Shown: positions 1-44,396 of the stretch, one piece after another
How the letters are laid out: the number at the start of each line of letters is the position of its first letter
Numbering within the stretch: the stretch's first letter is position 1
Assembly (NCBI GenBank): GCA_023248635.1
Contig: JAHFED010000053.1
Span: forward strand, 1 to 44,396
Source: Myxococcales bacterium
GTDB taxonomy: Bacteria; Myxococcota; UBA727; VGSZ01
DNA length: 44,396 nucleotides
Reading direction: 5' to 3'
Notes under the pieces: generated by a model
The model's input: only the letters and a program-made list of their open reading frames with translations
The model's database searches: none
What the model was told of the DNA's origin: nothing
Translations under genes and position numbers: made by a program

Positions 1-85
1 GCTCGCCGCCGCCGGTGCGCACAGGAGTGGCGCGCTCGCCGCCGCCGGTGCGCACAGGAGTGGCGCGCTCGCCGCCGCCGGTGCG
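1..85. repeat. 33-bp in-frame tandem repeat
   Basis: Bases 1-33 and 34-66 are identical, and the first 19 bases of a third copy follow. A shorter Gly/Glu/Arg variant continues to about 105. The unit length is a multiple of three and codes for RTGGGERATPV on the minus strand. More copies may lie beyond the window edge. Confidence 0.85.
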
Positions 86-382
86 TTCGCCGCCGCCGGT
101 GCGGGCGCCGGTGCCGTGGGCGCCCTTGTTGAGCAGGGCGACGGCCTCGTTTTTGAGGTTGAGGGCGTCGATGAAGTTGACGCTGTTCGAGATGGGGCTC
201 GAGCGGTGGCCGGGGTTGTTCAGTTGGGGCAGGGCCTTGTCGAGGAACTTCACCAGGCCGTTGAGCTGGGTCTCGCTCAGCTTCTTGCCCCCGGTGACCG
301 CCTTGGTGATCTGACCGCTGGCGCGATCGAGGTTCTTGTCGTTGACGGCGCTGCGACCATCGAGCTTCTTGATTGTGGACAT
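1..382 (-). CDS. Unknown small protein with C-terminal Gly/Glu/Arg repeats, runs off window start
   Basis: I do not recognise this gene. It starts at the ATG complementary to 380-382, with a GGGAGA ribosome-binding site just upstream, and stays open to base 1, so its C-terminus is missing. At least 127 residues are visible. The first ~90 are polar and Lys/Asn/Leu-rich with no signal peptide or membrane segment (begins MSTIKKLDGRSAVNDKN). From about residue 93 the chain becomes an 11-residue repeat, RTGGGERATPV, coded by a 33-bp DNA repeat. The gene at 409-819 lies 26 bp upstream on the same strand, so the two are probably co-transcribed. The in-frame repeat and good Shine-Dalgarno support a real gene; its role is unknown. 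Confidence 0.6.
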   Translation of the reverse strand, partial: MSTIKKLDGRSAVNDKNLDRASGQITKAVTGGKKLSETQLNGLVKFLDKALPQLNNPGHRSSPISNSVNFIDALNLKNEAVALLNKGAHGTGARTGGGERTGGGERATPVRTGGGERATPVRTGGGE

Positions 383-408
383 GGGTGTCTCCCTCAGTTC
401 TGCAGGAT

Positions 409-819
409 CTACCCCGCCTTCGGACCTTTTGGCGCGATCGGCTCCACGGCGAAGCGGGCCATCGAGCCTTTCACAGCGCCGGCGGGAGCCTGGCCGTGTC
501 CCACGGGCGTGCGCACGAGGTCGGAGCCGATGGACGTGCGGGCCGCCCCCTGCCCATCGGCGCGGGCCTGCGCGCTCAGCGTCGTGCGAAAGCTCTCGAG
601 CAAGCGGGGCAAGGGCGGATGATCGACGAACCAGCTTTGGAGGGTCGCTCCGACGTCGACGTCTTCGCGGACGCCGGCCTCGACGAAGACGTCGATGATG
701 CGGGATTGCAGCTCTGGCGCCAGACCAGAGACCGGCACGCCCAGCGCAAACACCATGTAGGCGAGGAAGGCGTCGGCGTCGGCGGGGTCTTCGTCGGCGA
801 GGGCCTGCAGGAAATCCAT
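409..819 (-). CDS. Hypothetical acidic protein, 136 aa
   Basis: The protein starts MDFLQALADEDPADADAF and is unrecognised. It has an acidic helical N-terminal half, including FLAYMVFALGVPVSGL near residues 19-34, and a more basic C-terminal half. No signal peptide is evident. The ATG complementary to 817-819 is preferred because the longer upstream reading gives only Arg/Ala-rich low-complexity sequence. It is the first gene of a probable two-gene unit with the gene ending at base 1, and is divergent from the histidine kinase starting at 888. The short divergent spacer probably carries promoters for both directions, although I cannot point to clear -35/-10 boxes. Confidence 0.6.
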   Translation of the reverse strand: MDFLQALADEDPADADAFLAYMVFALGVPVSGLAPELQSRIIDVFVEAGVREDVDVGATLQSWFVDHPPLPRLLESFRTTLSAQARADGQGAARTSIGSDLVRTPVGHGQAPAGAVKGSMARFAVEPIAPKGPKAG

Positions 820-887
820 GGCGCAGCCTACCCCGCCCCTGGACTTGTGAGGCAGTGACGACGCCGAGCTGTGCGATGGTGGGCGCC

Positions 888-3011
888 ATGCGTTGCGCGT
901 TCCTCGTGGTGTGTGGGCTGCTGCAAGCCTGCGCCGCCGGCCCCGTGCCACCCCTGGTCGAAGACGGCGACGTCGACCTGCGCACCTGGAATTTCGACGG
1001 CGGCGAGGTCGATCTGCTGGGCCGCTGGGAGTTTGGCGCGGGACGCTTGCTCGTCGAAGAAGGGCAGCCGGGGTCGGTGCTCGTCGACCGCTTGTCCGTC
1101 CCCGGCGAGTGGGGCCGCGTTCCCCTGAGCGACGGCAGCAGCGCCAGCGGCGTCGGCGTCGGAACCTTGCGCGTGCACCTGCTCCTGCCCCCGGGGCCAC
1201 TGGCGCTCGCGCTCTCGCACGCCGGCTGCGCCTACACCCTGGATGCCGTCGACGCCGCGGGCGTCCGCACGCGCTTGATGAGCGGGGGCCGCGTCGGCGT
1301 CGACGCCGCCCACAGCGCACCCGACGACCTGCCGCAGCGGGTGACCCTGCCAAACGCAGGCGAGCTCACGCTGCTTTGGCAGATCGCGAACTTTGCTTTG
1401 CCCAACGGCGGCCCAGTGGCCGTGCCCCGCCTCGGTCGACCCGAGCGCCTGGCCCAGAGGCGCAACAGCGACGCCAAGCGCGAGTTTTACGTCATCGGGA
1501 TGCTGGCGATGTTCGGCGTCTACCACCTCGCCCTGGCGGCGTTGAGGCGCAACGAGCCCGCGCCCTTGTGGTTCGGTTTGTTCTGCGCTGGCGTTGCCCT
1601 TCGCACCACGACCAGTGGATTTCACCTCCAAGAGGCGCTTGCCTCTGTTGATCATTGGTCTTTCGTCAAACGCGTTGATTTTCTAAGCGGTCATATCGCA
1701 CAAGTCTGCTTTGTCTGGTATGTGAGAGATCTCTTGCCCGGGCTGCTGAGCCGCGCCTTCGTTCGCACGGTCACCTGGCCCACCTTCGTGCTCGTCATCC
1801 TCACGCTGCTGACGCCGCCGTCGGTCTTTGGGTGGACCGCCGTGCCCTTCTACGTGATCATCGTCGCCAGCTTGCTCGGCCTCATGAGCATGATGGTGGC
1901 TGCGCTTCGACGGCGGCAAAATACAACCTCGATTTCATTGATGTTTGTAGGTATTTTCTTCATTGTCATTGCCTCATTCAACGGCGTCTTCGTCGCCCTG
2001 CACTGGGTGGATGCCCGTCTCTTGGGCCCCGTCGGCGCAGCCATGACCACGGGCTTCATTCTCTGCCTCTCGCTGGTGATCGCCCGGAGCAACGCCTCCG
2101 CCCGACGCCGTGCCGAGGACCTGTCGGTGCGCCTGCAGCACTTCGATCAGTTGAAAAATGAGTTCCTCGCCAACACCTCGCACGAGCTGCGGACGCCGCT
2201 GAACACCATCATCAACGTGCCGGCGGGCCTGCGAAACCTCATCGAAGCACGCGACGTGCTGATTTGCCCCGGTTGCGCCGCCCTCTTCGAAGACGACAAC
2301 GACGACGACGACGCGGCCCAGGTCTGTGGCAGCTGCGGTCACACCGGTCTGGTGGTGGAGCGCCGCCGCTTTGCTCCCGACGACGCCGAAGCCCTTGATC
2401 TGCACCTGCTCAACATCATTGGCTCCGGGCAGCGTCTGCTCTCTCTCGTCGACGATCTCCTCGACTACAGCCGCATGGCCGCCGGGCGCCTCACCATCGC
2501 CCCCGGCCCCGTCGCCCTCGACGACATCGTGGCCACCGCGCTGGCCCGCAGCAAACCCGACGCCGACACCGCTGGCTTAAGCCTGCGCTCCTCAGTGACA
2601 CCCGCGCTCGTTTTCGTCGGCGACCGCCAACGCCTGGTGCAGGTGGTCGCCCTGCTCATCGGCAACGCCATCAAGTTCTCGCCCCAAGGCGGCGCCGTCG
2701 ACGTCACCGGGGCGTTGGACGGGAGCGACGTCGTCGTGCGCATCGTCGATCAGGGCTGCGGCATCGCCCCCGCAGACCACGCCCTCATCTTCGAGTCTTT
2801 TCGGCAGGTCGAGGGCGGACACACGCGCAAGCACGGCGGCGCGGGCTTGGGCCTGGCCATCGTGCGCCACATCGTCGAGCTGCACGGGGGCCGGGTCTGG
2901 GTCGAGAGCGCTCTCGGAGCAGGTGCGACCTTCACTGTGCGGTTGCCACCCACACCCACCGCGCGCCCAGAGCAACCAAAGCGCGAGCGCATTGCCAGCG
3001 TCGTGATCTGA
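888..3011 (+). CDS. 7TMR-DISM-type sensor histidine kinase with a Cys4 insert in HisKA
   Basis: A 707-residue membrane histidine kinase. The ATG at 888 gives a short hydrophobic leader ending in a lipobox-like LLQAC; 855 and 876 are alternatives. Residues ~20-190 form a beta-rich periplasmic domain opening with DVDLRTWNFDGGEVDLLGRW, typical of 7TMR-DISM extracellular domains. About seven hydrophobic helices follow (residues ~205-405). The H box is NTSHELRTP with phospho-acceptor His432. A catalytic ATPase domain follows, with an N box at NAIKFSPQGG, a G1 box at DQGCGIAP and a G2 box at GGAGLGLAIV. It ends without a receiver, so a separate response regulator is expected. Unusually, between the H box and the second HisKA helix lies an insert with C460-x2-C463, an acidic loop and C480-x2-C483, resembling a zinc ribbon. 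The ligand is unknown. Confidence 0.88.
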   Translation: MRCAFLVVCGLLQACAAGPVPPLVEDGDVDLRTWNFDGGEVDLLGRWEFGAGRLLVEEGQPGSVLVDRLSVPGEWGRVPLSDGSSASGVGVGTLRVHLLLPPGPLALALSHAGCAYTLDAVDAAGVRTRLMSGGRVGVDAAHSAPDDLPQRVTLPNAGELTLLWQIANFALPNGGPVAVPRLGRPERLAQRRNSDAKREFYVIGMLAMFGVYHLALAALRRNEPAPLWFGLFCAGVALRTTTSGFHLQEALASVDHWSFVKRVDFLSGHIAQVCFVWYVRDLLPGLLSRAFVRTVTWPTFVLVILTLLTPPSVFGWTAVPFYVIIVASLLGLMSMMVAALRRRQNTTSISLMFVGIFFIVIASFNGVFVALHWVDARLLGPVGAAMTTGFILCLSLVIARSNASARRRAEDLSVRLQHFDQLKNEFLANTSHELRTPLNTIINVPAGLRNLIEARDVLICPGCAALFEDDNDDDDAAQVCGSCGHTGLVVERRRFAPDDAEALDLHLLNIIGSGQRLLSLVDDLLDYSRMAAGRLTIAPGPVALDDIVATALARSKPDADTAGLSLRSSVTPALVFVGDRQRLVQVVALLIGNAIKFSPQGGAVDVTGALDGSDVVVRIVDQGCGIAPADHALIFESFRQVEGGHTRKHGGAGLGLAIVRHIVELHGGRVWVESALGAGATFTVRLPPTPTARPEQPKRERIASVVI

Positions 3012-3077
3012 GCGCCCACAACAGTGGAAGGCGGACGCGCTCTGTTAGGTTGTGCAAGGTCGAGCCCGGAGGTCTGC

Positions 3078-3419
3078 ATGGACGACGACGTCGAGGTACC
3101 CGCCGGCACCAATCAGCTCGCCGCGCTGACCAAGCAGCTCGAAGCCGCACAAGCCAAAGGTGCAAAGCCCGGCGCCGCAGCCGACGACGGCGTCTTCATG
3201 GGCATGACCATGGGCTCTTTGATGATCGGGCTGGTGCTCTCGACGGTGGGCGTGGCCCTGGTGCGCTACGCGCGCGTGACCGGGCAGTGGATGTACGCCG
3301 GCATTGGGGCCCTGCTTTTTGCCCTGCCCTTCGTGATCACCGACGCGCTCTGGCTCGGCATCGCCGGCGCCGGCGCCTTCGGCCTCATGTTCTTCCTGCG
3401 CCGCTTCGTGACTTTCTGA
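3078..3419 (+). CDS. Small membrane protein, 113 aa
   Basis: The ATG at 3078 is preceded by a clear GGAGG five bases upstream, which decides this start over 3024. Residues ~1-35 are acidic and helical (AALTKQLEAAQAKGAK), suggesting a cytoplasmic coiled-coil segment. Three hydrophobic segments follow near residues 43-62, 70-85 and 88-106. The protein ends with the basic stretch FFLRRFVTF. It lies 66 bp downstream of the histidine kinase on the same strand, so co-transcription is likely, though a functional link is only inferred. It converges on glgA, whose stop is 9 bp away. The family is not recognised; small DUF-type inner-membrane proteins look like this. Confidence 0.75.
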   Translation: MDDDVEVPAGTNQLAALTKQLEAAQAKGAKPGAAADDGVFMGMTMGSLMIGLVLSTVGVALVRYARVTGQWMYAGIGALLFALPFVITDALWLGIAGAGAFGLMFFLRRFVTF

Positions 3420-3428
3420 GGAGCCCGC

Positions 3429-4913
3429 TCAGAGCCGAAGGCGCCCCTCGCTGCTGACCTCGGTGAGGATGGCCTCCCACGATTGCGCGGGGCCATCCCA
3501 ACTCACGTCTTTGGCCATCAGCCGACGCTGCACCTCTTTGAGGCGACCACTCGCACCCAGGGCTGCAACCCGGGCGACGCCGTCGACGAGAGCCTGGGCG
3601 CTGAGCGGCGAAAAAAGCACACCGGTGGCGCTCTTCCAGGGGTCTTCGACGTCGTCGGCGCGCTTCAGCGGCGTGAACAGGGGATCGCGAATGGTGTCTT
3701 GCAAACCGCCCGTCGCGTGGCCCACCGGCAAAGTGCCGTAGCGCTGGGCGATGAGCTGCACGAGGCCACAAGGTTCGAAGCGCGAAGGCACCAAGACGAC
3801 GTCGGCGCCGGCGTAGAGGCGGCGCGAGAGGCCTTCGTCGAAGGCGGACTTGAACCACACGCGGTCTGGGTGCTGGGCCGCCTTGATGTGCAACTGACCG
3901 GCGAGCTCTTTGTCGCCGTCGCCGAGGAGCGCGATGGTGGCGCCCTTTTGCAACAGCCCCTCGAGGGCGAAGAGCAACACGTCCCAACCCTTCTGCGCGG
4001 CCAGGCGGCCAATGGCTGTGACCAGCAGTCCAGGAGCGGGCTCGACAAGCCCAAGCTCGTCCAGCAGCGCCCGGCGACACAGCGCCTTTCCCTCTGGCGC
4101 CGTCGTCGAGTAATGCGCGGGCAGCGCCGCGTCGCTGGCGGGGTCGAAGCGCACAGCGTCGATGCCGTTGACGATGCCGCGCAACCGGTGAGCCCGCGAG
4201 CGGTACATGCCCTCAAGGCCTTCGCCGAAGGTCGAGGTCTGGATCTCCTTGGCGTAGCTCGGTGACACGGCGACGATGCGGTCGGCAAAGATGGCGCCGC
4301 ACTTCAAGAGGTTGAGCTCGCCCCAGCTCTCGACGCCGTTGGCGTGAAAGAGGTCGCGGGCCAGGCCGGTGTGCGGCAGCAGCGACGACGGATAACGGCC
4401 CTGGTGCGCGTTGTTGTGCACCACCTGAACCGTGCCGACGCCGCGGGTGAGGCCGCGATCGAGGGAGGTGCGCAGCGCGCCAATGGTGAGGGCTGCATGC
4501 CAATCGTGGGCGACGACGACGTCGGGGAGGGTGGCTTCGGCGACGTAGGCCGCGGCCCGCGCCAACGCGACAAAGCGCAGCCCGTCGTCGCCGTAGCCGT
4601 AGAGACCCGGTCGATCGTAGAGGCTGGGCAGATCGACGGCGGCGACGTCGACGCCGGGAAAGAGCGGTCCTTCGAGCAGGCGGCCGAAGGCGTCGAAAGC
4701 GCCCGCGGGATCGTGGAAGGTGAGGCGCATCGCGCTGCGTTCGACGAGGCGCGGACAGGCCGGGCTCTGCAACAAGCTGCGGTAGGCCGGCAACACGCAG
4801 GTCACCTCGTGCCCCAACGCCCCTAGAGCGCGGGCCAAACCCGAGACAGCGTCGCCGAGACCGCCCGATTGGGCCAAGGGCGCCAGCTCCGAGGAAACGA
4901 ACATGATCTTCAT
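3429..4913 (-). CDS. glgA: Glycogen (starch) synthase, GT5
   Basis: A 494-residue GT-B glycosyltransferase that transfers glucose from ADP-glucose to the non-reducing end of alpha-1,4-glucan; it is cytoplasmic. The N-terminus MKIMFVSSELAPLAQSGGLG is the GT5 signature, with Gln15 where many bacterial enzymes have the Lys of KTGGL. The C-terminal GT domain carries SRFEPCGL (Glu380) and a second TGGL-like loop (residues 401-404). Length matches the family (~480-500). The start codon overlaps the stop of the upstream phosphatidyltransferase gene as ATGA, so translation is probably coupled. No other glycogen gene is nearby. A related GT5 enzyme with different donor use is possible because of Gln15, but the rest is orthodox. 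Confidence 0.93.
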   Translation of the reverse strand: MKIMFVSSELAPLAQSGGLGDAVSGLARALGALGHEVTCVLPAYRSLLQSPACPRLVERSAMRLTFHDPAGAFDAFGRLLEGPLFPGVDVAAVDLPSLYDRPGLYGYGDDGLRFVALARAAAYVAEATLPDVVVAHDWHAALTIGALRTSLDRGLTRGVGTVQVVHNNAHQGRYPSSLLPHTGLARDLFHANGVESWGELNLLKCGAIFADRIVAVSPSYAKEIQTSTFGEGLEGMYRSRAHRLRGIVNGIDAVRFDPASDAALPAHYSTTAPEGKALCRRALLDELGLVEPAPGLLVTAIGRLAAQKGWDVLLFALEGLLQKGATIALLGDGDKELAGQLHIKAAQHPDRVWFKSAFDEGLSRRLYAGADVVLVPSRFEPCGLVQLIAQRYGTLPVGHATGGLQDTIRDPLFTPLKRADDVEDPWKSATGVLFSPLSAQALVDGVARVAALGASGRLKEVQRRLMAKDVSWDGPAQSWEAILTEVSSEGRLRL

Positions 4914-6268
4914 GGTGCTGGGCCGGATCCCTTCTGCGCTTCTTCATTGTCCTGTAATGACGCCGATAAAGCCGGCGACGTCGTCGTTGCCTTCTCGGTG
5001 ATGACCTGTGAAAATCGCGCGATTTGTGGCAAAAATCCATACACCAGCGACCCCGCCAGCAGGATGCCGGCAGCGACCCGCGGCCCGAGCAACACCGAGC
5101 TCGCGAGCAGCACCAGCGCGGCAGTCAGGGCGATGAGCTGCTTTTCGCGGCGCAAGCCAAAGAGCACCCGGCCCAGGTGGCGATAGGCGGAGTCGAAGCC
5201 GACCATCAACACCACGGCGACGCCGCAGAGAAAGCCCACCAGGGCCGGCTCATCGGCAAAGAGGATGGATGCGCACAAGGCCACCACACCGCCGATAGTC
5301 GAGGGCACCCCGCGAAAGAAGCGCGGGTCGTCGTCGTCGCCGCCCTTGTTCAAGGTGAAAAACACCAAGCGGCCGATGGTGAACACCGCGTAGGCGCAGC
5401 CAATCACGATCCCCGTGCGCCCTTCGACGACGACTGCGACCGCGACGGCTGGAGCCAAGGCGTAAGAGATGCCGTCGGCGACGTCGTCGGCCAACACTCC
5501 AAAGCGCGTGCCCCCCCACCGGCGCGCAGCGGCGCCATCGAGGCCGTCGAAGCCGGCACCGACCAAGAGCAAGAGCAGGCACCACGCAGGTTCACCCTGC
5601 AGCGCCAGGGCGATGGAAACGAGGCCGCACAGAGCATTCATCATCGACAAGCCATCAGCGATGAAGCGTTTGCGCAGGGCCCCGGCGTTCACCAGGGCGA
5701 CGAAGGCGGTGAACACGATGTTGATGACGAGGAGGGCTTCGACGGCGTCGCCCGTGATGAAGGGCGGGGCGGGGCCTTGGGTCAGCAGCAGCATCGCCAA
5801 CAAGGTCGCGTCCGAAAGGGACGTGCGAATGCGGTTCTCGCTGGTGGCGCGCTTGAGCAGCACCAGCAGCAGCAAGATGAGATCGAGGGCCAGCTTGGCG
5901 ATAATCAGTCGCCCCGGGAGCAGGTCCCAAGCAAACCAGGTGATGAGCAGCAGCAGCGGCAAGTCGCAGACCCGGTCGAAGACGCGGCCAAAGTCGGATT
6001 CCAGCCCCCGCACCCGGGCGACGACGCCGTCGAGGGCATCGAGCAGGGCAAAGAGCAAAAAGAGCAAGACGGCGAAGGTGAGACCGCCCGGCAGCACGTC
6101 GATCTGGCGCAGGGTGAGGGCCAGCAAGGGCGTGACGACGACGAGCTTGAGCGCCGAGAGCGCATGGGGATGCAAGGGAATGGCGCGGCCAATCTGCTCT
6201 TCGACGGCGTCGACGAAGGCGGGCTTGGGCACGATGCGCTGGGGTGGCTCGGACACGCGGTGGACCAT
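4910..6268 (-). CDS. Fused tandem CDP-alcohol phosphatidyltransferase
   Basis: A 452-residue polytopic membrane protein with two CDP-alcohol phosphatidyltransferase signatures. The first, residues 77-102, fits D-x2-D-G-x2-A-R-x8-G-x3-D-x3-D exactly (D77, D80, G81, A84, R85, G94, D98, D102). The second, residues 241-265, has the same residues (D241, D244, G245, A248, R249, G257, D261, D265) with seven rather than eight residues before the Gly. The second half also has NALCGLVSIALAL, as in phosphatidylserine-synthase-type enzymes. Family members normally have one such domain of ~180-250 residues and exchange CMP of a CDP-activated lipid for an alcohol such as serine, inositol or glycerol phosphate. 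Both metal-binding sets look intact, so both halves could be active. The substrates are unknown. It overlaps glgA by 4 bp and is divergent from the asparaginase gene. Confidence 0.85.
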   Translation of the reverse strand: MVHRVSEPPQRIVPKPAFVDAVEEQIGRAIPLHPHALSALKLVVVTPLLALTLRQIDVLPGGLTFAVLLFLLFALLDALDGVVARVRGLESDFGRVFDRVCDLPLLLLITWFAWDLLPGRLIIAKLALDLILLLLVLLKRATSENRIRTSLSDATLLAMLLLTQGPAPPFITGDAVEALLVINIVFTAFVALVNAGALRKRFIADGLSMMNALCGLVSIALALQGEPAWCLLLLLVGAGFDGLDGAAARRWGGTRFGVLADDVADGISYALAPAVAVAVVVEGRTGIVIGCAYAVFTIGRLVFFTLNKGGDDDDPRFFRGVPSTIGGVVALCASILFADEPALVGFLCGVAVVLMVGFDSAYRHLGRVLFGLRREKQLIALTAALVLLASSVLLGPRVAAGILLAGSLVYGFLPQIARFSQVITEKATTTSPALSASLQDNEEAQKGSGPAP

Positions 6269-6312
6269 CTACCATGGTTGACGCAGCCGCAGCAGCAGGC
6301 GACGTCGATGCC

Positions 6313-6831
6313 ATGAGCCCGCGCAAGATTGCCCTGCTCTCGACGGGCGGCACCATCGAGAAGACCTACAACGAAAGCGATGGCACCATCGAAAACCGGC
6401 TCTCGGTGCTGGAGATCATGCTGGCCGGGGTCATCTTGCGCGGCGTCGTCATCGAGCGGGTCCCGGTGATGAACAAGGACTCCCTCGATATGACCGACGC
6501 CGATCACGAGCGGGTCGCCATCGTCGCCGGCGTCTACGCCGAGAGCCACGACGGCTTGATCATCACCCACGGCACCGATCGCCTGCAGCACACCGGCGAG
6601 AAACTGGTCGCCCGTTTGACGTCGTCGCCGCGGGTGCCGATCGTGTTGACCGGCGCCATGAAGCCCTACGAGCTGCGCACCACCGACGCCCTGCAAAACC
6701 TCACCGAAGCGATGCTCGCGGTGCAGTTGGTCCCCCCCGGCGTCTACGTCGCCATGCACAACCAGGTGCTGCGCTTCCCCGGGGTGGTGAAAGACCACGC
6801 GGCCCTGCGTTTCGTGCGCGCACCAGGCTGA
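6313..6831 (+). CDS. Short asparaginase-family protein
   Basis: A 172-residue protein matching the N-terminal domain of type I/II L-asparaginases. KIALLSTGGTIEKTYN carries the first catalytic Thr loop, and GLIITHGTDRLQHTGE carries the second Thr-Asp pair. LTGAMKPYELRTTDALQNL follows as in the family. Full asparaginases are ~320-350 residues with a C-terminal domain, which is absent here, so this belongs to the short-form homologues. Hydrolysis of asparagine or another amide is plausible but not assured. I chose the ATG at 6313 because the family begins directly at this strand; ATG 6274 would add 13 residues of Ala/Asp-rich leader. The gene is divergent from the phosphatidyltransferase starting at 6268. 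Confidence 0.8.
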   Translation: MSPRKIALLSTGGTIEKTYNESDGTIENRLSVLEIMLAGVILRGVVIERVPVMNKDSLDMTDADHERVAIVAGVYAESHDGLIITHGTDRLQHTGEKLVARLTSSPRVPIVLTGAMKPYELRTTDALQNLTEAMLAVQLVPPGVYVAMHNQVLRFPGVVKDHAALRFVRAPG

Positions 6832-6936
6832 CGACGGATCCACTGGTCGCTGGGGTCGCTTCTCGCTGAGGCGGCGATGACTGAGATCCACCGCCGTTGG
6901 CCCCCCGCCTCGCTGCGAGCGCGATAGAGTCCGCTC

Positions 6937-8058
6937 ATGGTCAGCACCGTCAAAGGCTCGATCCCCGCCCAACGAACCAGCGTCGACGCCGTCGAAGATG
7001 CGACGACGACGACCACAACCAAAGCCCCACCGGCGCCGGTGGTGGCCGAGCCGGACCCGCGTTCTGCGGTGCTTCCCGAGGTGCAGGCCCAGGCGCGGCA
7101 GAAAGCATCCGCCGTCGACGCCAGCGTGCGGGCCAAGCTCGACACCAAGCTCCCCGACGATGAGCGCCTGGCCACGTTGCGGGCGCACCACCCCTTGGCC
7201 CTGGGCGACAACGCCCCCGAGGTGCAAGGCGACGTCAAAGAGCTGCAGCAGTTCTTGAAAGACAAGGGGCTCTACCAGGGCGAAGCCAGCGGCACCTTCG
7301 ACGCGAGCACCCGCGACGCCGTCAAACAGTTTCAGCGCGACAACGGGCTCAAGGTCGACGGCGTCGTCGGTCAGCAGACCTGGGGTGCCATGCTGGGGCT
7401 GAAGCTCGAGCCAGGGCTCTCGATGTTGGCGCCGTGGGCCAAGGGCTTCCAGCATCCCGACGTCGCCCCCTTGGCCCCCGGGCCTGCAGCCACCAGCCCC
7501 GGCGGCCCCAATCCCAGCGGCCCCAATCCCGGCGGCACTGCGCCTGTCGTCGCCGTCGACAACGCTCCGCCCGCGACGGCGTTGCGCGCCAAGGCCCTGC
7601 AGATGCACGGGCAGCCCTTCCTCGACAAGCTCGACCAGGTCGCTGGGCGCCTCGGCGTCACCGGCGATCAGATGCTCAAGGTGATGAACAGCGAGTCGGG
7701 CCTGAAGACCGACGCCGTGAACCCCAACGGCGGCGCCACCGGCTTGATCCAGTTCATGCCCGCCACCGCGCGGGGCCTGGGAACGACGACGGAGGCCATC
7801 AGAGGCATGAGCGCCACCCAGCAGCTGGACCTCGTCGAAAAGTACTACCAGCCCTTCAAGGGCAAGATGCACTCGGCGACCGACCTCTACGCGGTCACCT
7901 TCTATCCCGTCGCCCTCGGCAAATCGGACGACTACGTCATCGGCGGCAACAACGCGGGCATGATCGCGCGCGCCAACCCCATCTTCGACACCGACAAAGA
8001 CGGCGTCATCACCATGGGCAACTTCCGCGACTTCTGTCGGCGCAAATTCGGCGAATAG
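6937..8058 (+). CDS. Peptidoglycan-binding, lytic-transglycosylase-like protein
   Basis: A 373-residue protein. Residues ~1-85 are Thr/Pro/Ala-rich with no signal peptide. Residues ~95-152 are a PG_binding_1 domain (LQQFLKDKGLYQG, then DAVKQFQRDNGLKVDGVVG and TWGAML). A Pro/Gly linker follows. Residues ~225-300 are a lysozyme-like SLT fold: NSESGL provides the likely catalytic Glu, followed by GGATGLIQFMPATA. Near the C-terminus DTDKDGVITM looks like a calcium-binding EF-hand-type loop. The architecture fits a murein-cleaving enzyme. The missing signal peptide is odd and recalls phage-tail or contractile-injection enzymes delivered by another route, but no such genes are in this window. It is convergent with the broken gene ending at 8061. 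Confidence 0.8.
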   Translation: MVSTVKGSIPAQRTSVDAVEDATTTTTTKAPPAPVVAEPDPRSAVLPEVQAQARQKASAVDASVRAKLDTKLPDDERLATLRAHHPLALGDNAPEVQGDVKELQQFLKDKGLYQGEASGTFDASTRDAVKQFQRDNGLKVDGVVGQQTWGAMLGLKLEPGLSMLAPWAKGFQHPDVAPLAPGPAATSPGGPNPSGPNPGGTAPVVAVDNAPPATALRAKALQMHGQPFLDKLDQVAGRLGVTGDQMLKVMNSESGLKTDAVNPNGGATGLIQFMPATARGLGTTTEAIRGMSATQQLDLVEKYYQPFKGKMHSATDLYAVTFYPVALGKSDDYVIGGNNAGMIARANPIFDTDKDGVITMGNFRDFCRRKFGE

Positions 8059-8060
8059 GC

Positions 8061-8425
8061 TCAGCGAAGATCGACGACCGCTGCGCCAGCACCCCCGATG
8101 AAGGCCACGGCTGTGACCTCGGTGAAGCCCACAGCTCCGTCGGCAGCGACCGCCTGCAAGACCGTGACGCTGTCAGCGCAGGCGTGGGCGGCGTAACGCG
8201 CAGCATCTTCGACGTCCAAAGCACCGGCTTCGAGATGGTCTCCCGAAAGCGCACGCTCTCCCGGGCGCCGACGGGCACAGGACCGCGGCCGACGTGAACG
8301 GCCGCACCGCAATGCGACCCTGGTGCCGAGACAGGCGTGGACTCGATGAAGAAGCGCGCCGCTTCGGGCGCCGTCGCGCAGCCGAGCAGGGCGACGACCC
8401 AACAGACCGCTGCGATCCTCATCAT
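8061..8425 (-). pseudogene. Small lipoprotein gene with a frameshift
   Basis: A GGAGG precedes ATG codons complementary to 8423-8425 and 8420-8422. The reading starts MMRIAAVCWVVALLGCATAP, a good lipoprotein leader with lipobox LLGC. It runs sensibly to RFRETISKPV near 8222. The coherent continuation (LDVEDAARYAAHACADSV to AGAAVVDLR and a TGA at 8061) is then in another frame. The 365-bp span is not a multiple of three, and about one base of slippage at 8218-8223 would join the halves into ~120 residues. Either the gene is decayed or there is an assembly indel. The intact protein would be a small secreted lipoprotein of unknown role. The histidine kinase upstream is also broken. Confidence 0.6.
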
Positions 8426-8572
8426 CAGACCCTCCAGGAAGAACATCCCCGACCCGCCCGGAATTGGCCGCCCGGCAGAGAATTTCTGGATCCGGAAAAT
8501 CTCCGGAACACAGAACATGAATGCAGGCGCGGCTAAGTTCGACTCCCGGCTGAACGCCGTCCGGGAGGTCTG

Positions 8573-9170
8573 GTGGCCCAACCGTCGAATCAACTCCGAA
8601 CCACAGCCATCGCGATCGCCGCTTCGATCATCGCCCTGGCGCTGTTGGCTGCCTGGGATGAGCAACAGGAGGGGCAGATGGCCCTCGCCGACTTCGCCGA
8701 AGACCAAGCCGTCGTCGCCCGGAGTCTGGCCCTGCAACTCGAAACGCGACTGGGTCAGGCTCGCAAGGACGCGCAACATTTCGCCGCCAACGCCGGAACG
8801 CAGCGGAACGTCACGGTGGGGTTGGAGGGCTATCTTGGTGCCCTACGTCGCTCGCACGCCGACCCGCTTTCGGAAGTCGATCCCGCCGCTGCGGCCGTGG
8901 TCGTCTCGGTCGCCATGGCCGACGGGGACGTCGTCGACCTGGTCGCGACCACGAGCGGCGTCTCGAAAACGCCAACAGCACGGCCACCCTGGGCACCCTC
9001 GCCATGGGCATCGCCCATGAGATCACGACGCCGGCCAGCGTCATCCAAGGGCGCGCCGAACAACTCCTGCACCGTGCCACCAACGACGAGCGCAGCAGCG
9101 CCGCTCTCACTGCCATCCTCGAACAGGCCCCGACTTCGTGCAGGGCGCTGTCATCTCGGTCACGCCCTAG
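8573..9170 (+). pseudogene. Remnant of a sensor histidine kinase
   Basis: A GTG at 8573 with GGAGGT upstream begins a protein with one membrane helix (residues ~11-28, TAIAIAASIIALALLAAW) and a sensor-like region (FAEDQAVVARSLALQLETRL). The frame turns to nonsense near 8960. In another frame the pre-HisKA and H-box region appears (LENANSTATLGTLAMGIAHE, then TTPASVIQGRAEQLL) with the phospho-acceptor His codon at 9013-9015. That frame breaks after LTAILEQA (~9129). A third frame then gives a short tail, FVQGAVISVTP and a stop at 9170, resembling the end of a kinase ATPase domain. Most of the linker and the whole HATPase domain are gone. At least two out-of-frame deletions explain this, so the gene is non-functional. 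Confidence 0.7.
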
Positions 9171-9249
9171 CCGATTTCGCATTGCCAGGTGCAATCTCGC
9201 AGGGGAGTTTTCAGTACCCTGCAGTGCTTTGGAAGAACGCCGACGCGTG

Positions 9250-9314
9250 CTGAACCCCGATCTCGCTGAACTTCGACCGTTCCGCGGTCGAAGTTCAGCG
9301 AGATCGGGGTTCAG
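9250..9314. repeat. 30-bp perfect palindrome with 5-base loop
   Basis: Arms 9250-9279 and 9285-9314 are perfect reverse complements around the loop 9280-9284. It sits between the kinase remnant and the acyl-CoA dehydrogenase, whose TGA stop (9311-9313) lies inside the second arm. The inner 24-25 bases of the first arm recur at about 32320-32344, right after another gene end. It could act as a bidirectional terminator without a U tract, or be a mobile palindromic element. Confidence 0.9.
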
Positions 9315-10465
9315 TTGCGCTTCTTTTCGGCTTCGACCGACGCAATCAGGCTGTTGGCTACGACGGAGCGGGCGTTCTCGAGAAACTCGGTCTCCAGGCG
9401 CAGGGCGCGGACCTCGGCCAGAAAGCGGGTCCAGGGGTCGTCGGCTTTGAGCCCCCGCAGGCCCATGAGGTCGGCGACGGCGAGGCAGGCGGCTTCGGCG
9501 GCGTCTTGAGAGAGCTGCCGCGCCATCGTCGTGCCCTTGGACTCGCGCGAGGTAGTGGTGTCGCGCCGGAAGGCCGCGTTTTGCACCAGCGAGAAGCTGG
9601 CATCGACCTGGGTGACGACGTCGCCGAGGCGAAAGAGCGCGGCCTGTTGCTCGCGCAGCGGGCGCCCGGCCACCCCCCGCTGCAGCAGCACCGAGACGCC
9701 GTCGCAGAGCGCGTGCTTGGCGATGCCCAAACAGCCAGCGGCGGCAGGCAGGCGCATCATGTCGAGCGAGGTCTGCGCGATCATGAGCCCCTGGCCCTCG
9801 CCCCCCAGGCGCGCGTCGACGTCGACTTCGAGGCTGTCGAAGCTCACCGTGCCCACCGGCAGGGGAGAGACGAAGGACTCCGGCGTGACCTTGGCCAGGC
9901 GGGCGTCGACGACGAACATCGAGTAGCGCGCGACCTCCGTCGTCGACGTCGCCCGGTGCCGCGCCAGCACGACGAACCAGGCGGCGATGGGCGCCAGTGG
10001 CACCAGCGTCTTGCTGCCGTGCAGCACGTAGGCGCCGTCTTTGGCGCTCACAATCAAGGGCGGATCACCGTCGAGGAGGGCCACAGCAACGCAAGTCTGG
10101 CCCGACGCCATCGCCGGCAAATGCACCGCGCGCTGATCTTCGTTGCCACAAAGAGCGATGGGATACAGGCCCTGCACCTGGGCGCCGTAGACGCCGTCGC
10201 ACAGTCCCGAGGTGCGCCCCAGCAGCGCGCGGATCACGCACAGCGAGCGCAAATCCGGACGCGGTGCTTCGCCTTCGAGGGCCTTGCCCAAGGCTGGATC
10301 GAAGAGTCCTTCTTGGCCCAACAGAGCTACCGATTCGATGGCCGATGACAGCGGGTCTTCGAGCTCGCTCATGGCCAGCACGCCGAGACGCTCGTCGCAC
10401 AGCCGCTTGACCTTGTCGTGAAGGCGCCGGTGGACGTCGTCAAAGAGGGGGAGGCCGAGTTCCAT
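9311..10465 (-). CDS. Divergent acyl-CoA dehydrogenase
   Basis: A 384-residue protein of the acyl-CoA dehydrogenase fold, with a helical N-domain, a central beta domain (residues ~120-215) and a C-terminal four-helix region (PLREQQAALFRLGDV, ARQLSQDAAEAACLAVADLM). The ATG complementary to 10463-10465 follows an AAGGA box. A longer reading upstream is Arg-rich noise. The usual FAD-contact motif (LTEP-x-GSD) reads VALLDGDPPL, and I do not find the canonical catalytic Glu. It may therefore have changed chemistry, as in acyl-CoA dehydrogenase-like proteins of secondary metabolism. FAD binding is inferred from the family only. It is divergent from the kinase gene at 11231, and its stop lies inside the 30-bp palindrome. 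Confidence 0.7.
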   Translation of the reverse strand: MELGLPLFDDVHRRLHDKVKRLCDERLGVLAMSELEDPLSSAIESVALLGQEGLFDPALGKALEGEAPRPDLRSLCVIRALLGRTSGLCDGVYGAQVQGLYPIALCGNEDQRAVHLPAMASGQTCVAVALLDGDPPLIVSAKDGAYVLHGSKTLVPLAPIAAWFVVLARHRATSTTEVARYSMFVVDARLAKVTPESFVSPLPVGTVSFDSLEVDVDARLGGEGQGLMIAQTSLDMMRLPAAAGCLGIAKHALCDGVSVLLQRGVAGRPLREQQAALFRLGDVVTQVDASFSLVQNAAFRRDTTTSRESKGTTMARQLSQDAAEAACLAVADLMGLRGLKADDPWTRFLAEVRALRLETEFLENARSVVANSLIASVEAEKKRN

Positions 10466-10500
10466 GCGCTGTCTTTCCTTGAGGGCGAAGGGCTCAGACG

Positions 10501-10620
10501 TGTGGCACTGGCGCCCTGGGACGCAAAGCAGGGAGCCCTTGGCACGGCGCAAGTGCCGCTGGTTTGAGCCGTTGGCAGGCTCACCGTGCCGATGGTTGGC
10601 GCCGTTGGCACGGCGCAAGC
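10501..10620. repeat. Degenerate palindromic repeats related to the 26.4 kb array
   Basis: This stretch upstream of the acyl-CoA dehydrogenase contains the palindrome at 10599-10616, identical to the reverse complement of the hairpin core in the 35-bp array at 26421-26595. A degenerate copy lies at about 10522-10552, and a further GCC-GTTGGCA variant near 10569. No coding potential is seen. The remainder of 10466-10912 holds no recognisable gene. Confidence 0.65.
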
Positions 10621-10912
10621 GGGCGGACCATAACAGGGGCATCGAGGACGTCGCCGTAGAAACACGCCCGGAGCGAGAGGGACCTTTCCAGCGAGGCCCG
10701 GGCAAACACCCGTGGCGATAAGCCTGTCGGCGTCGACGACGGCTGAGCGCAGCCACAATCTTGGCCCGCACCGGGCGGCGCCTAGGGCGGTTTCCTTGTT
10801 GATTGATCGAGCCCGGCGCCGGGAATTTTCTCGAGGCCGAGGCGCGGCGCAGGGGCAGCCTCTCGGGCTTCACCGAGTTTCTGTCTTCGCCGTCAACCAC
10901 ATTCGACGTACG

Positions 10913-10999
10913 CCAGATCTGCTTTGGTGCCGCTGGCGTCCGCCCGACGTCGAACCCACGAACAACCACGGCGAGCGTGAGCTGCGCGCATTCGTGCGT
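10913..10999 (+). pseudogene. IS66-family transposase fragment
   Basis: One frame reads PDLLWCRWRPPDVEPTNNHG followed by ERELRAFVR. The VEPTNN-x2-ER-x-LR motif is the conserved C-terminal signature of IS66-type DDE transposases. Nothing before or after continues the family, and no terminal inverted repeats are visible. This is therefore a short dead fragment in the 765-bp spacer between two divergent genes. The rest of the spacer (11000-11230) shows no gene; the promoter of the downstream kinase should lie there. Confidence 0.5.
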
Positions 11000-11230
11000 C
11001 CTCGAGGAACTGCGGCACGAACTCTGGGAGTCCCGGCAGAAAGGCCACGTCGACGAAGACGCCGTCGGCGCCGGCGACTTCCTTTGGGGCTCCTGCCGAC
11101 GTCGTCGACGACGGCTCACGCCGCCCGTGCCTTCATCTTGGGTCGACGGCGAAGGCGCATCCGTCGCGCTATGTCTCAGTTCGATCGCTGGGATCCGGGG
11201 GACTAGCGTTTCTGCGTTGGGGGACGGTGC

Positions 11231-12772
11231 GTGCGCGTTGGCAGGTACGAGATCATTGATGAGATCGGCGCGGGGGGCATGGGCCGCGTGCGTCTCGCCC
11301 GGGACCCCTCGGGTCGCATTGTCGTGCTCAAGACCGCGCTGCGCGATGACATCGACGATGACGAACGCTTGCGGGACGAAGCGCGGGTCGGGCAGCGGGT
11401 CAGGCACCCAAGCCTGGTCGAGACCCTGGATCTCTTCGAGATCGACGATGACAAAGCGGGGCGAAACCGCCCGGTGCTGGTGACGGCCTACGTCCCCGGC
11501 GTCACGTTGATCGAGCTGCGGCGGGTGGGCCCCATGAACCCCGTCGTCGTCTGTCGCCTGGGCCGCCAGCTGGCCGAAGCCCTCGACGCCATCCACGACG
11601 CCAAAGATCTCGAGGGACGTCCGCTGGACGTGCTGCACCGCGACGTCACGGCGGGCAATTGCCTCATCGGCCACGACGGCCGCGCGCGCCTGATCGATCT
11701 GGGCATCTCGCGCTCCGCCGAGAGCCGCGCGCTGCGCACCGAGACGGGGCTGCTGCGGGGCACCTTGCGCTACTTGGGGCCCGAGCTCTTCGACGGTGGC
11801 CACTATTCGGCCCAGTCCGATCTCTGGGCCCTGGGGGTCGTGTTGTGGGAGGCCCTCCTCGGGCGCGCCGCGGTCACCGGCAGCGACGCCGTCGCCGTGG
11901 GCCGCATCTGCAGTGGCAATTTGATGACCCTCGACGAGGGCGAAGACGCCGAACCCAGGGTGTCTCGGGCCATCGCCCAGCTGCTGCGCAGAAACGCCGT
12001 CGATCGCCCGCGCCGCGCCCGCGAAGCCGCCGCCCTGTTCGCCATGCTCGAAAAGGCCCTGCCCGGTGACGCCGACGAATTGGCCCAGGCCTTGGTCTGG
12101 CGCGCCATCGGCGGCCCCGAGGTCGAGGGGGAAACCTCGGTGGTGGCCCAGGCCACCCGCAACTTCGGCGGGCACGACGACGTCACGGCTCCGCCCCAGC
12201 TGGCCGCAGCCCTGGCGCTCACGGTCGCCGATCATCCGCTGCGCGCCGCCATCAACGGGGCCCCGCCCTCGCAGGACAAGACGCCGTCACAGGGCATCGC
12301 CCACTACGCGGCCTTTCTGCAGTCGATGGAGAAATCCCTTACCGCGGCCTGGCACAGCGCCGACGCCAGGGTGAGCGCCTCGGTGGCCCACCTCCCCACG
12401 CGCAGCAGCAGCGGCGACCAAGAACGCACCGAAGCCCTGGCGCCGATGACGCCGGGGCGTGCCAGCACCAACGACGACGTCGGCACCTCCGATGGGCAAC
12501 TGGCCGCTCCGAGCCCGGCACCGGCCTTCTTCGCCGAGCGCTTGCCCCTGCCCCCGCGATCCCAGGTCGAGGTGTTGTCGTCGCCGCCACCCTTGCCTGC
12601 GGACCACGACGACCTGTCGACCCCGCTGCACCGACCCGCTTTGGAGCCCCCGCCCACAGCCCCGGTCCCCAGCGCCGGTCGTCGCGCCGCAGTGCTCGGA
12701 TTGGTCGCATTGCTCCTCGTCGCCCTCGCCGCCGCCGTCGTCGAGCTGGGTGGTTTCCTTCCCAGTGGGTGA
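11231..12772 (+). CDS. Membrane-anchored Ser/Thr protein kinase
   Basis: A 513-residue Hanks-type kinase starting at GTG 11231 after a G-rich GGGGGA box. The kinase domain (residues ~5-280) has the glycine loop GAGGMG (13-18), Lys34 in VVLK, a likely helix-C Glu50, HRDVTAGN with Asp138 and Asn143, and DLG (Asp156) in place of the usual DFG. GTLRYLGPE replaces the APE loop. Catalytic residues are present, so activity is likely. A Pro/Ser-rich linker (~290-480) leads to a hydrophobic segment (~487-505, VLGLVALLLVALAAAVVEL) near the C-terminus, so the kinase faces the cytoplasm with a very short outer tail and no sensor domain. Such kinases are abundant in Myxococcota. Targets are unknown; the FHA protein at 23635 is a possible reader of its products. 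Confidence 0.9.
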   Translation: MRVGRYEIIDEIGAGGMGRVRLARDPSGRIVVLKTALRDDIDDDERLRDEARVGQRVRHPSLVETLDLFEIDDDKAGRNRPVLVTAYVPGVTLIELRRVGPMNPVVVCRLGRQLAEALDAIHDAKDLEGRPLDVLHRDVTAGNCLIGHDGRARLIDLGISRSAESRALRTETGLLRGTLRYLGPELFDGGHYSAQSDLWALGVVLWEALLGRAAVTGSDAVAVGRICSGNLMTLDEGEDAEPRVSRAIAQLLRRNAVDRPRRAREAAALFAMLEKALPGDADELAQALVWRAIGGPEVEGETSVVAQATRNFGGHDDVTAPPQLAAALALTVADHPLRAAINGAPPSQDKTPSQGIAHYAAFLQSMEKSLTAAWHSADARVSASVAHLPTRSSSGDQERTEALAPMTPGRASTNDDVGTSDGQLAAPSPAPAFFAERLPLPPRSQVEVLSSPPPLPADHDDLSTPLHRPALEPPPTAPVPSAGRRAAVLGLVALLLVALAAAVVELGGFLPSG

Positions 12773-12854
12773 GGGTGCCAAGGATCAGCATTGCGGACGC
12801 CGACGGGGTCCGCTAGCGATCGGGCCTTCCCGCACCTGATGAGCAAAAACGACC

Positions 12855-13130
12855 ATGACGACGACGACCGCTGCTGCTCCTTCGACCACCGCTCCCGCCC
12901 AGTCCAAGGGCCGATCGCGCCGTCGCCTGCAGGACTTTTTTCTGCAGAACAAGGACATCAAGATTGACTACAAGAACCAGGACTTGCTCAGGCGATTCTT
13001 GTCACCTGAGGGTAAGGTTCTGCCCGGTCGTCGGACGGGTTTGACGTCGAAGCATCAGCGGAAGATCACGAAGGCCATCAAGCAGGCTCGGGCTGTTGGG
13101 TTGTTGCCTTTTACGAATCACGACGCCTGA
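12855..13130 (+). CDS. rpsR: Ribosomal protein bS18
   Basis: A 91-residue basic protein. The C-terminal half ([18 protein letters not shown], then [16 protein letters not shown]) is the bS18 core, which binds 16S rRNA in the small-subunit platform with bS6. The N-terminal 20 residues are a Thr/Ala/Ser tail, followed by [10 protein letters not shown] where many bS18 proteins have a Cys pair for zinc. No Cys occurs in the whole protein, so this is a zinc-independent form. The normal neighbours rpsF and rplI are absent, so it may be a second copy expressed under zinc limitation. The start ATG has only a weak ribosome-binding site. Confidence 0.85.
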
Positions 13131-13154
13131 ATTTTTCTTCATTTTTCGCACAGA

Positions 13155-13530
13155 ACGCGCTTCGCGCGGAGCACGCGCTTCGCGCGGAGAATGGCCTCCG
13201 GCCGGGCCATGGGGGTTAGCTGGTGGTGGCGAAGCGCTCCAGGGCAAACCCCCCTGGACCCCCTGCCCTCTGTGTTGACGCGTTCCCTCGAGCTGTTGCC
13301 GGCGCCTTGGCGTCGTCGTCGTTGCGTGGCGCCTGGAGCACGAGCACCTTTGCGCCGGCAGAGCTCGAGGGAAACGAGCTCTTCGATGGCCGCGGCCGCT
13401 TCGCGTCGCTGCTTGTGGGTTCCTCCCGCATGCCTTCGTTCGATTCTCGATGCCGTTTTTTCTCCCCTCTTCCGCAGCGGCCTGGCCGACTGGTGCGTGA
13501 CGACGTCAAGCCGCGCCCGCGGAAGAGGGG
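13155..13530. repeat. Spacer with tandem palindromes and nested inverted repeats
   Basis: The 452-bp spacer between rpsR and the next gene shows no convincing gene. It holds an 18-bp unit in tandem (13155-13172, 13173-13190), each containing a GCGC-TTCG-like palindrome. A 25-bp imperfect inverted repeat follows (13281-13305 with 13352-13376). A 12-bp perfect inverted repeat lies at 13464-13475 with 13519-13530. Such structure suggests decayed mobile or palindromic elements, or a structured leader of the following dehydrogenase gene. Confidence 0.6.
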
Positions 13531-13582
13531 CTGGGGGAGATGGCTCTTTCCGCCGCGCCCCACAAATCGCTAAAGGCAGGCC

Positions 13583-14791
13583 ATGACCACTGTCGCGCTC
13601 TCTTCTTTTGATCTCGCTCTGCCCACCGACGAGCACCGCATGCTGCGCGATCAGGTGCGAGCTTTTACGAGCGAGAAGGTTGAGCCCCAGGCTCTGGAGC
13701 ACGATCAGAAGGAGCTCTTCAACCGCGCGCTCTTCAATGAAGCCGGCAAGATGGGCTTGCTGGGCATCACCGTCTCCGACGACTACGGCGGCGCCGGCAT
13801 GGATGCGACGGCTGCGGTAATCGTGCACGAGGAGTTGTCGTCGTCGGATCCGGGCTTTGCTCTCGCTTATCTCGCCCACTCGATGCTCTGCACCAACAAC
13901 CTCTTTCACAACGCGTCGGCCGAGCAGCGCCAGCGCTGGCTCCCGAAGTTGGTCAGCGGCGAGCATGTGGGCGCCATGGGTATGAGCGAGCCCGCCGTCG
14001 GCACCGATGTGCTCGGTCTGCGCACCACCGCGACCAAAGATGGCGACTCCTACGTCGTCAACGGTCGCAAGATGTGGATCACCAACGGCGCTGTCGATGA
14101 CGTCAAGACCCCCTGTGATGTGATGTTGTTCTACGCGCGCACCGGCGGCACCGACGCGCGCCCCGAGCTCTCCAGCTTCGTCGTCGAACGCGGCATGCCG
14201 GGCTTCTCCGTGGGTCAGAAAATTCATGCGAAGACTGGCATGCGCGCCAGCTGCACCGCCGAGATGGTGTTGGATGAATGTCGCATTCCATTGGCCAATC
14301 GGATCGGCGAAGAAGGCGGATCCATCAAGCATATGATGCGCAATCTTGCGCTCGAAAGATTGACCCTCGCGGCCATGTCCCTCGGCATCGCTCGTCGCAG
14401 TATCGAGGTCATGGTCAAATATGCGGCGGATCGAAAAGCCTTTGGAAAGCCGCTGAACGAGTTCGGTCAGATTCAAAAATACATCGCCGACTCCTACGCC
14501 GAATTTATGGCTTGTCGCGCCTGGGTCTACGACACCGCCCGCCAGATGCCCCTCGACGCCTACGGCAACCGCCTCGACAGCGACGGCGTCAAGCTGGTGG
14601 CCTCGACCATGGGCAAGAACGTGGCCGACCGCGCGATGCAGGTCCTCGGCGGCTACGGCTACGTCGGCGAGTACGTCGTCGAACGCTTGTGGCGCGATGC
14701 CAAGCTGCTGGAGATCGGCGGCGGCACCATCGAGGCCCACCAAAAGAACATGACCCGCGATCTCACCAAAGGCCCCTTTCCCTGGACCTGA
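13583..14791 (+). CDS. Acyl-CoA dehydrogenase, isovaleryl-CoA dehydrogenase-like
   Basis: A 402-residue flavoenzyme that oxidises acyl-CoA to trans-2-enoyl-CoA and passes electrons to ETF. Family marks are LLGITVSDDYGGAGMD, GAMGMSEPAVGTD for FAD binding, KMWITNG, RKAFGKPLNEFGQIQ and VLGGYGYVGEY. The C-terminal site reads EIGGGTIEAHQKNM, so the Glu of short and medium-chain enzymes is Gly. A Glu is available in ALERLTLA, the position used by isovaleryl-CoA dehydrogenase. A branched-chain acyl substrate from leucine degradation is therefore likely but not proven. The ATG at 13583 follows AAAGGCAGG. It is convergent with the slipin gene. It looks fully functional, unlike the divergent relative at 9311. 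Confidence 0.92.
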   Translation: MTTVALSSFDLALPTDEHRMLRDQVRAFTSEKVEPQALEHDQKELFNRALFNEAGKMGLLGITVSDDYGGAGMDATAAVIVHEELSSSDPGFALAYLAHSMLCTNNLFHNASAEQRQRWLPKLVSGEHVGAMGMSEPAVGTDVLGLRTTATKDGDSYVVNGRKMWITNGAVDDVKTPCDVMLFYARTGGTDARPELSSFVVERGMPGFSVGQKIHAKTGMRASCTAEMVLDECRIPLANRIGEEGGSIKHMMRNLALERLTLAAMSLGIARRSIEVMVKYAADRKAFGKPLNEFGQIQKYIADSYAEFMACRAWVYDTARQMPLDAYGNRLDSDGVKLVASTMGKNVADRAMQVLGGYGYVGEYVVERLWRDAKLLEIGGGTIEAHQKNMTRDLTKGPFPWT

Positions 14792-14803
14792 CGCGCCGAA
14801 GGC

Positions 14804-15610
14804 TCAATGGGTCGCGGGCACGGGCTCGGGCTCTTCTTTGGGCTCTTCCTCTTCGCGTCGACGGTGGGTGCTCAAGAAGGGCGAGAGCAGCTCGAGCGGG
14901 AGGGGCACGATGATGGTCGAGTTTTGCTTCGAGCCGATGTCGGCGAGGGTGCCCAGGTAACGCAGCTGCAGTGCTTGGGGCTCGTGGGCCAAGATGTGGG
15001 CTGCACCGCGCAGCTTCTCGGCGGCCTGCAGCTCGCCCTCGGCGTGGAGGATCTTGGCGCGGCGTTCGCGCTCGGCTTCGGCTTGGCGAGCGATGGCCCG
15101 GACCATGGTGGCGTCGAGGTCGACGTGCTTGATCTCGACGTTCTTGACCTTGATGCCCCAGGCCTCGGTCTGCTCATCGAGAATGCGCCGGATGTCGGCG
15201 TTGAGGCGGTCGCGCTCGGCCAGCAGCTGATCGAGCTCGTGTTGCCCCAGCACCGAGCGCAACGTCGTCTGCGAAAGCTGGCTGGTCGCGTTGTGGAAGT
15301 CCTCGACCTGAATGATGGCCCGCTCGGGATCGACGATGCGGAAGTAGATGACGGCGTTCACCTTGACCGAAACGTTGTCGCGCGTGACGACGTCTTGTGG
15401 GGGCACGTCCATGACGATGGTGCGCAGATCGACCCTCACCATCTTTTGCACGAAGGGCACCAACACAATCAGACCGGGGCCCTTCACGCCGTAGAAGCGA
15501 CCGAGGAAAAACACGACGCCCCGCTCGTACTCGCGCAGGATGCGCAGCGCAGAAAAGAGCAAGACGACGACGATGGCGACGACAAAGGGCAAGACGAGCA
15601 GAGCGGTCAT
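14804..15610 (-). CDS. Slipin, SPFH/band-7 membrane protein
   Basis: A 268-residue stomatin-like protein. Residues ~3-22 form one hydrophobic anchor ([20 protein letters not shown]). The SPFH domain follows ([42 protein letters not shown]). A long charged helical arm ([20 protein letters not shown]) drives oligomerisation. The C-terminus is Glu-rich. The start overlaps the NfeD protease stop as ATGA, the classic slipin/NfeD operon in which the protease can cleave the slipin C-terminus. The pair is thought to organise membrane microdomains and respond to envelope stress. Only the exact client is uncertain. Confidence 0.92.
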
Positions 15611-17043
15611 GGGGCACCTCGGCGTTGGCGCGTTTCTGTGTCGGGGAGTTTCATCGCCGCGTCGTCGACGGTCTGGGGTCGGGGGCGCACCCGCAGCAGC
15701 AGCCCTTCGACGTCCACGACATCGGCGGCTTGGCCTTGCTGCAGGGGTCCCGAGCTCGCGGCGTCCCAGACTTCGCCGTGCACGGCCACCGCTCCGCGAT
15801 CGTCGAAGCTCGAGGTGGCGACGGCGACGCTGCCGATCATTTGCTCGCGGCCGCTCACCACCGGCCGATGCCGCGCGCGCAGCGCCAGCCGCAGCACGCC
15901 GAGCACGAAGCCCGCGCTCAAGAACGCGACGCCGGCGATGAGGGGCCGCGAGATGGCCACCGCGGGGGCCTGCACGTCCACCAGCAGCAACGAACCGACG
16001 ACGAGAGAAACCAGGCCGCCGACGCCGAGGGCCCCAAAGCTCGGTGCGAAGGACTCGGCGATCATCAGCGCAAAGCCCAAGGCCACCAGTGCGACGCCGG
16101 CATAGCTGACGGGCAAGAGCTGCAGCGCAAAGAGCCCCAGCAGCAGTGAGATGGCGCCTGCGACGCCGGGCAACACGCTGCCCGGGCTCGAGAGCTCGAA
16201 AAGGATGCCGTAGAAGCCGAAGATCAACAGCAAGTAGGCGACGTTGGGATTGGCCAGCACCGAAAGCACGCGGGTCTGCCAGCGCGGCTGCACATCGATG
16301 ATGGGTGCGTGGTCGACGTCGATGGTGATGGCGGTGTCGACCCTTGCTCCGACATCTCCCGCCACGTGCACCGTGCGGCCGTCGAGGGCTTGCAAGAGCG
16401 CCGTTCGATCGGCGGCGACGATGTCGATCACCCCGCGCTCCAAGGCCTCTGACGATGACAAGCTGGCCGCCTCGCGGACGGCGGCTTCGGCAAAGACCGG
16501 GTCGCGGCCGCGCAACTCGGCCAGACCGCGAATCGTGGCGGCGGCGTCGCTCTCCGCCTTGTGCAGACTGGGATCGCGCGCTTCACGACCAGCGGCGTCG
16601 GGCTTCTGCCCCTGCGAGGACGCGCCGCTGAAGGCCACCGGCGTCGCCGCCCCGAGGTTGGTCGCTGGGGCCATGGCAGCGACGTGACTCGCATAGACCA
16701 AGAAGGTGCCGGCGCTGGCCGCCCGCGCGCCCCGCGGGCTCACCCACACGACCACTGGCACCGGCGAGGCGAGAATGTCGCCGATCATCTCGCGCATCGA
16801 AGCGTCGAGCCCTCCTGGTGTGTCGAGCTCGAGCACCAGGGCTGCTGCCCGCAGACGCTGGGCCTCGTGGATGCCCTCAGCGACGAAACGGGCCGTGGGC
16901 GGACCCAAGGCACCTTCGACTCTCAAAAAGAGCACCGGGGGCTCGTGGCCCAAGTCGACCCTGATCTCGCTCGGGCTCTGGGCTGCCAACCTCGATGCGA
17001 GCAAGGCGACGACGACGACAACGGCAAGATGGAGCGAGCGCAT
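15607..17043 (-). CDS. nfeD: NfeD-type membrane serine protease
   Basis: A 478-residue protein with a signal peptide (to ~AAQ at residue 22) and a ClpP-fold protease domain. [10 protein letters not shown] leads into ARAASAGTF with the nucleophile Ser110. Lys162 in [11 protein letters not shown] is the likely dyad partner. Residues ~245-385 hold about four membrane helices. A C-terminal OB-fold NfeD domain (~400-465) contains [16 protein letters not shown]. This full-length form places the protease outside the cytoplasmic membrane. It is the first gene of the slipin operon, overlapping it by 4 bp. Both catalytic residues are present. Confidence 0.92.
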
Positions 17044-17106
17044 GACCCGTTCTCCTCAGGTGAGGCTAACGACGTCGCCGTCGGAGATCAGCGCTGGGCT
17101 GCTGAA

Positions 17107-18186
17107 CTATTTTTGCAGCTGCAGAAAGGTGACCTTGGCGGTGCCGCCCTTGGCGATGTCGTCGACGACGACGATGGCGGCCATGCCCCGCGAGGTTTTC
17201 TTGTCGAGCATCTCGATGCCCACGCTCGACGACGAACCCACGTTCACCAACAACGTCGACGTCGCCTTCTTCATCGGCAGGGCCAAGGCTTTGTGCGTCT
17301 TTGGATCGTCGGTGGCCCGGCCGCCGGCCTCGAGGATGTGACCAAAGATGCCGATCTTGACCAGCCCGTCTTGCAGCAGCTTGGCGAGGTCTTCGTCGCC
17401 GACGTTGCCGAAGTCGTGGGTGGCGTCGAGGGATTTCTTGTCGGGTCCGCGGGGTGGACCGTGGGCGGTGATGATGGCCAGCTCGCCCTTGGCCTTGATG
17501 CCCTCGAGGATGGTGCGAACGGCGTCGACGTCTTCGGTTTTGTAGCGGCAGCCCCCCTCTTTCACGAAGTCCCGCACGCTCCAGCCCGGCAAGCTCACGA
17601 GGTGGACACCGCCGAGATCCAGATCGCGGATGAAGTTGAGATTGAAGAAAGCCGGATGCACTTTTTCGGCGTCGACGAAGGCGTCGGTGAAGCCACCGGT
17701 CCACTCGCTGTTGCCCGAGTGCACGAGCAAGGGCCGCGCATCGCCGAAGATCTCGCCCAGCATTTTGGCGACGTCGTGGATCTCGGCGGTCTCGGCGACG
17801 TCGCCGTTGCACAAGATGACGTCGACCTTGGCCTTGTCGAAGGCGACCTTGGCTTTTTCGAGGTTGGTGCGCGTGTCCGCGGCTGCGTCTTTGATGGCGC
17901 CGAGCACGCCGATGGTGAGGGGTCCTTTCCAGGGAGCATCGCGCGCAGCGGTGGTGCCCTTGATGGTCCAGGTCGCGCCGGCGACGGTTTTTTTCAGCGC
18001 TTCATCGAGCACAAAAGCCGGGGGCGGACAGCGGGTTCCGTAAAATTCGGGAACCTCGGCCCAGGTGCGGGGGTGGTCGGGGGGCGGCGGCGGCGGGGGC
18101 GGTGCAGGTGCCGCGGCTTTCTCGACCGGTTTTTCGGTGGCGCACGAGAGCAACGATAAAGCGGCAACGACGACGACGAAACGCAC
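17107..18186 (-). CDS. Metallophosphoesterase-like lipoprotein with degenerate metal sites
   Basis: A 359-residue protein with lipobox LLSC (Cys15) and a poly-Pro linker (~28-36). The rest follows the calcineurin-like phosphoesterase fold: LTIGVLGAIKDAA at the first metal motif, ILCNGDVAET at the second, LVHSGNSEW at the GNHE motif, LAIITAHGPPRG at the fourth and IGIFGHILEAG at the GHxH motif. Compared with the family, the first D-x-H is lost, GNHE reads GNSE and GHxH reads GHIL. The GD and one His (AHG) remain. Phosphatase activity is therefore doubtful, and a binding or scaffolding role at the envelope is possible. It is 63 bp upstream of nfeD on the same strand, read in the opposite order of dependence, so a shared transcript is possible. 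Confidence 0.75.
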   Translation of the reverse strand: MRFVVVVAALSLLSCATEKPVEKAAAPAPPPPPPPPDHPRTWAEVPEFYGTRCPPPAFVLDEALKKTVAGATWTIKGTTAARDAPWKGPLTIGVLGAIKDAAADTRTNLEKAKVAFDKAKVDVILCNGDVAETAEIHDVAKMLGEIFGDARPLLVHSGNSEWTGGFTDAFVDAEKVHPAFFNLNFIRDLDLGGVHLVSLPGWSVRDFVKEGGCRYKTEDVDAVRTILEGIKAKGELAIITAHGPPRGPDKKSLDATHDFGNVGDEDLAKLLQDGLVKIGIFGHILEAGGRATDDPKTHKALALPMKKATSTLLVNVGSSSSVGIEMLDKKTSRGMAAIVVVDDIAKGGTAKVTFLQLQK

Positions 18187-18314
18187 GAAGGCAGGCTACG
18201 CCGGAAACGCCGCGCGCAAAGGGAAAAACCGCGGTCTTGCCAGCACGACGCGGCAGTTGACCCTGGCGCAAGGCTCAGGCGACCCTCTGCGCCCCCGCTC
18301 CCCGAGGTTTCTCG

Positions 18315-19016
18315 ATGGCCACCAAGAAGAAGAAGAAGACCGCGGCGACGACGAAAAAGACCGCGCCCAAGCGCCGCAAAAAGGTGGAGAAGAAAAAGAG
18401 CAAGGGCGCGTCGACGGCCAAGGCCAAGACCGCCCAGAAGAAGGCCAGCAAGCCTGCAAAGAAGAGCGCCCAGAAAGTCGCGAAGAAAAGCACCGCGAAG
18501 AAAAGCGCGACCAAGAGCAGCCCCCAGAAAGCGGCGAAGAAAGCCCCCGCGAAAAGGGGGGCAGCAAGGAAGGGAGCCGCGAAAAAGGGGGCAAAGAAGA
18601 CGGCTGCGACGACGCCGGCGACGGCGACCCTGGTGCAGCACGTTTTCGTCGCCGCCACGCCCGCCCAGGTCTTTCGCGCCCTAACCGATCCCACCGAACA
18701 CGGTGCCTTCACCGGCACCGTGGTCACCGGCCTCCCCGTCGAAGGCGGCACCTTCACGGCTTCTTCGGGCTACATCCAGGGGACCTTCGAGAAGCTCGAA
18801 CAAGACAAGCTCATCGTGCAGTCGTGGCGCACCACCGAGTGGCCCCACGGCGCTGGAGCATCGCGTCTGGAGATAGCGCTCGAAGACGCCGGCGATGGCA
18901 CGGAGCTGACCATGACCCATTCCGAGGTCCCGACCTCGCAGGCCGAGAGCTATCGACAGGGCTGGATCGACTACTATTGGACCCCCCTCCGCGCCCACTT
19001 CTCGAGCAAGGGTTGA
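18315..19016 (+). CDS. Histone-H1-like tail fused to an AHSA1/SRPBCC domain
   Basis: A 233-residue protein. The ATG at 18315 has GAGG seven bases upstream. Residues ~1-95 are almost only Lys, Ala, Ser and Thr in KKA/AKK-type patterns (MATKKKKKTAATTKKTAPKR), like histone H1 tails, and should bind DNA or RNA. Residues ~98-233 are an SRPBCC domain of the AHSA1 type: VQHVFVAATPAQVFRALTDP, GGTFTASSGYIQGTF, IVQSWRTTEWP and YRQGWIDYYWTPLRAHF. AHSA1-like domains bind hydrophobic ligands and are usually alone (~140-160 residues). The next gene begins 2 bp after this stop and has a similar tail, so the two are co-translated. Function is unknown; nucleoid association is an inference from composition. 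Confidence 0.85.
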   Translation: MATKKKKKTAATTKKTAPKRRKKVEKKKSKGASTAKAKTAQKKASKPAKKSAQKVAKKSTAKKSATKSSPQKAAKKAPAKRGAARKGAAKKGAKKTAATTPATATLVQHVFVAATPAQVFRALTDPTEHGAFTGTVVTGLPVEGGTFTASSGYIQGTFEKLEQDKLIVQSWRTTEWPHGAGASRLEIALEDAGDGTELTMTHSEVPTSQAESYRQGWIDYYWTPLRAHFSSKG

Positions 19017-19018
19017 AC

Positions 19019-19531
19019 ATGGCGATCAAGAAGAAGAAAAAGCCGGCGTCGTCGAGGCCCGGGCAAAGATCCGTTCAAAAGACCGCGAAGAAGGCCACGA
19101 AAAAAGTGACCAAGAAGCCTGCCAAAAAGCCGGCCAAGAAAGTCGCGAAGAAGCCCGCCAAGAAGGTCGCGAAACAGCGCGCCAAGAAGGTAGCAAAGAA
19201 GGGCCGGGTGCGCGCCGAGGGCGTTCGCCACGAGCCCTCGGTGTTCTTGCTCGTGCACCTGCCCGCGGCCATCGAGCCTCTCGATCGCTGCACCCGCTTC
19301 GAAGAGCCCATCGACGACGCCCTCGGCGCGGTCGGCTCCGTTGTTGGTGGCGGCACGTTGCAAGCTGCGTCGGGAGAGATCGAGAGCTGCGACGTCGAAG
19401 TCGAGGTGCACGACGTCGCTCGGGCCCTGCCCATCTTGAGGCGCGTGCTCGGCGAAAACGGCGCGCCGAAGGGCACGGTGGTCACGCGGCTGGCTGCCGA
19501 CGGCGCCTTCGAGGTCTTGCTCGAGCTCTGA
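19019..19531 (+). CDS. Second protein with a Lys-rich H1-like tail, unknown C-terminal domain
   Basis: A 170-residue protein whose ATG lies 2 bp after the preceding stop. Residues 1-61 are a Lys-rich tail with repeated KPAKK/KVAKK units (MAIKKKKKPASSRPGQRS). Residues ~68-170 form a folded-looking domain beginning PSVFLLVHLPAAIEPLDRCT, with ALGAVGSVVGGGTL and a C-terminal RRVLGENGAPKGTVVTRL. I do not recognise this domain. The tail resembles that of the upstream gene but the domain differs, so this is not simple gene duplication; the same kind of tail has been attached to two unrelated domains. Both proteins may act on the same nucleic acid target. Confidence 0.75.
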   Translation: MAIKKKKKPASSRPGQRSVQKTAKKATKKVTKKPAKKPAKKVAKKPAKKVAKQRAKKVAKKGRVRAEGVRHEPSVFLLVHLPAAIEPLDRCTRFEEPIDDALGAVGSVVGGGTLQAASGEIESCDVEVEVHDVARALPILRRVLGENGAPKGTVVTRLAADGAFEVLLEL

Positions 19532-19585
19532 GCGCGAGGGGTTTCGAGGCCTTGGAGGTTCTTCGCCCTTGGGCTCCGCGGCCTG

Positions 19586-20734
19586 TCAGCGGCGGATCGG
19601 CACGAGCGCCGACAACGCCGCCAGCGCCGCTGCGCTGGGCTCGTTGCCCGCCAGCCGCACCGAGGCGATCGGCACCTGCTCGTCGTCGATGCGCGCGCGC
19701 CACGCCACCGTGCAAGCGAGGAAGGCGTCTTCGTCGCCGTCGACGGCCGCGGGCAGCAGACCCAACCACGGCACACTCCAAGACAGGGGCCCATCGCCAT
19801 CGAGAGGCAGCACCGCGCCGTGCGCTGCGTCTCCGAGTGTTGCTGGCGAACCTGTATGCGTCGACGCGGCCAACACCTGTACCGAGCGCGGGCGCCAGGC
19901 CAGCACCGATGGCAGCAGCAGTGCGTCGACGACGCCGACGACGACGACGTTGGCCTTCTTGAGCGGGGCCAGCAGCGCCCGAGCGCGGCGATCGATGGAC
20001 TCCTCCTGCACCTGGGCTGCATCGATGACGAAGACGCCGCCGTCGTCGCGAGGCTCTGCGGGGTGATCGCGTCTCTCTTGCACGCACCCGGGCGCGCGGG
20101 CGTTCAAGAGGTGCAAGCCGCGGTAGACGTCGTCGTCGTCGACCACCGCGCCGTTGCGTCCCAGCAGCGCGAGATCGACGCGCAGTTGACGGACGTAGGG
20201 CGAGAGCACGTCGAAGAGGCGACGCGCGCCGGCGCCGGTGACGACGTGAAGATCCTTGCCTCGCCCCACGGGCGGCAAGGGCGGCGCCACCGGGGCAACG
20301 GCGAGGGCGAGCTCGACGGGAGCGCTGTCGGCCAGCGCCTGCAGGGTTGCTCGCGCATCGTCGGGGGAGGCAAAGGCCTGTCGCAGGGCCGCCGCCGTCG
20401 CCCTCAGGCCGTGCTGCAGCTTCTGACGCTCGAGGCCCAAGATGCACGCGTCGGCGAGGGCGCGGGCCAGCTGCTGGCGAAAGGGTGACCCCCGCGGATC
20501 GTCGTCGACAGCCGCCAGCGGGGTCCCCAGAACGTCCGGACGACGGCGCAGCACATCGACGATGGCGGCGACGTCGACGGCGTCGCTGGCGGCCCCCGGG
20601 TGGCAGCGAGGTTGAAGGCGACGCCAGGCCCAGAGCAGGCCTTCGACGTCGACGTCGCCGCCTTCTTGCAGGGCAACAACCGCGCGACACACCGGCGCGA
20701 GCAGCCCTTGACCCTCGGCAAACAAGGCAGACAT
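19586..20734 (-). CDS. Hypothetical protein, 382 aa
   Basis: The start ATG complementary to 20732-20734 is used; a GTG two codons upstream is an alternative. The protein begins MSALFAEGQGLLAPVCRA and is rich in Ala, Asp, Val and Leu. The N-terminal half is helical. The middle has KDLHVVTGAGARRLFDVL and RQLRVDLALLGRNG. A later block, DDGGVFVIDAAQVQEESIDR followed by KKANVVVVGVVDAL, resembles an alpha/beta fold with a Walker-B-like strand, but no Walker A motif is visible. There is no signal peptide or clear membrane helix. It is divergent from gpsA with a 35-bp spacer. The function is unknown. Confidence 0.7.
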   Translation of the reverse strand: MSALFAEGQGLLAPVCRAVVALQEGGDVDVEGLLWAWRRLQPRCHPGAASDAVDVAAIVDVLRRRPDVLGTPLAAVDDDPRGSPFRQQLARALADACILGLERQKLQHGLRATAAALRQAFASPDDARATLQALADSAPVELALAVAPVAPPLPPVGRGKDLHVVTGAGARRLFDVLSPYVRQLRVDLALLGRNGAVVDDDDVYRGLHLLNARAPGCVQERRDHPAEPRDDGGVFVIDAAQVQEESIDRRARALLAPLKKANVVVVGVVDALLLPSVLAWRPRSVQVLAASTHTGSPATLGDAAHGAVLPLDGDGPLSWSVPWLGLLPAAVDGDEDAFLACTVAWRARIDDEQVPIASVRLAGNEPSAAALAALSALVPIRR

Positions 20735-20769
20735 GGTCACACGCTAGCCGCGATCATGGGGAGTCAGCG

Positions 20770-21777
20770 ATGAGCGAGACCGTCTGTGTGCTGGGCGCTG
20801 GCTCCTTTGGCACGGCCCTGGCCAAGCTGCTGGCCGAGGGGGGTCACAGTGTGCGGCTGGTGGCGCGCGATCCCGTCGTCGTCGAATCCATCAACTCCGA
20901 GCACAAGCACCCCCGTCGTCTCAAGGGGATGCGCCTGCCGGCGGGACTGGTGGCCACCGGCTCCATCGTCGACGGCTGCCGCGGGGCCTCGTTGGTGGTG
21001 TGCTCGGTGCCCACCGTGGCGGTGCGTGGGGTGTGGCAGCAGGCCGGCCTGGCCCTCGACGACGGCGCCTACGTCATGAGCGCCACCAAGGGCATCGAAA
21101 ACGGCACGTTGAAGACCGTGAGTCAGATCCTCGAGGAGGTGGTGCCGTCGAAGGCCCACGCGCGTCTTTGCTATTTGTCGGGGCCGAGCTTCGCCATCGA
21201 GATGGCCAAGCGCTTGCCGACGGCGGTCACCATCGCAGCCAAAGACGAAGCTGCTGCCGCTCACGTGCAGAACATCATTTCGACGGACTATTTCCGCGCC
21301 TACACCACCACCGACGTCATCGGCGTCGAGCTCGGTGGAGCCCTCAAGAACGTCGTCGCCATCGCCTCGGGTGCTGCGGCGGGCCTCGGCTTTGGCCAAA
21401 ACACCTTGGCGGCCCTCATCACCCGCGGCCTGGCCGAGATCAGCCGCTTGGCGGTGAAGCTCGGCGCCCAGCCCCAGACCCTCTTCGGCCTCGCGGGCAT
21501 GGGCGACCTGGTGCTCACCTGCACTTCGCCGACGTCGCGCAACTACACGGTGGGCCTGCAGCTCGGGCAGGGAAAAAAGCTTGAGCACATCCTGCGGGAC
21601 CTCGGCGAAGTCGCTGAAGGCGTCAACACTGCGCGATCGGTGAAGGACCTCGCAGCACGCGAAGGCGTCGACCTGCCCATCGCCGACGCCGTCTACCGCC
21701 TCTTGTTCGAGCACACTGATCCCAAAGACGAAGTCATCGGCCTGATGGGTCGCAAGCTGAAAAAGGAAGCCGGCTGA
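20770..21777 (+). CDS. gpsA: NAD(P)-dependent glycerol-3-phosphate dehydrogenase
   Basis: A 335-residue cytoplasmic enzyme that reduces dihydroxyacetone phosphate to sn-glycerol-3-phosphate for phospholipid synthesis. The N-terminal Rossmann motif VLGAGSFGTALAKLLAEGGH is complete. SATKGIENGTL, YLSGPSFAIEMAKRLPTAV and VELGGALKNVVAIASGAAAG (with the catalytic Lys) follow, then FGLAGMGDLVLTCTSPTSRN. Length and motif order match GpsA. A short upstream spacer shared with the divergent gene should hold the promoter. With the tandem CDP-alcohol phosphatidyltransferase, it is the second phospholipid gene in the window. Confidence 0.96.
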   Translation: MSETVCVLGAGSFGTALAKLLAEGGHSVRLVARDPVVVESINSEHKHPRRLKGMRLPAGLVATGSIVDGCRGASLVVCSVPTVAVRGVWQQAGLALDDGAYVMSATKGIENGTLKTVSQILEEVVPSKAHARLCYLSGPSFAIEMAKRLPTAVTIAAKDEAAAAHVQNIISTDYFRAYTTTDVIGVELGGALKNVVAIASGAAAGLGFGQNTLAALITRGLAEISRLAVKLGAQPQTLFGLAGMGDLVLTCTSPTSRNYTVGLQLGQGKKLEHILRDLGEVAEGVNTARSVKDLAAREGVDLPIADAVYRLLFEHTDPKDEVIGLMGRKLKKEAG

Positions 21778-21785
21778 ACGCCACC

Positions 21786-21810
21786 GAAAAGCCCCGCAAA
21801 CTTGGGGCTC
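21786..21810 (-). terminator. Rho-independent terminator between convergent genes
   Basis: A hairpin with arms 21790-21795 and 21804-21809 is followed on the minus strand by TTTT (21786-21789). It lies between the stops of gpsA and the convergent gene ending at 21845 and should terminate the latter. Confidence 0.5.
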
Positions 21811-21844
21811 GGGGGCCGAGTCGATTGCAAGGCGCCAAGCTCGG

Positions 21845-22432
21845 TCAGCGCGTCGTCGTCGTCGGAGCTGTGAGCTTGCCCCCGCGCGAGCGGGCGATGC
21901 TGAGCAGGGCGTCTCGGAACACGAGCAGGCGGGGGCGGTTGCGCGCGTGCAGCTCGGGGTCGCTCTCGTCGAAAAAGAGCGAAGCGAAGAAGCAGATGCA
22001 GACGCAGACGCTCTTGTCCGTCGACGTCGACCAGGCGCCGACGAAGGGGTGGGAGGCCGCAAAGCGCCGGGCGTAGACGTCGTCGAGGGGCTCGAGGCTT
22101 CTGAGCAGGGCTCCGGCGTCGTCGCTTTGGCGCTCGACCAGGGCCCCGCTGAGATCGCGGACGAACACCCGGCTGGCAAAGGGCACCTTTTCGCCGGCAA
22201 AGAGGGCGTCTTCGAAGGGCAAGCCCACGGTGGGCAGCAGGCCGGTGGTCAGGAGCACGCCGCTCTCGCGTCCCGCCAACAGCAGCGCGTCGACGACGGC
22301 CTGCTGCTCGACCAGGCTCGGTGTCGGCACCGCCAGCTCCCAAACCACGAGGGGGTCGGTGGCGTCGTAGGAGCACCAGCGGTTCTTCATGGCGCCCTTG
22401 TACCCTTCAAGACGCGCCAGCGTCTTGAACAT
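21845..22432 (-). CDS. Hypothetical protein coupled to the GH113-like gene
   Basis: A 195-residue protein. The ATG complementary to 22430-22432 overlaps the stop of the upstream gene in a TGATG arrangement, which favours this start over the later Met at 22390. It begins MFKTLARLEGYKGAMKNRWC. Notable parts are the aromatic SYDATDPLVVWELAVPTP, the block VDALLLAGRESGVLLTTG and the Cys-rich VCVCICFFASLFF. The C-terminus has ARNRPRLLVFRDALLSIARS. I do not recognise a family. There is no signal peptide, so it stays in the cytoplasm while its coupled partner is a lipoprotein. The joint role is unknown. Confidence 0.7.
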   Translation of the reverse strand: MFKTLARLEGYKGAMKNRWCSYDATDPLVVWELAVPTPSLVEQQAVVDALLLAGRESGVLLTTGLLPTVGLPFEDALFAGEKVPFASRVFVRDLSGALVERQSDDAGALLRSLEPLDDVYARRFAASHPFVGAWSTSTDKSVCVCICFFASLFFDESDPELHARNRPRLLVFRDALLSIARSRGGKLTAPTTTTR

Positions 22433-23520
22433 CAATACTGCCAGGCGGCGTCGGTCAGACAACGGGCCAACACCGCGGCTGCCGGCTTGCCGCGGGGCGT
22501 GTAGCCGCCATCGCCCTCGCCCCCAAAGCCGAACCAGTTCCACACATAAAAGCCGGCGACGTCGCTGTTTTTCCAGCTCTGGCAAAACACGCCGTAGAGG
22601 CGCGCTTGCAGCTCGAGATCCAGATGGGCGCGCGCGGTCTCGTCCCAGGGATGCCAGGCCGCCGTCGTCTGCGAGGGATAGCCGACCTCGGTGAGCACCA
22701 GCGGCTTGTGGTGGTGGCGCGCGAACGCGAGGAGCTCCCGCTGGGGCTGCGTCCAAGCCCGGCCCAAGGCGTCGTCGTCGTCGTTGCCAGCCTGGGGAGC
22801 GAGCTCGAAGTAGGCGGTGATGCCAATTTCGTCGACGGCGTCCCAAAAGGGGATGGACTGGAAGTGATCCCAATTCGCCGAGTAGAGCAGCTGCCCCGAG
22901 AAGCGCCGTCGCACGTCGGCAATCAGGGCGCGCCAAAGCTGCTCGTGGCGCTCGAGAGAGAGCAGCTCGCTGCCCACCGAGAACCGCTGCGCCCCACCGC
23001 GGGCGGCGAGATCGGCCATGCCCGCGATGAAGTCCCCGTAAGAGGAAAACCAGGCGTCGACGCCGGCCTTGGGAGCGATGCGCCCGCGCCATTCCTCGGG
23101 GCGGTGCTCCTCCAAGCGCACGATGGGAAAGAGCGTGACCGACAGCCCCAACGCCCGGGCCTGCAGCAGGGTGCGCAAGACGGTGTCGTCGTCGGGGGAC
23201 CGGGTCGACGGCGTCTGGCTGCGGTGGACCCGGGCGCTGTCGACGCGGGCCTGGGCCCAGACCACCGCCACCAAGACGTCGCTGGCCCCCACGCTCTTGA
23301 TTTCCTGCAACAGGGGCCCGTAGTCGTAGTCCGGATCGGAGGCGAAAAGGCCGAGGGCCACGCCCCGCTGCGCACTCTCCGCCCGAGGCGTGGCACTTCG
23401 CACGGCGGGCAACAGCGGTTGGGTCGTTTGGTCTTGGCAGGCGCCGATGACGACGACGAAGGCGAGGGCTGCGGCAGCTCGTGGCGCGCGGGCCGATCGG
23501 AGAGCGGACGGGTTCTTCAT
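22432..23520 (-). CDS. GH113-like glycoside hydrolase lipoprotein
   Basis: A 362-residue lipoprotein with leader MKNPSALRSARAPRAAAALA and lipobox ending in Cys28 (IGAC). A TIM-barrel follows: VALGLFASDPDYDY, VLVAVVWAQ, LSVTLFPIVRLEE, WFSSYGDFIAGMADLAARGG, FSVGSELLSLE (Glu185), LLYSANWDH, IGITAYFELAP, PLVLTEVGYPSQ (Glu278) and FYVWNWFGFGGEG. The Glu pair on strands 4 and 7 and the ITAYFEL motif fit clan GH-A and GH113, a family known for beta-mannanases. Both catalytic Glu are present. The substrate may be an extracellular or cell-wall mannan-like polymer. It is divergent from the FHA protein and coupled to the gene at 21845. Confidence 0.8.
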   Translation of the reverse strand: MKNPSALRSARAPRAAAALAFVVVIGACQDQTTQPLLPAVRSATPRAESAQRGVALGLFASDPDYDYGPLLQEIKSVGASDVLVAVVWAQARVDSARVHRSQTPSTRSPDDDTVLRTLLQARALGLSVTLFPIVRLEEHRPEEWRGRIAPKAGVDAWFSSYGDFIAGMADLAARGGAQRFSVGSELLSLERHEQLWRALIADVRRRFSGQLLYSANWDHFQSIPFWDAVDEIGITAYFELAPQAGNDDDDALGRAWTQPQRELLAFARHHHKPLVLTEVGYPSQTTAAWHPWDETARAHLDLELQARLYGVFCQSWKNSDVAGFYVWNWFGFGGEGDGGYTPRGKPAAAVLARCLTDAAWQY

Positions 23521-23634
23521 GGTTGGTTGACGCCGGGGCTCGTCGTCGTTGAGATTTCGGCGCGCGCGCCGCGGAACGCAACGACCCCTGCAGGGACACT
23601 CGGCGCCACCGCATACAGAGGACGAGGACACGTC

Positions 23635-25320
23635 GTGGATTGCCCGAGCTGTGGAGCGATTGGCCAGACCAAGGCCCGCTGTGAGGCCTGCGGCTTCACC
23701 TTCCCCATGGCTGCCGCCGGCGACGACGACATGGCCCTCTCCCTTTTTCTGGGCCTCGTGTGTGGGGTCTGCGACGCCTACAACGATCCGGGTACGTCGG
23801 TGTGCGCAGGGTGTGGGGCGGCCCTTCAGCTCGACGGGACCCCCGAAAACGTGGCCGACGTCGCCGTTCACGCCGTCCCCCTCTCTGCCCCGGGGTCGGG
23901 CCCGCGAGCTCCCGACATCGTCGCTCCTCTTGCGCCTGCGGCCCTCGCACCACCGACCCCCGCCCTGCCGAGCGCTCCGCCCTCGTGGATGACACCGCCC
24001 ACCGGCAGCCCTCTGTCGACGCAGCTGGCGATGAAGAAGGTCGACCTCTCGGTGGTCACCGGCAGCGGCGCCATCGGCCTCTCCGCGCCTGCCGCGCCCC
24101 CTCCCCGCACCGCCACGGGCCCAGCCGCCCCCGGCGTCGTTCCCCCCGGACCCTTCAGCGCCCTGCCGAGCGCACTGCCGAGCGCACTGCCGAGCGCACT
24201 GCCGAGCGCACTGCCGAGCCTGCCGAGCGCACGTCCCCCGGCCTCTGCCTTCCCCGGACCAACAGCCTTCCCCGCGCCCCCCCTGTCCCAGCCGTCGACG
24301 TCGTCGCCCTCCCTGCGCGACGCCGCCGACGGTGCGCGCGCCGCCGCCGTGCCCCTGACCCCCTCCCTTGCAGCAGGGTGTTGGCGCTGCGGCAGCACCC
24401 TCGAGCCCAGCGACAGATTCTGCCGCAACTGCGGCGCGCGCACCGACGGGAGAGCTCCACCCACCCCGGCGCACCCCACCAGCAGCAACGCCGCCGTCAC
24501 GCAGATGATCGCCGCCGTCAAAGTGCCCACCGCCCCCGCCGCCCCCAGCCCGGGCGGCGCCACCTTGGTGCTGCCGGCGCTGAAGCTCGGACCAGCGTCG
24601 TCGCCTGGACTGCCGTCGCGGGGACCGACGGCGACGATGATGTTTGGGGCGGCGACGACGGAGCGGGTGGCCAAGCTGATCTTGGTGCGCGGGCAGAGCA
24701 AGTTCGGCAGTCAATGGCGCCTGCAGGCTGGGGAGACCCTGATCGGACGCAACACAGGTATGGTGCTCTTCCCCGACGACGACGCCCTCGCCTCCTGCCA
24801 TGCGCGCTTGGTCTTTCGCGGGTCCGATCTCTTTCTGGAGCCCGAAGCAACGCAAAACGGCACTTTTTTGCGCGTGCGCGCGCCGGTGCGCTTGGTCGCC
24901 GGCGAAGAATTCGTCGTCGGTGCCCAACGACTGCTGCTGCTGCCCGATGCCGACCGCCCGGTGGTGATGGCGGTGACCGACGGCGCCAGCGGCACCAGCT
25001 TTCTGGGGAGCATGGTGAAACCCATCCCGCCCCTGGCCATCGCCCGCATCGGTGCCGATCCGCGCTTTCACGAGGTCTATTTCCGCGCCCAGCGCCTGCT
25101 CACCATCGGTCGCACCCACTGCGACGTGAATTTCCCCGACGACGGCTTCGTCTCTGAACGACACGCGCAGCTCACCAACGAAGGCAGCCACGTCACCCTC
25201 GAGGACCTCAAGAGCCGCAACGGCACCTACGTGCGGGTCGTGCGGCCGACGAAGCTGTCCCACGCCGACCTGCTGCTCATCGGGGATCAAGTGCTGCGGG
25301 TGGAGCTGCCGCAACACTGA
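23635..25320 (+). CDS. Triple zinc-ribbon, double FHA-domain protein
   Basis: A 561-residue protein starting at GTG 23635, chosen because it places the first zinc ribbon at the N-terminus (VDCPSCGAIGQTKARCEACG). Residues ~43-62 hold a second pair of Cys motifs (CGVCDAYNDPGTSVCAGCG). A Pro/Ala/Ser-rich linker with a 12-bp DNA repeat (ALPS units) leads to a third ribbon, CWRCGSTLEPSDRFCRNCG, near residue 250. Two FHA domains follow: the first with IGRNTGMVLFPDD and NGTFLRV, the second with IGRTHCDVNFPDDGFVSERH and SRNGTYV. FHA domains read phosphothreonine; the second has the complete Arg/Ser/Asn set, while the first is more divergent. It may read phosphorylation by the Ser/Thr kinase at 11231, though that link is inferred. 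Confidence 0.85.
   Translation: MDCPSCGAIGQTKARCEACGFTFPMAAAGDDDMALSLFLGLVCGVCDAYNDPGTSVCAGCGAALQLDGTPENVADVAVHAVPLSAPGSGPRAPDIVAPLAPAALAPPTPALPSAPPSWMTPPTGSPLSTQLAMKKVDLSVVTGSGAIGLSAPAAPPPRTATGPAAPGVVPPGPFSALPSALPSALPSALPSALPSLPSARPPASAFPGPTAFPAPPLSQPSTSSPSLRDAADGARAAAVPLTPSLAAGCWRCGSTLEPSDRFCRNCGARTDGRAPPTPAHPTSSNAAVTQMIAAVKVPTAPAAPSPGGATLVLPALKLGPASSPGLPSRGPTATMMFGAATTERVAKLILVRGQSKFGSQWRLQAGETLIGRNTGMVLFPDDDALASCHARLVFRGSDLFLEPEATQNGTFLRVRAPVRLVAGEEFVVGAQRLLLLPDADRPVVMAVTDGASGTSFLGSMVKPIPPLAIARIGADPRFHEVYFRAQRLLTIGRTHCDVNFPDDGFVSERHAQLTNEGSHVTLEDLKSRNGTYVRVVRPTKLSHADLLLIGDQVLRVELPQH
24157..24216. repeat. 12-bp coding minisatellite, five units
   Basis: Five 12-bp units run in frame and code for Ala-Leu-Pro-Ser-type tetrapeptides in the linker of the FHA protein; units 2-5 are identical and the first differs by one base. 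A shortened unit follows at 24217-24225. Copy number is likely to vary between strains. Confidence 0.85.
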
Positions 25321-25377
25321 AATCCAACTGGGTCCCTGGGGGGCAACCAGGTGGCCGAACCTCTTGCACGGTTCCCG

Positions 25378-25504
25378 GAATTCACCGACAACGCTTTCGC
25401 GTGTCTGTGAATTGTCTACAGGTTCATCGCCTGACGGCGATGAATTCACCGACAGCGCTTCGCGTGTCGGTGAATTGTCTAGAGGTTCATCGCCTGGCGG
25501 CGAT
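25378..25504. repeat. Two tandem copies of a 64-bp double-palindrome element
   Basis: Copies 25378-25441 (64 bp) and 25442-25504 (63 bp) differ at only a few positions. Each contains two palindromes: a long one with AATTCACCGACA/TGTCGGTGAATT arms around a CGC/GCG-rich loop, and a shorter TTCATCGCC/GGCGATGAA hairpin. They lie just upstream of the lipoprotein gene at 25548 and may form its leader, or be a mobile repeat. Confidence 0.85.
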
Positions 25505-25547
25505 GAATTCTGTGCATCCTGCGCCGCCCTTTACCTCCAGGAGTCCC

Positions 25548-26357
25548 ATGATCTCGTTGCTGCAGCGTTTCGGCTTCCGTTGCTCTCTCGTCGTTGTCGC
25601 CGTCGGCCTCGGCGCCTGCGCCGAAGACCTCAGCGCGGTAAACGCCACCTGGGCGGTGACCAACGACGGCTGGCAGAAGGCCATCACCGAAGCCAAGCAA
25701 CAAAACGGCGACGGCGAAGCCGCCGCAAAGGCCCTCCTCATCGCCGAGACCGATGCGACCGGCAAAGATCTCAAAACCAAGCTCGACGCCGCCCTCGCCG
25801 CTCACAAAGCCCTGGTGCGAAACCTCGAGCAAGTGGCCACCGAGAGCAAAGCCGCCGTCGACGCCGCCGCTGCCGAGCAGAAGATCGCCCCCGTGCAGGC
25901 CGCCATCGACGCGGGACTCGCAAAATGGGGCACCATCAAGCCCAAGCTCCCCAAGGCCGCCGCTGACGTCGACGCCGCCCTCAGCGCCCTCAAGACCCAC
26001 CTCGATGCCGAAACGGCAAAGGCCGCCGCCGCCGCCGCCGATCCCGCGGCCAAAGACCCAGAGACGGCAAAGACCGCCGGCGGCGAAGCCTCCTTCACGC
26101 TCACCTTCGACGACAAGGGCGCCATCGATGAGGCCGCTTCGACGGCGGTGCTCGAACGCCTCGCGAAATTCTTGGGCAGCTGCGAGGGGCTCAAGGTCGA
26201 GCTGACCGCGGGCGGCAAAGACGCCAAAGCCGGCCAGGCCCGCGCCGACGCCACCAAAAAGCTCCTCGAGAAAAAAGCCGCCGGCCATGTTGCAAAGACG
26301 GCCGGCGCCGCCGCCGAAGGTCCCGTCATCGCCAAGGTGGTCACGCCCTGTGGCTGA
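25548..26357 (+). CDS. Coiled-coil lipoprotein with weak OmpA-like C-terminus
   Basis: A 269-residue protein. The ATG at 25548 follows AGGAG and gives the leader MISLLQRFGFRCSLVVVAVG with lipobox Cys24 (GLGAC). Residues ~30-185 are Ala/Lys/Asp-rich helices predicted to form a long coiled coil (DGWQKAITEAKQQNGDGEAA, ALAAHKALVRNLEQVATESK). Residues ~190-265 contain strand-helix segments (ASFTLTFDDKGAIDE, LAKFLGSCEGLKVELTAGGK) that loosely recall an OmpA/Pal domain, including KAGQARADATKKLL. The peptidoglycan-binding Asp/Arg of Pal is not convincing. It may bridge outer membrane and wall. It sits between two different palindromic repeat blocks. Confidence 0.75.
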   Translation: MISLLQRFGFRCSLVVVAVGLGACAEDLSAVNATWAVTNDGWQKAITEAKQQNGDGEAAAKALLIAETDATGKDLKTKLDAALAAHKALVRNLEQVATESKAAVDAAAAEQKIAPVQAAIDAGLAKWGTIKPKLPKAAADVDAALSALKTHLDAETAKAAAAAADPAAKDPETAKTAGGEASFTLTFDDKGAIDEAASTAVLERLAKFLGSCEGLKVELTAGGKDAKAGQARADATKKLLEKKAAGHVAKTAGAAAEGPVIAKVVTPCG

Positions 26358-26420
26358 GCCGAACAGCCAGCGCGTCGGCTCAGGGCGGGCTCTGACGGCT
26401 TCCTGCTTTGCGCCGTTGGG

Positions 26421-26595
26421 CTTCCTGCTTTGCGCCGTGCCAACGGCGCAAAGTGCTTCCTGCTTTGCGCCGTGCCAACGGCGCAAAGTGCTTCCTGCTT
26501 TGCGCCGTGCCAACGGCGCAAAGTGCTTCCTGCTTTGCGCCGTGCCAACGGCGCAAAGTGCTTCCTGCTTTGCGCCGTGCCAACGGCGCAAAGAG
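26421..26595. repeat. Five tandem copies of a 35-bp palindromic repeat
   Basis: Copies start at 26421, 26456, 26491, 26526 and 26561 and are nearly identical, with a partial copy at about 26399. Each holds the hairpin TTTGCGCCGT-GCCA-ACGGCGCAAA (10-bp arms, 4-base loop). There is no unique spacer between copies, so it is not a CRISPR array. The reverse complement core recurs exactly at 10599-10616. The array lies between convergent genes ending at 26357 and 26630 and could also terminate both. Confidence 0.92.
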
Positions 26596-26629
26596 CTGGC
26601 CCTGAGGTTCGTCGCCGGCAGGGCGTCGT

Positions 26630-27826
26630 TCACAAGGGCATGGTGAACACCTGATTTGCCATGTTGCTGCTTTTGCATGTAGACATTTGAAGGGCGATGT
26701 TGTCTGCCGTATTAAATGATGGCACATCAAGACAGGTGCCGCTTCCAAGGCCATCTGCACCCACGGCTTCCCATTGACCAGTTGATCGCTGGATGAAGCG
26801 CTCTGAGCGGCCGCCATGACAGGTATATTGCTGTAGAATCGTGCCACTGACAGTTGAGCCGTTGGGACGATCCAAGCAGTGGCCACTGAGCACGTTCATG
26901 AGGTGGTACCGCAGCGGCAGCCCGGCCGGCGTCGCACCGGGCAAGGGCAACGCCACCCATTTCGCGAGGAGGCTCGCACCGGTCGGACAAGGACCCTGCA
27001 CAATGGTCTGGCCGATGGCCTGCCAGTCCTGAAAACGGGTGCCGCGCGGCTGCAGGCATTTGCCGGGATTGTGCTGGGGGACGATCTTCCTTTTGAGGGT
27101 CAACGAAATCACTCCGGACGTCATGCTAACATCGCTGTTGATTGTGCCGTTTAGAACCGCAGCGATCAACATGCGGATATAGAACATCGGACTCGCCGCG
27201 ATTCCAGCATTCCTGACTCGCTTCGTCGCCACGCTGCTGTTGCCATTGGAGATGCTCTCCGCCATGCAGTTGCCGGCCACGGAGTTCATGCTGTGGGGGC
27301 TGTTGTCGAAGCCGTGGTGGTAGTTGTGCACGTGCATCGACTCGTGGACGAACAGACCGGCCAGCGATCCCTTCTCGGCGGCGACGGCGCTCCTGCGAAA
27401 CGCGAAGCGCTCCTGACCCACGAAGCCGAAGGCCCACGTCGACACAGGATTCAAGGTCTGGGAGTCGCCGCTGTCGATGCAGCGGACAAGGATCGGGTTC
27501 GACGCCCGCACCGCGGCCAGGGCGTAGTCCTCCTCGGCGGCGCCGGCCGGCGTGGGCAGGTCCAGAGGCTGTGGCTCGTAACGGATGGTGCTGAGGGCGA
27601 AGCCGTCGTGCAGGCATTGGCCATACTCCGGAGTCTGGCCCACCCAGCGCGCCAGGTTGAGCGCCTCTCGCAGCTGGGCGATTTCCACCTCGGTGCAGTT
27701 TTCGGTGCTGAGGGCGGCGCCCAAGCCAGCTGTGGCCGTGCTGTCGCCGACGTCGACGTCGACGTCGACCTCGGAGCCACAAGCCGCGAGCACAAGCGCC
27801 AAGACGGCGAAACTCGGCAAACGCAT
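26630..27826 (-). CDS. HExxH lipoprotein with ricin-type lectin domain
   Basis: A 398-residue lipoprotein. AGGAGG lies 7 bases before the ATG complementary to 27824-27826; a second ATG immediately upstream (27829) is possible. The leader MRLPSFAVLALVLAACGSEV has lipobox Cys16, followed by a Val-Asp repeat (DVDVDVG). Residues ~45-170 are helical and end in GLFVHESMHVHNYHHG, where H161-E162-x2-H165 matches a zinc-metallopeptidase helix and three more His follow. Residues ~265-398 form a ricin-B beta-trefoil: GKCLQPRGTRFQDWQ, GHCLDRPNGSTVSGT and GTCLDVPSFNTADN are the three Q/W-type repeats. A surface protease targeted to sugars is plausible. A third zinc ligand is not identified, so activity is uncertain. 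Confidence 0.75.
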   Translation of the reverse strand: MRLPSFAVLALVLAACGSEVDVDVDVGDSTATAGLGAALSTENCTEVEIAQLREALNLARWVGQTPEYGQCLHDGFALSTIRYEPQPLDLPTPAGAAEEDYALAAVRASNPILVRCIDSGDSQTLNPVSTWAFGFVGQERFAFRRSAVAAEKGSLAGLFVHESMHVHNYHHGFDNSPHSMNSVAGNCMAESISNGNSSVATKRVRNAGIAASPMFYIRMLIAAVLNGTINSDVSMTSGVISLTLKRKIVPQHNPGKCLQPRGTRFQDWQAIGQTIVQGPCPTGASLLAKWVALPLPGATPAGLPLRYHLMNVLSGHCLDRPNGSTVSGTILQQYTCHGGRSERFIQRSTGQWEAVGADGLGSGTCLDVPSFNTADNIALQMSTCKSSNMANQVFTMPL

Positions 27827-28057
27827 CATCTGACCTCCTGGGACGGCCTCGGGAACCGTCCGTGATAGCGGAGGAACTGCAGGGAAAGGACCAGGCCGCC
27901 GACGGCGTGCTGCCGCCATCGCACCCCCACTTTGCGCAAGTATTGGTGGCGCCACCCACCAATCCTGAGGGTTTCGGCGTCGACCTCGCCTCTTCACGTC
28001 GCTGAAGAACGCGCTTGGCGCAGCGAAGTCCTGCGGCCGTGCGCGCGTGCACGAGAA

Positions 28058-29362
28058 TCAACGAACGAAAGGCCCCCACGCCGGCGACGTGTGCTCCCCC
28101 ATGCTGGCCAACACCGTCTGCCGCGTGCCGTCCAGATTGGAGATCACCAACTGCCGCGCCTTGTTCCGCGTCGTCGTAAAAACCATCAGACGCCCGTTGG
28201 GAGAAAAGCTGGGCTCCTCGTTGTTGCCCTGCCCCTGGGTCACGCGCTTGACTTCGTTGGTCTTCACATTGAGCACGAAGATGTCGAACACGTTGTGCTC
28301 ATCGCGGGCGGTGAACGCGATGTGGGTGCCGCGCGGCGAAAACGACGGCGTCTGGTTGTACTCACCCTTGAAGGTGAGGCGCCGGCTGTTGCCGCTGGCG
28401 ACGTCCATCAAATAGAGGTCGGGGTGACCACCGCGCGACGAGACGAAGGCGAGCTGGCTGCCATCGGGACTCCACGACGGCGAGGTGTCGATGCCCCATT
28501 GGTTGGTCAGCCGCCGCACAACGTTGCCCGAGCGGTCGAGCAGGTAGAGCTCGGAGTTGCCGTCTTGCGACAGGGTGACCGCAATCTTGGTGCCGTCGGG
28601 GCTCACGCGGCCACCGGTGTTCAAACCCGCGCGGCGCGAGAGGGGACGGGGCGCGCCCCCATCGACGGACTTCTCGAAGAGGTCGGGGTTGTCGAAGCGG
28701 TAGCTCGTGTAGAGCAGGCTCTTGCCTTCGGGTGACCAGCCCGGGAGCAGGTTGAGGCCGCCGTCGGTGGTGATCTGGCGCGCGCCTTCGCCGTCGATGT
28801 CGATGACGAAGACGTGCTTTTCGCCCTGGACCTTCTTGACCACCGCGATCTTCGTGCGGAAGGCGCCCGGTTCGCCGGTGAAGGTGCGGAAGATCTCGTC
28901 GGCCAGCGCATGACCCAGGGCGCGGACGTCGTCGACGGCGCCGCTCAAGGCCTTGCTTGCGACCTCTTTTTGGGCGGCCACCTCGTGGGCGCGGAATTCG
29001 ACGCTGAGCTCTTTGCCGTTGAGCGTGAGGCGGGTCTTCACCAGGCCCTGCGCTCCAACGTTCTGCCAGTCGGCATATTTGACCTCGGCGGCAGCGATGC
29101 CGTCGCTGTCGATGAAGGACTTCTCGTCGAGGAGCTGGAACGCACCCGACATCTCGAGGTCGCTGCGCACGACGCGGATCAGGAGCTCGGCGTTGGCTTT
29201 TTGCCCCTCGCTGCCAGCGGCGAGACGCATCTTGGGCAGCGCGAGGGGGAAGGGCCGGAATTCGCCGCCCTCGACGTCGCCGATGATGGGGCCCTGGGCG
29301 CGGGCTTCGAGCCCCAGCAGGCCGAGCGAAAGAAGACCGAGACTGAACAGCAGACGGACCAT
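28058..29362 (-). CDS. tolB: Tol-Pal system periplasmic protein TolB
   Basis: A 434-residue periplasmic protein with a signal peptide (MVRLLFSLGLLSLGLLGLEA, cleaved near ARA). The N-terminal TolB domain (residues ~25-150) has RVVRSDLEMSGAFQLLDEKS. A six-bladed beta-propeller follows with repeated WSPDG/SPDGTKIA/DIYLMD-like blades, including GWSPEGKSLLYTSYRFDNPD, SWSPDGSQLAFVSSRGGHPD and SFSPNGRLMVFTTTRN. TolB links TolA in the inner membrane to Pal at the outer membrane. It is the third gene of a tolR-tolA-tolB group with a 79-bp gap after tolA. No pal follows. Confidence 0.95.
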   Translation of the reverse strand: MVRLLFSLGLLSLGLLGLEARAQGPIIGDVEGGEFRPFPLALPKMRLAAGSEGQKANAELLIRVVRSDLEMSGAFQLLDEKSFIDSDGIAAAEVKYADWQNVGAQGLVKTRLTLNGKELSVEFRAHEVAAQKEVASKALSGAVDDVRALGHALADEIFRTFTGEPGAFRTKIAVVKKVQGEKHVFVIDIDGEGARQITTDGGLNLLPGWSPEGKSLLYTSYRFDNPDLFEKSVDGGAPRPLSRRAGLNTGGRVSPDGTKIAVTLSQDGNSELYLLDRSGNVVRRLTNQWGIDTSPSWSPDGSQLAFVSSRGGHPDLYLMDVASGNSRRLTFKGEYNQTPSFSPRGTHIAFTARDEHNVFDIFVLNVKTNEVKRVTQGQGNNEEPSFSPNGRLMVFTTTRNKARQLVISNLDGTRQTVLASMGEHTSPAWGPFVR

Positions 29363-29441
29363 GGTTCGACTCTCGACCGCCGACGACGTGCTGTCGACTC
29401 TCAAGTTTGGTGGCGCGGACAAAGGCTGAGTGCGCGTCCAC

Positions 29442-30299
29442 TCAATTGCACGAGATGGGGCAGACGTTGACGCAGACCCCAGCGGCGGCCCGGGCGCGGG
29501 TGGGGGGCGGGGGCGAGGGCAGCGGCGATGATCGGCGGGCGGCGGCGGTCACGTCGGAGTCGAACACCGTGCTGCCACTGCCTTTGACCTCGATGTCAGA
29601 GACCTCGCCGGCGTCGTCGATCTTCAGGCACAACACCGCCTTCAAGCGCACGCGCTCCTCGTCGGTGAGCACGGAGCTGACCTCCATGGATTTGCGGATG
29701 CGGGCGGTGACGCGCGCGAAGTAGGAATTCGTGACTTCGCCGTCGAGCGCGGTGCCGTCTTTGTCGCCGAATTCCTGGCCTTCGTCGTCGCTGCCGACGC
29801 TGTCTTTGATGAGGTCGTTCAGGTTGCGCGGCTTTTGGTTGTCGGTCTTGAAGCGATCGAGAATGTCCGATGCGGACTTTTTCTCGGGCTCGATCTTCTC
29901 CTTGTCGTGCGTCGGCGGGGGCTCGAGCGTGGGCGGGCCCTTCTGGTCAATCGGAGGAGGCGGGGGCGCCGTCTCAATGCGGGGAAGCAAGGTCGGATCG
30001 CGCGGCTTGCCGAGCTTCACCAGGCGCGCTTTGACGACGGCGTCGTCGAGGTTGATCGCCGCCTTTTTTTCGTCACCGGGAAAGAAGGCCCAGGCCGCGA
30101 AGGCAAAGAGATGCACGAGCAGCGAGACGGCGACGGTCAGTGTCAGGCGGCGTTGTTGGCCACTGCGGTGTTCGTGCAGCGAGCTCATGCGTGTGGGCGG
30201 CAGGGTGGCGGCGCCCGGCGACGACGACGACGGCGAGGCGGCGCGGACGACGTCGGTGATCAGGGCCTTTTGGGCCAAGCGCGGCTCGGGATCGCTCAT
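29442..30299 (-). CDS. TolA/TonB-like energy-transducing protein
   Basis: A 285-residue protein with a cytoplasmic N-terminus (~1-50) and one membrane helix (LTLTVAVSLLVHLFAFAAWA, ~52-72). A Pro/Lys-rich periplasmic linker follows (PPPPPIDQKGPPTLEPPP, EPEKKSASDILDRFK). The C-terminal domain has a TonB-type pattern: YFARVTARIRKSMEV, LCLKIDDAGEVSDIEVKGSG, VFDSDVTAAARR. The chain ends with the unusual Cys-rich tail VCVNVCPISCN. Its start overlaps tolR as ATGA and it precedes tolB, so it takes the tolA place in the operon. TolA and TonB cannot be told apart by sequence alone; the position favours TolA. Confidence 0.88.
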   Translation of the reverse strand: MSDPEPRLAQKALITDVVRAASPSSSSPGAATLPPTRMSSLHEHRSGQQRRLTLTVAVSLLVHLFAFAAWAFFPGDEKKAAINLDDAVVKARLVKLGKPRDPTLLPRIETAPPPPPIDQKGPPTLEPPPTHDKEKIEPEKKSASDILDRFKTDNQKPRNLNDLIKDSVGSDDEGQEFGDKDGTALDGEVTNSYFARVTARIRKSMEVSSVLTDEERVRLKAVLCLKIDDAGEVSDIEVKGSGSTVFDSDVTAAARRSSPLPSPPPPTRARAAAGVCVNVCPISCN

Positions 30300-30736
30300 G
30301 GGGATCCGGTGGACGCTGCCTCTGGGCTGGCAGCGACAGGGTCGGTGACCATGGCCAGGCTGTCGGCGCCGCCCGCTTTGGCCGCCGCCATCACCTTGAC
30401 GACGAGGCCGTACGGAAGGGCTTGGTCGGCGTGGAGGTAGAGTTCTTTGTCGATCTTGAGCTTCTCGTTGGTCGAGAGCAGCTCGGTGATGCGGTCGACG
30501 GGAACCTCGGTCTTGCCGAGGTAGGCCTTGCCGTCCTTGGTGAGGGTGAGCACCAAACGTTCTTCGGCGGATACCTTCATCGGGGGGGCATCGGTGTTGG
30601 GGAGGTCGACCTTGACCCCCTGCTGCAGCAACGGGGCAGTGACCATGAAGATGATCAACAGCACGAGCATGACGTCGACCATCGGCGTCACGTTGATCTC
30701 GCTCATCGGACCGGGTCCGTTTCTGCCGAAGGCCAT
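30296..30736 (-). CDS. tolR: TolR/ExbD-type proton-channel subunit
   Basis: A 146-residue protein. The N-terminus has SEINVTPMVDVMLVLLIIFM, the single membrane helix with the functional Asp (PMVDVMLVLL), as in ExbD/TolR. A periplasmic domain follows: GVKVDLPNTDAPP, LVLTLTKDGKAYL, ELYLHADQALPYGLVVKVMA. It works with a TolQ/ExbB pentamer to harvest the proton gradient. The start of the TolA-like gene overlaps its end as ATGA. TolQ normally precedes it, but here a divergent lipoprotein gene begins at 30930, so tolQ must be elsewhere. The 193-bp divergent spacer (30737-30929) should hold the operon promoter. Confidence 0.93.
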   Translation of the reverse strand: MAFGRNGPGPMSEINVTPMVDVMLVLLIIFMVTAPLLQQGVKVDLPNTDAPPMKVSAEERLVLTLTKDGKAYLGKTEVPVDRITELLSTNEKLKIDKELYLHADQALPYGLVVKVMAAAKAGGADSLAMVTDPVAASPEAASTGSP

Positions 30737-30929
30737 CAGCTCACCGCTTTCCTCTGCAAACGCACGAGGCAGACATTGGATTCGACTGGATAACCACAGC
30801 GCCCCCGCCTGTCGACGCCGCCCCGCAGCCCCCCGTCACGGGAAGGACCCTCGGCCGCACCCCTGCCCGAAGCGATGAGCCTTCGGCACGCCGTTGCCTT
30901 CGACGCTCGACAGCGCCTGCAATGGGGCC

Positions 30930-32318
30930 ATGCGCTCCTCCGCGGTCACCTGCGTCGTCTTCGCCCTCCTCGTTGCCTGCACCAGGGGCACAACACCCGC
31001 GCCGGAGCCACCGAAGGGTGCGCCGGCAGCGACGGCCCCAGCAGGTGTGCCCCCGGCCGCCCACCCCGACGGCAAAGCGCTCCGGCACGACGACGTGGCC
31101 GCGGCCTTCGCCGAGGCCCGCGCGGGGGGCAAGACCGTCTTCGTCGACGCCTGGGCCCCTTGGTGCCACACCTGCCTCTCGATGCAGCGCGATGTGCTGC
31201 AAGACCCGTCGCTCGCGGCCTGGGCCGATCGCTTGGTCTTTGCCGCCGTAGACACGGACCGGCCGGAGTCGGCGTCCTTCGTCGCCCGCTTTCCGCCGCG
31301 GGTGTGGCCGACCTTCTTCGTCATCGACCCCGTCACCGACGAGGTGCTGGGCTTGCACGGCGGCTCTTTGTCGCTCCCAGAGTTGGGGCATTTCCTCGAC
31401 GACGCCTTGTCGAGCCGGACGCGCGCCGGCGATCCCAAGGTCAAAGCTCTCCTCGCAGGTCACCTCGCCAGCAATCGCAAAGACCACGCCGCCGCCGCCC
31501 GCTTCTACGTCGAGGCCGCGTCCATCGAAGGCCCGCGCCAGGCCGAAGCCCTGCTGGGTGCGCTCCGCTCCTACGCCGCCGCCAAAGACGACGCTGCCTG
31601 CATTGCCTTGGGTCTGCGGGCCCTGCGCGAGCTGCAGATGTCGGGGGCGTCGTCGGATCAGGTGGGCTACCTGCTCTCGTGCGCCGAGCGCTTGCCCGAC
31701 AGCGATCCCAAGAAGGTCGAGGTGCTCAGCGCAGCCCGCGCTCGGCTGCAAGACCTCATCAGCGTTCCACCCCCAGGCGCCTCCACCGACGACCGAGCCG
31801 ACGCCCTGGCCCTGCTCGCCGACGTCGCTGAAGCCCAGAAAGACACGGCGGCTCACGCCGCCGCCCACACCGCGCGCCTGGCCTTGCTCGAAGCCGATGC
31901 CAACGCCCACGCCGACGTCGACGGTGCCCGCGTGCACGACTACGCCCGCATGAACAGCTACCTCGCCCTCGGCCGCGGCGACGACGCCGTCACCTTGCTG
32001 CGCCTGCGCACCACCCAACTGCCTGGCTCTTACGAGGCCTGGGCGCGCCTGGCGTCGGCGCTGCACCAACTCAAGCGCGACGACGAAGCCCGCCCCGCTG
32101 TCCTCAAGGCCATCGAGCTGTCCTATGGACCCCGCCGCCTGCGCTACCGCACCCTGCTGGCCGACATCGAAGCAGCCGGTCCGCGCACACCCCAGAGCGC
32201 CGCCGCCGAGAAGCGCGCCGTGCAAGATCTCGTCGACGATGCCGACAAAATGCCTCCCGGCCAACGCGATGAAGACGTCGTCGCCGCCGCCCGCCAGCGT
32301 TTGGCTGCCCTGCGCTGA
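30930..32318 (+). CDS. Thioredoxin-fold lipoprotein with TPR-like C-terminus
   Basis: A 462-residue lipoprotein starting MRSSAVTCVVFALLVACTRG with lipobox Cys17. A Pro/Ala linker precedes a thioredoxin domain (~52-150): FVDAWAPWCHTC with active-site Cys79-His-Thr-Cys82, and RVWPTFFVIDP with the cis-Pro. The C-terminal ~300 residues are helical repeats of TPR type (AAARFYVEAASIEGPRQAEA, LLRLRTTQLPGSYEAWARLA, LHQLKRDDEARPAVLKAIEL). It is probably a periplasmic oxidoreductase facing envelope partners. The DsbD at 41224 could reduce it, which is inferred. It is divergent from the tol operon. Confidence 0.88.
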   Translation: MRSSAVTCVVFALLVACTRGTTPAPEPPKGAPAATAPAGVPPAAHPDGKALRHDDVAAAFAEARAGGKTVFVDAWAPWCHTCLSMQRDVLQDPSLAAWADRLVFAAVDTDRPESASFVARFPPRVWPTFFVIDPVTDEVLGLHGGSLSLPELGHFLDDALSSRTRAGDPKVKALLAGHLASNRKDHAAAARFYVEAASIEGPRQAEALLGALRSYAAAKDDAACIALGLRALRELQMSGASSDQVGYLLSCAERLPDSDPKKVEVLSAARARLQDLISVPPPGASTDDRADALALLADVAEAQKDTAAHAAAHTARLALLEADANAHADVDGARVHDYARMNSYLALGRGDDAVTLLRLRTTQLPGSYEAWARLASALHQLKRDDEARPAVLKAIELSYGPRRLRYRTLLADIEAAGPRTPQSAAAEKRAVQDLVDDADKMPPGQRDEDVVAAARQRLAALR

Positions 32319-32697
32319 TCCCCGATCTCGCTGAACTTCGACCGCAGAGCGGTCTCGTTCATCTCCGTCGGGGATGCTCTTCTGGGAGGTCTGGTGCAGA
32401 CCTCCCCCCGCGCCGGCAGAGCCGGACGCGGGGCCCCCACCAACTCCGCGTTCCGTGGGCGCGCTTCACGCGCATCATCCCGCGTCTTTCCCATCTCGGA
32501 ACGCGGTCGAACATCAAGCGGACGCGGGATGAGACCACCGCATCCGTCGTTTGACCGATCCCAACCGGCCTGCACTGCAGGGTTCCATCGGTCATTTGAC
32601 GGACCCAAAACGCGGGGATCCACCTCGCTGGACGATCAAATTAGGAATAATCAACGACGACATCCTTGCGCCTGCAGGTGATGCGACGAGGTCCAGC
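32319..32697. other. Palindrome-rich spacer with interleaved inverted repeats
   Basis: No gene is seen in these 379 bp. The first ~50 bases repeat the 9250-9279 arm (about 32320-32344) as a degenerate hairpin. Two good hairpins follow at 32384-32406 and 32406-32433. Then 32447-32455 pairs with 32497-32505 and 32476-32486 pairs with 32521-32531; because the arms alternate, they form a pseudoknot-like topology. A further pair is 32552-32559 with 32587-32594. This may be a structured RNA leader for the Cys-rich lipoprotein gene, a terminator cluster or repeat debris. Confidence 0.6.
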
Positions 32698-33975
32698 ATG
32701 GAACGCGCTTCCGCCGGCGTCCGCTTCTTCCCTGGTTTCCTGGCCCTTGCCGGAAGCGCCCTCGTCGTCGCCCTGGGCGGCTGCGGACGTCCCGTGGCGG
32801 CCCTCTGCAACGACACCACGGATTGCGATGAGGGCACCTCCTGCAGCGCCGGCGTCTGCGTCGACGGCAGCGGGGGGTGCACCACCGATCTCGACTGCGA
32901 CCCCAGCAACGCCGAGATTTGCCAAGCGGGCGTGTGCGTCGAGGGCACCCTCGAGGCCAACAACAGCGGCGGTTCTTGTTCGGCGACGGCGGAGTGCCCC
33001 ACCACCCAGTTCTGCAACACGGCGACGGGGGTGTGCGCGGCCCTACTCGAGGGTTGGTGCCGTCTCGACAGCCAGTGCTCCGGCGACGCCACCCTGTGCA
33101 GCAACAAATCCGGCGGCGGCCAAGACGTGCCCGGCCGCTGCGTGGAGTGCATCACCGACGACGACTGCGGCGGCGCCACCTGTGTGAGCCCTGGTGTCTG
33201 TGACGAGGCCCCCTGCGGTCTCCACGCCAGCGCGGTCGCCGGCGGCGGCTGCCGCTGCGATGCGGGCTACACCGACAACGGCGCCGACCTCTGCGTGCTG
33301 CTCTCCGCGGGAGGCGAGGGGGAGGGCGAAGCCGCCGAAGGCGAAGGCGAAGCCGCCGAGGGCGAGGGCGAGGCGTCGTCGGGCTGCGTCGACGCCCTCG
33401 AGTGCTTCGATTCCCACGACATCAACTGGACCTGCGACACCGGCTCCGGCCAGTGCATCTGCGACGAGCCGTGGCTGCAGGACCTCTGCGGCGCCGACTA
33501 CGACCTTGGCGCCTGCGCCTGCGGTGGGGGCGGCGGCGGTGGCGGCGGCACGAGCTTGATGGCCAACCAGGAGTGCTTCGGCGACACCGACTGCGACGGC
33601 CTGGCCTGCATCTTCTCGGTGGCCGCGTCTGGACTCTTCGATCCCGGCTACTGCAAAGAGGTCTGCAGCTCGAACGCGGACTGCGGCGGCGGCCTGACCT
33701 GCATGGACGGCGTCTTCGCCGACGGCAGCGGCATCTGCGCCGACGTCGGCTCCCCGGGCAACAGCTGCGAGTCCTCCATCTACCAGATGAACATCGGCAC
33801 CGACGCCCTCTGCGATGGCGGCTCCAGCGGCATCCTCGATTGCTTCAGCAACCAGTGCGAGCAGGTCTGCGACTGGGAGGGCAACACCGGCTCCCCTGAG
33901 ACCTGCATGGCCGGCAGCTGTGGCTCCTTGAGCTTCCGAGCCGAAGCCGGCGCCAACATCGCCGTCTGCAACTGA
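32698..33975 (+). CDS. Cys-rich EGF-like lipoprotein with Gly-Glu linker
   Basis: A 425-residue lipoprotein. The ATG at 32698 is preferred over a TTG 49 codons upstream because it gives the leader MERASAGVRFFPGFLALAGS with lipobox Cys29 (GGC). Many short Cys modules follow (CNDTTDCDEGTSCSAGVC, CTTDLDCDPSNAEICQAGVC, CRLDSQCSGDATLC), resembling Dickkopf/EGF-like repeats of Myxococcota surface proteins. A GEGEGEAAEGEGEAAEGEGE linker and a Gly-run separate the halves. It ends with Cys-rich GACACGGGG and SCGSLSFRAEAGANIAVC. Such lipoproteins are stabilised by many disulfides, so DsbD-type chemistry in the window is relevant. The function is unknown; surface adhesion or display is a guess. Confidence 0.88.
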   Translation: MERASAGVRFFPGFLALAGSALVVALGGCGRPVAALCNDTTDCDEGTSCSAGVCVDGSGGCTTDLDCDPSNAEICQAGVCVEGTLEANNSGGSCSATAECPTTQFCNTATGVCAALLEGWCRLDSQCSGDATLCSNKSGGGQDVPGRCVECITDDDCGGATCVSPGVCDEAPCGLHASAVAGGGCRCDAGYTDNGADLCVLLSAGGEGEGEAAEGEGEAAEGEGEASSGCVDALECFDSHDINWTCDTGSGQCICDEPWLQDLCGADYDLGACACGGGGGGGGGTSLMANQECFGDTDCDGLACIFSVAASGLFDPGYCKEVCSSNADCGGGLTCMDGVFADGSGICADVGSPGNSCESSIYQMNIGTDALCDGGSSGILDCFSNQCEQVCDWEGNTGSPETCMAGSCGSLSFRAEAGANIAVCN

Positions 33976-34045
33976 ACATCCGCCTGCCGGCCGAGTCCAA
34001 AAGATGGGTCTTTGCCCGGCCCAGGGCCGCCGCTAGCGTTGTCGG

Positions 34046-34981
34046 ATGAAGTGCGCAGATCGGTCCCTGGTCGTGGTCATCGCCATCGTCGGGTTGAGCG
34101 CTTGTGGCGAAGAGGCCATTGAGCAGATCGAGAATCAGCCGCCCGTCGCGGTGGCCCAAGCAGCGACGACGGCGTCGGCGGGCACGCTGGTCACCTTCAA
34201 TGCTTCGACCTCGTCGGATGCCGACGGCACCATCGCCGACTTCGCCTGGGACTTCGGCGACGACGTCGCCGGCAGCGGCGCTCTCGCCCAACACATCTAC
34301 AACCTGGCCGGCACCTTCACCGCCACCCTGACCGTCACCGACGACGACGGCGCCACCGACACCGCCAGCGTAGAGATCGTCGTCGACAGCAACACAGCAC
34401 CTCTGGCCGTGATCGTGGCCGAGAGCACGGGCGCCATCGCCCAGAGCAAGCGTTTCGACGGGGCCAGCAGCAGCGACGCCGACGGACAGGTGGTCTCGTT
34501 CAGCTGGGACTTCGGCGACAGCAGCACCGCCACCGGACCGCTGGTCGATCACAGCTATGCAGCCGCCGGCGTCTTCGTGGTCACGCTGGTCGTCACCGAC
34601 GACAAGGGTGCTTCGGGCAATGCGCTGCACACCATCACCGTCGACGCGGCGGCGCCCAGCGTGAACGGCGAATGGCGCTGGTTTCTCACCGACGAAAGCC
34701 TGCGCGATCTCGGCCTCTTTTGTGGCGGCTCCTTTCAAGACTCGCAGCTCACGATCCTGGCCGGGGCGCCCAACATCAGCATCACCGAGCACGCCGGCGG
34801 CACCTCGGTGCCCTACAGCGGCAGCCTCACGGGCGACGATTTCGACGTGCAGAACGTGCAGTTCGGCTTCTCCCAAGAGATCGTCGGCACCTTCACCTCG
34901 CCCACGGAGTTTTCGGGCTTCTACAAGATCGACCTCGGCGGTGACTGCGCCGATCGTCCGGTGAGCGGCGTCAAGCAATGA
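34046..34981 (+). CDS. Lipoprotein with two PKD domains (first of pair)
   Basis: A 311-residue lipoprotein with lipobox Cys20 (LSAC). Two PKD domains follow: residues ~32-115 (DADGTIADFAWDFGDD with FTATLTVTDDDGATDTA) and ~120-205 (DADGQVVSFSWDFGDSST with VVTLVVTDDKGASGNA). A C-terminal beta domain (~215-311) has GEWRWFLTDESLRDLGLFCG and a Cys near GGDCADRPV. PKD domains act as extracellular beta-sandwich spacers or binding modules. The stop overlaps the next gene's start as ATGA, and that neighbour is a paralogue, so the two are made together. Confidence 0.92.
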   Translation: MKCADRSLVVVIAIVGLSACGEEAIEQIENQPPVAVAQAATTASAGTLVTFNASTSSDADGTIADFAWDFGDDVAGSGALAQHIYNLAGTFTATLTVTDDDGATDTASVEIVVDSNTAPLAVIVAESTGAIAQSKRFDGASSSDADGQVVSFSWDFGDSSTATGPLVDHSYAAAGVFVVTLVVTDDKGASGNALHTITVDAAAPSVNGEWRWFLTDESLRDLGLFCGGSFQDSQLTILAGAPNISITEHAGGTSVPYSGSLTGDDFDVQNVQFGFSQEIVGTFTSPTEFSGFYKIDLGGDCADRPVSGVKQ

Positions 34982-35916
34982 AGCGCGCCGCAGCAGCAGC
35001 CCTCTTTGTCGCTCTGCTCGCGGCATCGAGTTGCGCTCGGGTCATCGGCGATCCCAACGACCTGCCTCCCACGGCCGCCGCCGGCGACGACGTCGAATCG
35101 ACTCCAGGGGCCATGGTGACGCTCGATGGCAGCGCCTCCGCCGACGACGGCGACATCGCGTCTTTTCTCTGGGACTTTGGCGACGGCGAAAGCGGCGACG
35201 GCGTCATCGTCACCCATGCCTGGGCCGAAGCCGGAGGCTACGTCGCGACCCTCACGGTCACCGACGACCTGGCACAAAGCGACAGCGACAGCGTCGTCGT
35301 GCACATTCAAGAGGAGCATCCCGTCGCCCGCATCGTGGTCACGCCCCCTTCGGCTGCGGTGGGCGAGAGCTTGAGCTTCGATGCCACGACGTCGTCGGGA
35401 GCGGCGTTGATCGAATCCGCCGCCTGGCGCTTTGGCGACGGCGCCAGCGCAGCCACAGCGATCGCCGCCCACAGCTACGCCAGCACGGGCACCTTCACGG
35501 TGTCGTTGACGGTGACGGATGTCGAAGGCGTCAGCGCCGACGCCGACGTCGACGTCGTCGTTACCGCGGCTGATGTGGCGGGCACCTGGGATGTGGAGGC
35601 GCCGGCCTTTGCCTGCGCCAGCTACACCGTGGCCTTCCCCGACGACACCTTGGTGCTCACCCAGGCCGGCGACGCCGTCACCGCGCTGGGGGCCAACGGA
35701 CGCACCTACACGGGCGCCTTTTCCGCCACGGGGTTGCCCTTGAGCGGGCCAGCCACCATCGCCGCCGGAGGGTGCGGCAACGCCGTCGTTGACGTCGACT
35801 GGCGAGCATCCCTCACGGCTCCCGGTACCCTGAGCGGCACGGCCACGGCTTTCTTCGACCTCGCGGTGGGCTGCCAATGCACGGCTGCCTGGGCCCTCAC
35901 CGCCACCCGCCGCTGA
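34978..35916 (+). CDS. Lipoprotein with two PKD domains (second of pair)
   Basis: A 312-residue paralogue of the preceding gene. The leader MKRAAAAALFVALLAASSCA has lipobox Cys19. PKD domains are at ~30-110 (SADDGDIASFLWDFGDGESG, TLTVTDDLAQSDSDSV) and ~115-205 (WRFGDGASAATAIAAHSYAS, VSLTVTDVEGVSADAD). The C-terminal domain (~210-312) ends in SGTATAFFDLAVGCQCTAAW and differs in sequence from the first protein, with TGAFSATGLPLSGPATI. It is translated from an ATGA overlap. The pair sits downstream of the Cys-rich lipoprotein and may form one surface assembly; no functional data exist here. Confidence 0.92.
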   Translation: MKRAAAAALFVALLAASSCARVIGDPNDLPPTAAAGDDVESTPGAMVTLDGSASADDGDIASFLWDFGDGESGDGVIVTHAWAEAGGYVATLTVTDDLAQSDSDSVVVHIQEEHPVARIVVTPPSAAVGESLSFDATTSSGAALIESAAWRFGDGASAATAIAAHSYASTGTFTVSLTVTDVEGVSADADVDVVVTAADVAGTWDVEAPAFACASYTVAFPDDTLVLTQAGDAVTALGANGRTYTGAFSATGLPLSGPATIAAGGCGNAVVDVDWRASLTAPGTLSGTATAFFDLAVGCQCTAAWALTATRR

Positions 35917-35928
35917 GCAGTCGCCGGC

Positions 35929-35949
35929 TCGCTTCTCGGTGAGAAGCGA
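35929..35949. terminator. Hairpin between convergent genes
   Basis: Arms 35929-35937 and 35941-35949 (9 bp, 3-base loop) lie 13 bp after the PKD gene and 24 bp before the end of the convergent glycosyltransferase gene. No U tract is evident, so it may be a bidirectional hairpin or mRNA-stabilising element. Confidence 0.5.
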
Positions 35950-35972
35950 CCCAAAACGACCAACGACGGACC

Positions 35973-36791
35973 TCAGCGACGGTGCTGGCGCCAGGTGCGC
36001 ACGGCGATGCCGACGAAGGCGGAGTCGCGCACGATGTAGCGATCGAACATGCGCCGGGGCTCCTGGCCCAAGCGATAGACCCACTCGAGCCCGGCCTGAG
36101 ACATCCACGCTGGCGCCCGTTGCACCACGCCGGCGACGAAATCGAGGCTGGCACCGATGCCGAGCCCCACCGTCGGCGCCAGGGCTGCCCGGTGCTTGTG
36201 CATCCACAGCTCTTGCTTGGGCGCGCCCAGGGCCACGAACAAGAGAGCTGGCCGCGCTTTGCGGACCACATCGACGACGCGGGCGTCTTCCTCGGGATTT
36301 TTCTCGAAGCCGAACGGGGGGCTGAAACAACCGGCCACCTTCAAGCCCGGATGATCCGCAGCGAGGATGTCGGCGGCCTTTTGCGCGATGCCTTCCTTGC
36401 CGCCCAGAAAGAAGCAGGAGAGGCCTTCGGCGGCGGCGCGGGCGATGAGGGGACGCAGCAGATCACTCCCCGAGATCTTGGCCGGCAAGGGACGATTCAT
36501 GGCGCTCGCCAACCACACCAGCGGTTTGCCGTCGACGAGAGACAGGCTGGCGTCGTCGTAGGCGGCCTTGAGGGCGTCGTCGCTTTCGGCCATCACCACG
36601 TGATCGACGTTGGGGGTCAACACGAAGCCGCCGGCACCCTGACGACAGAGAGCGATGGTGGCGTCGACAGCGCCGTCGAAGGTCAAGACGTCGACGTGGA
36701 GCCGTCCGAAGGGGACCCGTGCCCTTGGCCGCCCGCCCTGAGGGCCAGGAGCTTCCGTCGCAGCCGGTGCTGGCGAAGCGCTCGTCGTCAC
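35973..36791 (-). CDS. WecG/TagA/CpsF-family glycosyltransferase (GT26)
   Basis: A 272-residue glycosyltransferase. The GTG complementary to 36789-36791 overlaps the response-regulator stop as GTGA, and fits the family start better than upstream Arg-rich reading. Family marks: LHVDVLTFDGAV, GGFVLTPNVDHVVMA with the conserved Asp, SLVDGKPLVW, ISGSDLLRPL, FFLGGKEGIAQKAAD and FVALGAPKQELWM. GT26 enzymes add a sugar such as ManNAc or ManNAcA to an undecaprenyl-linked acceptor for surface polysaccharide. A short Pro/Ala leader (~1-25) precedes the domain. It is the last gene of a four-gene GTGA-linked chain, so surface polysaccharide may be its output. Confidence 0.88.
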   Translation of the reverse strand: MTTSASPAPAATEAPGPQGGRPRARVPFGRLHVDVLTFDGAVDATIALCRQGAGGFVLTPNVDHVVMAESDDALKAAYDDASLSLVDGKPLVWLASAMNRPLPAKISGSDLLRPLIARAAAEGLSCFFLGGKEGIAQKAADILAADHPGLKVAGCFSPPFGFEKNPEEDARVVDVVRKARPALLFVALGAPKQELWMHKHRAALAPTVGLGIGASLDFVAGVVQRAPAWMSQAGLEWVYRLGQEPRRMFDRYIVRDSAFVGIAVRTWRQHRR

Positions 36792-37198
36792 CACTTGGGG
36801 CGCCGGTTGGGCTGCGAGCTCTCGGGGACCCACTCGGGCAGCAGCTGGCGCACCGCTTCTTCGATGGCTTTCATGCGATGGGGCTTTTCGAAGAAGACGT
36901 CGGCGCCGGCCTCGAGGGCGAGGGCATGGTCCTGCAGCGACGTGCGACCCGAGCACACGATGATCGGCACCTTGGCGGTGGCGTCTTCGGCGCGCAGGAC
37001 CTCGACGACGTGGGAACCGCTCATGCCCGGCAGCCCCAGATCACAGATGACGACGTCGACGATGCCCGCGGTCTTCAACCATTCGAGAGCGGCCTCGCCG
37101 GTGTCGCGGGCGACGACGATGACGCCCAACTTCTCGAAGTGCTTCATGACCAGCTTTTGGGCCGCCTGGTCGTCTTCGATGAGGAGCATGCAAGTCAC
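36788..37198 (-). CDS. Single-domain response regulator
   Basis: A 136-residue receiver domain. Starting at GTG 37198 it overlaps the peptidase stop as GTGA; ATG 37189 is an alternative that removes three residues. LLIEDDQ supplies the acidic pair, ICDLGLPGMSG the phospho-acceptor Asp53, and EKPHRMK the conserved Lys105. No output domain follows beyond a short basic tail. It probably acts by protein interaction. It lies between the gluzincin lipoprotein and the glycosyltransferase, each joined by 4-bp overlaps, so co-translation is strong. The cognate kinase is not in this chain. Confidence 0.92.
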   Translation of the reverse strand: MTCMLLIEDDQAAQKLVMKHFEKLGVIVVARDTGEAALEWLKTAGIVDVVICDLGLPGMSGSHVVEVLRAEDATAKVPIIVCSGRTSLQDHALALEAGADVFFEKPHRMKAIEEAVRQLLPEWVPESSQPNRRPKW

Positions 37199-38748
37199 GG
37201 GTGTCTTCTTACAGCCCTTGGTGCGTCGTCGTCGACGCCGGGCAGATGGGTGAGCGATCTGACCACATCGGGGCTGCCGCCCTCGGGCGGGTCGGGAAAA
37301 GGCGCCCCCCGGTGGAGCTTCCACAGCCGCACCAGGGCCCGGGCGGGCGCGGCGGCGGCGGGCTCCTCCGCTGCCCGGGCGAGCAGCCGCAGGGCGGGGA
37401 GGGGGACGCCGTCGGTGGGACTGGCGCCGTGAAGAGCGCGCACCAAGGCAAAGACGCCGTCGTCGCCCACCTCTTGGGCGAGGAGATCGATGAGGCGGGC
37501 GCCGGCCCAGTAGCAGTGCTGATAGGAGCCGAAGCGGTCCATCTCGGCGCAGCTGCGCTCGACGCTGAAGCCGTCTTGGGCCGCGCGGGCCCGCCCGGTG
37601 TGAAAGCCGATCTCCAGCTGTCCCTGGGCGTCGGTCCGGGATCGTCGTCCGGCAGCGGCGGGGAGCACCTCCTGGTGCCAAGTCGTCAAACCCTCGTTCA
37701 ACCACGCGTCCCCGCGTACCACCGGCGGCAGCAGCGCATGGGCCAGCTCGTGGGTGAGCACCCAGCGGCCGTCGTCGTCGAGCAGCGCGGCCTCCGCCGG
37801 GTCATCGCTGGCTGCGGCGGCGACCCTGGCCAAAGGCGCGCGCCCCACGAGGAACAAAGCGCTGGTCCCGCCGCCCCGCCCCAGAAAGCCCGCCTCGACA
37901 GCGCGCTGGTGTCCGCCCGGCACCACCAACACCAACACCTGGGAAACCGGAAAGCCAGGCAAAGGAACAGCGACGTCGTCGACGGCGACCTGCAACCACT
38001 CGCGCAGTCGCGGGTCTGACAGCGCAGCCAGCCCTCCACCGTCGTCGACGCGGGCCACCTGCAGCGTCACGCCATGCCACTCAAGCTCGCTGACCTCGAC
38101 GTCGCCGAGGAGCGCAAAGCACTGCAGGGCGAAAGAGCTGCGGGGGACGAGCTGGTTGCCATCGACGTCGCGAGCGAAGGGCACGGCCAGACGAGCCCTG
38201 TCGAGGGAGCCAGGTCCGGTGACGACGCCGTCGCCTGACCCCGCGCCTCGCTCGTCAACGATGAGGCGTCCGACGACGTCGCCGGGCCAGGGCTTGGGGC
38301 GCCACAACCAGGCGTCGGGTGAGCTCAAGATCGCGCGGCCCACGACGGCGGCGACGTCGCGATCGTCGATGTCCCGGGCGGCCCCTTCGATGTCGACGCT
38401 GAAAGACACGCAGCTGTGCTCGGCCAGTCCCTGGGTCACGATCCCCTGGGCGTCGACGGGGAGGGGCGGTCCCAGGACTCGACCGGCCACGTCGACGGGT
38501 CGGGGGAGATCCATCAACCAGGGCAGAGCGCGCAGGTTTTCGGGACCGACGTGGGCGGGGGCAGGACCGCTGAAACACAGCCGGGTGTCGACGGCGCCGA
38601 CGGCGGTGTCACCGCCGGGCAAGAGCGCCACGGTCCACGTCAGCGCTCCCGCTCCCGTCGACGACGCCGAAGGGGGCTTTTGCGGGCTCGAACAGGCGGC
38701 CAAGCACACGACGACGACGCCCAGGGCGCGCGCTCTGGTCCGGCTCAC
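37195..38748 (-). CDS. Gluzincin-type metallopeptidase lipoprotein
   Basis: A 517-residue lipoprotein starting at GTG complementary to 38746-38748, which overlaps the previous stop as GTGA. Lipobox LAAC (Cys19) ends the leader. Residues ~25-325 are a beta-rich region of unknown fold. The peptidase core has WVLTHELAHALL (His333-Glu334-x2-His337) and AWLNEGLTTWHQEV with Glu352, the zinc set of a Peptidase_MA-like gluzincin. The C-terminal ~150 residues are helical and contain FGSYQHCYWAGARLIDLLAQ, as in MA-type peptidases. It should act in the periplasm or on the cell surface. Both neighbours are receiver-domain proteins, which is an unusual setting for a peptidase. Confidence 0.83.
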   Translation of the reverse strand: MSRTRARALGVVVVCLAACSSPQKPPSASSTGAGALTWTVALLPGGDTAVGAVDTRLCFSGPAPAHVGPENLRALPWLMDLPRPVDVAGRVLGPPLPVDAQGIVTQGLAEHSCVSFSVDIEGAARDIDDRDVAAVVGRAILSSPDAWLWRPKPWPGDVVGRLIVDERGAGSGDGVVTGPGSLDRARLAVPFARDVDGNQLVPRSSFALQCFALLGDVEVSELEWHGVTLQVARVDDGGGLAALSDPRLREWLQVAVDDVAVPLPGFPVSQVLVLVVPGGHQRAVEAGFLGRGGGTSALFLVGRAPLARVAAAASDDPAEAALLDDDGRWVLTHELAHALLPPVVRGDAWLNEGLTTWHQEVLPAAAGRRSRTDAQGQLEIGFHTGRARAAQDGFSVERSCAEMDRFGSYQHCYWAGARLIDLLAQEVGDDGVFALVRALHGASPTDGVPLPALRLLARAAEEPAAAAPARALVRLWKLHRGAPFPDPPEGGSPDVVRSLTHLPGVDDDAPRAVRRHP

Positions 38749-40112
38749 TTGGCTTTGAGCAACCGTTGGATCTCTTCGCGGATGATCAGCTCGGCCAACT
38801 CGGGGACCACCTCCCAAGCGATGCGCTCGACGATGCTGCGCGCTTCTTGGGTCAGGAGCTCGTGGGAAGGCGGCGCTCCAGCGCTCTGGGCCAGGGCCGG
38901 CGCTGCGGTGGCGACGACGGCTTCGACGGCCTGGGTGAGGCGGTCTACAGGCAAGACCGCGGCCGCCGCGTGGCCGTTGCCGCTGGGGGCCGCAGGAGCG
39001 GGCGCCAGCGACAGAGCGGGTGCCGGTGCGGAGACCGGGGTGGGCGCGGGCATCGTCGGTTCGGCCGGCAGGGGCGGCAGGGGCGGCAGGGGTCGCAACG
39101 GGGCCACATCGCCGACGTCGAGGTCGCTGATCTCCAAGAGATCGTGGGCCGCACGCGCGACCGGTACGACGGGGGCGGGGATCCAGGCCGGCTTGGACAG
39201 GGGTGCTGCGGCCGGTGGCAAGGGAGCGGGCGAGGGCGGTGGCGAGGAGAGGCCCACGCCCGGGTTCATGCTCTGCCACCCAGAGGTGACCACCGGCGTC
39301 GACATCGACTGCGGCGACGACAAGGCCGCCGGCGCCGGGGCGGGCGGCAGGGGGTTGCGCAGCGGACCGCCCAAGGTGCCGAAGGTGCTCACGGCCACGG
39401 CGGCAGCAACCGGGGCCGCCGGCATCGGGGCAGCGGGCGACGACGTCGACGCCGTGCTCGTCGACGACAGGGCCTGCCCGAATCCGAAGGGATCGGCTTC
39501 GCGCACGGGCGGGCGTGCCGAGGCCGCCGCTGGGATCGGTACCACCGGCACCGCTGCCGGCGCCGCTGACCCCGCAAAAGCCGGCACCGGTGCCATGGGG
39601 GGGATGGGACGGGGCGCGGGCGGCATTCCACCCAAGGGGCCGGGGGGCCGCGGCAGGCCGGCGGCCGAGGCGGGGGGCCGGGGCAAGCTCGAGCCGAGGG
39701 TCGCGGGCGGCGGCGCCGTCGACGCGAAAGTGCCGGGTGCTGTGGCCGCGACGCCGAGGATGGTGCGCACGCGGTCGAGCAGGCTCTGGCAGTCGAAGGG
39801 CTTGGGCAGGTGGCCGACGACGCCGGCGGCCTGGGCCCGCGCCTCGTCAAAGGGGTTCGACGCCGCCGAGAGCAGCAGGACGGGGATCGACTGGGTGTGC
39901 GGGTCAGCGCGCAAGGCGGCGGCGAGGTCGTAGCCGGTGATGTCGGCCAGCGTGTGGTCTGCCAGGACGATGTGGGGTTGGAGCTCCCGCGCCCGGTTGA
40001 TCGCTTCTTGCCCGCTTCCGACTTTGACGACGGTGAAGGGCTCTTTGTCGAAGACAATCTCGACGGCGCGCTGGATGGTCACGCTGTCGTCAGCGACGAG
40101 GATCGTGTGCAT
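38745..40112 (-). CDS. Receiver domain with long Pro/Ala linker and C-terminal helical motif
   Basis: A 455-residue protein. Residues 1-120 are a receiver: ILVADDS (Asp8/Asp9), IVLADHTLADITG with phospho-acceptor Asp52, SAASNPF and LPKPFD (Lys104). Residues ~125-385 are a Pro/Ala/Ser linker of low complexity (PPATLGSSLPRPPAS, PLPPLPPLPAEPTMP). The C-terminal ~65 residues are helical (LPVDRLTQAVEAVVATAAPA, ARSIVERIAWEVVPELAELI, REEIQRLLKAK), a tail seen on Myxococcota receiver proteins. It heads the four-gene GTGA chain. The output partner is unknown. The ATG complementary to 40110-40112 is the natural start. Confidence 0.88.
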   Translation of the reverse strand: MHTILVADDSVTIQRAVEIVFDKEPFTVVKVGSGQEAINRARELQPHIVLADHTLADITGYDLAAALRADPHTQSIPVLLLSAASNPFDEARAQAAGVVGHLPKPFDCQSLLDRVRTILGVAATAPGTFASTAPPPATLGSSLPRPPASAAGLPRPPGPLGGMPPAPRPIPPMAPVPAFAGSAAPAAVPVVPIPAAASARPPVREADPFGFGQALSSTSTASTSSPAAPMPAAPVAAAVAVSTFGTLGGPLRNPLPPAPAPAALSSPQSMSTPVVTSGWQSMNPGVGLSSPPPSPAPLPPAAAPLSKPAWIPAPVVPVARAAHDLLEISDLDVGDVAPLRPLPPLPPLPAEPTMPAPTPVSAPAPALSLAPAPAAPSGNGHAAAAVLPVDRLTQAVEAVVATAAPALAQSAGAPPSHELLTQEARSIVERIAWEVVPELAELIIREEIQRLLKAK

Positions 40113-40235
40113 GGACTCGTTTAGCCCGCCGGCGACGCCGACCACAAATCTTTGCAGAGCATTGGCCGCGCTTGGCAGCAGGGGGCCCGAGCGCCCTTGC
40201 TCAAAGCGGGATGCACTTGGGGCATCATCGGGTCC

Positions 40236-41204
40236 ATGATTCCCGAGCAACCGACCGCCCCCACCCGCGTCGTCGTCGTCGGCGCCGGACCCATCGGTGC
40301 CGCCGTCGCCGTCGACGTCGCTGCCCGCGCCGATCTGCGTCTGGTCGGGATCGTCGACGTCGACCCTGCCAAGCAAGGCCTCGACATCGCTGGGCTCGCG
40401 GTGCGCTCGGATCTCGCCGACGTCGCTCTTGCACGCGGTGACGTCGCGGTGGTCTGCACCGCCTCGGCGCTGCCGAGCCTCGCGCCGACGGTGCGGGCCT
40501 GTCTGAGCCGCGGCCTGCACGTGGTGTCGACCTGCGAGGAGCTGGTGTGGCCCTGGGAGCACCACCCAGAGCTCGCGGCGGCCCTCGATGCTGAAGCCCG
40601 ATCCGCCGGCTGCGGCGTCGTCGGCACCGGCGTCAACCCGGGCTTTCTCATGGACGCCCTCCCGGTGTTCCTGTCGGCCATCACCGCGCGCATCGACGCG
40701 ATCAGCGTGGTGCGGGCCCAAGACGCGGCCACGCGACGACTTCCCTTTCAGCACAAGATCGGCGTTGGCCTCAGCGTTGCTGCCTTCGAGGGGCGCGTGG
40801 CTGCGGGTGGCTTCCTGCACCGCGGCCTGGGGGAGAGTGCGGCCTTCATCGCCGCCGCCACGGGACTGCGAGGCAGCATCACGCAGAGCCACCGGCCCAT
40901 CGTCAACGCCCAGGGCAGCGTCGACGGCGTCGAACAGGAGGCCCGCGTCGTCGACGACGTCGGCGTTGCCCGGATCACGCTTCGTTTCGAAGCCTGGCGG
41001 GGACACCCCGATCCGCGTGACGAGATCGTCATCGACGGCGAACCCCTCCTGCGCTTGACCACCCGCGGCGTGCACGGCGACGTCGCCACCCGTGCCATCG
41101 CTGTGAACGCCATCGTCGCCCTTGGGCGAGCAGCGCCGGGCCTGCGGACCATGCTCGACCTGCCTTTGCCCGTCGGCAGGTTTCGGGGAGCAGCACGTCC
41201 TTGA
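40236..41204 (+). CDS. NAD(P)-binding oxidoreductase, diaminopentanoate dehydrogenase-like
   Basis: A 322-residue enzyme. The Rossmann motif RVVVVGAGPIGAAVAVDVAA starts near residue 10. VGIVDVDPAKQG and GDVAVVCTASALPSLAPTVR follow the dihydrodipicolinate-reductase N-domain fold. VVSTCEELVWPW and VVGTGVNPGFLMDALPV match 2,4-diaminopentanoate dehydrogenase (Ord), an enzyme of ornithine fermentation. The neighbouring ornithine genes (orr, oraS/E, ortA/B) are absent, so the substrate here is uncertain. It may serve another amino-acid or imine reduction. It is divergent from the receiver gene and convergent with dsbD. Start ATG 40236 begins MIPEQPTAPTR. Confidence 0.8.
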   Translation: MIPEQPTAPTRVVVVGAGPIGAAVAVDVAARADLRLVGIVDVDPAKQGLDIAGLAVRSDLADVALARGDVAVVCTASALPSLAPTVRACLSRGLHVVSTCEELVWPWEHHPELAAALDAEARSAGCGVVGTGVNPGFLMDALPVFLSAITARIDAISVVRAQDAATRRLPFQHKIGVGLSVAAFEGRVAAGGFLHRGLGESAAFIAAATGLRGSITQSHRPIVNAQGSVDGVEQEARVVDDVGVARITLRFEAWRGHPDPRDEIVIDGEPLLRLTTRGVHGDVATRAIAVNAIVALGRAAPGLRTMLDLPLPVGRFRGAARP

Positions 41205-41223
41205 CGCCGTTCCTGCGTCGGCT

Positions 41224-42672
41224 TCAGCGCACTTGCTTCATTTTCTCGAGGTAGTCGTCGGCCTTGAGAAAGCCGGTCAACGGCTCCACCGGCGGCGCAT
41301 GGGCGCTGCGCAACCCCGCCGACGAGAGAAAGACCACGGTAGGCAGGCCGACGACGCCGTAGCGGGACTGCAGGGCGTTCAAGGCCGGCGTCTCACTGGT
41401 GGCGTCGATCTTGACGTTCACGAAGCGCCGGGCTTCGGCCTGCACCCGGGGGTCGACGTAGGTGAGCTTGTCGAGCTCTTTGCAGGCGATGCACCAGTCG
41501 GCGCCGAAGTCGATCATCATCGGTTTGCAGTCTCTGCGCGCCTGCGCGAGGGCGGCGTCGAAGGTCGCCAGCGCACTGTCTTCGGTCCCCAGGCGCAGCC
41601 AGGCGATCTCCTGCTGCACCGTCGACGACGGCGGCGCCGCAGCTGGAGCATTGGTCCAGGCAAGGAAGGCCAGCAGGCCCGTGGTGGCGATGGCGACGCC
41701 GATGCCTTTGCGCGCCTTCTCTGGCGTCGTCGAAAACTTGAAGCTGAGCCGGAGCGCCCCGATGGCCACGCCGCAGACCAGCAACAGGGGCCCGAGCCAC
41801 AACCCATGCTGGCCGAGGGGCGCCAAGACGTCAGCCACCCGCGGAATACCGATCTGGATATAATAGAGGCCGGCACCGAGCATCAGCAGTCCGAAGATTG
41901 ATTTGATGGTCTCCATCCATTTCCCGCTCTTGGGCATGCGGGCAATGGCCTGACTGAAGGTGCCAAGGACGAGGAATGGTAAGCCCATTCCAAGGGCATA
42001 GAAAAACATCAGTGTTGCCCCCTTTACCAGGTCTCTTTCACGCGCAATTAATGTGAGGATAAAGGACAGAACAGGGCCGGTGCAGGGTGCCGCGATGATG
42101 CCCGCCACCAAGCCCATGATGAAGGCGCCGCGAAAGCCGCCGCCGCCAGCCTGGGAGAGCCGGGTCTGCAACGACGACGGCAACACGAGCTCGAAGGCGC
42201 CGAACATGCTCGCCGCCATCACGACGCAAAAGAGCGCCACCCCGATGGTGATCAAGGGCGATTGCAGCGCGCTGCCCGCCAGAGCCCCAAACCACGCAAA
42301 GGACACGCCCAAGGTGGTGTAGAGCGCGACCATTCCACTCACATAGGTCGCCGCGAGCAGGAAGCCCTTGAAGGGCGATCCGGCCTGACGTGCGCCGAGG
42401 ATCGACAAAGTGATGGGGATCAGCGGGTACACGCAGGGCGACAACGCCGTCAGCAGCCCACCCACCAACACGAGGGCCACAGCGACCAGCAAGTTGCCGG
42501 CGCCCAGCGCGGCCTTGAGCTGACCAGACAAGGAGCCGTCATCGGCGGCAGTGACGACGACACTGGCGTCGGGGCAGCCCGTGAGGGCGTCGGCCCAGGC
42601 GGCGTCGGCACCAAGGACCATCGTCAGGCCGGCGATCACTGCAGCGAGGGGGAGGATTCGACTCATGTTCAT
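41224..42672 (-). CDS. dsbD: Thiol:disulfide interchange protein DsbD
   Basis: A 482-residue membrane reductant-transfer protein. A signal peptide (~1-27) is followed by a short periplasmic stretch, so the N-terminal DsbD-alpha domain of the E. coli protein is missing. Eight or so membrane helices carry the Cys pair of LSPCVYPLIPI and IIAAPCTGPVLSF. The C-terminal thioredoxin domain has MIDFGADWCIACKELD with the CIAC site. It moves electrons from cytoplasmic thioredoxin to periplasmic partners such as the thioredoxin-fold lipoprotein at 30930 or cytochrome-c maturation. ATG 42672 is used; ATG 42666 is two codons on. The GC content dips in the membrane segments, as expected. Confidence 0.93.
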   Translation of the reverse strand: MNMSRILPLAAVIAGLTMVLGADAAWADALTGCPDASVVVTAADDGSLSGQLKAALGAGNLLVAVALVLVGGLLTALSPCVYPLIPITLSILGARQAGSPFKGFLLAATYVSGMVALYTTLGVSFAWFGALAGSALQSPLITIGVALFCVVMAASMFGAFELVLPSSLQTRLSQAGGGGFRGAFIMGLVAGIIAAPCTGPVLSFILTLIARERDLVKGATLMFFYALGMGLPFLVLGTFSQAIARMPKSGKWMETIKSIFGLLMLGAGLYYIQIGIPRVADVLAPLGQHGLWLGPLLLVCGVAIGALRLSFKFSTTPEKARKGIGVAIATTGLLAFLAWTNAPAAAPPSSTVQQEIAWLRLGTEDSALATFDAALAQARRDCKPMMIDFGADWCIACKELDKLTYVDPRVQAEARRFVNVKIDATSETPALNALQSRYGVVGLPTVVFLSSAGLRSAHAPPVEPLTGFLKADDYLEKMKQVR

Positions 42673-43156
42673 AGGGTCCGGCACTCTCGCGTCTCGGGCC
42701 ACGCGCGCCAAGTGCTCGAAGACGCAGCCGGCGCCATTAGCGCGCATCTCACAACCCCCGTCGCGATGGCTCGCGGCAAATCGCCGATGGCGTCGTTGCG
42801 CAGGAACCGTCATTCCGTCGAGGAGGGCCGGTTCTTCGCGCCTAGCCCTCGGACGATTTGACGCGGCCCCGCTCGGTCCGGGGTTGTGAGATGGGCGATG
42901 GCGCGCAATCCAGCGGCTTGAGCGAGGCAAGGTCAACTTCTCCATGCGGGTGCTTGTCGCCGTGGCCGCTGGGCTCTCGGTCCCACCCGCACGCCTTCTG
43001 CGGGCGACAACGCCGGTCGCTCGAAAGCCAGGCAGGCCGCGGCAAGGCGGATCATGACCGGGTTTGGAACCCCGCGCCCACAGCTGGGCTCGTCGCTCCG
43101 TCGTCGAGGGCGGGTGGTTCGAAGTCCGCACGGTGCAAACCAAGTCGACGTCGTGC
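42673..43156. other. 484-bp spacer without a recognisable gene
   Basis: No reading frame here looks coding; they are Arg/Ser/Pro-rich in all frames. A TΨC-like string lies at 43116-43127 but no tRNA fold can be drawn around it. This is where the GC-rich backbone meets the lower-GC GHKL/STAS pair, so it may hold the junction of an insertion. No att-like direct repeat is evident by eye. Confidence 0.6.
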
Positions 43157-43471
43157 TCAGAAGGCTGCGGCCGAGGAGGCGCGGACTCGGGAGAGGCGAG
43201 CTGCGACGGCGCTCAGCACGACATGACGATGCGCGGCCGTCAGGTTCACGAGGCGGACGTGCTCCTTGAACCATTCGGCGCCGTTCTGTTCGACCAAGAC
43301 GGCAACCAGCTCGTCGGCAAAAGAGTCGCTCAGCGTGCGCACTCCCTCGAAGTCGAAGATGAGGTGATGAGGTGCTTGGCCAAGTTCGCGGACAAAGTCC
43401 TCCCGCAGCCGGCGAGCACGCTCGCGACTGGCCAGATCCTTCCCCATTTCGAGCAGACGTGCGGTCGTCAT
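43157..43471 (-). CDS. STAS-like protein (DUF4325 type)
   Basis: A 104-residue protein. Its ATG (complementary to 43469-43471) overlaps the ATPase stop as ATGA. The core LIFDFEGVRTLSDSFADELV matches the DFeGV-x-S-x-SFADEL pattern of STAS-like DUF4325 proteins. Helical N-terminus: MTTARLLEMGKDLASRERAR. STAS domains often dock with GHKL ATPases in anti-sigma partner switches, so a binary switch with the coupled ATPase is the likely role. It lacks extra DNA-binding elements. The C-terminus is Arg/Ser/Ala-rich. Confidence 0.85.
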   Translation of the reverse strand: MTTARLLEMGKDLASRERARRLREDFVRELGQAPHHLIFDFEGVRTLSDSFADELVAVLVEQNGAEWFKEHVRLVNLTAAHRHVVLSAVAARLSRVRASSAAAF

Positions 43472-44370
43472 AACCCGAGCCTCCTCGCTAACTCTTCCAG
43501 CTTTGCGTCTGGAGAGACTGTTCCGGACACCCGCCCCGAAACAAGGGGGAGCGTGATTTCGATCGCAACACCGTTCCACTTCCGCGGTGCGATGCCCCTC
43601 TTCCGCCCCGTCGCATTGATCGTGATCTGCGCATCACCGCTCCAAATCCAAAGCGACCCGCCGGTTGCGTTCACAAGTTCAGATAGCAACCAGAGACCCT
43701 CGCCGAGGTGGTGGTTTCGGGACGACGTCGTACGCAGGCTGTCGGGGAACGGGTTCGACGTGGCGTCAGACGGCAGCCACTGAGCCGGGGGAGTGCCTGG
43801 TACCTCGATGTCTCCGGCTGTGGTGTGTCCCCGAACCAAGCACCATTCGATCGCCTCGGTATGGTTCCTGATAGTGGCTATATGCTGTCTTACATTGAAC
43901 AGCATGCCACAGCCAGCGTCAGCAATCGCGATCTCAATTCGATCGCCGTAGGTCTGTGCGGCAGAGAATCCGACGCCGCGTGCGTGCGATGAAACATTAT
44001 CGTGAAGTTCACCAACAACGCGCGCAGCCTCAATTGCAAGCGGACGATGGTGATCGCCCAGCGAGTCATAGATGAAATCGTTGATCACGCCACTGCACTG
44101 CTCGATCGCCTCGACCCCCTCGAGCCTTGTGAGACAGCTGTAACTCTTCCCTGGCGCGCTGCCCTGTCCCGGCTCTAGGCCATGGATGGCTTGGTGCAGG
44201 CCGATAGTTTTTGCATACGATTCAGCGCCACTCGCCCAAAAGATACGATCTTTTAGTTTCCGCTGAACACCACCAGTGGTGTAGCCCCCCGATCGACCGA
44301 ACAGGTCCGTTACGCATAGGACGGACATATGACCAGCACAGTCGTAGAACCTGAAGAGGTTCAACCTCAC
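43468..44370 (-). CDS. GHKL ATPase coupled to a STAS-like protein
   Basis: A 300-residue cytoplasmic protein with no membrane segment. Residues ~1-105 are an unrecognised domain beginning VRLNLFRFYDCAGHMSVLCV. The GHKL fold follows: N box VVGELHDNVSSHARG (Glu121, Asp124, Asn125), G1 box IADAGCGM (Asp151, Gly153, Gly155) and G2 box HLGEGLWLLSELVNATGG. No HisKA domain is present. The GTG complementary to 44368-44370 is used, but the frame stays open to the window edge, so the true start may lie outside. Base composition is visibly less GC-rich than in neighbouring genes, suggesting transfer. It is translated with the STAS-like gene by ATGA overlap. ATPase or kinase activity on the STAS partner is inferred from the family. 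Confidence 0.85.
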   Translation of the reverse strand: MRLNLFRFYDCAGHMSVLCVTDLFGRSGGYTTGGVQRKLKDRIFWASGAESYAKTIGLHQAIHGLEPGQGSAPGKSYSCLTRLEGVEAIEQCSGVINDFIYDSLGDHHRPLAIEAARVVGELHDNVSSHARGVGFSAAQTYGDRIEIAIADAGCGMLFNVRQHIATIRNHTEAIEWCLVRGHTTAGDIEVPGTPPAQWLPSDATSNPFPDSLRTTSSRNHHLGEGLWLLSELVNATGGSLWIWSGDAQITINATGRKRGIAPRKWNGVAIEITLPLVSGRVSGTVSPDAKLEELARRLGL

Positions 44371-44396
44371 GAGCCCGCTCGCCCGGGGCGACGTCG

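Follow-up and report, generated by a model that had tools for sequence, protein, structure and literature searches.

CDP-alcohol phosphatidyltransferases (CDP-APs) are a known superfamily, and the bacterial and archaeal CDP-AP structures cited in this comparison are homodimers. Because both protomers are the same in these structures, the contribution of the second protomer to the first is hard to read. Among the closest described systems, the phosphatidylserine (PS) synthase MjPSS (7B1K/7POW; PssA family, TIGR00473) binds serine through Asp62, Ser63, Asp66, and Phe105, with Arg101 required and Arg104 contributing (PMC8633023). In the MjPSS dimer, the N-terminal helix of each protomer extends to the ion network of its partner; removal of seven N-terminal residues of that helix leaves only ~8% of activity (PMC8633023). 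In RsPIPS, on the phosphatidylinositol-phosphate (PIP) synthase side of the superfamily, the acceptor phosphate is bound by R153/R191 (PMC4634129). Joining of a CDP-AP domain to a second domain has a precedent in IPCT-DIPPS (AfDIPPS, 4MND) and in AF2299, but in both cases the CDP-AP domain is paired with a soluble cytidylyltransferase or cytidylyltransferase-like domain rather than with another CDP-AP domain. A tandem of two unlike CDP-AP domains was not found described in our literature searches, whose coverage left out most subscription papers.

Here we analyzed such a tandem protein, encoded in a 44,396-nt stretch of DNA from a Myxococcales bacterium (the window; contig JAHFED010000053.1). 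The features of the locus are collected in Table 1. When PF01066 was run against the whole protein it gave 74.9 bits in two matches, and a whole-genome scan returned the same two places. Tested separately, the N half scored 42.8 bits (E 9e-11) and the C half 46.7 bits (E 6e-12), each about twice the curated cut-off of 22 bits. The first-pass annotation had proposed two CDP-AP domains in one protein and had named a match of one half only as one finding that would speak against it; both halves lie above the cut-off. Its account of the two motifs was equally accurate. The N motif, D77-A-L-D80-G81-V-V-A84-R85-x8-G94-x3-D98-x3-D102, agrees exactly with DxxDGxxAR-x8-GxxxDxxxD, while the C motif, D241-G-L-D244-G245-A-A-A248-R249-x7-G257-x3-D261-x3-D265, has x7 rather than x8 before the Gly, and all eight motif residues are present in both halves. 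Since the x7 spacing is constant throughout the fusion family and also occurs in ordinary PgsA of related genomes, it is neither odd nor a sign of damage. By profile and motif, the window protein is a member of PF01066, and transferase activity with CDP-diacylglycerol is predicted. An AF2 model of moderate quality (pLDDT 68, pTM 0.55; built on 4 sequences) gave the N domain an amphipathic helix followed by six predicted transmembrane (TM) helices and the C half a PssA-like helix set; the best Foldseek matches of this model were MjPSS structures (TM 0.74 by target), a search that does not distinguish which half is concerned. Judging from the model, both active sites would face the same side of the membrane.

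Table 1. Features of the tandem CDP-AP locus, in window coordinates.
Feature	Position	Strand	Evidence or remark
glgA, ADP-glucose type glycogen synthase	3429..4913	-	TIGR02095, 433 bits (cut-off 328)
TGA/ATG 4-bp overlap, end of fusion gene and start of glgA	4910..4913	-	
Tandem CDP-alcohol phosphatidyltransferase gene, 452 aa	4910..6268	-	ORF; PF01066 twice
N domain, residues 14-195	5684..6229	-	PgsA/PIPS-like; Pfam, NCBIfam, hhalign and tree, AF2 secondary structure
N-domain CDP-AP motif, residues 77-102	5963..6040	-	Complete in window protein
N-domain ENRIRT, residues 144-149	5822..5839	-	Resembles GKxKT of PgsA (alignment by eye)
C domain, residues 196-428	4985..5683	-	PssA-like core; extra C-terminal TM helices as in MjPSS
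C-domain CDP-AP motif, residues 241-265	5474..5548	-	x7 spacing
C-domain R300-L-V-F-F304	5357..5371	-	Equivalent of MjPSS R101-L-A-R104-F105

The two halves come from different subfamilies. In hhalign comparisons, the N half matched PgsA with a probability of 96% and the C half matched PssA with 99.6%, whereas the halves matched each other with only 4.6%. On a tree with the single-domain CDP-APs of the same genomes, the N domains grouped together on the PgsA side (group support 74) and the C domains all grouped with PssA (support 99). A profile search of the PDB placed the N half nearest to MtPgsA1, a PIP synthase (6H53), and the C half nearest to MjPSS over nearly its whole length. This pattern suggests a single fusion of two unlike members. 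An internal duplication was rejected, and the earlier suggestion of an intramolecular dimer, if taken to mean two copies of one protomer, is not supported. The alignment of the C half with PssA covers both the core and the additional helices at the C-terminal end; the C half differs in its motif spacing and in being preceded by an additional CDP-AP domain. As had been noticed from its context, it is PssA-like: TIGR00473 and archaetidylserine synthase models match it below their cut-offs, and since TIGR00473 (82 bits for the whole protein, 61 bits for the C half) does not reach its equivalog cut-off of 107, the C half was not filed as PssA. The N half shares six helices, the full motif, and its best profile matches with PgsA, PIP synthase, and archaetidylinositol-phosphate synthase, but it lies far under every cut-off (21, 29, and 37 bits against TIGR00560, NF045883, and NF040950, with cut-offs of 109, 170, and 180), is covalently fused, and has lost the motif in many family members. 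The tree also contained a small PssA-like protein of 190-196 aa (G196:C7:22281, G431:C67:72045, and G461:C1:2312376) as a weakly supported sister of the fusion C domains; in G461 it accompanies a canonical PssA.

Conservation of the fusion in relatives, a check proposed with the original observation, was confirmed by 23 two-domain proteins (the window's included) from three phylum-level groups, namely the window's phylum, a myxobacterial phylum, and an epsilonproteobacterial phylum. Within the window's class, strong matches were obtained in 3 of 16 species searched. G005, which belongs to another family of the order, has a full-length homologue with 52% identity, and the match in G001, from the window's own genus, is the one among the three that is confined to the C domain. 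A search of the whole phylum (195 genomes) added G193, a named genome collection supplied fusions from a Polyangiaceae MAG (L035), an Epsilonproteobacteria MAG (L036), and a proteobacterial MAG (L037), and sampling of the phyla of the latter two yielded further members, among them G431 on the epsilonproteobacterial side. In myxobacterial samples the fusion occurs in about 4-5% (~5% of species in one class of that phylum). Single-domain relatives comprise four C-domain-only proteins (G001, G1102, G1103, and the fragmentary G869) and one N-domain-only protein with a complete motif (G1133). The fusion is old and common to at least three bacterial phyla, and it probably arose once. Because normal enzymes have a single domain, a joining of two genes by assembly or sequencing error had to be considered; since independent genomes, that of another family of the order included, encode full-length homologues 43-52% identical to the window protein, we regard the chance of such an artifact as practically nil.

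Several family members are unusual in their boundaries. In G1040 (L146:1495-4260), the fusion runs ~500 further residues in frame, in which Pfam gave no match at E 0.001. The protein of G796 is a genuine truncation of the front part, the upstream gene ending directly before it. In G1133 (L152:1333-2130), the lone N domain stops where the C domain would start, and a C domain was looked for in the adjoining DNA and not found. In G869, the C domain is divided between two contigs (L114/L115), and the L114 frame enters unrelated sequence, probably at an assembly join; the recovered part has an intact motif.

Loss of the CDP-AP motif is strikingly asymmetric between the halves. The eight residues of the C motif are complete in 25 of 26 tabulated C domains, the exception being G705 with Trp for Gly, whereas the N motif is complete in 14 of the 23 fusions and altered in nine: Gly to Trp in G431, both Gly to Ala in G197 and G956, the last Asp to Ala in G792, Gly to Ala and Arg to Gln in G705, and Asp and Gly to His in G1058, with the motif gone in G719 and G762 and truncated in G796. 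When mapped on the C-domain tree with C-only proteins counted, the N motif was changed or its domain missing at least seven independent times vs. a single change of the C motif, and such N changes separate close relatives (G000/G001, G196/G431, and G197 and G956 vs. G693 and G900). The repeated loss of the N site with retention of the C site suggests that the C half is probably the working enzyme. At the same time R146 and P104 are kept in all 24 N domains and R148 in 22 of 24, including those that lack the metal motif. In the motif-less members, the N half therefore seems to be kept by something besides catalysis.

The first-pass annotation had also suggested a two-reaction enzyme. This is possible for the window protein, where both motifs are complete, but not as a family-wide function, since in many members the N active site has been changed or lost. 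In its fuller form, the proposal assigns a phospho-alcohol lipid (PGP- or PIP-like) to the N half and an amino-alcohol lipid to the C half, both made from a shared CDP-diacylglycerol pool, so that the fusion would set the ratio of the two lipids and members with a broken N site would have lost one reaction secondarily. The intact eight residues in the window and in the other complete fusions are consistent with it, as is the intact motif of the N-only relative, and the invariant R146 and near-invariant R148 resemble the acceptor-phosphate residues of PgsA and PIPS. However, the last helix of the N half has no evident second Arg corresponding to R191 of RsPIPS, and C-only relatives lack the half altogether. 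Furthermore, the window genome encodes its own canonical PssA (C62), PgsA (C86), and PS decarboxylase (C59), so the fusion is an additional enzyme there, and no inositol-1-phosphate synthase was found in that genome; an inositol lipid as product of the N half was rejected on this ground, and neither usual product needs the N half. Taken together, we consider a bifunctional enzyme a serious, though less favored, alternative.

In the C half, the residues of the MjPSS site were mapped by PDB profile alignment. The metal motif and the equivalents of both serine-binding Asp residues, Phe105, and Arg101 are retained. In contrast, the position of Ser63 (residue 262 in the window protein) is Asp in all 26 scored C domains of the fusion family vs. 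Ser in 39 of 39 canonical PssA-type proteins from the collected loci, and the position of Arg104 is Phe or Tyr in 26 of 26 C domains vs. Arg in 34 of 38 canonical proteins. The C half therefore combines PssA-like catalytic machinery with a consistently different acceptor site, and the two substitutions suggest that its acceptor could be other than serine. If so, the family would also point the way to a head group of myxobacterium-like bacteria that has yet to be described.

Catalysis, acceptor, and partner role are what we infer from the directly observed domain architecture, motif loss, and acceptor site, and the reading that we favor, with about an even chance of being right, is a one-time fusion of unlike CDP-APs in which the C half would be the constant catalytic unit and the N half a tethered partner, maybe still catalytic in the window protein. 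The C half would transfer phosphatidyl from CDP-diacylglycerol onto a small alcohol. For some members at least, this acceptor may be serine; a related acceptor is considered because the serine site differs at two positions. The N half, a PgsA/PIPS-type six-helix domain, would serve as a covalently tethered partner across the family and could plausibly replace the second protomer of the usual dimer; with its complete site, that of the window protein may in addition act on a second acceptor. A hetero-partner arrangement of the unlike halves is possible; the interfaces of PIPS-type and PSS-type dimers differ. Several observations run against the favored reading: the C-only relatives indicate that the C half can exist without the N half, and the many complete N motifs, together with the N-only protein, mean that much of the family may have an N half with enzymatic activity of its own. 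The changed serine site and the separate canonical PssA of most genomes count on the same side. In a stricter version, which we think unlikely, the single chain would amount to an obligate heterodimer: a PgsA-type pseudoenzyme partner would shape a PssA-like site with changed acceptor, and the product would be a phospholipid other than that of canonical PssA. Since a single chain here links two unlike protomers and one active site has been killed repeatedly, the family makes the question of what one protomer contributes to the other directly testable.

The wider genomic context bears on whether the C half makes PS. Most fusion genomes possess a separate canonical PssA, as the window genome does, and PS synthesis therefore need not be the role of the fusion in those genomes. 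G762 and G792 gave no PssA-type match besides the fusion, a PS decarboxylase is present, and a search for a PLD-type PssA found none; as the N motif is broken in both, only the C half could be a PS synthase there, which makes the fusion, through its C half, the best candidate for that activity, with the qualification that completeness values are absent for both genomes, which makes the lack of PssA less certain than it would be had they been finished. The epsilonproteobacterial G196 and G431 likewise have no match above the PssA cut-off, whereas all six compared relatives have one; replacement of PssA by the fusion is suggestive in these two, but as both also encode a PssA-like protein of 194-196 aa, we put no weight on it. 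These genomes also bear on a further alternative, that the fusion is a redundant or decaying lineage-specific PssA paralogue whose N half has no special role, with the fusion as a whole retained neutrally. Its sparse distribution and usual coexistence with canonical PssA would fit such a history, as would G705, whose fusion has both motifs damaged and which, alone among 18 genomes checked, gave no PS decarboxylase match. Nevertheless, across large distances a single protein has a damaged C motif, the fusion has been retained in three phyla, and it is the sole PssA-type candidate in G762 and G792, which together make this alternative improbable.

The fusion gene is followed by glgA, and the translational coupling reported earlier is a true 4-bp overlap. 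A lipid/glycogen link is not supported: no recognizable glgA lies beside the fusion at six other loci (10-19 kb context), and in all-against-all BLAST the neighbors at those loci had in common only the fusion itself and generic or distant matches. A functional link was therefore dismissed, and the coupling is, as far as seen, local to the window lineage. On the opposite strand, a 195-aa ORF (6244-6831) carries an N-terminal asparaginase domain only (PF00710, 97.6 bits, 163/193 positions), the C-terminal asparaginase domain not being matched by Pfam. Rfam gave no match in the window, including its near-perfect tandem repeats, which lie at 26397-26597 (35-bp unit x5.1, 99% match), at 25378-25510 (63-bp unit x2.1), and at the contig start (1-103, 33-bp unit x2.6). 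On the far side of glgA, the window encodes on the plus strand (855-3011) a histidine kinase with a 7TMR-DISM_7TM sensor, whose split HisKA region contains a four-Cys stretch (CPGCAAL ... CGSCGH).
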